A stretch of DNA of 64,000 nucleotides from an uncultured Pelagibacteraceae bacterium (GTDB lineage Bacteria > Pseudomonadota > Alphaproteobacteria > Pelagibacterales > Pelagibacteraceae), in assembly GCA_902555945.1 (NCBI GenBank), contig CACDUS010000004.1:54782-118781 (forward strand), read 5' to 3'. The notes below the pieces were generated by a model that saw only the letters and a program-made list of their open reading frames with translations, ran no database searches and had not been told where the DNA came from. Of this stretch, positions 1 to 64,000 are shown piece after piece; within the stretch, counting starts at the first letter, position 1; the number at the start of each line of letters is the position of its first letter. A program made the translations under genes and the position numbers.

Positions 1-231
1 AGACTACAAACACAAGAAAGATTAACTATGCAAATTGCGAATACACTAATGGAGTCATTGGATGCAAAAGGTGTTGCTGTTACAATAGACTCTACACACC
101 AGTGTATGACTATGAGAGGTATTAAAAAAGAGCAGGCTACAACAGTAACAAATTATTATTTAGGTCAATTTAAAGAAGATCTTTCATATCAAAATAGATA
201 TTTAAGATTTATCAGCATAGCAAAAGAATAA
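1..231 (+). CDS. folE: GTP cyclohydrolase I, C-terminal part (5' end outside window)
   Basis: Frame is open from base 1 (RLQTQERLTMQIANTLMESLDAKGVAVTIDSTHQCMTMRG...), with the typical FolE C-terminal HxCMxMRG motif. Confidence 0.9.
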   Translation, partial: RLQTQERLTMQIANTLMESLDAKGVAVTIDSTHQCMTMRGIKKEQATTVTNYYLGQFKEDLSYQNRYLRFISIAKE

Positions 232-234
232 AAA

Positions 235-1236
235 GTGTCTGATCAATTTAAAGCATTAGTTTTAAATCAACAAGGTGAAGACTTTACAAGAGAAGTTAAA
301 TCAATAGATAGAAGTTTTTTAAAACACGGTGATGTAACTGTTAAAGTTGATTATTCTGATTTGAATTTTAAAGATGGGATGATTTTAAAAAATGGTGGAC
401 GGTTAGTCAAAGAATTTCCACATATACCTGGAATAGATTTTTCAGGGACTGTAATAGAAAGTGAAAATTCAAAATTTAAAGAAGGCGATAATGTTATTCT
501 AACAGGTTTTAGAGTGGGTGAAATTTTTTACGGAGGATATTCACAAATTGCAAAAGTAAATGGAGATTTTTTAGTAAAGAGACCAAAAAACTTAACAAGT
601 AAGCAAGCTATGATTTTAGGAACAGCTGGCTTTACTTCTTTGATGAGTGCATTTGCAATTAAAGCTAGAGAAGAAATATTATTAGGTGAAAAAATAAAAG
701 ATGTTTTGGTAACAGGTGCAACAGGTGGTGTTGGTAGTGTTGCGGTAATTATATTAAACAAAATGGGTTATAACGTAACTGCAGTTACTGGAAAAGATTC
801 TAAAGCAGATTATTTGAAATCTTTAGGTGCAAAAAATGTTGTGAATCGTAGCGAATTTGACAAAGATCCAAGATTAATTGATAAAGGTTTGTGGGATGGA
901 GTTGTAGATACTGTTGGTGGAAAAATATTAGCTAATGCAATTGTACAAACAAACCCTAATGGAATTATTGCGGTATGTGGAAATGCTAATACAAATGAAT
1001 TAAATACAAATGTAATACCTTTTATGCTTAGAGGAATTAAACTTTGGGGTATGGACTCTGCTAATTGTAGTATTAAAAGAAGAGAATTTATTTGGGGGGA
1101 AGCAGCAAATTTAGTTGATTTTAATTTGTTAGAACAATCAATTCAAACAGTTAGCTTAGAGGAATTAGTTGAAACTTATCCTAAAATATTAAAAGGAGAA
1201 ATTGCGGGAAGAGTTTTAGTTGATTTAAATAAATAA
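235..1236 (+). CDS. acuI: AcuI/YhdH-family acrylyl-CoA reductase-like quinone oxidoreductase (GTG start)
   Basis: MDR fold with SDLNFKDGMIL...PHIPGIDFSGTV and VTGATGGVGSVAV; AcuI/YhdH-type length and motifs. Confidence 0.8.
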   Translation: MSDQFKALVLNQQGEDFTREVKSIDRSFLKHGDVTVKVDYSDLNFKDGMILKNGGRLVKEFPHIPGIDFSGTVIESENSKFKEGDNVILTGFRVGEIFYGGYSQIAKVNGDFLVKRPKNLTSKQAMILGTAGFTSLMSAFAIKAREEILLGEKIKDVLVTGATGGVGSVAVIILNKMGYNVTAVTGKDSKADYLKSLGAKNVVNRSEFDKDPRLIDKGLWDGVVDTVGGKILANAIVQTNPNGIIAVCGNANTNELNTNVIPFMLRGIKLWGMDSANCSIKRREFIWGEAANLVDFNLLEQSIQTVSLEELVETYPKILKGEIAGRVLVDLNK

Positions 1237-2126
1237 TGGATTGGGACAAATTAAAAATATTTCATGCAGTTGCTGAAGCAGGAAGTTTTACTAACGCAAC
1301 AATTAACTTAAATTTAAGTCAGTCAGCGATCAGTAGACAAATTCAGTCTTTGGAGCAAGATTTAAAAGTACAATTATTTGAAAGACATGCAAGAGGCTTA
1401 ACCTTAACTGAAAATGGAGAGTATGTTTTTAAAACTGCTCATGAAGTGATTAGTAAATTAAAAGAAGTTGAAACTTCTTTAGGTGATCAAAAAAATAAAC
1501 CAACTGGCAAGTTAACTATTACGACAGTTAGAAGTTTTGGTACACACTGGTTAACCCCAAGAATTGAAGAGTTTATGCGTTTAAATCCTGAAGTAGAAAT
1601 TGAGCTTATTTTTGAGGATAAAGAGTTGGATTTGAGTACAAGACAAGCCGATATTGGTATTTTCATGAGAAGGCCAAAACAGCTAAATTATATTCAAAAA
1701 AAGCTTATAGATCTTAAGTACTACATATATGGATCAAATAAATACCTAGAAAAATTTGGTATGCCTAAAACTATAGGCGATTTAAATAAGCATAAATTCA
1801 TTTCTTTTGGAAAGGGTGCACCATCGCCAGTATATAATCCTGATTGGGCATTAAAATTAGGAATGCATGATGGTAAAAAACGAAAGCCTATAATGAAAGT
1901 AAATAGTGTTATGGGTCTATTGTTAGCTGTAGAATCTGGGGTAGGCTTAGCAGCATTACCTGAGTATTTAGTGAGTAATTCTTCAAATGTAATAAAAGTT
2001 TTACCAAAATCTGAAGGTCCAATTACAGAAGCTCACTTTGTTTATCCTCAATCGCTTAAAAATACAGCTAGGGTTCAAGCTTTTAGGAATTTTTTATTTA
2101 GTAAAATAGGCGACTGGAAGTCATAG
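1236..2126 (+). CDS. LysR-family transcriptional regulator
   Basis: N-terminal HTH (LKIFHAVAEAGSFTNATINLNLSQSAISRQIQSLE); TAATG overlap with the acuI stop. Confidence 0.93.
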   Translation: MDWDKLKIFHAVAEAGSFTNATINLNLSQSAISRQIQSLEQDLKVQLFERHARGLTLTENGEYVFKTAHEVISKLKEVETSLGDQKNKPTGKLTITTVRSFGTHWLTPRIEEFMRLNPEVEIELIFEDKELDLSTRQADIGIFMRRPKQLNYIQKKLIDLKYYIYGSNKYLEKFGMPKTIGDLNKHKFISFGKGAPSPVYNPDWALKLGMHDGKKRKPIMKVNSVMGLLLAVESGVGLAALPEYLVSNSSNVIKVLPKSEGPITEAHFVYPQSLKNTARVQAFRNFLFSKIGDWKS

Positions 2127-2148
2127 AAAGTTGCGACACTATTGCAAT

Positions 2149-2187
2149 TGATAATCATTCTCAATAGTAATAGTTCTCATTCTCAAT
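2149..2187 (+). promoter_or_regulatory. Fur-like iron box followed by a second partial copy
   Basis: TGATAATCATTCTCA (2149-2163) is close to the 7-1-7 Fur consensus TGATAATNATTATCA; TTCTCATTCTCAATA follows just upstream of an iron-binding SBP gene. Confidence 0.65.
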
Positions 2188-2218
2188 AAAATTAACATGC
2201 GGGAGAACGGGGAATAGA

Positions 2219-3241
2219 GTGAGAAGAATATCAATTTTAACAATAATAATATCATTTATTTCAACCATAGTTTTTTCAGCTGAAGTAAATGTATTTAGTG
2301 CCAGACATTACGACTCGGACATCCAACTTTACGAAAAATTTACAGTAAAAACTGGGATTAAAGTAAATGTTGTTTCAGGAAAATCGGGGGCTTTAGAAAA
2401 AAGAATAATTGAAGAGGGCTCAGATAGTAAAGCAGATTTATATATTACAGCAGATGCAGGAAGATTAGGTGCTTTTGATACAAAAGGAATGCTTCAATCA
2501 GGATTATCTTCTGAATTAATTAAATCATTAGTCCCCTCTAATTTTAGAACATCTAAATGGGTTGGAATAGCAAAAAGAGCAAGAATAATTTATTTTGCTC
2601 CAGAAAGAGTATCTGGCGCAGAACTTACTGGGTTGACTTATGAAAGTTTAGCGGATCCAAAATGGAAAGGAAGATTAGTTATTAGAAAATCTAATAATAT
2701 TTATAATCAATCATTAGTCGCATCGTTAATTACAAATAATGGAAAAAAATCTACATCTGAATGGGCAAAAGGTATTGTTAATAATATGGCAAGAGTTCCA
2801 AAAGGAAATGATAGAGCTCAGATATTAGCAGTTGCTGCTGGGGAAGCTGATATTGCTGTAGCCAATACTTATTATTTAGCTTTAATGTTATCAGGTAAAA
2901 AAGGTACAGAACAACAAGAAGCAGCAAAGAAAGTTAAACCATTTTTCCCAAATCAAAATGATAGAGGCACTCATATGAATATCAGTGGTGTAGGTTTAGT
3001 TAAAGGTGCACCAAATAAAGAAAATGCAATAAAACTTGTTGAATTCCTTTTAAGCAAAGAAGCGCAAGAACATATTGTTAATAACACTTTTGAATATCCA
3101 ATGATTGATGGTGTATCACCACACTCACTTGTAGTTAATATGGGATTAGATTTTAAACAAGATTTTAAAACTAAAGTTGTTAATTACGGAAAAAAACAAG
3201 CTGATGCTTTAGAAGTAATGCTGACAGCAGGGTGGAAATAA
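2219..3241 (+). CDS. Fe(3+) ABC transporter substrate-binding protein (FutA/FbpA type), GTG start
   Basis: Signal peptide then EVNVFSARHYDSDIQLYEKFTVKTGIKVNVVSGKSGALEKRI, typical of the iron-binding SBP family. Confidence 0.9.
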   Translation: MRRISILTIIISFISTIVFSAEVNVFSARHYDSDIQLYEKFTVKTGIKVNVVSGKSGALEKRIIEEGSDSKADLYITADAGRLGAFDTKGMLQSGLSSELIKSLVPSNFRTSKWVGIAKRARIIYFAPERVSGAELTGLTYESLADPKWKGRLVIRKSNNIYNQSLVASLITNNGKKSTSEWAKGIVNNMARVPKGNDRAQILAVAAGEADIAVANTYYLALMLSGKKGTEQQEAAKKVKPFFPNQNDRGTHMNISGVGLVKGAPNKENAIKLVEFLLSKEAQEHIVNNTFEYPMIDGVSPHSLVVNMGLDFKQDFKTKVVNYGKKQADALEVMLTAGWK

Positions 3242-3315
3242 GATGATTAAAAAATTTCTTAAATTAAAACAATGGAGGTTCCGCATATCCAAAGTATTTA
3301 ATTTTTGAATAAAAG

Positions 3316-3345
3316 ATAGCGTTCATTTAAAAAAATGAACGCTAT
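3316..3345 (+). terminator. Intercistronic stem-loop (terminator/attenuator) between SBP and permease
   Basis: atagcgttcattt/aaatgaacgctat, perfect 13-bp stem, followed by T-rich tract. Confidence 0.7.
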
Positions 3346-3380
3346 TTATTTATTTTCTTAATTATAAGGCGGATTATAAT

Positions 3381-4616
3381 ATGAGAATAAACACTTGGTA
3401 TATATCATCATTTGTAATTTCATTAGTTGTAGCAATTCCAATATTAACCGTATTCACTAGTTTTTTTGAAGATACCTCAAATTATTATGAAATTATTAAA
3501 AATACATTTTTAATTGAATATATTTTTAATTCATTAATTCTATTAATTGGCGTTTTAATATTAACTTTTTTTATTGGTGTTGGTTCGGCTTATCTTGTGT
3601 CTTTTTACGAATTTCCTGGCGCAAATTTTTTTAAATGGGCATTAATTCTTTCATTTGCTGTTCCAGGTTATATCTATGCTTATTCACTAACGGCTTTTTT
3701 TGAAAATTATGGAACTTTATATTCAATATTAAAATCATTTTTAGGTGAGGGAAATTATAATAAAGTAATTCCAAAATTTGATGGAATGATAGGTGCAATA
3801 TTATCTATTTCATTTTCTCTTTTTGGCTATGTATATGTTTTAACAAGAGCTTCTTTTCATTATCAATCACAGAACTTACTAGAGCTTGGTCAGAATTTAG
3901 GATTTTCTAAAAAAAAATTATTATTTGATATTATTTTACCTTCAGCAAGACCCGCTATTATTGCTGGATTAGCTTTGGTTGCAATGGAAACTTTGTCAGA
4001 TTTTGGTGCAGTATCTTTTTTTGGAATTTCTACATTAACCACAGGCATATATAATTCTTGGATTTCATTTGATGATTTAGCTTTTGCAAATCAATTATCT
4101 TTTTTTCTATTACTCTTTATTCTAGGCTTATTTTTGCTGGAAAACCTGTCCAGAAAGAAGGCTCAATATCATTCTCCAGCGAGAGGGGGAATTAAAAAAA
4201 AGAAGAAAATAAAATTGTCGAGTTTAAAAGCTTTTTTTGCTTTTTTTGCTTTAATATTAATATTTTCAGTAACGTTTTTATTTCCTGTTTTACAAATGTT
4301 GTACTGGACAATTATTTTTCCAAAAAATTTTATGGATTTAAATATTTCACAATTATTCATAAATACCGTTATTTTAGTTTTGTTGACTAGCTTTGTATTA
4401 TTGATTTTTTCTTTTTTATCTAATTATGGAAACAGGGTCACAAGAAGTAAATTTCTTCAACACATGTCTACATTTTCAATCACTGGATATGCGATACCAG
4501 GAGTGATATTGGCTGTTGCTTTTATTACTTTTATTGCATGGTTCGATAATACAGTAATAAAATTTTTTGATTTAGGTTCAATTAAAAAATATTTATCGGG
4601 TCAATTACTGGTTTAG
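3381..4616 (+). CDS. Iron ABC transporter permease (FutB/FbpB type), N-terminal part of a frameshifted gene
   Basis: Two-domain iron permease with an EEA-like loop (LELGQNLGFSKKKLLFDIILPSARPAI); stops early and continues in another frame. Confidence 0.8.
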   Translation: MRINTWYISSFVISLVVAIPILTVFTSFFEDTSNYYEIIKNTFLIEYIFNSLILLIGVLILTFFIGVGSAYLVSFYEFPGANFFKWALILSFAVPGYIYAYSLTAFFENYGTLYSILKSFLGEGNYNKVIPKFDGMIGAILSISFSLFGYVYVLTRASFHYQSQNLLELGQNLGFSKKKLLFDIILPSARPAIIAGLALVAMETLSDFGAVSFFGISTLTTGIYNSWISFDDLAFANQLSFFLLLFILGLFLLENLSRKKAQYHSPARGGIKKKKKIKLSSLKAFFAFFALILIFSVTFLFPVLQMLYWTIIFPKNFMDLNISQLFINTVILVLLTSFVLLIFSFLSNYGNRVTRSKFLQHMSTFSITGYAIPGVILAVAFITFIAWFDNTVIKFFDLGSIKKYLSGQLLV

Positions 4617-4990
4617 TTATCGTATATTTTATAAGATTCTATTCCTTATCTTTTAATGGACTTAAATCAGGATATGAAAGAATAAATAGATCAATAGATG
4701 AAAGTTCTTATTTGCTAGGATATTCAAAAATGAAAACCTTTTTAGGAATACATTTGCCTTATTTAAAAAACTCAGTCTTTCTAATTGGAATTTTAATTTC
4801 AATTGAAGTTATAAAAGAACTTCCAATTACACTAATACTAAGACCATTTAACTTTGAAACTTTTGCCACTACAGCATATGTCTTTGCTTCACAAGATTTA
4901 CTTGAGGCTGCTGCTGTACCAGCTTTATTTTTGATTTTGATTGCAAGTTTATTTATTTTAATTACATCTAGATATATATTGAGAGATTAA
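4586..4990 (+). CDS. Iron ABC transporter permease, C-terminal part in a shifted frame
   Basis: Open frame reads ...GSITGLVIVYFIRFYSLSFNGLKSGYERINRSIDESSYLLGYSKMKTFLGIHLPYLKNSV..., the second EAA-loop half of the permease. Confidence 0.75.
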   Translation, partial: KIFIGSITGLVIVYFIRFYSLSFNGLKSGYERINRSIDESSYLLGYSKMKTFLGIHLPYLKNSVFLIGILISIEVIKELPITLILRPFNFETFATTAYVFASQDLLEAAAVPALFLILIASLFILITSRYILRD

Positions 4991-6048
4991 TGACAAAAAA
5001 TTTTTTTGAAATTGAAAATGTATCATTTGTTGCTGGAGGAAAAAATAAAGTTAACAATGTAAATTTATCAATTGAAAATGAAGGAGATATTATTTGCCTA
5101 TTAGGTCCATCTGGAATAGGCAAAACTACAATTTTAAGAACTATTGCTGGTTTAGAAAAAATAAATAACGGAAAAATAACTTTAAAAAATAGAGTTATTT
5201 CATCAAATAAAATTCACATTGAACCTGAGGATAGAAATGTTGCTTTATCCTTTCAAGAAAATTGTCTATTTCCTCATTACTCTGTTGAAAAAAATATTAA
5301 TCTTGGTGCAACAAGAAAAATTGGTAAAAAGAAAAAAATAAACTCAAAAGATATAATTAAATTTTTAAATCTTGAAAAAATTTTAAATAAATATCCACAT
5401 GAAATAAGCGCAGGTGAAGCACAAAGAGCATCATTAGCCAGGTCCTTAATTTCTCAGCCAGATCTACTTTTACTTGATGAACCATTATCAAATGTTGATC
5501 AAAGTTTTAAAGAGGAAATTCAAGTTGAATTAAAACAAATATTAACCAATTCTAAAATTACTACAATTATAGTTACTCATGATTCTTATGAAGCTTTTTA
5601 TCTAGGTAGTAAGTGTGCAATTATTTTAGATGGTCAAATCAAACAATATGATGATCCATACAATGTTTACCATTTCCCAAATTCTGTGGAGGTTGTTAAT
5701 TTTTTAAATAGAGGCATTTTAGTTCCAGCAAAAGTTACTGGAGAAAATTCATTAGAAAATGATGATCTTGGAACAATTGAAGGAAATTTCATTAAACATT
5801 ATCCGAAAGGATCAAATGTTAAATTATTACTTCAGCCTGAGGATTTAGAACATGATGATAAAAGTAACCTAAAACTTGAAGTAGTAGATAGAAAATTCAG
5901 AGGGACTAACTTTATATATACTCTTAAAACACCAAGTAATACCTTGATACCTGTATTTGTTCACTCACATCACATACACCAACATGAAGTTGATGAAAAA
6001 TTTGGCATTAAAAGACCAATACATATTGATCATATAGTTTGCTTCTAA
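4990..6048 (+). CDS. Iron ABC transporter ATP-binding protein (FutC/FbpC type)
   Basis: Walker A GPSGIGKTT, signature ISAGEAQRASLARSL, Walker B LLLLDEP. Confidence 0.92.
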   Translation: MTKNFFEIENVSFVAGGKNKVNNVNLSIENEGDIICLLGPSGIGKTTILRTIAGLEKINNGKITLKNRVISSNKIHIEPEDRNVALSFQENCLFPHYSVEKNINLGATRKIGKKKKINSKDIIKFLNLEKILNKYPHEISAGEAQRASLARSLISQPDLLLLDEPLSNVDQSFKEEIQVELKQILTNSKITTIIVTHDSYEAFYLGSKCAIILDGQIKQYDDPYNVYHFPNSVEVVNFLNRGILVPAKVTGENSLENDDLGTIEGNFIKHYPKGSNVKLLLQPEDLEHDDKSNLKLEVVDRKFRGTNFIYTLKTPSNTLIPVFVHSHHIHQHEVDEKFGIKRPIHIDHIVCF

Positions 6049-6066
6049 TAAAAGCCTTCCTAAAAA

Positions 6067-6762
6067 ATGAAAACTAATTTTAAAGTATTTTTAAAAGGCA
6101 TAATTGATGTAAGTCCTTTAATGATCCCAGTAGTACCATTTGGTCTTATTTTTGGAGTTCTTGCAATTGACGTTGGATTTAGTCCCTTAGAAACAATGGG
6201 AATGTCATTAATAGTTTTTGGTGGAGCTTCTCAAATAGTTCTTTTGCAATTATTTTCCGGAGGAGCTTCTTCTCTAGTAATTATCAGCTCAGTTGGTGCT
6301 GTGAATTCACGGCATCTGCTTTATGGAGCTGTTGTATCTGAACATTTATCAGATTTAAAATTAATTTGGAAAATTATTATTTCATATTTTTTAATAGATC
6401 AGGCATATGCGATATCAAATGATTATTTAAAGAAAAACAAAGATCAAAATAGATATTTTCATTTAGTTGGTGCTGGTACAACATGTTGGGTGATTTGGCA
6501 ATCAACCACTTTTTTAGGAATTATATTGGGTGCGGCAATACCAGAAAAACTTGGTTTAAGTTTTGCTGTTCCTTTAACATTTTTAGCACTCTTAGTTAAT
6601 GATTTTAGAAAATTTATAAATGTTATTGTGATAATTGTTTCAGGATTTGTAGCTACACTTGGTTATAATTATATTCCTTTTAAAGCCTACGCAATTGTAG
6701 CTGGCTTAACAGGTTTATTGGTAGCAATGATATTAACAAAAATGGTTAAAACAAATGAGTAA
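6067..6762 (+). CDS. azlC: AzlC-family branched-chain amino acid exporter large subunit
   Basis: AzlC-type membrane protein (MIPVVPFGLIFGVLAIDVGFSPLETMGMSLIVFGGASQ) followed by an overlapping azlD. Confidence 0.88.
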   Translation: MKTNFKVFLKGIIDVSPLMIPVVPFGLIFGVLAIDVGFSPLETMGMSLIVFGGASQIVLLQLFSGGASSLVIISSVGAVNSRHLLYGAVVSEHLSDLKLIWKIIISYFLIDQAYAISNDYLKKNKDQNRYFHLVGAGTTCWVIWQSTTFLGIILGAAIPEKLGLSFAVPLTFLALLVNDFRKFINVIVIIVSGFVATLGYNYIPFKAYAIVAGLTGLLVAMILTKMVKTNE

Positions 6763-7069
6763 TTGGGCTTTAATAATATATTGTGGATTGATTACTTATC
6801 TTACGAGATTTTCAATGATTGCATTAATTAAGAAAGAAATGTTCAATGATAGGATAAGAGAAGTTTTATCTTATGTTCCTTCAGCTATATTTCCAGCTAT
6901 TATTTTTCCAGCTATTTTCCTTGATAGCCAAGGGTCAATTTTAATTGCAGATAATCCAAAAATTATGGCAGCATTAATTGCAACAATAATTGGAATTTTT
7001 TCAAGAAGTATAATTGCGACAATATTTTCTGGATTAGCATCTTATTGGTTTATAATATTTGTTATATAA
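6755..7069 (+). CDS. azlD: AzlD-family membrane protein
   Basis: 104-aa membrane protein overlapping azlC; YVPSAIFPAIIFPAIF motif. Confidence 0.85.
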   Translation: MSNWALIIYCGLITYLTRFSMIALIKKEMFNDRIREVLSYVPSAIFPAIIFPAIFLDSQGSILIADNPKIMAALIATIIGIFSRSIIATIFSGLASYWFIIFVI

Positions 7070-7076
7070 ATAATTT

Positions 7077-7445
7077 ATGAAAAAAATCTTTATATTTATT
7101 TTTTGTTTATTTGTGTTCAATAGTAGTGCAATAGCAAAAGAAACAACTTTTAAAAAAGAATTATTTGATAAAGCTCAAGCTGATGGCAAGATTGTTATAG
7201 TAAGTTCTTGGATTAAGTATTGTACATCTTGTGCTAGTCAAATGAAAGTTTTAGATAAAGCTAAGAATGATTTTAAAAATATTGAATATTTTAAATTTGA
7301 TGTAACAAATAAAGAAATCGCACAAATGTTTGATGTGCAATATCAAACAACACTTTTAATTTTTAAAGATAAAAAACTAGTTTATAGAAGTATTGGTGAG
7401 ACAACCAAAGATCTGATTTATAAAGCTATTCAATCCTCAATTTAG
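7077..7445 (+). CDS. Exported thioredoxin-like protein
   Basis: Signal peptide; CTSC active-site-like motif in WIKYCTSCASQMKVLDKA. Confidence 0.75.
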   Translation: MKKIFIFIFCLFVFNSSAIAKETTFKKELFDKAQADGKIVIVSSWIKYCTSCASQMKVLDKAKNDFKNIEYFKFDVTNKEIAQMFDVQYQTTLLIFKDKKLVYRSIGETTKDLIYKAIQSSI

Positions 7446-7447
7446 AT

Positions 7448-8128
7448 TTAAGCTCCTAAATTAATATTTCTAGATACATTAAATTCAAGCTCTGATGGTT
7501 TTTTTATATTTAAATTATTCATAATTTCTACATACTCATCAACACTATTTACTTGTAATCTTGGATTTTGTTTTCTCTCTTTTCCTATTGTACTTACTTT
7601 TTCGCCTTTATAATCATGAGCAGGATATAAAAGTGTTTCATCTGGTAATTTCAAAAGTTTATTAAATATTGAATTGTAGGCATCTTTAGCATTACCATTT
7701 TGAAAATCTGTTCTACCAGTTCCATTTATCAACAATGTGTCACCAGAAAATAAATAATTGTTCATTAAAAAACTATAACTATCTGAAGTATGTCCTGGTG
7801 TGTACATTGCTCTAATTTTAATATTATCTAGATTTATGTATTCGTCATCTTTAACTTTAATTTCTACTGACTCTGCTGGAGTGTGATTACCCATGATTGT
7901 TGAGCATTTTGTAATATTTTTTAGTTTAGATGCCCCAGTTACATGGTCAGCATGAATATGGGTATCAATTACTTTTACTAATTTTAGATCTAATTCTTTT
8001 AGAATGTATATGTATTCGTTAACATTTTCCAAAACTGGATCAATAATTAAGGCCTCTCTTCCATTACCAGATGAGATTAAATAAGTGTATGTAGAGGATT
8101 TTGTATCGAATAATTGCTTGAAAATCAT
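7448..8128 (-). CDS. MBL-fold persulfide dioxygenase-like protein (ETHE1/sulfur dioxygenase family)
   Basis: QLFDTKSSTYTYLI, THIHADHVTGA, GHTSDSYSF, FSGDTLLINGTGRTDFQ, YPAHDYKG. Confidence 0.8.
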   Translation of the reverse strand: MIFKQLFDTKSSTYTYLISSGNGREALIIDPVLENVNEYIYILKELDLKLVKVIDTHIHADHVTGASKLKNITKCSTIMGNHTPAESVEIKVKDDEYINLDNIKIRAMYTPGHTSDSYSFLMNNYLFSGDTLLINGTGRTDFQNGNAKDAYNSIFNKLLKLPDETLLYPAHDYKGEKVSTIGKERKQNPRLQVNSVDEYVEIMNNLNIKKPSELEFNVSRNINLGA

Positions 8129-8198
8129 ATTTTTATATTAACACATAAGAACAAATTGACCCATTGATAAAACTTAATTAAATATTAATTTCTTTAAA

Positions 8199-8702
8199 AT
8201 GAAGTTCATTAAAATATTATTTTTTTTACTAACTCTGAATTCATTTGCTTACGCAGATAAGAACATGAAAATTGGTTCTAAGGGAAAAGAGATCGATATA
8301 TCTCGTGTAATAAAAGTTGTCATGTATGACAATTATTATGAGCCTAGCTCATTTCAAATAAATGCGGGTGAGACTATAAAATTTGAAGTTGAAAATGCAG
8401 GTGAGCTTGTTCATGAATTTAATATAGCAAATAAGATGATGCATATAAAACATCAGCCTGAAATGGAAAAAATGGTAGAGAATGAAATTCTTTTTGCTGA
8501 CTCAATTGATAAAGATAAAATGAAGAAGATGGCAAAGATGGATAAATCTATGGGGCATTCACACAGTAATAGTGTTTTGTTAGAACCAAAACAAAAAGGA
8601 GATATCATTTGGAAATTTGATAATGCGGTGAACATCGAAGTTGCTTGCAATGTTCCTGGTCATTATCAAGCTGGAATGATAGCTAAAGTTAATATAAAAT
8701 AA
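8199..8702 (+). CDS. Exported cupredoxin-domain (plastocyanin-like) protein, His/Met rich
   Basis: Signal peptide; VKVMYDNYYEPSSFQINAGETIKFEVENAGELVHEFNI and VACNVPGHYQAGM. Confidence 0.8.
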   Translation: MKFIKILFFLLTLNSFAYADKNMKIGSKGKEIDISRVIKVVMYDNYYEPSSFQINAGETIKFEVENAGELVHEFNIANKMMHIKHQPEMEKMVENEILFADSIDKDKMKKMAKMDKSMGHSHSNSVLLEPKQKGDIIWKFDNAVNIEVACNVPGHYQAGMIAKVNIK

Positions 8703-8708
8703 TCAATC

Positions 8709-9155
8709 ATGGACAATACTGCTGCTACCAATTTTAATTGGTCGTGCAAACACACTTGGAAAAGAAGTGCAAAAAATACCGCCTGGTGTTTACTGGGCTG
8801 TGCTATTGGTGATTTTGGTACAATTTTATTTTTTCAATTAACTAAAATTCCATTCCCAGTTTTAGGAATTATGACACTAGCTATTATTAATGGTTTAATT
8901 ACTAGTATTATTTTAGAAACAGTAATTTTAATGAAACAAGATTTAGATTTTTCAAAAGCTTTTAAAACTGCGATGGGAATGAGTTTTATATCAATGATAA
9001 GTATGGAAGTTACAATGAACTTAACTGATTATCTTTTAACTGGTGGAGCTATTTTAACTTGGTGGGTTATTCCAATCATGCTTTTTGTCGGATTTTTAAC
9101 TCCTTGGCCTTACAATTATTGGAGGCTTAAAAAATTTGGTATTGTTTGCCATTAA
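8709..9155 (+). CDS. DUF4396-like membrane protein
   Basis: W-C-KHTWKRSAKNTAWCLLGCAIGDFGTI and TPWPYNYWRLKKFG motifs. Confidence 0.65.
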   Translation: MDNTAATNFNWSCKHTWKRSAKNTAWCLLGCAIGDFGTILFFQLTKIPFPVLGIMTLAIINGLITSIILETVILMKQDLDFSKAFKTAMGMSFISMISMEVTMNLTDYLLTGGAILTWWVIPIMLFVGFLTPWPYNYWRLKKFGIVCH

Positions 9156-9184
9156 TCAAAAAAAATTTTAATTAAATTGATTAA

Positions 9185-10510
9185 ATGCAACAATCTTCAA
9201 TATTTTATATCTTAAAATTATCTATCCCTATTTTCTTTGCAAATTTAGCAATTCCATTAGTTGGTATTATCGATACAGCTCTAATGGGAAATCTTGGAAA
9301 TCTTTCTTATTTAACAGCAACATCGATTGCAGCAAATTTATTCTCTATGCTATTTTGGAGTTTTGGTTTTTTAAGAATGGGAACTGTAGGTATGGTTTCT
9401 CAAGCTTTGGGGCAGAATAGTTATCCAGAAATTTTAAATATAGTTTTAAGAAATTTATTGTTTGTATTGATAGTTTCAGTCCTAATTTTTATATCTCAAA
9501 TATTTATTCTTAATCTAAGCTTAAAAATATTTAATTTATCTGAATTAACTAAAGAATTTTATATTCAGTATTTTAAAATAAGAATTTATTCAGCACCTGG
9601 CGAGTTAACTTTGTATATTATCACAGGTTTATTTGTTGGTTTACAAAAAACTAAAATTTCTAGCTTAGTAGTGGGTTGTTTTTCTATTTTAAATATATTT
9701 TTAAGTATTGTTTTAGTTACAAAATTTGATTTAAATATTAAAGGAGTTGCATATGGCACTTTGTTTTCTGCATTAATTACATCTCTAATATTTTTGATTT
9801 ATACTTTTAATTATCTAAATAAATTTACTGCTATTAAGATCAATTTAATAAACCTTTTTAATTTAAAAAAAATGAAAGATATTTTTAATATAAATTTTGA
9901 TATCTTTATTAGAACCATTTTATTAACATTTTCTTTTTTATGGTTTACTTATTTAGGAACTCAAATAGGAGAAGATTATGTTGCAGCTAATGCTATTTTA
10001 ATAAATTTAGTTTTCTTATCAGCATTTATATTAGATGCTTATGCATTTTCTACTGAAGGTATGGTTGGATATTCTCTTGGAAAAAAAGATTTAAAACTTT
10101 TTAAAACAATTATTAAAAATTCTTTTTTATTAAGTTCGCTAACTGGTCTTTTTATTTCAATTATCTATTTCTTTATTAACGAAAATGTAATTAATTTAAT
10201 GTCAGATATTGAAAATATTAGAAAGCTAAGTTCATCTTATGTAATTTGGTTAATTTTATTACCCTTCATTGCATCTTTCTGTTATCAATTTGATGGTATT
10301 TTTATTGGATGTTCTCAAACAAAAGAATTGAGAAACGCTATGATTTTTTCAGTACTTTGTTACTTATTAATTTCAATAACTTTAACAAAATATTTATCTA
10401 ATACAGGTGTTTGGATTTCACTTTGTTTATTTATGATATTAAGAGGATTATCATTGTTCTATTATTTAGATAAAATTTATCAAAGATTTAATTTTCAAAT
10501 TAAAATTTAA
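9185..10510 (+). CDS. MATE-family efflux transporter
   Basis: 12-TM protein; IPIFFANLAIPLVGIIDTALMGNLG. Confidence 0.88.
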   Translation: MQQSSIFYILKLSIPIFFANLAIPLVGIIDTALMGNLGNLSYLTATSIAANLFSMLFWSFGFLRMGTVGMVSQALGQNSYPEILNIVLRNLLFVLIVSVLIFISQIFILNLSLKIFNLSELTKEFYIQYFKIRIYSAPGELTLYIITGLFVGLQKTKISSLVVGCFSILNIFLSIVLVTKFDLNIKGVAYGTLFSALITSLIFLIYTFNYLNKFTAIKINLINLFNLKKMKDIFNINFDIFIRTILLTFSFLWFTYLGTQIGEDYVAANAILINLVFLSAFILDAYAFSTEGMVGYSLGKKDLKLFKTIIKNSFLLSSLTGLFISIIYFFINENVINLMSDIENIRKLSSSYVIWLILLPFIASFCYQFDGIFIGCSQTKELRNAMIFSVLCYLLISITLTKYLSNTGVWISLCLFMILRGLSLFYYLDKIYQRFNFQIKI

Positions 10511-10516
10511 AGAATT

Positions 10517-11233
10517 ATGGTAAAAAAAAATATTAAAAATTGGGATAATAAAACTTGGCTTTCATCAAAAAGATATATTCAATCTTTTAATAGTTTCTTA
10601 TTAAAGCAAGTTAAATTAAACAAAGATTCTAAAATTTTAGATATTGGCTGTGGGAGAGGTAAAATATTGGGTTCTTTATCTTCAAGATTAAAATTAAAAA
10701 ATAAGCCAATAGGAATTGATATAGAAAAACATTTAGATAGAGATAAAAGAATTAATTTCAAAAAAGTTGATGCAACAAATTATTTAAAAAAGAATAAAAT
10801 AAAATTTGATTTAATCTTAATCAAGCAAACAATTCATTTATTAAAATTTAATGAGATAAAACGATTGCTAGTTTTATGCAAAGAAACACTTAATCCTGGA
10901 GGAAAGATAATTATATTTTCATTAAATACAAATCGAAATGAAATTCCAACATTTTTATCAATGAAAAAAAAATTAAAAAAATCATTAAATAGAGATAAGA
11001 AAATAATTCAATTTATATTAAATTTAAATTTTAAAGCCTTAACCAAAAATTTCTCATTTAAGGTGAATATAACAAAAAAAAGATATATTGAGATGATTGA
11101 GAATAGATACATTTCAACACTATTAAGTTTTAAATCTAAGGAAATTGATAGAGGTATTAAAGAAATTAATGATAAATTTAAAAAAAATATAATTTTTAAA
11201 GACAAACTAATTTGCCTGATTTTAAATAATTAG
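10517..11233 (+). CDS. SAM-dependent methyltransferase
   Basis: Class I motif ILDIGCGRGKILGSL and FDLILIKQTIHLL. Confidence 0.75.
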   Translation: MVKKNIKNWDNKTWLSSKRYIQSFNSFLLKQVKLNKDSKILDIGCGRGKILGSLSSRLKLKNKPIGIDIEKHLDRDKRINFKKVDATNYLKKNKIKFDLILIKQTIHLLKFNEIKRLLVLCKETLNPGGKIIIFSLNTNRNEIPTFLSMKKKLKKSLNRDKKIIQFILNLNFKALTKNFSFKVNITKKRYIEMIENRYISTLLSFKSKEIDRGIKEINDKFKKNIIFKDKLICLILNN

Positions 11234-11235
11234 TT

Positions 11236-11325
11236 ACTTAAGGGTTCGCTCTTTCGTTCTCCAACCAAAAGAGCTCCCTTAAGTCGCCTTTCTGGCATTT
11301 AAGTCCGAATGGACTTTAAGTTTTT
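11236..11325 (+). ncRNA. Candidate small structured RNA: hairpins plus intrinsic terminator
   Basis: cttaaggg...cccttaag long hairpin (about 11239-11283), small gcc/ggc hairpin, then ttaagtcc-gaat-ggactttaa followed by gttttttg. Confidence 0.4.
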
Positions 11326-11350
11326 TGTTTTCGTTTTTATGAAATGTAAA

Positions 11351-11402
11351 GCTACCCAGCTAAGTGTCAGGTGGCATTTGATTCATTAAAACTACCTCCT
11401 TA
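11351..11402 (-). other. Strong Shine-Dalgarno plus 8-codon ORF (MNQMPPDT) and overlapping hairpin
   Basis: Minus strand TAAGGAGGT-AGTTTTA-ATGAATCAAATGCCACCTGACACTTAG; gctacc/ggtggc pairing at 11351-11375. Confidence 0.35.
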
Positions 11403-11423
11403 ATGAAAAGATAAATTTTGAAA

Positions 11424-11482
11424 AGGTTGTATTCAACTAATTTATTTTAATTTTACGAAAATATATTTCTTGAATACAACCT
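11424..11482. repeat. 13-bp perfect inverted repeat, 33-nt spacer
   Basis: AGGTTGTATTCAA (11424-11436) and TTGAATACAACCT (11470-11482). Confidence 0.8.
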
Positions 11483-11569
11483 GTCTGTTTTATAGTATTC
11501 GCACATCAAAAAAAACTTCCCTTATTAATAGAAATTTTAAATTGCATTAAGTTAAAATATAGTTAAGCT

Positions 11570-11755
11570 TTGATTATGAAATATATAAGTGGTTTAATTA
11601 ACTTAATCATAAGCCTAATAGTTTCTACAATTATAATTTATGCAATAAATTTTATTGCGGGTTTTGCCGGTGCAGATTATTCATTTACTAATGGTGAAGT
11701 ATTTGTAATTTGGATCTTGATGGCAATTCTTGTAAATAATTGTTTTAACAAATAG
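11570..11755 (+). CDS. Small membrane protein, hypothetical
   Basis: 61-aa ORF with two hydrophobic segments. Confidence 0.5.
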   Translation: MIMKYISGLINLIISLIVSTIIIYAINFIAGFAGADYSFTNGEVFVIWILMAILVNNCFNK

Positions 11756-11763
11756 ATCCTTCA

Positions 11764-12057
11764 ATGAGCAATGCAGTTAAGACTGACGATGTGATTTTTA
11801 ATTTTTTTAAACAAATTTGTGACGAAAAAGATGATAAAAAGTGCGTTGAACTAGGCAATAGTTGGATTAATGCAATGGAAACCAACTTAACTAAAATGGA
11901 AGCTAATTTAGAGGAAAAGGATAAGATTAAACATAAAGATAATATCCAAAATAATCGAGATCATCTTAATAGCATGAAAGGAAAAAATTCTTCCGAATGG
12001 AGAGAATACGCAACTAAATGTATGATAGAAATAATGGAAAATAAAACTCAATCATGA
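11764..12057 (+). CDS. Small hypothetical protein
   Basis: 97-aa charged ORF immediately downstream of the previous small ORF. Confidence 0.5.
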   Translation: MSNAVKTDDVIFNFFKQICDEKDDKKCVELGNSWINAMETNLTKMEANLEEKDKIKHKDNIQNNRDHLNSMKGKNSSEWREYATKCMIEIMENKTQS

Positions 12058-12143
12058 GTAATTTAGAAAAAGTATTCATCATGATCTGTGTTTCTTTGAT
12101 TATATTTACTCTTTATTATCTAATTGAAAAACACTTAATATAA
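12054..12143 (+). CDS. Very small single-TM protein (29 aa)
   Basis: MSNLEKVFIMICVSLIIFTLYYLIEKHLI; ATGA overlap with the upstream ORF. Confidence 0.35.
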   Translation: MSNLEKVFIMICVSLIIFTLYYLIEKHLI

Positions 12144-12182
12144 TTTTCTTTAATTTAAAATCAAAATAGATTAGAAATTTAA

Positions 12183-12246
12183 CAAGGGGTGTCCTAACAG
12201 ACTGAGATTAAACCCTAAGAACCTGTCCGGTAATTCAGAAAGGGAA
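12183..12246 (+). promoter_or_regulatory. TPP (thi-box) riboswitch
   Basis: AAGGGGTGTCC...ACTGAGATTAAACCCTAAGAACCTGTCCGGTAATTC...AGAAAGGGAA matches THI-box landmarks (GGGGUG, CUGAGA, ACCC-GAACCUG, GGUAAU). Confidence 0.92.
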
Positions 12247-12248
12247 AA

Positions 12249-13691
12249 ATGGATAATATATATTTTATAAGTCAATCAACATCACTAACATTAGTTATTG
12301 TAATTAGTTTTATATTTGCTTTTTTAGGCATATATCATTCAAAAAAAAATCAAGGGCTCAATAATTATTTAACTGCCAATAGAAATATTGGTTTATTTTC
12401 ATTAACCACTAGTTTAACCGCATCAGCTTTAGGCGCATGGATTTTATTTGGACCAGCCTCTGCTGCAACATGGGGAGGCATAGGTGCTATAATTGGTTAT
12501 TCTTTAGGTACGGCATTTCCAATGTTTTTTTTAATTTATTTGGGAAAAAAAATAAGAAAGGAATTTCCAAAAGGATCATCTCTAATTGAGTTTATGAGAA
12601 AAAAATTTGAAAAAAGTTTATTCAAACTAATTCTACTAATGACTATTTTTTATATGTTTATTTTTCTATGTGCTGAGGTGACTGCAGTAGCAGTTTTAAT
12701 TAATTATATATCAGGTACTGAACTTTGGATAACTGCATTAATAGTATTATTGTTTACACTCGTTTATACTTTGTATGGAGGTCTAAGAGCATCAATATTT
12801 ACCGATAATATCCAAATGATTGTAATTGGAATTTTGTTATTTATTTCATTTTATTATGTGAATTCATTTACAGGTTCTCAATTTTCTTTTGATTTTATAA
12901 ATAAAAAAAATCCTCAACTACTAAGTGGCTCTTATTTACCAAGTTATACTGCTGGCTTAACATTTTTTATTGCAGTTGCAGCAACTAATTTATTTCATCA
13001 GGGAAACTGGCAGCGTGTTTATGCTGCAAAAGATTTTAAAACTTTAAAACAAAGTCTAATTATTTCTTTTTTTATTATTATCCCTATTGTGTTTTATATG
13101 GGGTTTTCTGGAATGGTTGCTTTTTCAATTGATCCAAATATTAGACCTGATCTAGGTTTTTTTTCATTATTACTTAAAGAGCAAACTGTTTTTTTATCTC
13201 TCTTTATAATTACATTAGGTTTAGCATTAACTATTTCAACTGTTGACACATTAATAAATGCAATCTCAAGTCTGATTGTTGTTGATGGTAAAGCTACATT
13301 TAATCTAAAAAAAAAAACAAATTATTTAGTTTTTTCAAAATATATAATTATATTTTTATCAGTAGTTTCTTTTATTATTGCATCAAAAGGTTTTGATATC
13401 TTATATTTATTTTTGCTAGCAGATTTATTTTGTTGTGCTTTTGTTGTAACCGTATTTTACAGTTTTTATAATAAGAGTATTTCTGAAAAAACTGCTTACA
13501 CTTCAATCATCATAGGCCTTATTGGAGGTTTATTAATGTTTCCAACTCCAGACTTTTCAAAAAGTTTATTAGTAGGAATTTTATTACCTGAAGAAATATT
13601 CATATCTTTTGTTTCTCAATCCTTGTTATTTTTATCTTTTGTTGTGGCAACATTTCTACCATTTATCGTTATTAAAGCTAAAAAGTTGTAA
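12249..13691 (+). CDS. thiV: Sodium:solute symporter, putative thiamin-precursor (HMP) transporter
   Basis: SSS family protein (LTASALGAWILFGPASAATWGGIGAIIGYSLG) directly under a TPP riboswitch, as described for SAR11 thiV. Confidence 0.8.
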   Translation: MDNIYFISQSTSLTLVIVISFIFAFLGIYHSKKNQGLNNYLTANRNIGLFSLTTSLTASALGAWILFGPASAATWGGIGAIIGYSLGTAFPMFFLIYLGKKIRKEFPKGSSLIEFMRKKFEKSLFKLILLMTIFYMFIFLCAEVTAVAVLINYISGTELWITALIVLLFTLVYTLYGGLRASIFTDNIQMIVIGILLFISFYYVNSFTGSQFSFDFINKKNPQLLSGSYLPSYTAGLTFFIAVAATNLFHQGNWQRVYAAKDFKTLKQSLIISFFIIIPIVFYMGFSGMVAFSIDPNIRPDLGFFSLLLKEQTVFLSLFIITLGLALTISTVDTLINAISSLIVVDGKATFNLKKKTNYLVFSKYIIIFLSVVSFIIASKGFDILYLFLLADLFCCAFVVTVFYSFYNKSISEKTAYTSIIIGLIGGLLMFPTPDFSKSLLVGILLPEEIFISFVSQSLLFLSFVVATFLPFIVIKAKKL

Positions 13692-13738
13692 TTTAAGTTA
13701 ATTGTATTAATAAAATTAATAGCTATATATCTGTTTCA

Positions 13739-14674
13739 ATGACAGATAATCAGATAGTAATAAACAATCTATCAAAAGTTTATGATAACGGTTTCAATGC
13801 TTTAAAAAATATTAATCTAAATATTAAGAAAGGCGAAATTTTTGCAATGCTTGGTCCTAATGGGGCTGGCAAAACAACTTTAATAAGTATTATTTGTGGA
13901 ATAGTAAATCCAACCTCAGGGAAAGTGAGTGTCGATGATTATGATATTATTAATGATTATAGAGAAACTCGATCAAGAATTGGATTAGTACCTCAAGAAC
14001 TAACATTAGAACAATTTGAAACAGTATTTAATAATGTTTCATATTCAAGAGGTCTTTATGGAAAAAAACCTGATCCTGATCATATAGAAAAAGTTTTAAA
14101 ACAATTAAGTTTATGGGATAAAAAAGATCTTAGACTTCGTCAATTGTCAGGTGGAATGAAACGAAGAGTTTTAATTGCAAAAGCTTTATCTCATGAACCT
14201 TCAATTTTATTTTTAGATGAGCCTACAGCAGGTGTTGATGTTGAATTGAGACAAGATATGTGGAAAGTTGTTGAGAGTTTAAGAGAAACTGGTGTCACTA
14301 TAATTTTAACTACACACTATATCGAAGAAGCAGAAGCAATAGCGGATAGGGTAGGTGTGATTAATCAAGGTGAGATTATTGTAGTAGATAATACTCAAGA
14401 TTTGTTAAAAAAAATGGGACATAAAACTTTGACTGTTGAGTTACAAGATAAAATTTCTGTAATTCCATCTTCATTGGAAAAATATAACTTATCTCTAGGA
14501 ACAAATATGATGAGTTTAAATTATACCTACAATGTACAAGCAAAACAAACTGGTATAACTAATTTATTGCAAGATTTAAAAGATGCAGGATTAAAATTAA
14601 AAGATTTAAAAACTGAACAAAGCAATCTAGAGAAAATCTTTGTGAGTTTGGTAAGGGATAAAAATGAAAATTAA
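13739..14674 (+). CDS. ABC-2 type transporter ATP-binding protein
   Basis: Walker [35 protein letters not shown]. Confidence 0.93.
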
Positions 14675-15431
14675 TTATTACGCCTTAAAAGCAATTTATC
14701 TTCATGAAATGGATCGCTTTAGAAGAACTATGACCCAATCATTATTGTCTCCAGTGTTAACTACTTCATTGTATTTTATAGTTTTTGGATCTGTCATAGG
14801 CGGCTATGTTGAAAAAATAGATGGTATTAGCTACGGTTCTTATATCGTACCTGGTCTTTTGATGTTAACGTTGTTAACTCAATCAATCAGTAACACATCT
14901 TTTGGAATTTTTTTTCCAAAATTTAATGGAACAATATATGAGATATTAGCCGCACCTATTTCTACTTTAGAAGTGGTTCTAGCTTTTGTTGGAGCAGGTG
15001 CTACTAAAACACTAATAGTCGGACTTGTGATATTTATAACTTCATTATTCTTTGTTGAGGTACAAGTTGAGTATCCTTTATTGATGATATTTTTACTAGT
15101 TTTAGTAGCTTTTACTTTTGCATTATTTGGTTTTTTAATTGGATTAATGAGTTCTAATTTTGAACAAATGTCAATTATTCCCACATTATTTATAACTCCA
15201 ATGGTTTTTTTAGGAGGAAGTTTATACTCCCTGGATATGTTGCCACCTTTCTGGCAAACAATCACTTATTTTAATCCTGTTGTTTACTTAATTAATGGTT
15301 TGAGATTTTCTTTTTATGGAGTTTCTGATTTTAACATATGGATTAGTATTGGAACAATGATTTCCTTTTTATTAATTTGTGTAACAGTCGTTACAGTGCT
15401 TTTGAAAAAAGGTTATAATATTAAATCTTAA
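14664..15431 (+). CDS. ABC-2 type transporter permease
   Basis: ABC2 membrane protein; overlaps the ATPase gene; [33 protein letters not shown]. Confidence 0.9.
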
Positions 15432-16582
15432 GAAGAAGCTATTTTTTTTTTAGGATCATAAAAAGGTTTTTCAACTACACTACAATCAAATTCATTGTTA
15501 TTTGTTTTAAATTTAAACTTACCACCTATTTCAGTATGATCTATTGATAACATAGCAAGAGCAATATTCTTTTTTAATCTAGGTGAATAAACAGCAGAAG
15601 TTACTTTACCAATTTCTTTATCATTATTATAAATTGACCAAAAAGTTGTGTTAGGACCTTTTAATGGCTCGCAATGTAATTCTAGGCCAACTTGTTTTCT
15701 TTTAATACCTTCTTTTTTAATTTTTTTTAAAGCTTCTTTACCAACAAAATTAATTTCACTATCTAAATTTATTAAACGATCTAAACCTAATTCGAATGGA
15801 TTTGTGTTGATGTCTGCATCAGCATGATAAGAAAGCATTCCACCTTCAATTCTTCTTATAGAAGATGTGTGACCAGGCTTTAGACCATGCTCTTTTCCAG
15901 CTTCCATAATTTTTTCATAAAGATCATTACCTTTTGATCCATCTCTTAAATAAATCTCATACCCAAGTTCGCTTGACCATCCTGTTCTTGATACAATAAG
16001 TGGAATTCCATCCAAACTGTACTCTCTTAACCAATAATATTTCAAACTTTGTATGTCTTCGCCAAATAATTTAATCATAATTTTTCCAGAATTTGGCCCT
16101 TGTAACTGCAATGGTGACACATCAGGCTCAGTAATTTTAACATTTAAACCAGAGTTTACAGCGACTCCTTGCGCCCATAACAAAATATCACTATCAGCTA
16201 ATGATAACCAAAAATGATTTTCTGCTAATCTTAAAAGGACAGGATCATTTAAAATTCCCCCATCATTATTAACGATTAATACATATTTACATTGACCAAC
16301 CTCTAATTTTGAAAGATCTCTTGGAGTTAATAATTGGGTGAATTTGTATGCATCCGGCCCTGTGATTTCAACCTGCCTTTCAACTGCAACATCACATAAA
16401 ATAGCTTTTTCAATTAAATTCCAAAAGTTTTGTTCAGGACTTCCAAAATCTCTTGGAATATACATATGATTGTAAACCGAAAATCCTGTTGCTCCCCATT
16501 TAACAGTTGAGTCAAAATATGGTGATTTTCTTATTTGAGTACCAAAACCAAAATTTTTATTAATCATAAAAGGTCGTAGCAC
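15428..16582 (-). CDS. DMSP demethylase-like / GcvT-fold aminomethyltransferase family protein
   Basis: DVAVERQVEITGPDAYKFTQLLTPRDLSKLEVGQCKYVLIVNNDGGILNDPV and RIEGGMLSYHADADINTNPFELGLDRLI, DmdA-like. Confidence 0.7.
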   Translation of the reverse strand: MLRPFMINKNFGFGTQIRKSPYFDSTVKWGATGFSVYNHMYIPRDFGSPEQNFWNLIEKAILCDVAVERQVEITGPDAYKFTQLLTPRDLSKLEVGQCKYVLIVNNDGGILNDPVLLRLAENHFWLSLADSDILLWAQGVAVNSGLNVKITEPDVSPLQLQGPNSGKIMIKLFGEDIQSLKYYWLREYSLDGIPLIVSRTGWSSELGYEIYLRDGSKGNDLYEKIMEAGKEHGLKPGHTSSIRRIEGGMLSYHADADINTNPFELGLDRLINLDSEINFVGKEALKKIKKEGIKRKQVGLELHCEPLKGPNTTFWSIYNNDKEIGKVTSAVYSPRLKKNIALAMLSIDHTEIGGKFKFKTNNNEFDCSVVEKPFYDPKKKIASS

Positions 16583-16609
16583 ATTAAATAAGAATTTAAA
16601 ATATATTAG

Positions 16610-16639
16610 TTTAACTGACCCATTTCTGGGCCAGTTAAA
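16610..16639 (-). terminator. Stem-loop between isocitrate lyase and the DmdA-like gene
   Basis: tttaactg-a-ccc-atttct-ggg-c-cagttaaa. Confidence 0.5.
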
Positions 16640-16669
16640 AACTACTAATACACAAGAGGAATTGTTTTA

Positions 16670-17944
16670 TTAGAATTGTTCAGACTCTGTCGAGCCTTCC
16701 ATTGCTGTGGTTGAGCTCTTTCCACTACTTATCGTATTAGAAACAGCATCAAAATAAGAAGTACCAACTTCTCTTTGATGTTTTACACTAGTGTAACCAT
16801 CTTTTTCACGAGCAAATTCTTGTTGTTGGATTCTTGAATAAGCAGTCATACCTTCTTTCTTATATTTTTCCGCTAATTCAAAAATTGCAATATTTTGAGT
16901 ATGAAATCCTGCTAAAGTAATAAACTGAAACTTGTAACCCATTTTACTTATCTCTTTTTGGAAAGAGGCAATTTCGTCATCTGACAAATGTTTTTTCCAA
17001 TTAAATGAAGGAGAACAATTGTAAGCTAAAAGTTTTCCCGGAAATTTTTCATGTATTGCATCAGCAAATTTTTTTGCTTCTTCTAAATTTGGTGTTGCTG
17101 TTTCACACCAAATTAAATCTGAATATGGTGCATAAGCTAAACCTCTAGAAATAGCTTGATCGATGCCTGCTTTAACATAATAGAATCCTTCTGGAGATCT
17201 TTCACCAGTTAAAAATGGTTTGTCATTTTCATCATGATCGTTTGTAATTAGTTTTGCTGCATTAGCATCTGTTCTAGCAAGTATAATTAATGGCACATCA
17301 GCTATATCAGCGGCCAATCTTGCAGCCTTTAAATTTTTAATCATAGTACCTGTTGGAACAAGTACTTTTCCTCCCATATGACCACATTTTTTTTCACTAG
17401 CTAACTGATCTTCAAAATGAACGCCAGCTGCGCCAGCTTTAATAAATTTTTTTGCAAGTTCAAAAACATTTAACGGACCACCGAATCCAGCCTCACCATC
17501 AGCAATAATTGGCAACATATAATCTACTTTATTTTCTTTTTTCATGTCACCATCTAGTAATTCCATATGTTGAATTTGATCTGCTCTTATTAAAGCATTA
17601 TTCATCGACTCAACCAATTTAGGAGCACTGTCATAAGGATACAAAGATTGATCTGGATACATTTCACCAGCACTGTTCGCATCTGCCGCCACTTGCCATC
17701 CACTTAAATATATTGCTTTTAATCCAGCTTTAGCATGTTGGACTGCATGATTTCCAGATAAAGAACCAAGTGTATTTACATAAGGTTCTGTGTTTAATAA
17801 ATTCCATAATTTCTTTGATTGATGTTTGCATAAAGAATACTCAATTTTAATTGAACCTCTTAATCTCTCAACATCCTCAGGAGTATAATCTCTTTTTATT
17901 CCTGCAAATCTTTTTAAGTCGTATGAGATATTTTCTGCACTCAT
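16670..17944 (-). CDS. aceA: Isocitrate lyase
   Basis: [56 protein letters not shown]. Confidence 0.95.
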
Positions 17945-17998
17945 TTTTACCTTTTTATTAATTTTTTTTGAAAACGAATTAAGTTGAACGAAGAAAAA

Positions 17999-18160
17999 TT
18001 AGTTTGAGTCGTTTAGGGTCTCAACTAGATCTTTCATTCCACTTGAACCCCAATCACAATGATCATCTCTCATGTAGATTCCTCTGCTATTATGTTTAGC
18101 TAGGTCCTCATGTCTTATGATTTGAGCCTCATTTTCGTTGTTTTTTAATTTTTCGTCCAT
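17999..18160 (-). CDS. Small conserved-looking protein (53 aa), not in ORF track
   Basis: MDEKLKNNENEAQIIRHEDLAKHNSRGIYMRDDHCDWGSSGMKDLVETLNDSN; continuous frame upstream of aceA. Confidence 0.6.
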   Translation of the reverse strand: MDEKLKNNENEAQIIRHEDLAKHNSRGIYMRDDHCDWGSSGMKDLVETLNDSN

Positions 18161-18173
18161 GTAAATTTTATAA

Positions 18174-18263
18174 TTTACAAGATTTACAAAATCTACATAA
18201 ATATATAAAAAGCTTGTAAATTAAGGAAAAAATTTGTAAAAATAAATTTACAAAATTTACAAA
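18174..18263. promoter_or_regulatory. Operator array of TTTACAAA/TTTGTAAA sites
   Basis: Six near-identical copies at 18174, 18183, 18214, 18233, 18247 and 18256 in the divergent promoter region. Confidence 0.65.
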
Positions 18264-18271
18264 TAGAAAAT

Positions 18272-19702
18272 ATGAGTCAATTAGATTTAAAAATTGGTCC
18301 AAAAATAAAGGCTTTTAGAAGACAACTAGGACTTCAAGCAAACAAACTTGCAGAAGAATTAAACATTTCCCCAAGTTATTTAAATCTTATTGAGGGAGGC
18401 AAAAGGAAAATTGATGGAGATTTACTTTTAAAAATCTGTGAAAAATTAAATATTGAGCTTTCTCAATTAACATCAAAAACAGATGTAAATTTAGAAAATA
18501 CTTTATCTGAAATTTTAGATGATAGATTATTTGAGGATTTGGATATTTTAGGTCCTGAGGTCAAGGATTTAGTGAGCACTAACCCTAAGATTGGAAAGGC
18601 AATTGTTAGATTGGGTGATATTCTAAAGAAAAAAGATCATGAACTAATTAATAAAATTGAAAAACTATCTGGAAAAATAGTTGATAATAGAAAAAATTCT
18701 TTTCCTGGAGAAGTGATATCAGATTTTCTTCAAGATAATAAAAATTATTTTCCAAAATTAGAGGACTTTGCAAATAAAGTTTTTGAAAAAGTACAAAAAA
18801 ATAATCGTACAAGATATATAGCTTTATGTGATTATTTAAAATCAGAGTATGGAATAACTGTTAAAGACGTTATTCCTGAAGAAGACAAGCCTTTTTCAAA
18901 AATTTACCATAAAAATAAAAAAGAATTATTATTAAGTGATTATAGTTCATTAGAAACAAAGAAACTTCATGCAGCAGCCCAAATTGCTCAAATGGGTGCC
19001 AATAAAGAAATTGAAGAGTACTTATCTAATTTCTCTTTTCCTTCTGAGGAGTCAAAAAAATTAACAAAAGTTGCATTATTAAATTATTGTGGAGCCGCAA
19101 TTTTAATGCCTTATAAACTTTTTCATTCTGAGTGTAAAAAACTTAAATATGATTTAGAATTATTGCAGAATACTTTTGCAACTTCTTTTGAACAAGTAGC
19201 TCATAGGGTTACATGTTTACAAGATCCTAAATTACCAGGTATTCCATTTCATTTTTTAAGAGTAGATATGGCTGGTAATATTTCTAAAAGATTTTCTTTG
19301 TCAGGAATTGAAATTCCAAGATATGGAGGAGCTTGTCCTAGATGGAATGTTTATTCTGCCTTTACAAGACCTGGTGTTATTCAAAGTGCAGTCAGTAAAA
19401 TGACTAATGGTGAAAAATATGTTTGTATTGCAAGAACTGTTGAAAAAGGAATAGGAAGATTTGGAAGAACAAAAAGTATTTTATCAATTGGCCTTGGTTG
19501 TGACGCCAAATATGCAAAAGATTTTGTTTATACAGAAAATATTAACGTGAATGATAAATCTACAGAAATTCCCATAGGTGTGTCATGTAGAACATGTGAT
19601 AGATTGGACTGTTCTCAAAGAGCCTTTCCTCCATTACATAAAAAATTTGACGTTGATATAAATTTAAGAGGAGTTTCAGTCTACGTAGGTGATAAAAATT
19701 AA
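18272..19702 (+). CDS. XRE-family regulator, short-chain fatty acyl/RamB-like (ScfR) type
   Basis: HTH IKAFRRQLGLQANKLAEELNISPSYLNLIEGGKRK plus C-terminal Cys-rich region GVSCRTCDRLDCSQRAFPPLHKKFDVD. Confidence 0.85.
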   Translation: MSQLDLKIGPKIKAFRRQLGLQANKLAEELNISPSYLNLIEGGKRKIDGDLLLKICEKLNIELSQLTSKTDVNLENTLSEILDDRLFEDLDILGPEVKDLVSTNPKIGKAIVRLGDILKKKDHELINKIEKLSGKIVDNRKNSFPGEVISDFLQDNKNYFPKLEDFANKVFEKVQKNNRTRYIALCDYLKSEYGITVKDVIPEEDKPFSKIYHKNKKELLLSDYSSLETKKLHAAAQIAQMGANKEIEEYLSNFSFPSEESKKLTKVALLNYCGAAILMPYKLFHSECKKLKYDLELLQNTFATSFEQVAHRVTCLQDPKLPGIPFHFLRVDMAGNISKRFSLSGIEIPRYGGACPRWNVYSAFTRPGVIQSAVSKMTNGEKYVCIARTVEKGIGRFGRTKSILSIGLGCDAKYAKDFVYTENINVNDKSTEIPIGVSCRTCDRLDCSQRAFPPLHKKFDVDINLRGVSVYVGDKN

Positions 19703-19711
19703 ATAATTATA

Positions 19712-19876
19712 ATGTTAAAGTTTGTAATTCCAGCAATTATCGTTTTTTTGATTGTTCTTTTTTGGGAACAGATAAATGAAAAAATTTATAAAAGATTTAA
19801 AATAAAGATTAATTATATAATCCTCATTATTTCATTTATAGTTTTAGGAGTTATTTTTACTCTTTTGTATTTCTAA
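19712..19876 (+). CDS. Small membrane protein (54 aa), not in ORF track
   Basis: MLKFVIPAIIVFLIVLFWEQINEKIYKRFKIKINYIILIISFIVLGVIFTLLYF. Confidence 0.5.
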   Translation: MLKFVIPAIIVFLIVLFWEQINEKIYKRFKIKINYIILIISFIVLGVIFTLLYF

Positions 19877-19880
19877 AATT

Positions 19881-20150
19881 ATGAATGATGAATATTTAAA
19901 AGATTGCATACTGGAGAAAACAGATGGAGTTTTTACTCTTAAGAACTTAAATACGACATTGGGTTTTGTAAGATTTAATGAAAATGGCGAAATTGAATAT
20001 ATTTTTGTTAATCCAATTTTTAGAAAAAAAGGTTTAGCTAAAAAATTAATTAAATTAGTTAAAGATAAAACTCAAAAAGAAATAGTTTTTCAAAAACCAA
20101 TAAGTCCGTTAGGTGAAAAACTCTTAAAATCATTAAGTGATGAAGCTTAG
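19881..20150 (+). CDS. GNAT-like N-acetyltransferase
   Basis: IEYIFVNPIFRKKGLAKKLIKLVKDKTQ acetyl-CoA binding motif. Confidence 0.65.
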   Translation: MNDEYLKDCILEKTDGVFTLKNLNTTLGFVRFNENGEIEYIFVNPIFRKKGLAKKLIKLVKDKTQKEIVFQKPISPLGEKLLKSLSDEA

Positions 20151-20700
20151 AAAGAAATTAAGACCTCGAATTAAAGCAAGAATAAGAAAAAATAAGCAAA
20201 TAATTAACAAAAATATAAACAATTTTTTTGATTGGATTAAAGGAGCTGAGTTAGTGGAGCTAAAGAAATGTAACACTGAAGAAGATCCTGTCCGACCTGA
20301 ACTAGATAATGTGTTTAGAAGAAGTTATGGCCGTAAAATTTATGGCGTAAAATATAAAGGAGATATTTATGCTGTAATGTGTTTTGCATATACGAATAAG
20401 ATCCCCAAAAATGTTGAGGAACTAGATAAATTTAGTCATGATGCTTTTTTACAAAGTGCTCAAAGAGATCAAAATGTTGGTCAAATTGCTATTGCATATA
20501 CTGTTTGGTCAAAAAAAAAGGGTGGAGGTAAATTAATTGTTAAAGAAGTCTTTAAGAAAATAAAAAAATCAAACCATTTAAATAGATTGGTAACCTTATC
20601 TCCTTTAACGGATATGGCTACCAAATTTCATAGTCACAATGGAGCAAAACTAATACGAGTTAATGAAACCACTCAAAATTTTGAATATAAAGTATTATAA
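20137..20700 (+). CDS. Conserved hypothetical protein
   Basis: 187-aa ORF overlapping the GNAT gene by 14 nt. Confidence 0.5.
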   Translation: MMKLRKKLRPRIKARIRKNKQIINKNINNFFDWIKGAELVELKKCNTEEDPVRPELDNVFRRSYGRKIYGVKYKGDIYAVMCFAYTNKIPKNVEELDKFSHDAFLQSAQRDQNVGQIAIAYTVWSKKKGGGKLIVKEVFKKIKKSNHLNRLVTLSPLTDMATKFHSHNGAKLIRVNETTQNFEYKVL

Positions 20701-20709
20701 ACTCAAAAG

Positions 20710-21846
20710 ATGTTTAAAAAAAATTATTTAAAATTCTTTTCTATATTTCTTGTAATATTAATCTTAATACAATTTTCATATCATCAAAATTTATTAGATT
20801 TTTACAATCTAAATTTTAATTTTCATGACTTAAAATATTCTGGTTCTTATTTATTCCTAAATAACGAAAATATATATGAAATATATTTAGATGATCCCTC
20901 TAGTAAAAAAATACTTGGTTCTCAATATCCTAATTATTCAGTTACATCTATTTACTTCCATTTACCTTTGGGTTTTTTTTCATTTGATTTTGCAATATTA
21001 ATTTGGAGAATTTTTTCAATTTTTTTATTGGCTCATATCTATTTAATTATATCTGATCACAATCTAAAAATTCCAAATAAAGATTTTGCAATATTCGCTG
21101 CAATGATTTTTTTAATATTATCTAAACCTTTTCATACGTTAATTAATACAGGCAACTTTAGTATTGTATGTCTCTGGGCCTATATATTTTTTTTCATTGG
21201 AAAAAAAAATAATATCTTTATTTCATTATTTATTTCTTCAATTAAATATTCATTTGCGCCAATTTTATTTTTTTACTCATTATATAAAAAAAATTTCTTT
21301 CAAATTTTTTTAGTTATTTTAATCACAATTTTAGCTTTAGTTCATTTTTCTTATAGATTTGATTTTGATTTAATGAAATTAATAATAACCCCACTTCATG
21401 TTGGGTCAACTTCAACAGCAAGTGGTTTTTTAGACTTTCAAACACTATTGGGAAATCATCCTAAAAATATTTTTTTAAGATATTCTTTAATTATTATTAC
21501 TAGTTTAATCTCATTATATTTAGTTCTAAAGTACACTCAAAGAAACCAATTATTTGATTTATCAGTTGTCTCTATTTTGACTATTTTATTTTATAAGCAT
21601 CTTTATTATGATACTAGTTTTCTTCTTCCTGTTTTGATTTATTCATTTCAAGTTGAAATTAAAAAAAGATATATTTTAAATACAATTATATTTTATTATT
21701 GGTTTATATCTTATTTAAATTTTTTTGAATTTTTAAGATATTGGAAATCCTTTATGTTGTTTAACAATATTTTATTGATATCGTGTTTGGTAATATTGAT
21801 TCTAAACAATATTAAAAGCAATAACCGCAATGAAAAATATAATTAA
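20710..21846 (+). CDS. GT87/DUF2029-like multi-pass membrane protein
   Basis: Polytopic; LLAHIYLIISD, ALVHFSYRFDFDLMKLIITPLHVG pattern. Confidence 0.5.
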   Translation: MFKKNYLKFFSIFLVILILIQFSYHQNLLDFYNLNFNFHDLKYSGSYLFLNNENIYEIYLDDPSSKKILGSQYPNYSVTSIYFHLPLGFFSFDFAILIWRIFSIFLLAHIYLIISDHNLKIPNKDFAIFAAMIFLILSKPFHTLINTGNFSIVCLWAYIFFFIGKKNNIFISLFISSIKYSFAPILFFYSLYKKNFFQIFLVILITILALVHFSYRFDFDLMKLIITPLHVGSTSTASGFLDFQTLLGNHPKNIFLRYSLIIITSLISLYLVLKYTQRNQLFDLSVVSILTILFYKHLYYDTSFLLPVLIYSFQVEIKKRYILNTIIFYYWFISYLNFFEFLRYWKSFMLFNNILLISCLVILILNNIKSNNRNEKYN

Positions 21847-22252
21847 ATATAAGGCTATGGTTCTATCATGTATGGATCCACGATTTCAGAAACCTGTTCA
21901 TGATTATTTAAAAAAGCAAAAACTTTCAGGAAAATACAGCTCATTTACAATAGCAGGTGCCGCAATTGGTGTTGCTCATCCAAAATTTAAAAAATGGCAC
22001 TCAGTATTTTTAGACAATTTATCAACATCAATTAAACTTCATAAAATTAAAAAATTAATAGTTATTAATCATATGGATTGTGCTGCGGCCAAGATGACAA
22101 AAAAAAAACCATTACAAAATATTGATGAAATTGATATTCATAAGAGTTGTTTTAGAAAACTAAATAAAATTATGAAAAAAAAATTTCCGTATTTAAAAAT
22201 GGAATTTAATATATTTTTTCTTAATAAAAAAATCAAAAAGGTAAAACTTTAA
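21830..22252 (+). CDS. Short beta-carbonic-anhydrase-like protein
   Basis: CxDxR (SCMDPRF) and HxxC (NHMDCAA) motifs in a 140-aa ORF. Confidence 0.5.
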   Translation: MKNIIKYKAMVLSCMDPRFQKPVHDYLKKQKLSGKYSSFTIAGAAIGVAHPKFKKWHSVFLDNLSTSIKLHKIKKLIVINHMDCAAAKMTKKKPLQNIDEIDIHKSCFRKLNKIMKKKFPYLKMEFNIFFLNKKIKKVKL

Positions 22253-22256
22253 TATA

Positions 22257-23984
22257 ATGAAATTAATTAGTTTTATTTTGTTATCTATATTACTATTTTT
22301 TTCAACTGCGTATTCAAAAGATAGAAGCGAAATTGAAACTAAGAATAAAGTATTCCCAGAAGATTGGATTGAATTCGGTCAATTTAAAGAAATTAATAAA
22401 GCTCCCAAAGGTCTATTTGAAGATAAACACAAACAATTTACTCAAATGTCAAAGTACTCTCAAAAAAGAATAGGAACAATTTTTGTAACGCAAAAAAATT
22501 TAATGGACAAATACCCTGAAAATTTAATGAAGGGCATGGCATATTTTGAATTTTTTTATATGCAACAATTAAAAGAAAATAAAAAAGATATAGACAAATA
22601 CATAAAAAATTATCCTAATGTAAAAAATCATGTAAGAAAATCTGTTCAAAAAATTTACGGCCTTAACAAAGCTAGAAAATCAATGCGGGAGGCATTAGGT
22701 TTTAGTCTTGAGGATGATTTACAAGAAGTCTTGCTTACTTACGTTACTTTATCTAAGTTATTTGAAAAAGGAGAAAAAATTACCCTTAAACTAGATAGTG
22801 ATAAAAAAAAGGTTTATAAAAGTCACAAAAAACTTACTGAACATATTTCAAAAATAAAATCCTTAGTTGAAGAAAAAGATCAACAAAGAATTAGTGAAAA
22901 AAAATTTATTAAAGAATTTAAAAAACTTAGTAAAAAATCAAAATCAGAATTAAACAAATTAAACAATATTGAAAATTATAAAATTTTCAGTTCACTTCTA
23001 GATGAAATAGAAACTATTTCACTTGAAAATACAAAACTTTTACTTAGCTCCTATAAATTTTCTGATTATTTGCTTTCAGAAATTAAGACAAAAGAAGTTT
23101 CAAATATATATAAAGTAGATCTTAGTAATGCTGATTTTTCAGACTTTAAAGAAAAAGAGTTAATTGTTTTGGCTGAAGCATCAAAATCTTCTAAAAAAAA
23201 TAAAATAATTAAAAATAATGATATTCAAAAAGATATATTTTATTTGGAAAATAATAATTTTAAAATTAATGAATTTATAAATCAATTTAGTTCAAATTCA
23301 TTAGAGCTGTCGGGGTTAAATCTTAAACTTGATGATTTAGATAAAATGAATTTGTGGGCTCGAAATGATTGGGCTAACGCATGGCGAAATCCAATTCCCA
23401 CAAAAATTGAGGATAAATCAAGTGGTATAATGATTGATTTATCTGAAGAAGATATTGAATCTTTAAAGGCACAACTTGCTATGCAACATTTTAAAGAATT
23501 ATTTGATATTGAGTTTGCTAAAAATTTTGAAAATAATTTTCAGGAAGTTGTAGCTAATATAGATCAAAATTCTTTTAAGTTTTCTTATGGGCTTGATGAT
23601 TATGCTAAATATTTAGGAACAGTTTTTAATATGGATATCAGAAATTACGCAGATCTTACAGATCTAGCAAACGCAACTCATAATGCAAATTGGTCTGTAG
23701 AAGAATATGCATCAGCCTATCAAGTTAATGTAGATTTTATAAATGCTTTAGCATCAGGTGTTAGTTCTTTTGATGCTGCTCAAGTGGCGCAAAATCTTGG
23801 TGCCAGTTTACAAGATGTTGCTGACACTATTGCTGCAGCCTCAGCTGCTGGAGTGTCTGTAGATTTAGAATCTGCTGCTCAGGGATTAGGTTACGATAGT
23901 TTTGCATCTGCTGTTGAAGCATACAATCAACAGCATGGAACAAATTATACAACTGAGCAAGCAAAAGAAGCATTGGGACAATAA
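22257..23984 (+). CDS. Large exported hypothetical protein with Ala-rich C-terminal region
   Basis: Signal peptide; Lys/Glu-rich N-terminal two thirds; C-terminal FDAAQVAQNLGASLQDVADTIAAASAAGVSVDLESAAQGLGYDSFASAVEAYNQQ. Confidence 0.6.
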   Translation: MKLISFILLSILLFFSTAYSKDRSEIETKNKVFPEDWIEFGQFKEINKAPKGLFEDKHKQFTQMSKYSQKRIGTIFVTQKNLMDKYPENLMKGMAYFEFFYMQQLKENKKDIDKYIKNYPNVKNHVRKSVQKIYGLNKARKSMREALGFSLEDDLQEVLLTYVTLSKLFEKGEKITLKLDSDKKKVYKSHKKLTEHISKIKSLVEEKDQQRISEKKFIKEFKKLSKKSKSELNKLNNIENYKIFSSLLDEIETISLENTKLLLSSYKFSDYLLSEIKTKEVSNIYKVDLSNADFSDFKEKELIVLAEASKSSKKNKIIKNNDIQKDIFYLENNNFKINEFINQFSSNSLELSGLNLKLDDLDKMNLWARNDWANAWRNPIPTKIEDKSSGIMIDLSEEDIESLKAQLAMQHFKELFDIEFAKNFENNFQEVVANIDQNSFKFSYGLDDYAKYLGTVFNMDIRNYADLTDLANATHNANWSVEEYASAYQVNVDFINALASGVSSFDAAQVAQNLGASLQDVADTIAAASAAGVSVDLESAAQGLGYDSFASAVEAYNQQHGTNYTTEQAKEALGQ

Positions 23985-23991
23985 TTAAACA

Positions 23992-24534
23992 ATGAAGAAA
24001 AATATAATTTTTTTTTTAATCTTTTTCGCTACTACTTTAGTTGCTGATGAAAGAACAATTAAATTAGATCGTCTTTTTAATGATTTAAAAATTAACAACT
24101 CATCAATAAGTTATGAAGTAGAACAAAAAATATGGAAAATGTGGAGCACACATCCTCATGATAATAAATTAACAAATATGTTAGCTGATGGATCTGATTT
24201 AGTAAATAATCAAAAACTTAATCAAGCTATTGATATTTTTAGTAGGGTAATTGAATTAGATCCTAATTGGGCAGAGGCTTGGAATAAACGTGCAACTGTT
24301 TTCTATCTTATTGGTGAATACGAGAAATCACAAAATGATATAGATAAAGTTTTAGATTTAGAAAAACGACATTTTGGAGCACTGGCCGGACAAGGCTTAG
24401 TAAATATAAAGCTTAAAAATTATGAAAAAGCTATTAAAAGTTATGAAGAAGCTATGAAAATATATCCTAGTATGAATTCTGGAAAAATAATGATAAAACG
24501 TATAAAAGAAATAATTAAGGAACAGTCTACATAA
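23992..24534 (+). CDS. Exported TPR-repeat protein
   Basis: AIDIFSRVIELDPNWAEAWNKRATVFYLIGEYEKSQNDIDKVLDLEKRHFGAL. Confidence 0.85.
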   Translation: MKKNIIFFLIFFATTLVADERTIKLDRLFNDLKINNSSISYEVEQKIWKMWSTHPHDNKLTNMLADGSDLVNNQKLNQAIDIFSRVIELDPNWAEAWNKRATVFYLIGEYEKSQNDIDKVLDLEKRHFGALAGQGLVNIKLKNYEKAIKSYEEAMKIYPSMNSGKIMIKRIKEIIKEQST

Positions 24535-25647
24535 ATGTTAAGTTATTTAATACCATTCATTATTTTAATTCTTGTTGTTGTATTTATTCATGAATATGGA
24601 CATTATTATTTTGCTAAAAAATATGGTGTTGGTGTAACAGATTTTTCAATTGGTTTCGGTCAAGAAATTTTTGGTTGGAATGATAAATCTGGCACAAGAT
24701 GGAAAATATGCTGGATACCATTAGGTGGATATGTAAAATTTTTTGGCGATCGAAATGTTTTTTCTCAAGCTGATCAAGAAAAATTAATTGAAAAATATAA
24801 TGAAGAGGAAAGAGAAAAATTGTTTGTTCTTAAACCTTTATACCAAAGAGTTTTAATTGTTTTTGGTGGTCCATTAGCAAATTTTATTTTAGCATTGGTG
24901 ATTTTCTTTTCAATTTATACTTTTATTGGAAAGGATTTTACACCAGCGGTAATTAATGAAGTACAAAAAGATAGTCCTGCGATGGTTGGTGGATTAAAAC
25001 AAAATGATATCATTTTAGAAATTGATGGAAATAAAGTTAAAAGCATTATGGATGTTTCAAAATATATCACCATGTCAACTGATGAAGTTATAGATTTTAA
25101 AGTAAAACGATCTTATGACGAATTAATTTTAAATATAAAACCAAATTTAGTCCCTGGTGAAGATAATCTAGGAAATAAAATTAATAAAAGAATGGTTGGT
25201 ATTAAATTAGGAGCTTATAATAATGAAATAAATCATGTTAAACTTGGACCAGCTCAGGCAATTTATCATGCGGCCAATGAAGTATATTACGTAAGCATCT
25301 CCTCATTGAAATATATAGGTGGTATGATCCTTGGTAAGGCAGATACTTCCCAATTGGGTGGACCTATTAGAATTGCAAAAATATCTGGTCAAGTTGCTGA
25401 ATTTGGTGTTTTAGCCTTCATCAGCATGATGGCCTATATTTCTATAAGCCTTGGTTTAATTAATTTGTTTCCAATACCGATGCTTGATGGAGGACACTTG
25501 ATGTTTTATGCATTTGAAAAAATTTTAGGACGTCCTTTATCCCAAAAAACTCAGGAGGGTTTTTTTCGAATCGGTATGTTTTTATTGCTATCTTTGATGT
25601 TTTTCACAACGTTTAATGACCTTAAAGATCTTGGTTTATTTAGATAA
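24535..25647 (+). CDS. rseP: RseP-family site-2 membrane metalloprotease
   Basis: HEYGHYYFAKKYGV, PDZ domain, NLFPIPMLDGGHL. Confidence 0.93.
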   Translation: MLSYLIPFIILILVVVFIHEYGHYYFAKKYGVGVTDFSIGFGQEIFGWNDKSGTRWKICWIPLGGYVKFFGDRNVFSQADQEKLIEKYNEEEREKLFVLKPLYQRVLIVFGGPLANFILALVIFFSIYTFIGKDFTPAVINEVQKDSPAMVGGLKQNDIILEIDGNKVKSIMDVSKYITMSTDEVIDFKVKRSYDELILNIKPNLVPGEDNLGNKINKRMVGIKLGAYNNEINHVKLGPAQAIYHAANEVYYVSISSLKYIGGMILGKADTSQLGGPIRIAKISGQVAEFGVLAFISMMAYISISLGLINLFPIPMLDGGHLMFYAFEKILGRPLSQKTQEGFFRIGMFLLLSLMFFTTFNDLKDLGLFR

Positions 25648-25803
25648 TTTTTTATAAAAAAATTAAAAAAACTCAATAAAATCAACAATTATTTAACTTT
25701 CTACAACATATTGTGTATAACTTTTTTTTAGACACTAAAAAAAGTCTTGATTTATCAACACTTTTGATAAGAATGTAAATAACCTAATAAAACCGGAGCT
25801 AAA

Positions 25804-26079
25804 ATGAATAAAAAACAACTAGTTGTCAAACTTTCAAGCGCTTTAAACTTAAGTAAAGCTGATGCTGAAAGAACTTTTGACACAATTACTAACACTATTT
25901 TAGATGCTTTGAAGGGTGATGATTCAGTAAAAATTGCTGGATTTGGTACTTATAAAGTAGCTAAAAGAAAAGCTAGAGTTGGAAGAAATCCTAGAACTGG
26001 TGAACAGATACAAATTGCTGCATCACAAAAGGTTAAATTTTTACCAGCTAAAGCTTTAAAAGAAGTATTCAATAGATAA
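25804..26079 (+). CDS. hup: HU-family DNA-binding protein
   Basis: MNKKQLVVKLSSALNLSKADAERTFDTI...GFGTYKVAKRKARVGRNPRTGEQIQI. Confidence 0.95.
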   Translation: MNKKQLVVKLSSALNLSKADAERTFDTITNTILDALKGDDSVKIAGFGTYKVAKRKARVGRNPRTGEQIQIAASQKVKFLPAKALKEVFNR

Positions 26080-26088
26080 TCATTTCTT

Positions 26089-26122
26089 AACAGCCTTAAT
26101 GCATAAAACCATTAAGGCTGTT
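26089..26122 (+). terminator. Intrinsic terminator after hup
   Basis: aacagccttaat/attaaggctgtt 12-bp stem then ttct. Confidence 0.7.
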
Positions 26123-26194
26123 TCTATATGCAAATTCTGCATACCCAATTTTCACAATAAGCGTTAGTTATTTGATTTTATAAAAATATAACCA

Positions 26195-26212
26195 CCCTGT
26201 TTAACAGGGAGG
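26195..26212 (+). promoter_or_regulatory. Hairpin overlapping amt Shine-Dalgarno
   Basis: CCCTGTT-T-AACAGGG directly fused to GGGAGG, ATG at 26217. Confidence 0.45.
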
Positions 26213-26216
26213 TCTT

Positions 26217-27518
26217 ATGACTAAATTTATAAAAAAGATAAGTGCGCCACTTATTAGTTTAATTTTTTTATTAAACATGAGTAGTGCAGGTATGGCAGAG
26301 ACAACCGTTTCTGCTGAAGTTGGTTTTATTTTTAATACATTATTATTTCTAATTTGTGGTTTCTTAGTAATGTTTATGGCAGCTGGATTCGCAATGTTAG
26401 AATCAGGTATGGTTACATCAAAAAGTGTATCCGTTATTTGTGCAAAAAATATAGGTTTATTTTCAATTGCTGGAATAATGTTTTGGATGGTAGGTTATAA
26501 CTTAGCCTATGGAATTCCAGAAGGTGGCTATATAGGAAAATTTGTTCCATGGTCAGATGCAAGTGCAGTAGACACTGGTTATTCTGATGGATCAGATTGG
26601 TATTTCCAAATGGTATTCTGTGCAACAACAGTTTCGATTGTATCTGGTGCAATGGCAGAAAGAATAAAATTATGGCCATTCTTTTTATTTGCAGCAATTC
26701 TTTCAGGAATTATTTACCCAATCGTTATGGGTTGGCAGTGGGGTGGAGGCTGGTTAGCAGAATTAGGTTTTTCTGATTTTGCTGGATCAACTCTTGTACA
26801 CTCTACTGGAGGCGCAGCTGCTTTAGCTGGTGCAATAATTATAGGTCCTAGACTTGGGAGATTTACAAAGTCTGGTTCTCCAGCACCGCTTAAACCTTTT
26901 GCTGCTTCATCAATCCCATTAGTTACACTTGGGGTATTTGTTTTATGGTTAGGTTGGTTTGGTTTCAATGGTGGTTCACAACTAGCAATGGGAACTGCTG
27001 ATGATGCAATTGCAGTATCAACAATCTTTATTAATACATTTTTAGCTGGTGCTGGTGGTGTACTGGGTGCAGCTGTTATCACAAGATTACATTTTGGTAA
27101 AACAGATGTAATTCAAATGTTAAACGGATGTATTGGTGGATTAGTTGCAGTTACAGCTGAACCGTTAGCTCCATCACCTTTAGCGGCAATTTTAATTGGT
27201 GCTGTCGGTGGTTTAATTGTTGTTTATGGTACAAAACTATTATTCTCATTACAGATTGATGATGTAGTAGGTGCAGTACCTGCTCACTTATTTGCTGGTA
27301 TTTGGGGTACATTAATAGTGCCTGCAACAAATGCTGACGCATCTTTTAGTACACAATTAATTGGAGTTTTAGCAGTTAATGCGTTTGTTTTCATAGTAGC
27401 TTATATTGTGTTTAGTTTTATGAAAGCAACTGTAGGCTTAAGATTAAGTAAAGAAGGTGAATCTAAAGGTACAGACGTTACAGAAACAGGCGTTATTGCT
27501 TATGCGATACGTGACTAA
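26217..27518 (+). CDS. amt: Ammonium transporter
   Basis: FMAAGFAMLESGMVTSKS, DFAGSTLVHSTGGAAALAGA, VGAVPAHLFAGIWGTL. Confidence 0.95.
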   Translation: MTKFIKKISAPLISLIFLLNMSSAGMAETTVSAEVGFIFNTLLFLICGFLVMFMAAGFAMLESGMVTSKSVSVICAKNIGLFSIAGIMFWMVGYNLAYGIPEGGYIGKFVPWSDASAVDTGYSDGSDWYFQMVFCATTVSIVSGAMAERIKLWPFFLFAAILSGIIYPIVMGWQWGGGWLAELGFSDFAGSTLVHSTGGAAALAGAIIIGPRLGRFTKSGSPAPLKPFAASSIPLVTLGVFVLWLGWFGFNGGSQLAMGTADDAIAVSTIFINTFLAGAGGVLGAAVITRLHFGKTDVIQMLNGCIGGLVAVTAEPLAPSPLAAILIGAVGGLIVVYGTKLLFSLQIDDVVGAVPAHLFAGIWGTLIVPATNADASFSTQLIGVLAVNAFVFIVAYIVFSFMKATVGLRLSKEGESKGTDVTETGVIAYAIRD

Positions 27519-27533
27519 TTGTTAACAATAAAG

Positions 27534-27586
27534 GGGTCCTTCGCTCTCTGTATCTCCGCGATTACTCATCGAAGGGTCCCTTAAAA
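27534..27586 (+). ncRNA. Structured hairpin element related to the one at 11.24 kb
   Basis: aaggggtccttcg-(26 nt)-cgaagggtccctt, 13-bp stem with two G-U pairs. Confidence 0.4.
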
Positions 27587-27616
27587 TTATTTCTCTACGT
27601 TAGTTAAAACAAAAAA

Positions 27617-27643
27617 AGCCCTCTCCCTCAGGGGGCTTTTTTA
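27617..27643 (+). terminator. Intrinsic terminator
   Basis: agccctctccctcagggggctttttt. Confidence 0.85.
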
Positions 27644-28609
27644 TTTATTCTCATCCCAAATTTTTTTGTAATCAATAAATGGTGAAAGACCATAGCTTGA
27701 ATTTATATTAGTTAAATGAAGAGATAAACTCTTGAGTGGGGATATACATATTTCGTTTTTATATATTTCATTGATATATCTTTCAAAAGGATCGTTACGA
27801 TCAAGACATGTTTTTCGGAAATTCTCCCAATATTTATTTAATAAATCTTTGCTAGTCAAAAATGTGCAAAGAGTTTTATCAACCGTTCGCCAATGTCTTT
27901 TATTTCCAATGAGAATGTTGGTTTTTTCATTATTCATATAAAGATATGGGTAATCAGATGGGCACATGAAAATATCTTTTTTTAATTGAGAAGTTATTCT
28001 TTCATAAGAGGCTATCATCTCTTCTAGCATTGGCTCAAAATGTAAATAATCGTCTTCTACAAAAAATATTAAATCTTCACTTTGATCTTTTGCTATTTCA
28101 AAACTACTCATTAAACTGGCTAAATTAGAAAAAGTTTCTTTTGATTTTTGTTCTTTTATAACAGTTTTGTAATTATCATGATTAAGTGAAACTATTTCTA
28201 TATTTTTATTTTCAATTAATTCTTTTATTCTAGCCAGGTTTTCATCTTTAGAATTATCATCAATTATTAAACTTTTTATTTTAATTTTAGGATATTTAGT
28301 TTGACAAAAATTTATTGAATTAATTAAAGATTTAATTGAACGATATGAATATTCTATTTTAGGTTGCTCAAATAATCTTTTTTTATTTTGATCCCAAATT
28401 TCTACCTCTGTATTCATTCTAATTACAATTAAGATTGATTTTACTTTTCTTGAAATTTTAACTTCCCCTAAGGGTAAAATTATTGATTTTTCATTAATTG
28501 TTGAAAGGTCTTCATTCAATTCTCGATCTAGTGTTGGTGAAGAAAATTGATTTTGATCAACTATTTCAAAACCTAATAATTTTGCTAATCTAATGAAAAG
28601 TTTTTTCAT
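27641..28609 (-). CDS. Glycosyltransferase-like protein
   Basis: IKSLIIDDNSKDENLARIKELIENKNIEIVSLNHDN and LIFFVEDDYLHFEPML (DxD-type). Confidence 0.6.
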   Translation of the reverse strand: MKKLFIRLAKLLGFEIVDQNQFSSPTLDRELNEDLSTINEKSIILPLGEVKISRKVKSILIVIRMNTEVEIWDQNKKRLFEQPKIEYSYRSIKSLINSINFCQTKYPKIKIKSLIIDDNSKDENLARIKELIENKNIEIVSLNHDNYKTVIKEQKSKETFSNLASLMSSFEIAKDQSEDLIFFVEDDYLHFEPMLEEMIASYERITSQLKKDIFMCPSDYPYLYMNNEKTNILIGNKRHWRTVDKTLCTFLTSKDLLNKYWENFRKTCLDRNDPFERYINEIYKNEICISPLKSLSLHLTNINSSYGLSPFIDYKKIWDENK

Positions 28610-28646
28610 ATAATTTTTAATTTATGATATAGATATTTACAATATA

Positions 28647-29030
28647 ATGGCAATTAAATCATCTCAAACTCTAGTATCGGAAGCACTAAATGAAATTAAA
28701 ACTATATCAACTGATGACGCTTACAAAATGTTCAGTGATAATCAGTGTAATTTAATTGATATTAGAGATATTAGAGAACTACAAAAAGAAGGACAAGTTG
28801 AGGGAGCAAACCACATACCAAGAGGAATGTTGGAGTTTTGGTTAGATCCTGAAAGTGTTTATTTTAAAGAAGGTAAACTTGATTTAGATAAGGAAATGGT
28901 TTTATTTTGTGCTGGTGGTTTAAGATCAGCTTTAGCTGCTAAATCATTAAAAGATATGGGGTTTAAAAAAGTTTCTCACATAGATGGTGGTTTTGGTGCT
29001 ATCAAACTAAGTAAATTCAAAATTCTCTAA
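28647..29030 (+). CDS. Rhodanese-domain protein
   Basis: NLIDIRDIRELQKEGQVEGANHIPRGMLEF and VLFCAGGLRSALAAKSLKDMGF. Confidence 0.9.
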   Translation: MAIKSSQTLVSEALNEIKTISTDDAYKMFSDNQCNLIDIRDIRELQKEGQVEGANHIPRGMLEFWLDPESVYFKEGKLDLDKEMVLFCAGGLRSALAAKSLKDMGFKKVSHIDGGFGAIKLSKFKIL

Positions 29031-29611
29031 GAGTTATACTCATCTAAAGCATAATCCAATCGATCTTGACCCCAAAAAATTTTATTATTTACTACAAATG
29101 TTGGTGCGCCGAATATATCTTTTTCAAAAGCATCATTTGTTAATTTTTTTAATTCATCTTTAATCTTTTGATTTTCAATATCTTTAAAAAAATTTTTTTT
29201 ATCAATTGAGCATTCATTCAATATATTTTCTATATTTACACTATTTGATAAATCAATATTTTTTTTCCAATAAGAATCAAAACATAAATCAAAAAATTTT
29301 TCTTTTAACTCATTATTTATGCTCAAATACCCTCTCATTATCTGTAAAGAATTCACTGGAAATTTATCGTTCCACTTAAATTCAATATTATTTTTTTTTG
29401 CAACTAATTCACAATCATTTTTCATATTTTTCATTTTATGTTTGTTGAATGCTGGAGCAGTAATACCACCAAGTTTATGAAGCCCACCTAAAAGAATTGG
29501 TTTAAAGATAATATTAATTTTATTTTTGTAATCTAAAAATTTTAATTTTTCATACGCTAGATAAGAATATGGACTAATAAAATCAAAATAGAATTCGACT
29601 GATTTAGTCAT
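29027..29611 (-). CDS. 2-hydroxychromene-2-carboxylate isomerase / DsbA-family protein
   Basis: FYFDFISPYSYLAYEKLKFL, VPTFVVNNKIFWGQDRLDYA-type C-terminus. Confidence 0.85.
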   Translation of the reverse strand: MTKSVEFYFDFISPYSYLAYEKLKFLDYKNKINIIFKPILLGGLHKLGGITAPAFNKHKMKNMKNDCELVAKKNNIEFKWNDKFPVNSLQIMRGYLSINNELKEKFFDLCFDSYWKKNIDLSNSVNIENILNECSIDKKNFFKDIENQKIKDELKKLTNDAFEKDIFGAPTFVVNNKIFWGQDRLDYALDEYNS

Positions 29612-30077
29612 ATAAGTTTATGTTTTTGGCATAAAAAATTCTGATCAGCCAATAAAAAAACAAACCAATTGGACCAATCAAGTAGGTAATAACAAGTGGT
29701 ATTATCACTAAAATTTTATTTATTGAGAGTTTTTGTGAGTCTCTGACTATCCAACCTCCAGTGAATAAATTGATTGATATAAAGTGTATCCAAAACATCA
29801 TGAGATATGATTTATCTGTAAAAAGATCAGATAAATGATCAATACTTAAATAAAGACTGAAGTTATTATCAAAATCATATGAGTTTAAATAAGATTTATA
29901 TAAAATAAAAATGTAGGCACCGCTTAAAATTAAAATTGGAAATATTGATGTTACAAAATATCTTGAAAGATTTGAATTTGGAAAAAAAATTAGTATTAAC
30001 CAAAATGGTAAAACACCTAAATTCACCCAATAGTAGAGCATTTCTATTGTGAAATAATTATAAATTTCTTCGATCAT
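29604..30077 (-). CDS. ABA4-like (DUF4281) membrane protein
   Basis: DLFTDKSYLMMFWIHFISINLFTGGWIVRDSQK and LIGPIGLFFYWLIR. Confidence 0.65.
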   Translation of the reverse strand: MIEEIYNYFTIEMLYYWVNLGVLPFWLILIFFPNSNLSRYFVTSIFPILILSGAYIFILYKSYLNSYDFDNNFSLYLSIDHLSDLFTDKSYLMMFWIHFISINLFTGGWIVRDSQKLSINKILVIIPLVITYLIGPIGLFFYWLIRIFYAKNINLYD

Positions 30078-30105
30078 TTAAAAATGTATTATATTAAATC
30101 TAGTC

Positions 30106-30669
30106 ATGATTCCTATAAGAAATAAAAAAAAAACTTTGGAGGTAACAGTTGAGGAAATGAGAAATTTTGCATTTACTTACGTAGAAAAATATGCGCCTTC
30201 AAAACAACAGCTTAAAACTTACTTATTAAAAAAATATCTTAAAGCATCGGTTCCTAATGTTAAAAAACAAGATATTACCAATTTAATTGATATCGTTCTG
30301 TCAGATTTAGAAAAAAATAGATTTATTAATGATAAATTTTACTCTGAAAGTAAGGCCAAAAGTATGATTCAAAGAGGTAGTTCAATAAATAAAATTCGAA
30401 GCTATTTAATTGGTAAAGGAATAAATGATAAATTTATAACTGATACTGTAAACAATATTCGAGATCAAAATTCTGACCAAGACTTTTTTTCTGCTATAAA
30501 AATTTGTAAAAAAAAAAGGATTGGTCCAGCTCGAACTGAAGATAATAGACCTTTATTTTATAAAAAGGATATTTCTTTATTAGCAAGAAATGGATTTGAT
30601 TTTGAAACTTCAAAAAAAGTTATGGATATCAAAAAAGATGATTTTCTTAAAATTGTCAAGTTACTTTGA
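30106..30669 (+). CDS. recX: RecX-family regulatory protein
   Basis: Three-helix repeats; LEKNRFINDKFYSESKAKSMIQRGSSINKIRSYLIGKGI. Confidence 0.75.
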   Translation: MIPIRNKKKTLEVTVEEMRNFAFTYVEKYAPSKQQLKTYLLKKYLKASVPNVKKQDITNLIDIVLSDLEKNRFINDKFYSESKAKSMIQRGSSINKIRSYLIGKGINDKFITDTVNNIRDQNSDQDFFSAIKICKKKRIGPARTEDNRPLFYKKDISLLARNGFDFETSKKVMDIKKDDFLKIVKLL

Positions 30670-30804
30670 TTTTTTATCCTTTTCTTTTTCTACTAAATAA
30701 TTAATTTTATTTCTTATATAATTTTTAACCATTACAAATACAATTAATCCAAAAATAGAGACTGAAACAATAATTATTAATATAATTCTTAATTGTTCAT
30801 CCAT
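30661..30804 (-). CDS. Small single-TM protein (47 aa), not in ORF track
   Basis: MDEQLRIILIIIVSVSIFGLIVFVMVKNYIRNKINYLVEKEKDKKSK; starts next to the cysQ stop. Confidence 0.5.
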   Translation of the reverse strand: MDEQLRIILIIIVSVSIFGLIVFVMVKNYIRNKINYLVEKEKDKKSK

Positions 30805-31577
30805 TATAAAATACTCTTACTTTTTAAAATTAAACTTGGATTTTTAAAATCTTTCTTACCATAAAAAATCTCATTGCCTTCAAAATCAGTCACATTTCCT
30901 CCTGAATGTTTTAGTATTGCATGCCCTGCAGCTATATCCCATTCATACGCTCTTGGCTCAGCTACATATCCGTCAAATTCTCCAGAAGCAATTACACAAA
31001 ATTTCAATGAACTTTTCATTCTTACGTACTCTTTAACATCTAATTCTTTATGGATTTTTTGGATTTCAGGTTTGATATTATTTGAATATGAAACAAATTT
31101 AATCTTATTCTTATCGAAATTATTTGATCTATATAATTCAATTGGCTTTCCATCAATTAACTCAAATGCAAAAGTATTTCCATAGGAATAAAACATTCTT
31201 TTTTTTGCTGGAGCATAAATTAAACCAGCAGCAGGCTTTTTATTTATTATAAGCCCAGCATTAATCGTAAATTCATCAAGATTATTTATGTAATCGTAGG
31301 TACCATCAATTGGGTCAATTAACCAAAAATTATTTAAATCTTTAATTGATTTATTTTCTGATGTTTCTTCAGATACAATTGGAATAAGAGGTGTTAATTC
31401 CTTAATTTTTTTTGAAAGAATTTTGTTAACTTCTATATCACCATTGCTTACAGGTGTATTGTCAGATTTAATTTCTTTTGTAAGACCACGATTTCTTAAG
31501 TCTAATGAAACTTTTCCAGCGTGCAAAAAAGTATCAATCAAATTTTCAACAATTGTTTGAATATCAATTTTGGTCAT
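30804..31577 (-). CDS. cysQ: 3'(2'),5'-bisphosphate nucleotidase CysQ / inositol monophosphatase family
   Basis: IVSEETSENK, FWLIDPIDGTYDYINNLDEFTINAGLI, EWDIAAGHAIL. Confidence 0.88.
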   Translation of the reverse strand: MTKIDIQTIVENLIDTFLHAGKVSLDLRNRGLTKEIKSDNTPVSNGDIEVNKILSKKIKELTPLIPIVSEETSENKSIKDLNNFWLIDPIDGTYDYINNLDEFTINAGLIINKKPAAGLIYAPAKKRMFYSYGNTFAFELIDGKPIELYRSNNFDKNKIKFVSYSNNIKPEIQKIHKELDVKEYVRMKSSLKFCVIASGEFDGYVAEPRAYEWDIAAGHAILKHSGGNVTDFEGNEIFYGKKDFKNPSLILKSKSIL

Positions 31578-31740
31578 TTATTTTTTTAAGTTCAATATTT
31601 TCTGCATTAATTACTTTTTTTCCTACATTTTCAAAATTCACTGTAATCTTTTGTTTAATTATGGATTGAACTTGTCCTATTCCCCAATCTTTTTTGTCTG
31701 GATTATAAACTTTGTCACCTGGTTCAAAATCAAAAATCAT
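31564..31740 (-). CDS. DUF3553-like small protein (58 aa), not in ORF track
   Basis: [58 protein letters not shown]. Confidence 0.7.
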
Positions 31741-31781
31741 TTAACTTAACTTATATTAGAAATAAGTATAAATACCATCAA

Positions 31782-32900
31782 ATGAATAAGGAATTAAATT
31801 CTATTGGACTAAACAAAAAGCCTTCAGATACAACTGTTGTTGTAGCAATGTCAGGAGGTGTTGACTCATCGACAGTTGCTGGAATGATGAAAAAAGAAGG
31901 TTATAAAGTGATAGGTGTTACTTTGAAGCTTTATGATGATGGGAAAGAGGTTGCTGCTTCAAAACAATGTTGCTCTGGTCAAGATATAATGGATGCAAAA
32001 CGTGTAGCTCAAAAATTAGATATTGATCATAAAATTTTATATTACCAAAATAAATTTAAACAAGGAGTTATCGATAATTTTGTTGAAAGTTATTTAAAAG
32101 GAGAGACACCAATTCCTTGTGTGCAATGTAATCAAACTGTTAAGTTTAAAGATTTATTTGAAGTTTCCAAAGATTTAAAAGCTGATGCAATGATAACAGG
32201 TCATTATGTTAAAAGTATCACATCAGGTAATCAAACTAGCATGTATAGAGCTGTTGATGAAAATAGAGATCAAAGTTATTTCTTATTTAACACAACTAAA
32301 GATCAACTGAATTATTTAAGGTTTCCTCTTGGAGGAATGTTAAAAAATGAAACTAGAGAAATTGCAAAAAATTTAGATTTAAATGTTGCGGATAAACCAG
32401 ATAGCCAAGATATTTGTTTTGTACCAAATGGTGATTATGCGTCTGTAATTCGAAAGTTTAAACCAGAGTCTTTACAAAAAGGAAATATAAAGAATCTAGA
32501 TGGAAAAGTAATTGGTGTTCATGATGGAATAATCAATTTTACAATTGGTCAGCGAAAAGGAATTAAAGTTTCAGACAATGAACCTCTGTATGTTCTTAAA
32601 ATTAATTCTAAAAAAAATGAAATAATTGTAGGACCTAGAGAAAAATTAGGAAAAAAGTCTATTTCATTAGTTGATTTAAATTTACTCGTAGACAAGTCAG
32701 TTTTTGATAATGAGATTTATGTAAAAGTAAGATCAACTGGAAAACTTTTGAGTGCTAAAATTGATTTACAAGATTCTAAAAGTGCTAATGTAAATTTAAA
32801 AGTCTCGGAGGATGGTATTTCGCCTGGACAGGCTTGTGTTTTTTATAAAAAAGATGATTTAGGTTATAAGGTTTTGGGTGGTGGTTGGATTAAGAATTAG
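31782..32900 (+). CDS. mnmA: tRNA-specific 2-thiouridylase
   Basis: [17 protein letters not shown]-loop, [29 protein letters not shown]. Confidence 0.95.
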
Positions 32901-33579
32901 TTTTTTTCCACATTAAATGAGTTAATAAATAAAAAAAGATTACTCCTAAAAATACATTCCATTCTAAAGCATGTTTTAAAAATTTGAAATTATCAAATGG
33001 AAGAAAAGGTAATGCAATTATTGAAACTATAATTAGAGCAGTTATCAAAATTCTTTTAATTTTTAGATATGTAATATTTATAAACTCTTTTAAATTATTT
33101 TTGATTTCATAAAAAAATTTAATCAAATATGCTTGTGCTATTAATTCAAAAATAATGAATGATAACATCACAACTCTTCTAAATAATTTGTAAATATCAT
33201 ACTCAAACTTAACTCCTAAAAATAAAGCATGAACTGATAATAGAACAGCAGAACCAACACCAAAAAAAACTATTTTTTTTGTATTTTTGTAATCTTTGTG
33301 GAAATAATTTATGATATTTTTTGTATTTAACCAATAACGAATTAAAAGATAAGAGGTAATAAACATGGCAGGTTTGAATAGTAAATACATTGGAAAATTT
33401 CTGACAGTCCTACTAATAGAAACACCTCCATCTAAATATGGAAAAGTAGGATCAATAGGAACACCAGGAACTAATATTTGGTGAAAGTTAGTGATTATTA
33501 AGAGACAAATGTTTACAGATAAAAAAGGGATTATGAAGATCCAAACAGAAATAGACCGTACTTTTTGTATGCTGGTCAT
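32890..33579 (-). CDS. Hypothetical multi-pass membrane protein
   Basis: 229-aa hydrophobic ORF, convergent overlap with mnmA. Confidence 0.5.
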
Positions 33580-33590
33580 ATAAGTAGAGT

Positions 33591-33674
33591 TTATTTCTTC
33601 TTATTTTTCTTTCTTGCTCTTCTTTTTTTAGAGCCCATTTTCCTTCGGCCTCTATGTTTTTTTGGATAACCCAT
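33591..33674 (-). CDS. 27-aa extremely basic small protein, not in ORF track
   Basis: MGYPKKHRGRRKMGSKKRRARKKNKKK with AAAGGA Shine-Dalgarno 5-8 nt upstream. Confidence 0.5.
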   Translation of the reverse strand: MGYPKKHRGRRKMGSKKRRARKKNKKK

Positions 33675-33749
33675 TATTTCCTTTAGTTATAATTTAATTG
33701 AAATTATGGTCTGGATATAGCATTGTCTTTTGAAGTTATCAATTTTTTT

Positions 33750-34925
33750 ATGAGTAAATCCTTTAAGACTTTTTTAAAGCATACAGCTAAAGATTTTCAT
33801 AATCAGTCTGTGAATCCACCAGTGGTTAGAGCTTCCACAATTATATTTAAATCAATGCAACATATTAGGAAGACACAAGCTAAAGCACAAAAAAATCCAA
33901 CCGGTGGTCATTATGATTACGGAAGACAAGGAACATCAACAACACATATTCTTCAAAAAATTCTTACCAAACTAGAAGAAAGTTATCATGTATTTACAAC
34001 TCCGACAGGTTTTGGCTCTGTTTTTCTAGCTATATTTAGTGTGGTAAGACCTGGAGATGAAATAATAGCTGCTGATCCTGTTTATAGCCCGACAAGATTA
34101 TTGACAGAGGATTATCTTAATGAATTTGGAATCAAAACTATTTTTTATAATCCCAGTGATCTTAAAACTTTAGAAAAAAGTATTTCAAAAAAAACAAAAC
34201 TTATTTTTGTTGAAAATCCAGGAAGTAATACCTTTGATTTCCAAGATCTTGGAAAAATAATTTCAATTGCAAAAAAAAACAAAATTTATACAGCTATTGA
34301 TAATACCTGGGGAACGCCATATTACCTAAAACCTATAAAACTTGGTTTTGATATGGCAATTGTCTCTGCAACAAAATATTATTCTGGACATTCTGATGTT
34401 ATGGGTGGAAGTTTAGCGGTAAATAAAAAAATTTTTCCAAAAGTGAAAGCTGCAGAGAGAATTACAGGATTGAGATTAGGTCCTGATGATGCCTATTTAA
34501 TAACAAGGGGATTGAGAACTTTAGATGTTAGATTAGATAGACATAGAGAAAATGCAAAAAAAGTTGCATCTTTTTTATCAAAAAATAAGAAGTTTAAATT
34601 ACTTTACCCATATAAAAAAGATTCACACAATTTTAGAATGTGGAAAAAATATTATTCAGGTGCCTCAGGATTGATGGGATTAAAAATAAAAGCAAAAAAT
34701 ATTAATTCAGTCAGAAAATTTGTAAACTCACTTAAACTTTTTGGCTATGGATACAGTTGGGGTGGGTTTGAAAGTTTAGCTTTACATCAAGAGTTTAGAG
34801 AAACAGGAAAAAGAAAATACATGAGTTTAGCTAAAGACGAACATCTTGTTAGATTACATATTGGTCTTGAGGATCCTAATGACTTAATTGCAGATATTAA
34901 GCAAGCATTAAGACATTTAAAATGA
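33750..34925 (+). CDS. metC: Cystathionine beta-lyase-like PLP enzyme (track start 33723)
   Basis: Cys/Met metabolism PLP family: GGHYDYGRQGTSTTHILQKILTKLE, SATKYYSGHSDVMGGSL. Confidence 0.85.
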   Translation: MSKSFKTFLKHTAKDFHNQSVNPPVVRASTIIFKSMQHIRKTQAKAQKNPTGGHYDYGRQGTSTTHILQKILTKLEESYHVFTTPTGFGSVFLAIFSVVRPGDEIIAADPVYSPTRLLTEDYLNEFGIKTIFYNPSDLKTLEKSISKKTKLIFVENPGSNTFDFQDLGKIISIAKKNKIYTAIDNTWGTPYYLKPIKLGFDMAIVSATKYYSGHSDVMGGSLAVNKKIFPKVKAAERITGLRLGPDDAYLITRGLRTLDVRLDRHRENAKKVASFLSKNKKFKLLYPYKKDSHNFRMWKKYYSGASGLMGLKIKAKNINSVRKFVNSLKLFGYGYSWGGFESLALHQEFRETGKRKYMSLAKDEHLVRLHIGLEDPNDLIADIKQALRHLK

Positions 34926-36142
34926 TATCAGAAAATTTTTTTAAATCAAAAACAGCAATAGTAACTTTATTTGCTGCATGTTTTGTTGTGCTCATTTCTC
35001 TTGGTGTAAGACAAGTTTTTGGTTTATTTTTTATTGATTTTAATCAAAGTCTAAATATCAGTAATACTGCATTTGGATTTGCTATTGGAGTACAAATGTT
35101 AATGTGGGGTTTAACTGGTCCAATTTTTGGAGCAGTAGCTGATCGTTATGGAGGTCATATTGCTATAATATCTGCCTTTATATTTTATTCTTTAGGAATA
35201 TATTTTTTATACACTGGTCCAAATACTGGAATATTTTTTCAAATACACATGGGTTTATTAATTGGTATTGGCTTGGGAGGTACTGCCATAAGTATCCCTA
35301 TGTCAGTTGTTGGGAAACATTTTCCATTATCAACAAGAACAATCGCAATGAGTATTGTCACAGCTGTTGGATCTTTTGGTTATTTTTTGTCACCTATTTT
35401 TACTAATTATTCTTTAAGAGAATTTGGGTGGAATTATACTTTATTTGTCTTTTTCTTATTCTTATTAACAGGATTGATAGCTGCATATTTTGTGAGATCT
35501 CCATCTGAAGCCGAGAGTGTAGAAAAAATATCAGACCAAACATTTAAAGAGGCCCTCTATGAAGCATTTAAAACAAAAAGTTATATTTTACTTGTATCAG
35601 GTTTTTTTGTGTGCGGATTTCATATTACTTTGGTTGGAACGCATGTACCAAAATATGTTATAGATAGAGGTTTAGAGGATTGGACTGCAGCAGCTATTTT
35701 GTCTTTAATAGGTCTATTTAATATTTTTGGTTCATTATTAAGTGGCTATCTTTCAGCTAAGATAAGTAAAAAAATTATTCTTAGCGGAATTTATTTTTTG
35801 AGAGGTATCTCTATTATTCTTTTTATATTCACACCAGCAAGTAACTTTAGCGCTTTTTTATTTGGAGCTAGTTTTGGTTTTCTATGGCTTTCGACAGTTC
35901 CAGCAACAAGTGGAATTGTGGCTCATTTGTTTGGTACAAAATATTTGGGTCTTCTATATGGAATAGTATTTTTAAGTCACCAAATAGGATCTTTTTTTGG
36001 TGCATATTTAGGAGGTTTGTTTCACGACCTTTATGGTTCATATGATTATGCGTGGTATTTAGCAATTGCTTTATCTGTATTCGCAGCAATAATACACCTA
36101 CCAATTAAAGAAGAACCAGTTTTGAGATTAAAAACAGAATAA
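34922..36142 (+). CDS. Major facilitator superfamily transporter
   Basis: 12-TM MFS with GAVADRYGGHIAI. Confidence 0.88.
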   Translation: MISENFFKSKTAIVTLFAACFVVLISLGVRQVFGLFFIDFNQSLNISNTAFGFAIGVQMLMWGLTGPIFGAVADRYGGHIAIISAFIFYSLGIYFLYTGPNTGIFFQIHMGLLIGIGLGGTAISIPMSVVGKHFPLSTRTIAMSIVTAVGSFGYFLSPIFTNYSLREFGWNYTLFVFFLFLLTGLIAAYFVRSPSEAESVEKISDQTFKEALYEAFKTKSYILLVSGFFVCGFHITLVGTHVPKYVIDRGLEDWTAAAILSLIGLFNIFGSLLSGYLSAKISKKIILSGIYFLRGISIILFIFTPASNFSAFLFGASFGFLWLSTVPATSGIVAHLFGTKYLGLLYGIVFLSHQIGSFFGAYLGGLFHDLYGSYDYAWYLAIALSVFAAIIHLPIKEEPVLRLKTE

Positions 36143-36143
36143 A

Positions 36144-37298
36144 TTGAACACACAAAAACAATTAGCAGACATCCATCATTCAGGGAAGCCTTATATTATT
36201 TACAAGTCTGGAAAAGGTTTTGATTTATACACAAACTTTTCAAAAAAGATTATTCTTAATAATAAAAATGTTGAAAGTTTTTTAAACAAAAAATACAAAA
36301 ACAAGAAAAAAGAAACTGATTTATTTATTGGTTTTTTTGGTTACGAGCTTTTAAACAATTTAATAAATATAAAATTACCAAATCAAAAAAACATTAATTT
36401 TCCAAAAGGAATTTTTTACAAACCAGAAAAAAAAATAAAAATAACCAATAAACTTAAGTACAAAAGTGAGGATAAATTTAAAGGAAGTAAGTTTAAGATA
36501 AATATCAATAAAAATTCTTATGTTAAAATTTTTAACAAATTTAAAAAAAAGATAAAAAGAGGTGAAACCTATCAAATAAAGATTTGTAACAAGTATAAAA
36601 CAAAATCAAAAATTAATCCTTTAGATTTTTTTTCTAGATTATCAGAAACAAATTTAGCTCCAGAGTCTTTTATGATTAGAGACAAGAATTATTCAATAGT
36701 TAGCTGTTCTCCAGAAAATTTAATTACCAAAAAAGGTTATAATATATCTACAAAACCAATAGCAGGAACAGTCAAAAAAACAAAAACTTTAAATAAGGTA
36801 AAAGCCCTAGATTATTTCAAAAAAAATCTAAAAGAGACAAAAGAACATAATATGATAGTTGATATGGAGAGAAATGATTTATCTAGAATTTGTAAAGTCG
36901 GTTCCGTTAAGCTGCATAAACAAAAAATTGTAGAGGAATATAAAGATCTCTTTCATTATGTAAGTCTCATAAAAGGAAAATTAAAAAAAGATATAAAAAA
37001 CTTAGATATAATTAAAGCTATGATGCCAGGTGGCTCAGTGATTGGTTGTCCAAAGATAAACACACTAAATCTTTTAAACAATCAAGAAAAAGAAAATAGA
37101 AATATTTACACAGGCAGTTTTGGTTATATTAAATTTAATGGAGATATGAGATTTAACATTATTATTAGATCAATTTTAAATTTTCAAAATGTTTCTGAAA
37201 TATCTGTTGCGTCAGGTGTAGTTGTAGACAGCAATGCAAAGCATGAATTTAATGAAAATTACATAAAAGCAAAAGCATTAATTGACTTATTTAAATGA
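36144..37298 (+). CDS. pabB: Aminodeoxychorismate/anthranilate synthase component I
   Basis: Chorismate-binding domain: KRGETYQIKICNKY, IAGTVKKTK, EHNMIVDMERNDLSRIC, MMPGGSVIGCPKI. Confidence 0.85.
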   Translation: MNTQKQLADIHHSGKPYIIYKSGKGFDLYTNFSKKIILNNKNVESFLNKKYKNKKKETDLFIGFFGYELLNNLINIKLPNQKNINFPKGIFYKPEKKIKITNKLKYKSEDKFKGSKFKININKNSYVKIFNKFKKKIKRGETYQIKICNKYKTKSKINPLDFFSRLSETNLAPESFMIRDKNYSIVSCSPENLITKKGYNISTKPIAGTVKKTKTLNKVKALDYFKKNLKETKEHNMIVDMERNDLSRICKVGSVKLHKQKIVEEYKDLFHYVSLIKGKLKKDIKNLDIIKAMMPGGSVIGCPKINTLNLLNNQEKENRNIYTGSFGYIKFNGDMRFNIIIRSILNFQNVSEISVASGVVVDSNAKHEFNENYIKAKALIDLFK

Positions 37299-37852
37299 TT
37301 TACGTTATAGATCACAACGACTCCTTTACTCACAATGTGGTTCACCAATTTTCATTATTTGATAAAGTTCATTGTGATAATTACAATCAATTAAATATAA
37401 AAAAACTTGAAGAGGCTTCTGTAATAGTTTTTTCTCCAGGTCCCGGGAACCCTAAAAATTATCCATTAACATCAAAAATTTACAAACAGTATAAAGGAAA
37501 AAAAAAAATTATTGGTATTTGCTTGGGATTTCAACAAATATTATTTTGTGAGGGAGCAAAAATTATTGAACAAAAAAAAATTTATCATGGATTTCAATCA
37601 AATATAAAAGTTATTAGTAATCAATCTTTATTCACAAAAGGAAAAATATATAAAGTAGGTCGATATCACTCCCTTAAATTAAAAGAGCCTTTTAAAATAA
37701 ATAATTTTGAGATAACTATGAGATGTTTAGAATCAAAAGTAGCAATGTCTTTTGAAAATAATAAAGATAAAATTTATGGATTTCAATTTCACCCAGAATC
37801 TTTTTTAACAATCAATGGCAACTTACTTATTAAAAAAATCTTATCAGCTTAG
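37295..37852 (+). CDS. pabA: Aminodeoxychorismate/anthranilate synthase component II (glutamine amidotransferase)
   Basis: DHNDSFTHNVVHQ, FSPGPGNP, GICLGFQQI, FQFHPES. Confidence 0.88.
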   Translation: MIYVIDHNDSFTHNVVHQFSLFDKVHCDNYNQLNIKKLEEASVIVFSPGPGNPKNYPLTSKIYKQYKGKKKIIGICLGFQQILFCEGAKIIEQKKIYHGFQSNIKVISNQSLFTKGKIYKVGRYHSLKLKEPFKINNFEITMRCLESKVAMSFENNKDKIYGFQFHPESFLTINGNLLIKKILSA

Positions 37853-38588
37853 AGACTTAAGAGAAACTAAATTTAAAGATCTCTGGGGAGATCATGGTGT
37901 TTTTACCACAATGTGGATTTTTGGAAGGCCATCAAAAATTCTATTTTTTGATAACCATATTAGAAATTTAATTAAATCACTCAAAATTTATAAGATAAAA
38001 CGAAAGACTCTTAAAAAAGATATTCTTAAATTGATAAATAAGAATTTAAAAAAAGATATAAAGTATAATCATTTATTAAGAGTAGCTTTAAATAAAAAAA
38101 TTATTTCAATATCTTTAAGAAAAAGAATTAAGCCTAAATTAAATTTTGATTTGAAATTAGTAAATTTAAAAAGAGAGAAACCTCAATACAAAAATTTAAA
38201 ATATAAGAAAATTTTATCTTATTTATCTAAAATGGATAATTCTAGATCTGATATTGGTCTAGTTTCAAATAAAAAAATTTTAGAAACTGGAACTTCAAAT
38301 TTGCTTTTCGTAAAAGATAAAAAATTTTTTACACCTAAAAAAGATTATTATCAGGGTAATACATTCAAATATTTTAAAACAAAAATAAAAAGAATAACTA
38401 AAAAAGATATTTTTATAAATGAACTGAATCACTATGATGAAATTATATTAATCGGATCTGGAAAAGGAGTTGCTTCAGTAAAAACAATTAAAGACATTAA
38501 TTGGAGAAGAAAAAATCTTAACAAATTCAATATTCTTACAAAATATTATAATTCAGCCATTAAAAATAGCAATTTATATAAATTCTAA
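37815..38588 (+). CDS. pabC: Aminotransferase class IV (4-amino-4-deoxychorismate lyase-like)
   Basis: DLWGDHGVFTTMWIFGRPSKILFFDNHI, ILETGTSNLLFVKDKKFFTP; in operon with pabBA. Confidence 0.75.
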   Translation: MATYLLKKSYQLRDLRETKFKDLWGDHGVFTTMWIFGRPSKILFFDNHIRNLIKSLKIYKIKRKTLKKDILKLINKNLKKDIKYNHLLRVALNKKIISISLRKRIKPKLNFDLKLVNLKREKPQYKNLKYKKILSYLSKMDNSRSDIGLVSNKKILETGTSNLLFVKDKKFFTPKKDYYQGNTFKYFKTKIKRITKKDIFINELNHYDEIILIGSGKGVASVKTIKDINWRRKNLNKFNILTKYYNSAIKNSNLYKF

Positions 38589-38591
38589 TCA

Positions 38592-38990
38592 ATGAGAGAC
38601 CCAAATAATCCATGCTTATTTTGTAATGTCAGTGAAAGTGGTTGTGCTCATGAAAATGACTTGGCTTATGCTAGTTATGATAGCTATCCAGTATCAGACT
38701 ATCATTGTCTTATAATTCCTAAAAGACACATTAAAGATTATTTTGATTTATCAAAAGATGAGCTAATGGCTTGTGATAAATTAATTAAAATTGTAAAGGA
38801 TGAAATTTTGGCAAAAGATCAATCAGTTAAAGGATTTAATCTTGGCACAAATATTGGAAAAGTTTCTGGACAATCTATTTTACACTGTCATTTCCATTTG
38901 ATTCCAAGAAGAGAAGGTGATGTAGAGAATCCTCAAGGAGGAGTTAGGTCAGTAATACCAAATAAACAACACTATGAGAGAAAGAAATAG
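38592..38990 (+). CDS. HIT-family protein
   Basis: SILHCHFHLIPRREGD histidine triad. Confidence 0.92.
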   Translation: MRDPNNPCLFCNVSESGCAHENDLAYASYDSYPVSDYHCLIIPKRHIKDYFDLSKDELMACDKLIKIVKDEILAKDQSVKGFNLGTNIGKVSGQSILHCHFHLIPRREGDVENPQGGVRSVIPNKQHYERKK

Positions 38991-39082
38991 CCTGTTATTA
39001 AAGACAAATTGACCAGAGTTTGAGGTTGAACTATTAATCCAACTATATATAAAACAACAAAATTAATTCAAAAAAATAACAA

Positions 39083-39886
39083 ATGGCGGAAATGTTAGGT
39101 AATAATCCTTTTTCTTTATTAGCAGAAACAGTTTCACCACTTGCTATGCAATATTTTATCATTGCAATGGTATTATTGATAGCAGTTGGAACAATCGTTC
39201 AAATGATTCATCATAAAAATTTAACTTATTTTTTTAATAACGCTAAAAAAGCAAAACTTTCAGCAACAAAAGAATTAGGAATAGGTGAAAAAACATCAAT
39301 TATTGCTAAAACGACTGTTGTTGATATTGGAACAACTTCTGAATTAGGTTTTGGTAAAAGAAGACTTGCACATGTTCTTGGTATGTATGGAACAATTTTA
39401 TTTTGGATATCATCTGCCGTATTAGTATTTTGTTACACAGGTGTTGGTAAATCAAATTCAGAGACATGGTCAATGCTTTGGCATGTGGGAGCAATTTTAA
39501 CTTGTCTAGGTGGGTATTGGTTCTGGTTTTTTTTAAGAGTTGATGTATCTGCTGAAGCTCACCCTTGGTATAGAATTATTAAAGCAGACTTATTTGTATT
39601 GGCATTACTTGCTTGCGCAACTTTTGGATTAGCATGGTCTTACACTCAGTTTAATAATCAAATAGGTTTATCATATTTGTTTTTAACTTTATTTGTTGCT
39701 TCTAATCTAATTTTATTTGGTGGTGTATATTGGTCTAAGTTTGCACATATGTTTTATAAACCTGGAGCAGCAATACAGAAAAATTTAGCCGAAGCTGATG
39801 GTTCAAGAGATAATTTACCACCACCAGCTGATGCACCTGAGCAATTTGGCCTAGGTATAAAAAGAGAAGAGCCAAAGCACTATTAA
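39083..39886 (+). CDS. aprM: AprM-like membrane protein of APS reductase
   Basis: 6-TM-type membrane protein immediately upstream of aprBA. Confidence 0.8.
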   Translation: MAEMLGNNPFSLLAETVSPLAMQYFIIAMVLLIAVGTIVQMIHHKNLTYFFNNAKKAKLSATKELGIGEKTSIIAKTTVVDIGTTSELGFGKRRLAHVLGMYGTILFWISSAVLVFCYTGVGKSNSETWSMLWHVGAILTCLGGYWFWFFLRVDVSAEAHPWYRIIKADLFVLALLACATFGLAWSYTQFNNQIGLSYLFLTLFVASNLILFGGVYWSKFAHMFYKPGAAIQKNLAEADGSRDNLPPPADAPEQFGLGIKREEPKHY

Positions 39887-39919
39887 TATGTTAAACAAAA
39901 AAGGAGAAAAATAAAAATT

Positions 39920-40390
39920 ATGTCAACTTTTGTATACATGACTAGATGTGATGGCTGTGGTCATTGCGTGGACATTTGTCCATCAGATATTATGCACATT
40001 GATGAAAATATAAGACGTGCAAAAAACATTGAACCAAATTTTTGTTGGGAATGTTATTCATGTGTTAAAGCTTGTCCTAATCATGCCATTGATGTTAGAG
40101 GTTACGCTGATTTTGCACCTATGGGTCATAGCGTAAGAGTTAGAAGAGAAGAAGAAAAAGGAACGATTTCTTGGAAAATAAAGTTTAGAAACGGGACAGA
40201 GAAAAACTTTGTTTCTCCAATAACAACAAAACCTTGGGGTAAATTTATTCCAAAACTTGCAGAAGGTGATACGCCTAATCAAGGAGAGATAAATTCTCAA
40301 AGATTGTACAGTGAGCCAGAAGGTTTAAACACCAATCAAGAGCTACCTTCAGTACCAAAAGACTCCTTTAAAAAAGGAGTTTATTATTAA
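39920..40390 (+). CDS. aprB: Adenylylsulfate reductase beta subunit (two 4Fe-4S clusters)
   Basis: CDGCGHCVDICPSDIM, CWECYSCVKACPNHAIDVRGYADFAP. Confidence 0.95.
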   Translation: MSTFVYMTRCDGCGHCVDICPSDIMHIDENIRRAKNIEPNFCWECYSCVKACPNHAIDVRGYADFAPMGHSVRVRREEEKGTISWKIKFRNGTEKNFVSPITTKPWGKFIPKLAEGDTPNQGEINSQRLYSEPEGLNTNQELPSVPKDSFKKGVYY

Positions 40391-42249
40391 TGGCTAAACA
40401 TAAAACACATTTTGAAGAATGCGATGTATTAGTTGTTGGTGGTGGAATGGCAGGAACTGGTGCTACCTTTGAAGCTAGGCACTGGGGAAGAGATTTAAAA
40501 ATAGTTTGTGTTGAAAAAGCTAACATAGATAGAAGTGGGGCAGTTGCACAAGGTCTATATGCAATTAACTGTTACATGGGCATGCAATGGGATGAAAATC
40601 AACCTGAAGACCATGTCAGATATGCTCGAAATGATTTAATGGGAATGGTTAGAGAAGATTTAGGTTATGACATGGCTCGTCATGTTGACTCAACAGTTCA
40701 TATGTTTGACGAATGGGGTCTTCCAATGATGAAAAATGAAAAAACTGGAAGATACTTAAGAGAAGGAAAATGGCAAATCATGATTCATGGTGAGAGTTAC
40801 AAACCAATCGTTGCTGAAGCTGCAAAAAAATCAGCTGATAAGATTTACAACAGAATAATGGTGACACATTTATTAATGGATGAAGCTAAAGAAAATAGAA
40901 TTGGTGGAGCTGTTGGTTTTAATATGAGAACAGGAGACTTCCATGTATTTAGAGCAAAAACAGTAATCGTTGCAGCAGGCGGAGCTTCTCACATCTTTAA
41001 ACCAAGAGCAGTTGGAGAAGGAATGGGTAGAACTTGGTATGCACCATGGAGCAATGGTTCAGCATATGCATTACCGATTGCAGCTGGTGCTAAGATGACT
41101 CAGATGGAAAACAGAATTGTTTTATGTAGATTTAAAGATGGATATGGTCCAGTTGGTGCATATTTTTTGCATTTAAAAACATACACTCAAAATGCTAATG
41201 GTGAGAATTATGAAAAGAAATGGTATGATCAAACAAAAGAATTAGTTGGTGAGTATATTGATCATCATCCAACACCAACTTGTTTAAGAAATCACGCGTT
41301 TATTCAAGAAGTAGCTGCAGGTGGTGGACCAATTCACATGGTAACAAAAGAAGCTTTCCAAGATCCACATTTAGAAACAGTGGGTTGGGAAAACTTTTTA
41401 GGAATGACAGTTGGGCAAGCGGTAGTTTGGGCTTCACAAAATATTGATCCAAAATATACTAATCCTGAGTTGACTACATCAGAACCTTATGTGATGGGTT
41501 CACATGCAACATGCTCTGGAGCCTGGGTAAGTGGTCCAGAGGATTTGTCTCCACCAGAATATTTTTGGGGATATAATAGAATGTTAACAATTGATGGACT
41601 TTTTGGTGCAGGTGATACTGTAGGTGGTAGTGCTCATAAATTTTCATCAGGTTCATTCACTGAAGGTAGATTGGCAGCAAAAGCAGCTGTAAAATATATT
41701 CAAGATCAAAAAGCAGACGGAATAAATGTTTCAGATAAACAGTGTGATGATTTCAAAAAAGCTGTTTATAAACCACTAGAAACTTATACTGTAGCTCAAA
41801 ATGAAATTACAGGTGGAACGGTTTCACCTAGTTATATTTCTCCAATCCAAGGCCTTCAAAGACTTCAAAAAATTATGGATGAATATGTAGGTGGTATTAC
41901 CTCAAATTATATGACTAACGGCAATATGTTAAAAAGAGCACTTGAATTGCTTGATTGGCTTCAAGAAGATTTAGAAAATGTAGGTGCTGAAGACTACCAT
42001 CAATTGATGAGAGCATGGGAATTAAAACATAGAACATTAACTTCTCAATGTGTAACTGAGCATACTTTATTTAGAGAAGAAACACGTTGGCCTGGATATT
42101 ACTATAGAGGCGACCACATGAAACTCGATGATGATAATTGGCACTGTTTAACGGTTTCTAGACGAGACCCTAAAACTGGTAAATTTACTATGGAAAAAGT
42201 ACCGGTTTATCATATCGTAGACGAAAAAGAGAAGAAGAAGGCCTCATAA
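40390..42249 (+). CDS. aprA: Adenylylsulfate reductase alpha subunit
   Basis: VVGGGMAGTGATFEARHW, GAVAQGLYAINCYMG, HCLTVSRRDPKTG. Confidence 0.96.
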   Translation: MAKHKTHFEECDVLVVGGGMAGTGATFEARHWGRDLKIVCVEKANIDRSGAVAQGLYAINCYMGMQWDENQPEDHVRYARNDLMGMVREDLGYDMARHVDSTVHMFDEWGLPMMKNEKTGRYLREGKWQIMIHGESYKPIVAEAAKKSADKIYNRIMVTHLLMDEAKENRIGGAVGFNMRTGDFHVFRAKTVIVAAGGASHIFKPRAVGEGMGRTWYAPWSNGSAYALPIAAGAKMTQMENRIVLCRFKDGYGPVGAYFLHLKTYTQNANGENYEKKWYDQTKELVGEYIDHHPTPTCLRNHAFIQEVAAGGGPIHMVTKEAFQDPHLETVGWENFLGMTVGQAVVWASQNIDPKYTNPELTTSEPYVMGSHATCSGAWVSGPEDLSPPEYFWGYNRMLTIDGLFGAGDTVGGSAHKFSSGSFTEGRLAAKAAVKYIQDQKADGINVSDKQCDDFKKAVYKPLETYTVAQNEITGGTVSPSYISPIQGLQRLQKIMDEYVGGITSNYMTNGNMLKRALELLDWLQEDLENVGAEDYHQLMRAWELKHRTLTSQCVTEHTLFREETRWPGYYYRGDHMKLDDDNWHCLTVSRRDPKTGKFTMEKVPVYHIVDEKEKKKAS

Positions 42250-42267
42250 ATAATTTAAACTAATTTT

Positions 42268-42618
42268 ATGGATCTTTTGGCAAAATCAGACGAAGAGATT
42301 TTTGCGATTGCCAAACCTTTTTGGGCAAATTTAGTTAAAGCCTCAAATATGAAAGATTATGGAGGTTTTACCAGAGATTTTTCAACACAGATGTTGTTTG
42401 GAGCTAACGAAGTGGAGCTTGGTAAACAGTGGGCAAACAACAAAATTATTACTAATTTGAATGAGACCTATGAGCCTTTTGGCACTTTAAGGAGAGGTGA
42501 GCATATAACAGTTTTGATTAAACAAACCAATAAAGAGGTACCAGGAGAATTTTTAGGTAGACTGGTGCTAGGTGTAGAGGACGGTGAGATTAAGATCTTT
42601 GGAGCTACAATATATTAA
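42268..42618 (+). CDS. 116-aa protein following aprA, possible SnoaL/NTF2-like fold
   Basis: KPFWANLVKASNMKDYGGFTRDFSTQMLF...; tight operon placement. Confidence 0.5.
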   Translation: MDLLAKSDEEIFAIAKPFWANLVKASNMKDYGGFTRDFSTQMLFGANEVELGKQWANNKIITNLNETYEPFGTLRRGEHITVLIKQTNKEVPGEFLGRLVLGVEDGEIKIFGATIY

Positions 42619-42661
42619 TTAAAGTTTGACAATTTTTTTACTGGGTGTATTGAGGAAATAG

Positions 42662-42796
42662 ATGCACCTTTCAAATATAAAAATTCTTCATAAAATTTTA
42701 AATTATAAATCGACACTATTAAAAACAGGAATTTTTTCAGCTATTGCAGCTTGCTGGGGTGTCATTTTAGTAGGAACTTTTATAACTTTTAAATAA
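42662..42796 (+). CDS. 44-aa single-TM protein, not in ORF track
   Basis: MHLSNIKILHKILNYKSTLLKTGIFSAIAACWGVILVGTFITFK. Confidence 0.45.
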   Translation: MHLSNIKILHKILNYKSTLLKTGIFSAIAACWGVILVGTFITFK

Positions 42797-42823
42797 ATAA
42801 TAATATAAGTTTTTTATTATTAG

Positions 42824-43909
42824 ATGGATTTTTTTTTACCTATAGCCCAAGTTTTTGTAAGTCCAATAGAAATACTTCTTTTAAGTGCGCTAGTTGGAGT
42901 TTTATCAGGATTGTTTGGGGTAGGAGGAGGATTTTTAATGACTCCATTTTTAATTTTTTTAGGCGTTCCACCAGCTTATGCAGTAGCAAATGAAGCTAAT
43001 AATATTTTAGCAACCTCTGTATCAGGATCAACTACTCATTGGTTAAAAAATACTTTGGATTATAAAATGGGTTTTATGATTGTAATAGGTGGTTCAATAG
43101 GAACTGCTTTAGGTATTTATACTTTTAGTTATTTCAAAGGAATTGGTAAAATAGACACCGTTATTTCTTTAGCTTACATGTATATACTTGCAATAATAGG
43201 TACATTAATGTTGGTCGAGAGCCTAGGTGAAATTGATAAAAAGAAAAAAAATGTAATTGAAAGAAAAAAATTACATGTTCATTATTGGATACATGGCCTT
43301 CCATTTAGAATGAGATTTCCAAAATCAAAGTTATACGAGAGTATTTTTACACCTATAATAATTGGATTAGTTGTTGGTTTTATTGCTGCAATAATGGGAA
43401 TAGGTGGAGCTTTTATCTTGGTGCCTGCAATGATTTATATAATTAAAATGCCTACTAGATTGGTTCCTGGGACATCTTTATTTGTGACAATTTTTGTGAG
43501 TGTAATAGTTACATTTTTACATTCAATTAATTATGGTTCGATAGATTTAATGTTAGTTTTAATGCTTGTTGTTGGTTCGATTATTGGAGTTCAAATTGGT
43601 CAAAAACTTGGAGAACAAATCGACAGCTCTGGTCTAAAAGCATTGTTGGCAATTTTATTATTGATTGTTGGTATTGCCATAGCTTATGATACTTTTTTCG
43701 CAGAGGAGATTTTAAGTGTAACAACAAAAACACCAAGTAATGAATTAAATTTTTTCTCAAAATTTATTAAAGAGTTTTCTAAAGATATGCCATTCTTTTA
43801 TGGATTGTTTTCAATTATGTTTGCAGTTATTTTAGGTATTTCTGCTGCTTTTATAAGAAGATTTTTGTCTAAGATGAGAAAAAAATATTTTGTTAAACCC
43901 GTAAAATAG
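42824..43909 (+). CDS. TauE/SafE-family sulfite exporter-like permease
   Basis: GVLSGLFGVGGGFLMTPFLIFLGVP and GFIAAIMGIGGAFILVPAMIY. Confidence 0.9.
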   Translation: MDFFLPIAQVFVSPIEILLLSALVGVLSGLFGVGGGFLMTPFLIFLGVPPAYAVANEANNILATSVSGSTTHWLKNTLDYKMGFMIVIGGSIGTALGIYTFSYFKGIGKIDTVISLAYMYILAIIGTLMLVESLGEIDKKKKNVIERKKLHVHYWIHGLPFRMRFPKSKLYESIFTPIIIGLVVGFIAAIMGIGGAFILVPAMIYIIKMPTRLVPGTSLFVTIFVSVIVTFLHSINYGSIDLMLVLMLVVGSIIGVQIGQKLGEQIDSSGLKALLAILLLIVGIAIAYDTFFAEEILSVTTKTPSNELNFFSKFIKEFSKDMPFFYGLFSIMFAVILGISAAFIRRFLSKMRKKYFVKPVK

Positions 43910-43911
43910 TT

Positions 43912-45078
43912 TTAAGCACTTCTATAAAGTTTAGTCATAACAAATTCTCTATGACCTAAAGCTTCTGCACAAGTTAGTCTACCGTTTGCAACTTTTAAAG
44001 TTGTTTTGATAAGTTCATCACCAGCTTGTGACATATTCATTTCTCTTGAAAGAATTTTTGAAACGTCACAATCAATATGTTCGCCCATAGTTTTAACTGT
44101 TAATGGATTTGCTGTTAATTTGATTACAGGCTCTATTGGGTTTCCTACAATATTCCCTTGACCTGTTGGGAATAAATGAATATTAAATCCTGCTGCTGCT
44201 TGTAGAGTTACACACTCAGCTGCTGCTGATGATGTATCCATAAAATAAAGACCTTTTCCTTTTTTTGGTTCTTCAGCAGGTTCAAGAACATCTACAAATT
44301 TACAGTTTCCAATTTTTTGGAAATTTCCAAAAGCTTTTTCCTCAATAGTTGTTAAACCACCAGCAATATTTCCAGCAGTAGGTTGACTTTCTGATAAATC
44401 ATCTGTTGCTTCTTTTAAAATAAAATCATTATAAGAACTCCATGTTTTCATGAATTTGTCTGATGCCTCTTTAGTTGCTCCTCTAGTTGCACAAACTTTT
44501 TCAGCACCAGTAAGTTCTGAAGTTTCACCAAAGCACAAATGAACTCCTAGAGGCTCAAGTTTATCCATTAAATTTCCAACTGTAGGATTTGCGGCTAAAC
44601 CTGATGTGGTATCAGACTCTCCACATTTCACTGATATCCATAAATCACTAATTGGACATTCTTCTCTTTGTTTTTCGGATGCCCACATAACAAATTCTTG
44701 AGCTTTTTTTGAGGCTTTCATGACAGTTCCAATATCACCTGTTCTTTCAATGTGAAAGCCCTCAACTGGTTTTCCAGTTTTAGCTATTCCATCTACAATT
44801 CTTTTTGTCCATTTAGGTTCAATCCCAATCACTATAACAGCAGCAACATTTGGATTACTTCCTGTTCCTATCATAGTTCTAAAATGTAATTCAAGATCTG
44901 CACCAAATTGAAGTCTTCCATATGAGTGAGGTAGAGCAATAGTTCCTTTAATATTATTTGCTACAGCCTCTGCACAAGCATTTGAAATATCATCTACAGG
45001 AAGAATAATTACATGATTTCTTGTTCCAGCTCTTCCATTTTCTCTTTTAAAACCTAAAAAACTTTTTGGGATTTCCAT
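43912..45078 (-). CDS. suyB: UxaA-family hydro-lyase large domain, likely sulfolactate sulfo-lyase subunit SuyB
   Basis: [43 protein letters not shown] and context with xsc/tauE. Confidence 0.75.
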
Positions 45079-45079
45079 A

Positions 45080-45421
45080 TTACCACTTCTTCGTTTTTAC
45101 ATTATGAACATGTACATGCTCACCTTTTTTAATTGATTTAACTACTTTACCAATATCATGACCGTATTTCAAAATCGTGTCTCCCTCTTTAAGATCTGTC
45201 ATTGCAATTTTATGACCTAATGGGATTTCATCTACCGATTGAATATTGACTGTACTGTCATTCTCCATTATCCAGCAAGAGCAATCTTGTTTTGGGGTGA
45301 TTTTTTCAACAACAATAACGCCAACATTGTCTTTTTGGTCGTGAATAATAATGTCTGTAGCCATATATATAGTGTCGAAATGTTTATTTGAATTTCGTAA
45401 AAACTTATATATTAATCGCAA
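45080..45421 (-). CDS. suyA: SAF-domain small subunit, likely SuyA
   Basis: SAF domain [48 protein letters not shown]. Confidence 0.75.
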
Positions 45422-45474
45422 AAATTAACAATTAAATTTATAAAAATTCGTTCTAATTTAGAAAGGTTCTATTA

Positions 45475-47259
45475 ATGACAAAAATGACGACAGAAGAAGC
45501 TTTTGTAAAAGTTTTACAAATGCATGGAATTGAACACTCTTTTGGAATTATAGGATCTGCGTTCATGCCTATATCTGATATTTTCCCTGATGCAGGAATT
45601 ACTTTTTGGGATGTTGCTCATGAAACAAATGGTGGTTTAATTGCTGATGGTTACACAAGAGCTACAGGAAAAATGTCAATGGTTATTGCACAAAATGGAC
45701 CTGGTATAACAGGTTTAGTAACACCAATTAAAACTGCTTATTGGAATCATACTCCACTACTATTAGTAACACCACAAGCTGCAAACAAAACAATGGGACA
45801 AGGTGGTTTTCAAGAAGTTGAACAGATGAATTTATTTAAAGATATGGTTTGTTACCAAGAAGAAGTTAGAGACCCTTCAAGAATGGCAGAAGTATTAAAT
45901 AGAGTAATTGAGAAAGCAATAAGAGGTTCAGCACCAGCACAAATTAATGTTCCAAGAGATTACTGGTGTCAAGTAATTGATATTGATCTTCCTCCAATTG
46001 TAAGATTAGAGAGACAAGGGGGAGGCGCTGAGGCAATTTCAAAAGCAGCAGACCTATTATCGAAAGCAAAATTTCCAGTAATTTTATCTGGAGCGGGAGT
46101 TGTAATTGGTGGAGCAATTGAAGAAACAAAAAAACTTGCTGAAAAATTAGACTCACCTGTTTGTTCTGGTTATCAACATAATGATAGTTTTCCAGGAAGT
46201 CACCCTTTAGCAGTTGGACCATTAGGATATAATGGATCAAAAGCTGCAATGGAATTAATTTCAAAAGCTGATGTTGTTTTGGCTTTAGGTACTAGATTGA
46301 ATCCTTTTTCAACACTACCAGGATATGGAATTGATTATTGGCCCAAGAAAGCAAGTATAATCCAAGTGGATATCAACCCTGATAGAATTGGTTTAACAAA
46401 AAAAGTTACAGTTGGGATTAGTGGTGATGCAAAACTAGTTGCCAATCAAATTTTAGAAAAATTATCTTCAAATGCAGGGGATACTGATAGACAAAAAAGA
46501 AAAGATTTAATTCATCAAACTAAATCAGCTTGGTTACAAAAATTATCAAGCTTAGATCACGAAGATGATGATGAAGGAACAGTTTGGAATAAAGAGGCAA
46601 GAGAAAGAGATGCTGATAGAATGTCACCAAGACAAGCTTGGAGAGCAATACAAGCAGGAATGCCAGAAGACGTAATTATTTCAAGTGACATTGGAAACAA
46701 TTGTGCGATAGGAAATGCTTATCCAACTTTTGAAAAACCAAGAAAATATTTAGCTCCAGGCTTATTTGGACCTTGTGGTTATGGTTTTCCTTCGATCTTA
46801 GGTGCGAAAATTGGATGTCCTGATACACCGGTAATTGGTTTTGCTGGAGATGGAGCTTTTGGAATTAGCATGAATGAAATGAGTTCGTGTGCAAGAGAAG
46901 AATGGCCTGCTATTACAATGGTAATTTTTAGAAATTATCAATGGGGTGCTGAAAAAAGAAATACAACGCTTTGGTTTGATAATAATTTTGTTGGAACAGA
47001 GTTAGATCCAGAGTTAAGTTATGCGAAAGTAGCTGACGCTTGTGGTTTAAAAGGGGTAACAGTAAGAACTATGGAAGAAACGACTAATGCTATTAAGCAA
47101 TCTTGTGAAGATCAAAAAAAAGGAATCACAACTTTTATAGAAGTTATATTAAACCAAGAATTAGGTGAACCGTTTAGAAGAGATGCTATGAAGAAACCAG
47201 TTAAAGTAGCTGGGATCAACAAGGCAGATATGAAGAAACAACCTTCTTTGACTTCTTAA
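45475..47259 (+). CDS. xsc: Sulfoacetaldehyde acetyltransferase (ThDP enzyme)
   Basis: TTEEAFVKVLQMHGIEHSFGIIGSAFMPISDIFP, AHETNGGLIADGYTRATGK, GFAGDGAFGISMNEM. Confidence 0.95.
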   Translation: MTKMTTEEAFVKVLQMHGIEHSFGIIGSAFMPISDIFPDAGITFWDVAHETNGGLIADGYTRATGKMSMVIAQNGPGITGLVTPIKTAYWNHTPLLLVTPQAANKTMGQGGFQEVEQMNLFKDMVCYQEEVRDPSRMAEVLNRVIEKAIRGSAPAQINVPRDYWCQVIDIDLPPIVRLERQGGGAEAISKAADLLSKAKFPVILSGAGVVIGGAIEETKKLAEKLDSPVCSGYQHNDSFPGSHPLAVGPLGYNGSKAAMELISKADVVLALGTRLNPFSTLPGYGIDYWPKKASIIQVDINPDRIGLTKKVTVGISGDAKLVANQILEKLSSNAGDTDRQKRKDLIHQTKSAWLQKLSSLDHEDDDEGTVWNKEARERDADRMSPRQAWRAIQAGMPEDVIISSDIGNNCAIGNAYPTFEKPRKYLAPGLFGPCGYGFPSILGAKIGCPDTPVIGFAGDGAFGISMNEMSSCAREEWPAITMVIFRNYQWGAEKRNTTLWFDNNFVGTELDPELSYAKVADACGLKGVTVRTMEETTNAIKQSCEDQKKGITTFIEVILNQELGEPFRRDAMKKPVKVAGINKADMKKQPSLTS

Positions 47260-47298
47260 AATCTTTAAAATTGTTACCAATTATCGTAATCTTTCTTT

Positions 47299-48603
47299 AT
47301 GGAAGTTGTTAATGATAATCAATGTAGTTGGATCAATGACCTAAACCCAAGAAGCAACTTTCAAATTCTTTCATATAATTTAAATGGTGAATGGTTAATC
47401 ATTGGTGCTGGCTATACTGGATTATCTGCTGCAAGAAAATTAGGACAACTTTATCCTAATCAAAAAATAATATTGGCAGACGCTCAATTAGCTGGAGAAG
47501 GAGCAAGCTCAAGAAACTCAGGTTATTTAGTTGATACAACTCTTAATGATGGTTTTAACTCTAACAAAGAATTAGAAAATTATAAAAAAAAGGCAGATAT
47601 TTATAAATTAGGTATAGAAGCAGTTAAAAGATTTATTAAAGAACATCAAGTAGATTGTGATTGGAACGAATGTGGAAAGTATTTTGCTTCCTCTAAAGAA
47701 GAAGATAAAAAAATCCTAGAAAATTTCTCTGATACTTTATTTAAATTAGGTTTTGAGCATAATTTATTATCAAATAAAGATCTTAAAAAAAGGTTAGGCA
47801 CAAATTTTTATAACATTGCCCTTCACACTAAAGGAGGAATTTTGTTACATCCAGGTAAATTGGTTAGAGCTATGGTCGATACGTTACCAGAAAACGTCAG
47901 CTTATATGAAAATTCATCGTTATTAAATTGGAAGAAGGTTAATGATACTATTATTTGTAATTTTAAAAATGGATCTGTAAAAACTAAAAAAATTATATTT
48001 GCTACAAATGGATTTTTAAAATCACTTGGTATAAAAAAAAGTTATAATTTTCCATTAACTTTAACTGCAAGTATGACAAGATCCTTAACTGAGAAAGAAT
48101 TTAAATCTATAGGAGAGCCAAACGAGTGGGGCGTGTTACCTGTTAGACCGATGGGTGCTACAATCAGAATGACTAAAGACAAACGAATATTAATCAGAAA
48201 CACTGCAGAAGTGCATAATCCTTATAAAATGTCTAAATCAGACTTAAACAAAAGATCAATTAATCAAAAGATTGGTATAAAAAAAAGATTTCCTCAATTG
48301 CCAGATGATATTATCAAATCAACCTGGTCAGGAATAGTTTCCAGAACTAGAAATAGTTCACAAATATTTGAAAAAATAGATGATAATATATTTGCTGCTG
48401 GTTGTTATAATGGTTCTGGTATTGGAGTAGGAACGTTGTTTGGAGAACAAATTGCAATTAAAGCAAGCAATGAAAATTCTATGGAGATTAAAACTATTGA
48501 AGCAATAAAAAAACCTACAAAATTACCACCTGAAACTATTTTAAATTTAGGTATACAGTTAAAACTTTTTTTTGAGAGAATAAGAGCAAAATCTGAGATA
48601 TAG
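47299..48603 (+). CDS. FAD-dependent DAO-family oxidoreductase (possible taurine/amine dehydrogenase)
   Basis: LIIGAGYTGLSAARKLGQL; DAO-type C-terminus YNGSGIGVGTLFGEQIA; adjacent to xsc. Confidence 0.75.
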   Translation: MEVVNDNQCSWINDLNPRSNFQILSYNLNGEWLIIGAGYTGLSAARKLGQLYPNQKIILADAQLAGEGASSRNSGYLVDTTLNDGFNSNKELENYKKKADIYKLGIEAVKRFIKEHQVDCDWNECGKYFASSKEEDKKILENFSDTLFKLGFEHNLLSNKDLKKRLGTNFYNIALHTKGGILLHPGKLVRAMVDTLPENVSLYENSSLLNWKKVNDTIICNFKNGSVKTKKIIFATNGFLKSLGIKKSYNFPLTLTASMTRSLTEKEFKSIGEPNEWGVLPVRPMGATIRMTKDKRILIRNTAEVHNPYKMSKSDLNKRSINQKIGIKKRFPQLPDDIIKSTWSGIVSRTRNSSQIFEKIDDNIFAAGCYNGSGIGVGTLFGEQIAIKASNENSMEIKTIEAIKKPTKLPPETILNLGIQLKLFFERIRAKSEI

Positions 48604-49793
48604 TGAAATATTATAGAATGTTAAAATTAGATTATAAAAATTCTTTAATAATATTTTTATTAATTTTAGTAGGAATTCAAACTTCTTTATATAAAGGCTA
48701 CGGTGATGATCTAGACTCTCATGGATTAATATTATCTTTTATAAGTGTTTATGAAAATGGAGTTTATTCTCCGTCAAGATTTTATGGATCACCTTTTGGT
48801 GAACTTATTTATGGATATATAGGTTATAACTTTGGTTCATTTACAGGATCATTCTTAAGTTATTGCTTTTTTTTATTCTCGATTATTTTTATCTTTTCTT
48901 CTTATTCAAAAAATAAAATTAATCAAAAAGATCTCTTATTATTTATCCTGGTTTGTTTTTCCAATCCAGTTCTTTATTTAGATAACACTAATCCTAGCGA
49001 CTATCCTCTATCATTATTTTTATTCTCAGCAGCATTATTTTTATTTAAAAAAAATCATAAAATATATTCAATTATTTTTTTTGCATTAGCTATAGCTACC
49101 AGAGCTAACTTTGCATTATTAATTATTATTTTTTTAATTTATGAAATATTCAAAAATAGAAAGAATTATAAATTATCATTATTAGTTTTATTTTATTCAT
49201 TAGTCATTTCATCACTATTTTATTTTCCTATATTTATTCAAAATAAATATAGTTTATCATTTATAAGTAATGGAGGTGGACCAGATTTAACTTTTGAAGC
49301 TTTAACACCAAGATTTTTATATAAATCTTATATGTCTATTGGAGTTTTTTCATCAATATTTATTTTGTATCTTTTTTTTTCAAACATAAAAAAAGTAAAA
49401 AAAATAATATTTTATGAAAAAGATTTAGCAATTCTAGTTCTTTTGAATTTATTAGTTTTTTATTTTATGCCTACAAAAACTTCAATAATTTCATTAGCAA
49501 TAATATTTTTATATGTTTTTTTATTCAAATTATTTAATAATAAAAAATATATTTATCTAATAATTTTTTTTAATTTGATATTTTATATATTTTCATATCA
49601 ATTATTTGATTTTAAATACAAATATTCTAGAAAATGTGATCCTCTAGAAGCAATAGATGCTGAATTCCAGTTTAAAGTAACTCAGGGTTATTTTTTTAAG
49701 AGAACCGAAAATATGAAAAATCAAATCTTTTGTGCATCAAAACAATTTGGAAAGAAATCTCAAAAATATATAAGCGGGGAAAGAATAAAATAA
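48603..49793 (+). CDS. Hypothetical multi-pass membrane protein
   Basis: 396-aa polytopic ORF overlapping the previous stop. Confidence 0.5.
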   Translation: MKYYRMLKLDYKNSLIIFLLILVGIQTSLYKGYGDDLDSHGLILSFISVYENGVYSPSRFYGSPFGELIYGYIGYNFGSFTGSFLSYCFFLFSIIFIFSSYSKNKINQKDLLLFILVCFSNPVLYLDNTNPSDYPLSLFLFSAALFLFKKNHKIYSIIFFALAIATRANFALLIIIFLIYEIFKNRKNYKLSLLVLFYSLVISSLFYFPIFIQNKYSLSFISNGGGPDLTFEALTPRFLYKSYMSIGVFSSIFILYLFFSNIKKVKKIIFYEKDLAILVLLNLLVFYFMPTKTSIISLAIIFLYVFLFKLFNNKKYIYLIIFFNLIFYIFSYQLFDFKYKYSRKCDPLEAIDAEFQFKVTQGYFFKRTENMKNQIFCASKQFGKKSQKYISGERIK

Positions 49794-49859
49794 AAAAATT
49801 TACTTATTCATCTTGTTCAATTATAAATATTAGCATAAATACTCATGAAATTCATTAAT

Positions 49860-49945
49860 GCCCTCGTGGTGAAATTGGTAGACACAAAGGACTTAAAATC
49901 CTTGCCGCTTGCGGAGTGCCAGTTCGAGTCTGGCCGAGGGCACCA
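49860..49945 (+). tRNA. tRNA-Leu (anticodon UAA), CCA encoded
   Basis: gccctcg/cgagggc acceptor stem, loop cttaaaa, long variable arm, gttcgagtc T-arm. Confidence 0.95.
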
Positions 49946-49951
49946 CTATTA

Positions 49952-50722
49952 ATGTCTAAAACTCAAATTATTTCAGATAAAAATAAAAAATCATTAAAAA
50001 TTAAATCTGATTTAGTTAAAATATTAGATAAAGAAAAAATTAAAAGATCTAATGTTGTAATTGTAATAGGTGGAGATGGTTTTATGCTTCAAATATTAAA
50101 GAAAAATAGAAACTCAAAAAAATTCTTTTATGGAGTGAATTCAGGTAATTATGGTTTCTTAATGAATAAATTTTCACTAAAAAAAATAATAAATAATATC
50201 AATAGATCAAATATGATTTCAATTTCACCATTAGAAATGATTGTTAAGAATAACAAAAATAAAATAAGAAAAAATATTGCAATTAATGAGGTTTCAATTT
50301 TAAGACAAAGCAGACAAGCTGCGTCTTTATCAATCAATTATGGTTCAAAAAAAATAATCAGAGAATTAGTTTCAGATGGAGTGTTGGTGTGTACACCTGC
50401 TGGAAGTACAGCATATAACTTATCTGTTCATGGGCCAATATTAAGTTTGAATTCAAAAAAGTTATCAATATCACCAATAAGTCCTTTTAGACCTAGAAGA
50501 TGGAAAGGAAAAATAATAAATGACAAATCAATAGTTAAAATTAAAAATTTAAACCCAACTAAAAGACCTATTAGTGCAGTAGCTGATAATATTGAGGTTA
50601 GAAACGCAAAAGTTATTAATATTAAAACTAATAAAAAGATTAAATTTAATTTACTTTACGACAAAAATAGAAGTTTACAAAAAAAGATTAAATTAGAGCA
50701 ATTAAGAAAAGAAACTAACTAA
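49952..50722 (+). CDS. nadK: NAD kinase (track start 49916 lies inside the tRNA)
   Basis: VVIVIGGDGFMLQILKKN, GVNSGNYGFLMN, LVSDGVLVCTPAGSTAYNLSVHGP. Confidence 0.9.
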   Translation: MSKTQIISDKNKKSLKIKSDLVKILDKEKIKRSNVVIVIGGDGFMLQILKKNRNSKKFFYGVNSGNYGFLMNKFSLKKIINNINRSNMISISPLEMIVKNNKNKIRKNIAINEVSILRQSRQAASLSINYGSKKIIRELVSDGVLVCTPAGSTAYNLSVHGPILSLNSKKLSISPISPFRPRRWKGKIINDKSIVKIKNLNPTKRPISAVADNIEVRNAKVINIKTNKKIKFNLLYDKNRSLQKKIKLEQLRKETN

Positions 50723-51819
50723 TTTTTACCAAAGTTTAATATTTGATATTTTTTAAAAAGAATTAAAAAGAAAAATATAAATATATACCATGCTAAATGG
50801 TTGGGATTTCCAATACCTAAATCTAAAAATTTTGTAATTTCTTTAATCAAGAAAATAGCGAATAAATTAAAAACAAAAAAATTAATAATAGTTTTTTTAT
50901 CAAAATATAATATTGCTAAATTAAGAAACACTATCCCAAAAGCAACATCATAAAGTTTAAATCTAGGATTTATAAAAATTAATAAAATTAGTATAGAAAG
51001 AAGAAAAATTTTTGGATCAATTTTATTTTTTTTATTGATTAAAAAAAACAATAATGCAGCAAAAATACTTAAATGGATTAAAGCACTTATCAACAAATTC
51101 ATTTCTAATTTATAATAAAAAAAAACAAAAATCGAATTTCCTCTATCATGGTGATTGTAAACTTTTAATGATTTAACAAAATCAAAAAACTGTTCATTCA
51201 TAAAAACATATTGATAAATGTAAATTGAAGTTAAAAAAATTGTAAAAATGAATAGATTTAAAAATTCTTTTCTTCTATTTTGATTAATTATAATTGGTAA
51301 TAAAAATAAGATTATAAAATTAAACTTTACCATACTCATAAAAAAGACACTTATGTAATAAGGTAAAAAATTTTGTTTTTTATAGTAAAAAAAGATTGAA
51401 ATAATTATCAAAAAGTAAAAAATATTAGATATATTTCCAGTTAATAAAGATTTAATCAATATTCCACTTACACCTAATGAAATAAGTAATGAAATTTTAA
51501 AGTTTTTTTCAGAAATTATATAAACAAGAAAAATTGTACTTATATAAGATATTGAATATATAATACCGAATAGACTTTGATTAGATATTTCTAATAATTT
51601 TGAGATAATGGGTGGGTATAAATAAGGTAACTCCCATATATTATAATAGGGATTGCCAGAATTGTTTAAGACATTCATCGCATTTAAATAAACATCAAAA
51701 TCATGAAAATATTTTCCTTTAATTAATTGTTCAATTAGTTTTATTCCTCCTAAAATTATAGAAAAAATAACGAGGTTTTTAATTTGAAATAAATTACTTA
51801 TTTTTGTATTTGAAATCAA
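50719..51819 (-). CDS. GT87/DUF2029-like membrane protein
   Basis: KGKYFHDFDVYLNAMNVLNNSGNPYYNIWELPYLYPPI. Confidence 0.65.
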   Translation of the reverse strand: MISNTKISNLFQIKNLVIFSIILGGIKLIEQLIKGKYFHDFDVYLNAMNVLNNSGNPYYNIWELPYLYPPIISKLLEISNQSLFGIIYSISYISTIFLVYIISEKNFKISLLISLGVSGILIKSLLTGNISNIFYFLIIISIFFYYKKQNFLPYYISVFFMSMVKFNFIILFLLPIIINQNRRKEFLNLFIFTIFLTSIYIYQYVFMNEQFFDFVKSLKVYNHHDRGNSIFVFFYYKLEMNLLISALIHLSIFAALLFFLINKKNKIDPKIFLLSILILLIFINPRFKLYDVAFGIVFLNLAILYFDKKTIINFFVFNLFAIFLIKEITKFLDLGIGNPNHLAWYIFIFFFLILFKKYQILNFGKN

Positions 51820-51852
51820 AATTTGATTTTAGTTTATTTATTATCCTTAAAT

Positions 51853-52656
51853 TTATTTTAATACTGACATAGGATCAAGTCTAGTCTGAAACCAATTTAC
51901 CCTGAAGTCTAGGTGAGGCCCAGTTGATCTTCCTGTTGAGCCAACCGTACCAATTATATCACCTTGTAATACCTCATCTCCTACTTGAACATTCAAAGTT
52001 GCTAAGTGTGAGTAGATTGTTGAAATACCATGACCATGATCCATTATAACTGTTCCACCTGTGTAGTATAAATCTTGTTCTGCCATTGTAACTATACCAG
52101 TTGCCGAAGATTTAATTTTAGTTCCTTTTTTTGCTGCGATATCTATTCCGTAATGAGGCCATTTAGGTTTTCCATTTAAAATTCTTTGACTTCCATAAAC
52201 CCCACTAATGATACCTTTTACTGGCATTATAAATTTATTTTTAAAAAAAGGTAAATCAGAATTAATTGCTCTAGCTTCTCCAATTTTATTATTTTCCTCT
52301 TTAATTCTTTTATAGACCGATTCAGGTGGTGTAACTTTGCTTTCTTCCAAACCATCAATTCTTTGAATATTGTATTTTCTTTTTAAGACTTTCTTAGTTA
52401 TTACCTCTTTTTTTCCGTTAATAATTTTAGTGATACTGATGTCAAATTTTCTATCTCGATCTATTCCAAATACAAAGTAACCATCTTTTGAAACTCTAAC
52501 CTCTTTTTTACCAACTATAATTTTCGCAGCTGGATCAGTAATCCCAACAATATAATGACCTTGTAAAAATTTACCTTTGAACTCAATTGCATTTAATTGT
52601 GATGTTGTGAAAAAGATTATTAAGAAAAATAACCTAGATATTATTTTGCAGTCCAT
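51853..52656 (-). CDS. M23-family peptidoglycan endopeptidase-like protein
   Basis: GIISGVYGSQRILNGKPKWPHYGIDIAAKKGTKI, DHGHGISTIYSHL, GTVGSTGRSTGPHLDFRV. Confidence 0.92.
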   Translation of the reverse strand: MDCKIISRLFFLIIFFTTSQLNAIEFKGKFLQGHYIVGITDPAAKIIVGKKEVRVSKDGYFVFGIDRDRKFDISITKIINGKKEVITKKVLKRKYNIQRIDGLEESKVTPPESVYKRIKEENNKIGEARAINSDLPFFKNKFIMPVKGIISGVYGSQRILNGKPKWPHYGIDIAAKKGTKIKSSATGIVTMAEQDLYYTGGTVIMDHGHGISTIYSHLATLNVQVGDEVLQGDIIGTVGSTGRSTGPHLDFRVNWFQTRLDPMSVLK

Positions 52657-53408
52657 CCGCCATCAACCAATAATGAAGTTCCTGTAATCATTGAAGCTGC
52701 ATCAGAAGCTAGAAAAACTACAGCTGAAGCTACCTCGGATAATTCCGCAAATCTTCCTAACGGAATATTATTTAGTGTTTCTGTTTTAAATTTTTTATTT
52801 TTTAAAAACTTTTTAGTCATAGGAGTAACGACAAAAGTAGGGCACACCGTATTAACTCTAATATTATATTTTGCTAAATCTAAAGACATACCTTTTGTTA
52901 ATCCTTCTAATCCCCATTTAGTCATATTATAAACACTTCTGATAGGTCCTCCCACATGACCCATTTGTGAAGACATGTTAACAATAGCACCCCCAACTTT
53001 TTTACGATTTTTTGATTTAATCATCTTAAGAGCACATAATTGTGCAAGATTGAATGTAGCTATTGTGTTTATCTTTACTAGGTACTCCATATTTTTGGTT
53101 TTAACTTTTGTAAAATGTTCTGGAATATTATTTCCAGCGTTGTTAACTAAAATATCTATCTTGGGCAGTTTGTTGATTATTTCTTTTATTTCATTGTAAT
53201 TTGTAATGTCACAAACATAAGATTTACATTTTGCTCTAAGTTTTTTTATCTTTTTTGAAACTTCATTTAAGTCTTTTTGAGTTCTACTAATAATCACTAA
53301 ATTAGCACCTGCCTCAGCAAGAGCAATCGCACAAGCCCTTCCAAGTCCTTTGCCAGCACCTGTTACAACTGCTGTTTTATTTTTAAGGTTATAATTTTTT
53401 AAGTACAT
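52641..53408 (-). CDS. Short-chain dehydrogenase/reductase
   Basis: TGAGKGLGRACAIALA, NNAGN, YNMTKWGLEGLTK. Confidence 0.92.
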   Translation of the reverse strand: MYLKNYNLKNKTAVVTGAGKGLGRACAIALAEAGANLVIISRTQKDLNEVSKKIKKLRAKCKSYVCDITNYNEIKEIINKLPKIDILVNNAGNNIPEHFTKVKTKNMEYLVKINTIATFNLAQLCALKMIKSKNRKKVGGAIVNMSSQMGHVGGPIRSVYNMTKWGLEGLTKGMSLDLAKYNIRVNTVCPTFVVTPMTKKFLKNKKFKTETLNNIPLGRFAELSEVASAVVFLASDAASMITGTSLLVDGGWTAK

Positions 53409-54001
53409 TACAAAAATAATATTTGAATATCTGTGTAAATCAATTCAATAGCAACAATTAATATTGCTATTAAACCGGCCCAAGCAATCCATTTGTATTT
53501 TTTTATCCAATTTGAAATTAATGTTGCGGCAAAAGCCATTAATGCTATTGATAAAACTAAGCCAAATATTAATAATTTGTAGTGATCGCCTGCAGCTCCT
53601 GCTACTCCTAGAACATTATCTAAACTCATAGTAAAGTCAGCTAATAAAATAGTCCAAATAGCTTTTAAGAAACTTGAGTTGTCTACTTTAATATCTTCCT
53701 CATGTTCAGAGCCTTTAATGACATCTGTATAAAGTTTATAAACTATATAAAGAAGAAGTAATCCACCTAGTAATCTTAATCCTGTAATCTGTAACAAATA
53801 TGCAGTAAGTAAAGTTAAAATAATTCTTAAGATTACAGCTCCACCAATACCCCAAAAAATTATTTTTTTTCTTTGTTCAAGTGGGAACTTGGAGGCTACC
53901 ATTCCAATTATAATTGCATTGTCACCAGCCAAAACTAAATCAATTAAAATGATTTGAGTTAATATTGTTAATTGTTCTGGAGTAAATAATTCAGCAAACA
54001 T
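53408..54001 (-). CDS. TerC-family membrane protein
   Basis: DLVLAGDNAIIIGMVASKFP and DFTMSLDNVLGVAGAA. Confidence 0.9.
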   Translation of the reverse strand: MFAELFTPEQLTILTQIILIDLVLAGDNAIIIGMVASKFPLEQRKKIIFWGIGGAVILRIILTLLTAYLLQITGLRLLGGLLLLYIVYKLYTDVIKGSEHEEDIKVDNSSFLKAIWTILLADFTMSLDNVLGVAGAAGDHYKLLIFGLVLSIALMAFAATLISNWIKKYKWIAWAGLIAILIVAIELIYTDIQILFL

Positions 54002-55611
54002 TAACTTCCTAGTATCATATCAGCACCTTTTTCTGCAATCATAATTGTTGGTGCATTAGTATTTCCTGAAGTAATGTTTGGCATAATCGAAGCATCTATT
54101 ACTCTTAAATTTTGAATACCCTTCACTCTAAGTTTTTCATCAACAACTGCCATATCATCCTGTCCCATTTTACAAGTACCAACAGGATGGAAAATAGTTT
54201 GAGTGAAATCTGAACCAGCTTTAACCAATTCTTCATCATCAGTTATATGAACTCCAGGTCTATATTCTTCTGGCTCATATTGTTTGAATGTTTCAGTTTC
54301 CAACATTATTTTTCTAACAATTTTTAATCCTTGAGCTGCAACTTTTCTATCATCATCAGTAGATAAATAATTCATCTTAATTTTAGGATAAATTCTACTA
54401 TCATTACTCACTATATTTATTTCACCTCTACTTGTAGGCCTAACATTTGCAACAGTTGGAGTAATTCCTTCAAAGTCATGCATCGGAGTTACACCTAATA
54501 TGTCTGTACTAACAGGAGATACATGGAATTGTAAATTAGGGGTAGCTCTTGATGGATCACTTTTAACAAATCCACAAACTTGACTAGCTCCCATGGTCAC
54601 AGGTCCACTTTGTTTAACCAAATATTCAAGTCCCATTAAAAATCTTCCAAATAAACTTTCAACTTTTCTATTAAGTGATTTTAAATTTTTGACCTTATAA
54701 ACTGGTCTAAACATTAAATGATCTTGTAAATTTTTACCAACTCCGTTTGATTCATGAACTATCTCTATACCTAAGTTTTTAAGTTTATTCACTTCACCAA
54801 TTCCAGATACCTGCAGTATATGAGGAGATCCAATTGAGCCTGCAGATAAAATTACCTCTTTATTAGCAGTAACAGTGTTAATTTTTTCTCCAGTAAAATA
54901 ATTAACACCTATAGCTTTCTTACCTTCAAAATTTATTTTTTGAACATGTGCGTTAGTTACAATTTTTAAATTAGATCTATTTTTAACAGGATTTAAATAT
55001 CCTTTTGCAGCACTACATCTTAGTTTTAAACCTGCTTTATTAAAGCTTGTAGTAAATTGAAAAAAACCTACACCAAAGTTATCTCCAGTATTAAAATCAT
55101 TTGTTTTGGGTATTCCAAATTCTTCAGCTGCATTTTGAAATTCATCAAGCAATTTCAAATTTATTTTTTTGTTTGCTACTGTTATTGGACCACTATCGTT
55201 ATGAAATTCACTTTTTCCCAATTCGTTATTTTCTGATTTTAAAAAATAAGGTAAAACACTATCCCAATCCCAACCTGAGTTACCCAGTTGTCTCCAAACA
55301 TCATAATCTTCTTTTTGACCTCTGATCCATAAAAGTCCATTAATCGAAGAACTTCCACCTAAAGTCTTTCCTCTAGGATATCTAATTGATCTATTATTCA
55401 TTGTTTCGTCAGGCTCAGTTTTGAAACACCAGTCAACTTTTGGATTATGCATAGTTTTAAAATATCCAACTGGAATGTGTATCCATGGATAATTATCTTT
55501 ACCACCGGCTTCAATTAACAAAACTTTGTTTGAAGGATTTGCTGAAAGTCTATTTGCAAGAACACAACCAGCAGAGCCTGCTCCTAAAATAATGTAATTA
55601 AAATTTTCCAT
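54001..55611 (-). CDS. GMC-family oxidoreductase (choline/alcohol dehydrogenase-like)
   Basis: YIILGAGSAGCVLANRLSANPSNKVLLIEAG; PRGKTLGGSSSINGLLWIRGQKEDYD. Confidence 0.92.
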   Translation of the reverse strand: MENFNYIILGAGSAGCVLANRLSANPSNKVLLIEAGGKDNYPWIHIPVGYFKTMHNPKVDWCFKTEPDETMNNRSIRYPRGKTLGGSSSINGLLWIRGQKEDYDVWRQLGNSGWDWDSVLPYFLKSENNELGKSEFHNDSGPITVANKKINLKLLDEFQNAAEEFGIPKTNDFNTGDNFGVGFFQFTTSFNKAGLKLRCSAAKGYLNPVKNRSNLKIVTNAHVQKINFEGKKAIGVNYFTGEKINTVTANKEVILSAGSIGSPHILQVSGIGEVNKLKNLGIEIVHESNGVGKNLQDHLMFRPVYKVKNLKSLNRKVESLFGRFLMGLEYLVKQSGPVTMGASQVCGFVKSDPSRATPNLQFHVSPVSTDILGVTPMHDFEGITPTVANVRPTSRGEINIVSNDSRIYPKIKMNYLSTDDDRKVAAQGLKIVRKIMLETETFKQYEPEEYRPGVHITDDEELVKAGSDFTQTIFHPVGTCKMGQDDMAVVDEKLRVKGIQNLRVIDASIMPNITSGNTNAPTIMIAEKGADMILGS

Positions 55612-55743
55612 TTTTAGTTGAATCGTTTTTTAGTTTAAGTTTTTTAAAGGTTTTACACTCATATTTATCAATTGTCACTTGTGTCAACATTGTTTTTCTG
55701 ATTGTATGCAGCACGTTAAATTTAACTAACAAGAGGAAATATA

Positions 55744-56838
55744 ATGAAAAAAATCATTTCAATGTTATTTGCAACTGTTTTGGTACTTGGATTTACTTCT
55801 AGTGCTAACGCTGCAAAAACACTAAAATGTCAGACAGTTCTTAACACTAAAGCTGATGAAGTTAAGATGTTAAAGGACTTTACTGATACAGTTACAGAAC
55901 TAACAGCTGGTTCGTTAAAATTTGAAATTTTACCTGCAGGTGCTGTTGTTGGAGTTAAAGAAACTCTTGATGCTGTTGATAAAGGATTGATTGATTGTGG
56001 ATTCGCATGGACTCACTATTGGTCAGGTGATCACCCTGCTGCTATGTTATTTGGTTCGCCAGTAGCTGGTGGTGGTGTTGGTATCGACAACATAGCTTTC
56101 TTATCTTGGTTCCAATATGGTGGTGGTAAAGAATTATACGACCAACTTTGGAAAGAAATGGGAAGAGACATCAAAGGATTTATGATTCAACCAGTTGGAC
56201 CTGAAGCTTTAGGTTGGTTTCCAAAACCAATTAAAGACATGGCTGACTTTAGAAAATATAAGTTCAGAACTCCTCCGGGAATCCCAGGACAAACTTATAA
56301 AGACATTGGTATAGCATCTGTTGCTATGGGTGGTGGAGATATTCTACCAGCTTTAGAAGCAGGAACTATCGATGCTGCTGAATGGTGTTGTCCAAAACCA
56401 GACTTAACATTTGGTTTCCAAAAAGTATTAAAGCACTATTACCTACAAGGTTTACACCAAGTAGTGGTAAATGCTGACTTTTACATTACTGGAAAAACTT
56501 ATAAAGCAATGAGTGATCATGAGAAGAAGTCTCTTGAAGTTGCTGCTAATGCTTCATTAGCAAAATCTTTAAGTTACAGAATCTATGAAAACGGAAAAGC
56601 TTTACAAGAGCTTACTACTAAACATGGAGTAATTTTAGAAGATACACCTTCAGATTATTTCACAGAATATATGGCTGCAGCAAAAGCTTCTTTAAACAAG
56701 AATGCTAAAGATAATAAATTCTTTAACGAAGTTTATAATTCGATGAAAGAATTTGCTGATATTGCTGTTCCATTCTGGAGTGGTGCTCAAATGTCAAATG
56801 CGAAGCTAGGAATGGCTCACGCTGCAACATTAAAGTAA
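55744..56838 (+). CDS. dctP: TRAP transporter substrate-binding protein
   Basis: Signal peptide; FRKYKFRTPPGIPGQTYKDIGIASVAMGGGDILPALEAGTIDAAEW. Confidence 0.9.
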   Translation: MKKIISMLFATVLVLGFTSSANAAKTLKCQTVLNTKADEVKMLKDFTDTVTELTAGSLKFEILPAGAVVGVKETLDAVDKGLIDCGFAWTHYWSGDHPAAMLFGSPVAGGGVGIDNIAFLSWFQYGGGKELYDQLWKEMGRDIKGFMIQPVGPEALGWFPKPIKDMADFRKYKFRTPPGIPGQTYKDIGIASVAMGGGDILPALEAGTIDAAEWCCPKPDLTFGFQKVLKHYYLQGLHQVVVNADFYITGKTYKAMSDHEKKSLEVAANASLAKSLSYRIYENGKALQELTTKHGVILEDTPSDYFTEYMAAAKASLNKNAKDNKFFNEVYNSMKEFADIAVPFWSGAQMSNAKLGMAHAATLK

Positions 56839-56861
56839 TCAGTAATTAATCTTGATTTATT

Positions 56862-56886
56862 AGAGCGGACTGTAAAAGTCCGCTCT
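56862..56886 (+). terminator. Intercistronic terminator/attenuator between dctP and dctQ
   Basis: agagcggac-tgtaaaa-gtccgctct followed by aatttttttt. Confidence 0.85.
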
Positions 56887-56908
56887 AATTTTTTTTAACT
56901 AAAATTTT

Positions 56909-57523
56909 ATGACAGACGAACCAGGAAAATTAGATATATCAGATGAAATGATAGCTGAAAGGCGAGGTGGTTCGGGAAAAATGCCTGATGACATGCCATT
57001 ATGGATGGCAAAATCTATTGCAAATATAGACAAGTTTAGTAAGTGGATTGGTAATATTGTTTGTTGGATATTAATGCCACTAATTTTCGCAATGACTTAT
57101 GAAGTTCTTGCAAGAAAACTTTTTTTAGCTCCAACAATTTGGGCTTATGATATTAGCCGTTTTTTATATGGAGCTCTTTTCATGTTGGGTGCTGGCTATG
57201 CTCTTTCAAGAGGAGTTCATATAAGAGCAGATTTTTTATACAGAAATTTTAAAACTAAAAACCAAGGTCTTATAGATTTTTGGTTGTATCTTCTATTTTA
57301 TTTTCCAGGATTAATTGTTTTTCTTTACATGACAATTGGTTTTGTAGGTGAGTCTATCCAAAGAGGTGAAAGAGGAATGGATACTACTTGGATGCCATAT
57401 ATGTGGCCAATTAAAACTTGCTTGCTGATTGGTATAATATTTTTACTTATTCAAGGAGTTTCTGAATTACTCAAAAGTTATTGGGCTGCAAAAAAAGGTG
57501 AGTGGCCAGGAGAAAGTGAATGA
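56909..57523 (+). CDS. dctQ: TRAP transporter small permease
   Basis: 4-TM DctQ type (YEVLARKLFLAPTIWAYDISRFLYGALFMLGAGYALSRGVHIRAD). Confidence 0.9.
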   Translation: MTDEPGKLDISDEMIAERRGGSGKMPDDMPLWMAKSIANIDKFSKWIGNIVCWILMPLIFAMTYEVLARKLFLAPTIWAYDISRFLYGALFMLGAGYALSRGVHIRADFLYRNFKTKNQGLIDFWLYLLFYFPGLIVFLYMTIGFVGESIQRGERGMDTTWMPYMWPIKTCLLIGIIFLLIQGVSELLKSYWAAKKGEWPGESE

Positions 57524-58854
57524 TAGCTGAATTTATAGATCCAGCAATCTTAGGTTTTATTCTTGTTGGCGTAATGCTTTTTGCAATTTTTGTAGGTTTC
57601 CCAATTTCATTTACACTTATTTTTTTAGGTTTCGTATTTGGTTATTTAGGGTTTGGCAAATTAGTTTTCTATTTAATGACCCTCCAATTTTCCATGGTGA
57701 TGACGGAACAAACACTCGCTGCAGTCCCACTCTTTGTCTTTATGGGAATTATGATGGAACAAGCTGGATTAATGGAAAGATTGTTTTCGGCATTTCAAAT
57801 GATGCTAGCAAAAGTAAAAGGCTCTTTATATTACGCAGTTTTATTTGTTTCAGTGATATTTGCTGCAGCAACAGGAATTGTGGGAGCTTCAGTAACAATT
57901 CTTGGGATTATGGCAGCAAAATCTATGAATAGGTCTGGTTATGATGTGAGACTTGCAGCTGGAACAATTACAGCAGGTGGAACCTTAGGAATATTAATTC
58001 CGCCAAGCATTATGTTAGTCGTTATGGGACCTATAATGGAAATCCCAGTAATAGATTTATTTGCAGCAGCTATTTTACCAGGAATCTTATTAGCAAGTTT
58101 GTATGCTGGATACACAACTATAAGATGTATGATCAATCCTAAATTAGGACCAGTCATTCCTGAAGATATGAGAGCCGCAAGCATGAAAGATGTTTGGATA
58201 GAATTTTTCTTAGGTTTAGTACCACCAGCAGCTTTAGTTTTTGCTGCACTTGGAAGTATTTTGTTTGGATTTGCTACTCCAACGGAAGCAGCAGGTTGCG
58301 GTGCAATGGGTGCTTTACTTCTCTCGCTAGCTTATAAAAAATTAACTCTTCCAAAATTACAAGAAGCATTAGTGAAAACTTTGGAAATTACAGCTTTAAT
58401 AATGGTTTTGGTTGCAGCATCTAATTTCTTTGGCGCAGTTTTTGCAAGACTAGGAACTCCAACTTTATTAACTGAATTTTTATTAGGTTTAGAAATGAAC
58501 AAGTATTTAATCCTAGCAATGATAATGGTTATGATTTTTTTACTTGGATGGCCTTTAGAATGGGTACCAATTGTAATGATTATTGTTCCAATAATTTTAC
58601 CTTTAGTTGAGGCTTTAGGGTTTAATCTAACTTGGTTTGCAATATTAGTTGCTGTAAATTTACAAACCGCCTGGCTCTCTCCACCAGTAGCACTCTCTGC
58701 ATATTTCTTAAAAGGTGTTGTCCCTGAATGGGATCTTAAGGATATTTATTATGGAATGATGCAATTTATGGTCTTACAAGTCATTGGTTTAGTTTTAATT
58801 ATTATATTTCCAAAAATTGCTCTTTGGTTACCTACTCTCTTATATGGACAGTAG
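57520..58854 (+). CDS. dctM: TRAP transporter large permease
   Basis: AAVPLFVFMGIMMEQAGL, GTLGILIPPSIMLVVMG, FGFATPTEAAGCGA. Confidence 0.93.
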   Translation: MIAEFIDPAILGFILVGVMLFAIFVGFPISFTLIFLGFVFGYLGFGKLVFYLMTLQFSMVMTEQTLAAVPLFVFMGIMMEQAGLMERLFSAFQMMLAKVKGSLYYAVLFVSVIFAAATGIVGASVTILGIMAAKSMNRSGYDVRLAAGTITAGGTLGILIPPSIMLVVMGPIMEIPVIDLFAAAILPGILLASLYAGYTTIRCMINPKLGPVIPEDMRAASMKDVWIEFFLGLVPPAALVFAALGSILFGFATPTEAAGCGAMGALLLSLAYKKLTLPKLQEALVKTLEITALIMVLVAASNFFGAVFARLGTPTLLTEFLLGLEMNKYLILAMIMVMIFLLGWPLEWVPIVMIIVPIILPLVEALGFNLTWFAILVAVNLQTAWLSPPVALSAYFLKGVVPEWDLKDIYYGMMQFMVLQVIGLVLIIIFPKIALWLPTLLYGQ

Positions 58855-58879
58855 AAAATTTTAGCTCTATATTGATTAA

Positions 58880-60337
58880 GTGAGTCAGCAAAAATCAAAA
58901 AAAACTCTTATTAATTGGGATTTAGTAACTGTTAATCCAAATAATAAAAACTGGGATTGGAAAGATTTATTTTTTTTTTGGGGCGTTAATATTCAAAGTG
59001 TAATAGGGTTTTCTTTAATAGCTTCTTTATACGTTGTTTACAATCTGAATAGTTTTGTTGTTTTTTTTGGAACTCTATTAGGCGTTTTTTTAGTTTTTCT
59101 TTTTTCAAATTTAATCGGTAAACCTTCACAAAAGTTTGGCTTACCATTTGTTGTAATGTTGAGATCCTCATTAGGAATTAACGGTGCTAAATATTTTGGT
59201 TTAATTAGAGGATTAGTTGGAATTTTTATGTTTGGTATTCAAACATATTTTTTATCAAAAGCTATCGGATACTTAACAAGGATTACAATTTTTTCTTTTG
59301 ATGCAAATATTTTAGATAATGAAATTTTTTTAATTTTTCTTTTAAGCCTAAATATTATTGATTGGGCTTCAATATTATTAGCAATTTTAGTTCAAGTTTT
59401 TTTATTTAGTGCAGGAATGAATTTTAATAAAAAAATAATAAAATTTTCAGCTCTAGCAGTTTACTTAGGTATGTTGCTTTTTTTCTTTTCTGTTTTGTTA
59501 ACTGATGTAAAATTTACTACTAAAATATTTAAAAATATTTTAGACTTATCTAACTTTATTGATGTAAATAATTTTATCCCAATAATTACTGTTGGAGGTA
59601 CTGTGTTTGCTTATTTTTCAATCATTATACTAAGCTTTGGTGATTTTTCTCGATATGTAAAAAATGAAAATGAACTTAAAAAAGGAAATATTAGTTTACT
59701 TTTAAATTTAATTATTTTTTCATTTCTGGCCGTGTTTATTGTTACTGGCGTAGAAGGATTATTTAATAGAAATAGTGCAGAATTAGAAAAAATACTTACC
59801 AATCCAATGGATATTGTTGGTAAATTGGATAATCTACTTATAACTAATTTAGTTTTAATATTTGTAATTATAGCTTCCTTATCCACAAATTTAATAGCTA
59901 ATTTTATTCCATCACAATATTCATTAATTAATTTCCTGCCGTCAATGCTATCAGTAAAAAGCTCTGGCAGTGTAATTGGGATTTTTGGATTTCTAATAAG
60001 TATATTTTGGTTAGCTCTTTTAAGCCAGATAGGAATTTTATCTATTATCGATACTTTGGGAGCTTTTTTTGGACCTATTTTTGGAATTATGATTATTGAT
60101 TTTTATTTTATAAAAAAAGGAAGTCTAATTAATAAAGATATTCACTCATTTGAACAAAATAGTGCATATTTTTATTCTGGTGGCTGGCATATCAAAGGAA
60201 TTTATTCCCTAATCATAGGTTTTATTTTCTCTGCATCAACTATTTGGAATTATAATTTAATGTTTCTTCAATCCTATTCTTGGATAATTGGAGCCTTTGT
60301 TGCTGCATTTACATATTCTTTACTGGCAAGAAAATAA
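58880..60337 (+). CDS. NCS1-family transporter (cytosine/purine/allantoin type), GTG start
   Basis: WKDLFFFWGVNIQSVIGFSL and SFGDFSRY. Confidence 0.75.
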   Translation: MSQQKSKKTLINWDLVTVNPNNKNWDWKDLFFFWGVNIQSVIGFSLIASLYVVYNLNSFVVFFGTLLGVFLVFLFSNLIGKPSQKFGLPFVVMLRSSLGINGAKYFGLIRGLVGIFMFGIQTYFLSKAIGYLTRITIFSFDANILDNEIFLIFLLSLNIIDWASILLAILVQVFLFSAGMNFNKKIIKFSALAVYLGMLLFFFSVLLTDVKFTTKIFKNILDLSNFIDVNNFIPIITVGGTVFAYFSIIILSFGDFSRYVKNENELKKGNISLLLNLIIFSFLAVFIVTGVEGLFNRNSAELEKILTNPMDIVGKLDNLLITNLVLIFVIIASLSTNLIANFIPSQYSLINFLPSMLSVKSSGSVIGIFGFLISIFWLALLSQIGILSIIDTLGAFFGPIFGIMIIDFYFIKKGSLINKDIHSFEQNSAYFYSGGWHIKGIYSLIIGFIFSASTIWNYNLMFLQSYSWIIGAFVAAFTYSLLARK

Positions 60338-61090
60338 ATGGACAAAATTAATTTTGATTTTAAAAATAGAACTGCTGTCGTAACAGGTGGTGCACAAGGA
60401 TTTGGTTTAGATATTGCTAAACGTTTTTTAGAGTCTGGAGGCAAGGTTATAATTTGGGATATAGATCCTAAAATGATAGAAAAAGCTATTCAAGAATTAA
60501 ATAATCCAAATTTAAGTTCAGGTGTTGTTGATGTTTCAAATTATCGTGAAGTTGAAGAAAATGTTAATGACATCACAAAAAAATCTAATATTGATATATT
60601 GATAAATAATGCTGGAATCACTGGACCGACAGCACCTCTATGGGAATATGATATCGATATGTGGAAAAAGGTTGTTGATATTAACTTAATGGGTACTTTT
60701 AATTGCTGCAGAGCAATAGTGCCTAATATGATTCAAAATAATTATGGTAGAATTGTAAACGTTGCATCGGTTGCAGGAAAAGACGGGAATGCAAATGCAA
60801 GTGCTTACAGTGTAGGTAAGGCAGGTGCTATAGGATTGACTAAATCTTTAGGAAAGGAGCTTGCAGACAAAAATATAGCAGTTAATGCTGTTACTCCAGC
60901 TGGCGCTAAAACACGTATTTTAGATCAAATGAGTAAAGAACATGTGCAAAGAATGTTATCTAAAGTTCCAAGAGGTCGATTTTTAGAGGTTGAGGAGTTC
61001 ACTTCTTTAATTTGCTGGCTTTCATCTGAAGAAAACACTTTTTCTACTGCTGCAGTGTTTGATATAAGCGGTGGTCGTTCTACTTACTAA
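60338..61090 (+). CDS. Short-chain dehydrogenase/reductase
   Basis: TGGAQGFGLDIAKRFLESGG, NNAGITGPT, YSVGKAGAIGLTKSLGKEL. Confidence 0.92.
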   Translation: MDKINFDFKNRTAVVTGGAQGFGLDIAKRFLESGGKVIIWDIDPKMIEKAIQELNNPNLSSGVVDVSNYREVEENVNDITKKSNIDILINNAGITGPTAPLWEYDIDMWKKVVDINLMGTFNCCRAIVPNMIQNNYGRIVNVASVAGKDGNANASAYSVGKAGAIGLTKSLGKELADKNIAVNAVTPAGAKTRILDQMSKEHVQRMLSKVPRGRFLEVEEFTSLICWLSSEENTFSTAAVFDISGGRSTY

Positions 61091-61224
61091 CTGCGAGGTT
61101 TTTGCTCAATTATCTTAGTTTGATTTGGTTTTGCTCGACTTAATTTCATATCTTTGGACATGACTGGAGCGAAGATCATGATTGACCAGTAGATTAGTAG
61201 TATAAAAATTGAGATTGTCTTCAT
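61087..61224 (-). CDS. Small exported/membrane protein (track start 61275; internal ATG at 61224 preferred)
   Basis: MKTISIFILLIYWSIMIFAPVMSKDMKLSRAKPNQTKIIEQKPRS. Confidence 0.45.
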   Translation of the reverse strand: MKTISIFILLIYWSIMIFAPVMSKDMKLSRAKPNQTKIIEQKPRS

Positions 61225-61310
61225 ACTTTGTATGTATAAACAAAACTTGATTTTTGGATGTTTAAATTTTGTCAAAATAATGTATTAAAGTTTTTTTTAA
61301 AAATTATTTA

Positions 61311-61961
61311 ATGAAAATTATTCTTAAATTTTTTATCTGTATTCTACTCACGACTAGTTTTAGTTATTCAAGTGAGGTTAGAGTATTTGATTTTACCGAA
61401 AAAGAGCTTTCCGAACTAGAGGTAAGAAAGGTAAGGGGTGCTGATAACAAGACAATTTACACAGTTGGCTCAAATGAGAATGGGAATTTTTACAAAGCAG
61501 TTGCTGATAATGCAGCTTCTGGGTTGGGTAAAGAGATAAAAATAGATCTTAATAAAACACCATTTATCAATATTACTTGGAAAATTGAAAAAGACTTATC
61601 AGGTATTAAAGAAAATACAAAAAAAGGACATGATTTCGCGGCGAGAGTATTTGCTATAAAAAAGACTGGGTCTACACCTCTTTCAAATAGAGCAATTAAT
61701 TACGTTTTTTCAAGCAATAATGAAATTGGCGTTAATTTTAGGAGTCCTTATACAAAAAAGTCAGTTGATAATGTTTTGGCAACTACAAAAAATAATTTAA
61801 ATGAATGGATTACTGTAAAAGCAAATGTAAAAGAGGATTTTAAAAAATTCCATGGTCTTGAAGTAAATGAATTAGATGGATTGGCTATAATGTCAGATAC
61901 TGATAACTCAAACATGAAAGCTGTAGCCTATTATCAAAATATATATTTTTCAGCTGAATGA
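61311..61961 (+). CDS. Exported DUF3047-like protein
   Basis: Signal peptide; INITWKIEKDLSG...DFAARVFAIKKTGSTPLSNRAINYVFSS. Confidence 0.65.
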   Translation: MKIILKFFICILLTTSFSYSSEVRVFDFTEKELSELEVRKVRGADNKTIYTVGSNENGNFYKAVADNAASGLGKEIKIDLNKTPFINITWKIEKDLSGIKENTKKGHDFAARVFAIKKTGSTPLSNRAINYVFSSNNEIGVNFRSPYTKKSVDNVLATTKNNLNEWITVKANVKEDFKKFHGLEVNELDGLAIMSDTDNSNMKAVAYYQNIYFSAE

Positions 61962-62102
61962 TTATAATTTTAGTAATTTTTTAAGAAAAGTACTAAAAAA
62001 AGATAAAATAATTGCAACAATAACATCTTGTAATGGGCTAGCCTCAGGGTAGCCAAAGTTCCAAGCAATTACCATTACTAACCAGATTACAAAGACATTC
62101 AT
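61962..62102 (-). CDS. 46-aa membrane protein, not in ORF track
   Basis: MNVFVIWLVMVIAWNFGYPEASPLQDVIVAIILSFFSTFLKKLLKL. Confidence 0.45.
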   Translation of the reverse strand: MNVFVIWLVMVIAWNFGYPEASPLQDVIVAIILSFFSTFLKKLLKL

Positions 62103-62159
62103 TTTTATATTTATACCTTAGATTATGTAAAATAATAAATTATTTGATATAGTTCTTTC

Positions 62160-62582
62160 ATGCATGAAAATTTTTTTCACAAATTAAAAGTTTATTATGA
62201 GGATACAGATTCTGGTGGAGTAGTATATTATGCAAATTATCTGAAATTTTTAGAAAGAGCCAGAACAGAAGCTTTATTTTCTATTGGTTTTAGTAATAAA
62301 AAGATCTTGGATACTTTTGAGACATTAATAATAGTTAAGTCATGTAATATTGAATATAAAAAATCTGCATATTTAGAGGATCAACTAACAGTAAGATCAT
62401 TTGTTAAATCAATCACCAAAACTTCTTTTTTCATGAATCAAATTATTACTAAGGATAAAGAAACGATTGTAGAAGCTCAAATTCATTTAGTTTTTATCAA
62501 TAAAGATGGAAAACCAGTAAAAATACCAGATGAGATTTATTTAAAATTTAAACCTTATTTTTGTGACACAATTAAAGTTTAG
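62160..62582 (+). CDS. ybgC: YbgC-family acyl-CoA thioesterase (hot-dog fold)
   Basis: KVYYEDTDSGGVVYYANYLKFLERARTEAL. Confidence 0.92.
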   Translation: MHENFFHKLKVYYEDTDSGGVVYYANYLKFLERARTEALFSIGFSNKKILDTFETLIIVKSCNIEYKKSAYLEDQLTVRSFVKSITKTSFFMNQIITKDKETIVEAQIHLVFINKDGKPVKIPDEIYLKFKPYFCDTIKV

Positions 62583-63252
62583 CAATTTTTTTTGCCTTTT
62601 TAAATAATCTATTCATCATTGTAGAAGTTATTATTTTAGTATTAACATTTCTAGGGCTTGGATGATAACTGGCAATTAAGGTTTTTTTATCAGGTAATAA
62701 ATATTTTTTACCATGTTTAAAAATGAATTTTTTTTCAATACCAAACCTTTTTTTATAAATCTTTAAACAATTATCAAAAGCAACTTTGCCTAAAGCAACT
62801 ATTACATTTAGATTTTTTAGACAATCTAATTCTTGAATGAAATAATTTGAACATCTAATAAGTTCATTATTATCAGGTTTGTCACCAGGAGGAACACACT
62901 TTAAAATATTGGTTATGTAAGTGGAATTTAATTTTAATCCATCATTAATATTATTAGAGAAATTTTGATTAGATATTTTTACGGAATGAAGACTTTTAAA
63001 AAGAAAATCACCAGATTTATCACCGGTAAAGGCTCTACCAGTTCTTGTCCCACCATGAGCAGCAGGTGCCAAACCTATAATCATCAACTTTGCTTTTAAA
63101 TCACCAAATCCTGTAACAGGCTTTCCCCAATATTTTTCATTTATATTTTGTTTCCTTTTTTGTTTTGATATTTTTTTTATAAAATTGATTAAACGTGGAC
63201 ATTTTTTACATTTTATTATTGTTTTATTTAATTTTTTAAATTTAATATTCAT
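62572..63252 (-). CDS. Uracil-DNA glycosylase family protein
   Basis: KCKKCPRLI, IIGLAPAAHGGTRTGRAFTGDKSGDFL, YHPSPRNVNT. Confidence 0.85.
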   Translation of the reverse strand: MNIKFKKLNKTIIKCKKCPRLINFIKKISKQKRKQNINEKYWGKPVTGFGDLKAKLMIIGLAPAAHGGTRTGRAFTGDKSGDFLFKSLHSVKISNQNFSNNINDGLKLNSTYITNILKCVPPGDKPDNNELIRCSNYFIQELDCLKNLNVIVALGKVAFDNCLKIYKKRFGIEKKFIFKHGKKYLLPDKKTLIASYHPSPRNVNTKIITSTMMNRLFKKAKKIAKL

Positions 63253-63254
63253 TA

Positions 63255-63812
63255 ATGAGATTATTTAATATTATATTAATTATATTTTTCACTTTAACAA
63301 TTGAAATTAGATCAGATCAAAATAATGAAACATTAGATAATCTTAAAAAAGGAGGTAATCTTATTTTCATAAGACATGCTTACGCACCAGGCGGGGGTGA
63401 CCCAAATAATTTTAATATAAATGATTGTTCAACACAAAGAAACCTAAGTGATTCAGGTAGAGCACAATCAGAAAAAATTGGAAAGTTTTTTAAAGAAAAT
63501 AAGATACCTATATCATCTGTTTTGTCTAGTGAGTGGTGCAGATGTAAAGAAACAGCTCAAATAGCATTTGAAAATTTTGAAACTAAAAATTTTTTGAATT
63601 CATTCTTTAGTGAAAAGTTTTCAAAAAATAGAAAGTCTCAAATGATAAATCTCAAAAAATATGTAGATAATTGGGATAAAGAAAAAAATTTAGTTTTAGT
63701 AACTCATTATGTTGTTATATCTGAAGCATTAGATTATGCTCCAAGTTCAGGAGAAATTGTTATTGCAGATATTAATTTTAAGAAAATAGATAATATAGAA
63801 ATAAGTTACTAG
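63255..63812 (+). CDS. Exported histidine phosphatase family protein
   Basis: LIFIRHAYAPGGGDP, LVLVTHYVVISE. Confidence 0.88.
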   Translation: MRLFNIILIIFFTLTIEIRSDQNNETLDNLKKGGNLIFIRHAYAPGGGDPNNFNINDCSTQRNLSDSGRAQSEKIGKFFKENKIPISSVLSSEWCRCKETAQIAFENFETKNFLNSFFSEKFSKNRKSQMINLKKYVDNWDKEKNLVLVTHYVVISEALDYAPSSGEIVIADINFKKIDNIEISY

Positions 63813-63816
63813 AACA

Positions 63817-63990
63817 ATGTCATCTAAGAGAGCAATGAAACAAGCACAAAAACAAGCTTATGCAAAGCATCGTAGTAATATTACAAATAGTCGTTTTGGA
63901 TTAAAAAAAAGAAATCCCTTAAAAAATAAAAAAAAAAAAATTAACTTTCTTTTTCAAATTTTTCTATTTTTTTGCAGGTGGAAATTTTAG
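63817..63990 (+). CDS. Small basic hypothetical ORF near window edge, frame uncertain past an A-run
   Basis: MSSKRAMKQAQKQAYAKHRSNITNSRFGLKKRNPLKNKKKK...; A13 tract at 63928-63940. Confidence 0.35.
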   Translation: MSSKRAMKQAQKQAYAKHRSNITNSRFGLKKRNPLKNKKKKINFLFQIFLFFCRWKF

Positions 63991-64000
63991 ACAATCCCTC

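Follow-up and report, generated by a model that had tools for sequence, protein, structure and literature searches.

A six-box array between ramB and the aceA unit

Comparative analysis of the DNA between a ramB-like gene and the isocitrate lyase unit of this SAR11 bacterium leads us to conclude that the six boxes at 18174-18263 are a real array and very probably a RamB operator, composed of a known type of site and distinguished by a fixed multi-box geometry. We propose that the array is a RamB-operated switch for two divergent units, of which one, on the minus strand, comprises a 53-aa ORF and aceA and the other, on the plus strand, is ramB; to this proposal as a whole we assign a probability of roughly 0.78. 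The narrower prediction, that the array is an operator of the protein encoded at 18272-19702 and serves both units, is very likely to be correct.

Direct reading of the sequence revealed six TTTACAAA/TTTGTAAA boxes with at most one mismatch within 90 bp. Boxes A1 (18174-18181, plus strand, TTTACAAG) and A2 (18183-18190, plus strand, TTTACAAA) form tandem pair A with a 9-bp period. They are followed by two single boxes on the minus strand, C (18213-18220; plus strand CTTGTAAA), located 39 or 40 bp from A1, and D (18233-18240; plus strand TTTGTAAA), located 20 bp from C. Tandem pair E consists of E1 (18247-18254, plus strand, TTTACAAA) and E2 (18256-18263, plus strand, TTTACAAA). Six near-identical boxes, two tandem pairs with a 9-nt period and an inverted pair at 18233/18247 had been described in an earlier note on this DNA, and all of them were read in the same way here. 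A weak third 9-bp repeat next to pair A (A3, 18192-18199, plus strand, TCTACATA) was considered as a seventh box and rejected; its mean entropy of 0.87 bit is at the level of the spacers (0.90 bit), and it more probably belongs to the -35 region of the minus-strand promoter.

Within the window, that is the whole 64-kb stretch of DNA analysed, this is the sole six-box cluster. The 8-mer itself is not enriched in the window (21 occurrences, 19.4 expected), so that only its clustering counts. Scored with an TTTACAAA template derived from the array locus itself, the intergenic region (18161-18271, 111 bp, 86% A+T) contains 4 exact and 6 one-mismatch boxes, compared with means of 0.08 and 1.22 and maxima of 2 and 5 in 5000 dinucleotide shuffles of the same stretch. 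In 60 shuffles of the whole window the maxima per 90 bp were 2 exact and 5 near boxes; 4 exact or 6 near boxes were never reached. In the remaining intergenic DNA of the window exact copies are absent and the density is 0.65 box per 111 bp, and the idea that the motif might be equally dense in any AT-rich intergenic DNA, which the earlier note had named as grounds for refuting an operator, is not borne out.

Clustering was assessed within the window and the rest of the bacterium's own genome was covered by pattern search. In the 1.14-Mb assembly TTTACNNNNTTTACA occurs four times, twice within the array, and the reversed control pattern eight times. Among the one-mismatch 17-bp pairs elsewhere, which lie within coding genes, this search gave no sign of a wider RamB regulon in the genome; two looser pairs are situated on other contigs.

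The regulator encoded at 18272-19702

The ramB-like gene (18272-19702, plus strand) encodes a protein with HTH, IrrE-like and ScfR C-terminal domains. Profile searches identified HTH_3, PF06114 (IrrE-like M78) and PF09856 (197.9 bits), all over their cut-offs, and the protein matches the structures of M. tuberculosis PrpR (1.7e-66). The NCBIfam model for the RamB equivalog (NF038139) is matched over its full length with 365.9 bits, below the curated cut-off of 700; by this model the protein is classed as a relative of the family and not as an equivalog. An alignment with M. tuberculosis PrpR showed correspondence of the [4Fe-4S] cysteines (C355, C439, C442 and C447; C-X2-C-X4-C plus a fourth Cys) and of the CoA-clamp histidine (H311, corresponding to PrpR His319). 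His233 occupies the position of PrpR Phe240, where Phe or Tyr is found in other genera. Pro145 stands in the place of PrpR Phe155, the residue that governs ligand selectivity and is replaced by His in the RamB of M. tuberculosis, so that the alignment does not point to a particular ligand.

About nine SAR11 genomes (loci L051-L059; G294, G154, G222, G290, G152, G202, G137, G184 and G266) have a second HTH fused ahead of the first one in RamB. The open frame of this double-HTH form comprises 565-580 aa, its two HTH copies are about 55-70% identical and the operator array is unchanged. At L055 and L059 the ramB start codon falls inside box E2. In one further genome (G234:C2:118297-119722) the ramB reading frame is seemingly interrupted by a frameshift at around residue 400, which may reflect a pseudogene or an assembly error.

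Conservation of the boxes and linkage to ramB

The phylogenetic footprinting suggested in the earlier note was carried out on 70 genus-level loci and bore out the boxes. The mean entropy of box columns is 0.17 bit, that of spacers 0.90 bit (Mann-Whitney p 1e-9, an optimistic value given that the loci are related and the effective number of sequences is 21). Hardly any variation is seen in the TTTAC cores of A1, A2, E1 and E2 or in the GTAAA cores of C and D, whereas the spacers have diverged. TTTAC is invariant in A1 in all 70 orthologs and likewise in A2, GTAAA is invariant in C and TGTAAA in D, and E1 displays the highest conservation of all boxes, with a mean entropy of 0.02 bit. Of 68 loci, 55 have A1 and E1 spaced by 73 bp and the other 13 by 74 bp. 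Indels are otherwise common in the same set of loci, in which the small ORF and aceA are separated by anything between 33 and 92 bp. The pair at A and the central GTAAA box persist in the family's other genera, often along with a 9-bp pair near the ramB start; their spacings differ. Judged from these alignments, the boxes are under selection in genomes with ramB.

In all 90 SAR11-family ramB loci examined, ramB is divergent to aceA. Among 297 genomes of the family, 114 have both genes, 174 have neither, two have ramB only (partial matches, end fragments) and seven have aceA only, three of these being contig-end cases and four remaining informative. The Fisher p of 1e-70 for this co-occurrence is not literal, as the genomes are related. 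In these four, which kept aceA and lost ramB, the DNA beside aceA has changed: no array is found at L112 and L114, and at L113 and L115 its TTTAC/GTAAA cores are eroded. The TTTAC cores of pair A are altered at both L113 and L115, and at L115 CTTGTAAAT has in addition become CTTGTGAAT, the ancestral form of the eroded boxes being judged from congeners. In this small sample the direction of operator decay after ramB loss is the one expected if the boxes serve RamB. Upstream of aceA, L114 and L115 carry tRNA-gene-like DNA in or near the former ramB site.

Comparison with known RamB and PrpR sites

Among 26 ramB loci from Alphaproteobacteria outside SAR11, an aceA match lies beside ramB in 18. 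The 200-bp regions upstream of these 26 ramB genes contain 98 TTTAC/GTAAA cores, where shuffles yield 15.4 (sd 3.8) and at most 28. The exact 9-bp core pair is present in 12 of the regions (shuffles: 0.05, maximum 2).

For the RamB of P. denitrificans Pd1222, a class 2 ScfR protein, mutation of two boxes abolishes binding and promoter activity; according to the published oligonucleotides, these boxes are TGACAAACCTTACA and TGACAATACTGACT (PMC10370305). In our reading both follow the pattern TKAC-N5-TKAC, a 9-bp unit that matches the TTAC-N5-TTAC of the SAR11 array. The two systems also have in common that ramB is divergent to glyoxylate-shunt genes, that the operator contains 9-bp tandem TKAC pairs and that the regulator is a ScfR-family protein, tetrameric and CoA-ester-responsive in P. 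denitrificans and predicted to be so in SAR11. They differ in their layout. In P. denitrificans two tandem-pair boxes 18 bp apart lie upstream of aceB-aceA and serve an activator, whereas the SAR11 pairs are 73-74 bp apart from start to start, with two single boxes between them, one pair lies inside the core promoter, and aceA stands without glcB, which is located elsewhere. Two boxes 18 bp apart are thus not a feature of the SAR11 array; those features of alphaproteobacterial class-2-type RamB loci that it displays are the divergent glyoxylate-cycle gene and the TKAC pairs with a 9-bp period.

M. tuberculosis PrpR protects TTTGCAAA-n-TTTGCgAA at prpD-prpR, which comprises two 8-bp boxes with 1 bp between them (PMC3420887). 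The SAR11 locus resembles this system in the 9-bp period, the divergent gene pair, the CoA-clamp His and the [4Fe-4S] Cys (PMC3420887, PMC6765138). PrpR has a symmetric TTTGCAAA core and a single pair, and its targets are prpDC and icl1; SAR11, in contrast, has the TTTACAAA core, two pairs plus singles, and Pro145 in place of the selectivity residue.

C. glutamicum RamB is similar to the predicted SAR11 regulator in its control of aceA. It also controls aceB, and its site is AA/GAACTTTGCAAA, a box that contains TTTGCAAA (PMC4448153). Its 13-bp sites lie over many promoters and define a broad regulon, whereas a second array was not found in the SAR11 genome. The TTTGCAAA core of Corynebacterium and PrpR was tried as an array site and rejected; it occurs three times in the window, which is no enrichment, and is absent from the array. 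The earlier note took Corynebacterium RamB as its model; on the basis of these sequences Paracoccus RamB is the better one.

The array layout had also been called unusual, a view that the comparison does not sustain. Tandem pairs with a 9-bp period are already known from the ScfR family (PMC3420887), they recur in P. denitrificans and in the 12 other ramB upstream regions, and by sequence they are normal ScfR-family sites; the pair emerges as a common ScfR operator unit from Mycobacterium to SAR11, even at 86% A+T. What is distinctive is the combination of two pairs and two singles in a fixed geometry over two predicted divergent promoters. The central proposal of the earlier note, an auto- and aceA-regulatory RamB/ScfR operator, is backed by the footprint, the co-occurrence of the genes, the decay after ramB loss and the match in motif and period elsewhere.

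The aceA side, promoters and proposed mechanism

The aceA gene (isocitrate lyase; 16670-17944, minus strand; NF011645, 731.8 bits, cut-off 562) does not directly abut the array. The array does lie between the aceA unit and ramB, as the earlier note stated, but a conserved 53-aa ORF (17999-18160, minus strand), overlooked in that note, intervenes as the first gene of this unit. Searches of the 53-aa ORF against Pfam and NCBIfam profiles gave no matches. Its substitutions fall on codon positions 1, 2 and 3 at 25, 20 and 55% (39 sequences), and we conclude that it evolves as a coding gene. The encoded protein carries an RDDHCDWGSSGM motif, and the ORF is found ahead of aceA across much of SAR11.

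A putative -10 element of the small-ORF/aceA promoter, TATAAA (18167-18172, minus strand), is located 6 nt before the ATG at 18160. Its TATAA is invariant, and 66 of 68 genus loci have a TATA(A/G)-type hexamer with a 6-nt gap to the small-ORF ATG. A gap of this length suggests that the transcript starts at or beside the ATG and is leaderless. The putative -35-like element TAGATT (18190-18195, minus strand), 17 bp from the -10, is found in 45 of 68 loci of this genus and is weak as a -35. The sister genera have a clearer arrangement, TTGnnn-17-TATAGT-6/7-ATG, at all 11 of their loci, with TACAGT at one. Pair A fills the 17-bp spacer in the genus itself, and in the sister genera it overlaps the spacer and the -10. 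For ramB, a candidate promoter (18214-18242, plus strand) can be read from TTGTAA (18214-18219) and TAAAAA (18237-18242) with 17 bp between them; this is a possible but weak promoter and would overlap boxes C and D. A consensus promoter scanner applied to the locus flagged neither the aceA-side nor the ramB promoter.

The malate synthase gene glcB was considered as a further RamB target and rejected. It has two TTTAC cores 11 bp apart in the bacterium's own genome, and these are unconserved in 29 relatives, among which no conserved boxes and no 9-bp pair were found. Some relatives (L296, L297, L303, L305-L313) carry tandem-glycine-riboswitch-like sequences upstream of glcB; a glycine riboswitch is absent upstream of glcB in the own genome (L120), where an Rfam search gave no matches.

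In the mechanism that we propose, one tandem pair would be read by one RamB dimer, and a tetramer could hold several boxes together. Since pair A lies within the -35/-10 spacer, RamB bound there would most likely block transcription of aceA, and we lean towards net repression of aceA by RamB. Binding at C, D and E would damp ramB, resulting in autoregulation. The distance between pairs A and E corresponds to about seven turns of the helix, at which a single tetramer might span both by forming a small loop; we consider such bridging or looping rather doubtful, and the fixed spacing could instead stem from constraints of the overlapping promoters. The complex would be loosened by a ligand bound in the acyl-CoA pocket, by loss of the predicted [4Fe-4S] cluster or by both, and aceA and ramB would be released together.

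Alternative explanations

RamB might instead act mainly as an activator of aceA, with ligand-bound dimers at C, D and E recruiting RNA polymerase and pair A positioning the protein at the core promoter. P. denitrificans RamB activates its glyoxylate operon and needs both boxes to do so, and the authors of that study propose that the RamB tetramer represses and the dimer activates (PMC10370305). Boxes C to E lie about 53-103 bp upstream of the predicted aceA-side start, a usual position for activators, and a weak -35 is typical of activated promoters. Pair A, however, is equally conserved and is situated in the -35/-10 spacer, overlapping the -10 in sister genera, where a bound protein normally blocks the polymerase, and the RamB proteins of C. 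glutamicum and M. tuberculosis repress glyoxylate genes (PMC3420887, PMC4448153). We therefore regard activation as the main role of RamB at aceA as unlikely, though it is the best-placed competitor of the repressing switch.

A role of RamB as a mere neighbour, with the array bound by another regulator such as the iron regulators Fur, Irr or RirA, would fit the rise of aceA and of the ramB orthologue under iron limitation in Ca. P. ubique. The consensus sites of Fur, Irr and RirA are not known to resemble TTTAC-N4-TTTAC. The boxes erode with the loss of ramB although aceA is kept, and the same core and 9-bp period are found at ramB across Alphaproteobacteria and in validated RamB sites, which makes a different regulator very improbable.

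The inverted boxes could also be the arms of an RNA structure, a leader or an attenuator. The folding of either strand is more favourable than that of shuffled sequences (z about -3.8), as any inverted copies would show, but outside the invariant cores the arms mostly break uncompensated, only 13-68% of weighted sequences keep many of the flanking pairs and the alignment is without covariation. An Rfam search at the array gave no matches, the aceA-side transcript is apparently leaderless and 9-bp tandem pairs have no role in a hairpin; we give this explanation hardly any weight. Chance recurrence of AT-rich 8-mers, suggested by the near-expected 8-mer count in the window and by the base composition of the region, is negligible, as the clustering exceeds that in every shuffle and in other intergenic DNA and conservation of the boxes extends over 70 loci.

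A possible link to iron limitation

Returning to the RamB-operated switch, published expression data from Ca. P. ubique under iron limitation bear on its possible signal. Both aceA (SAR11_1240; 1.58-fold, p 0.091) and the transcription regulator SAR11_1242 (1.60-fold, p 0.054) were up (PMC2864753). The gene order azlC-sfuA-sfuB-sfuC-unknown-aceA-small ORF-ramB in genome G026, in which the sfu and azl names are our own reading of the ORFs, matches the SAR11 locus numbers, so that SAR11_1242 is very probably the RamB orthologue. G026 carries the full array (L091). Since the sfu genes come after the aceA unit and share its strand, read-through from sfu is not the cause of the aceA rise. Higher expression of SAR11 isocitrate lyase in iron-poor Southern Ocean water is mentioned in a passage of PMC6618146, which cites it from other work.

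It is conceivable, and we put it forward tentatively in view of the weak expression evidence, that SAR11 RamB is an iron-status switch in which the predicted [4Fe-4S] cluster holds the repressing form on the array. Iron shortage would then release aceA and ramB together and shunt carbon past iron-rich steps. If this is true, the array would provide the cis element so far lacking for the induction of the SAR11 glyoxylate shunt reported under iron limitation, and this published, unexplained induction would become testable with one protein and one 111-bp probe. The analysis itself gives the SAR11 regulator a genus-wide conserved operator map, probably with one operon as its sole target, and connects it to central carbon flow.

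The gene adjoining aceA on its other side differs between the two genomes. In the window it is a GcvT-like gene (15428-16582, minus strand) that scores 389 bits against a DMSP demethylase model with a cut-off of 410; in G026 the place of this DMSP-demethylase-like gene 3' of aceA is taken by an ORF of 97 aa together with an operon for an iron transporter.
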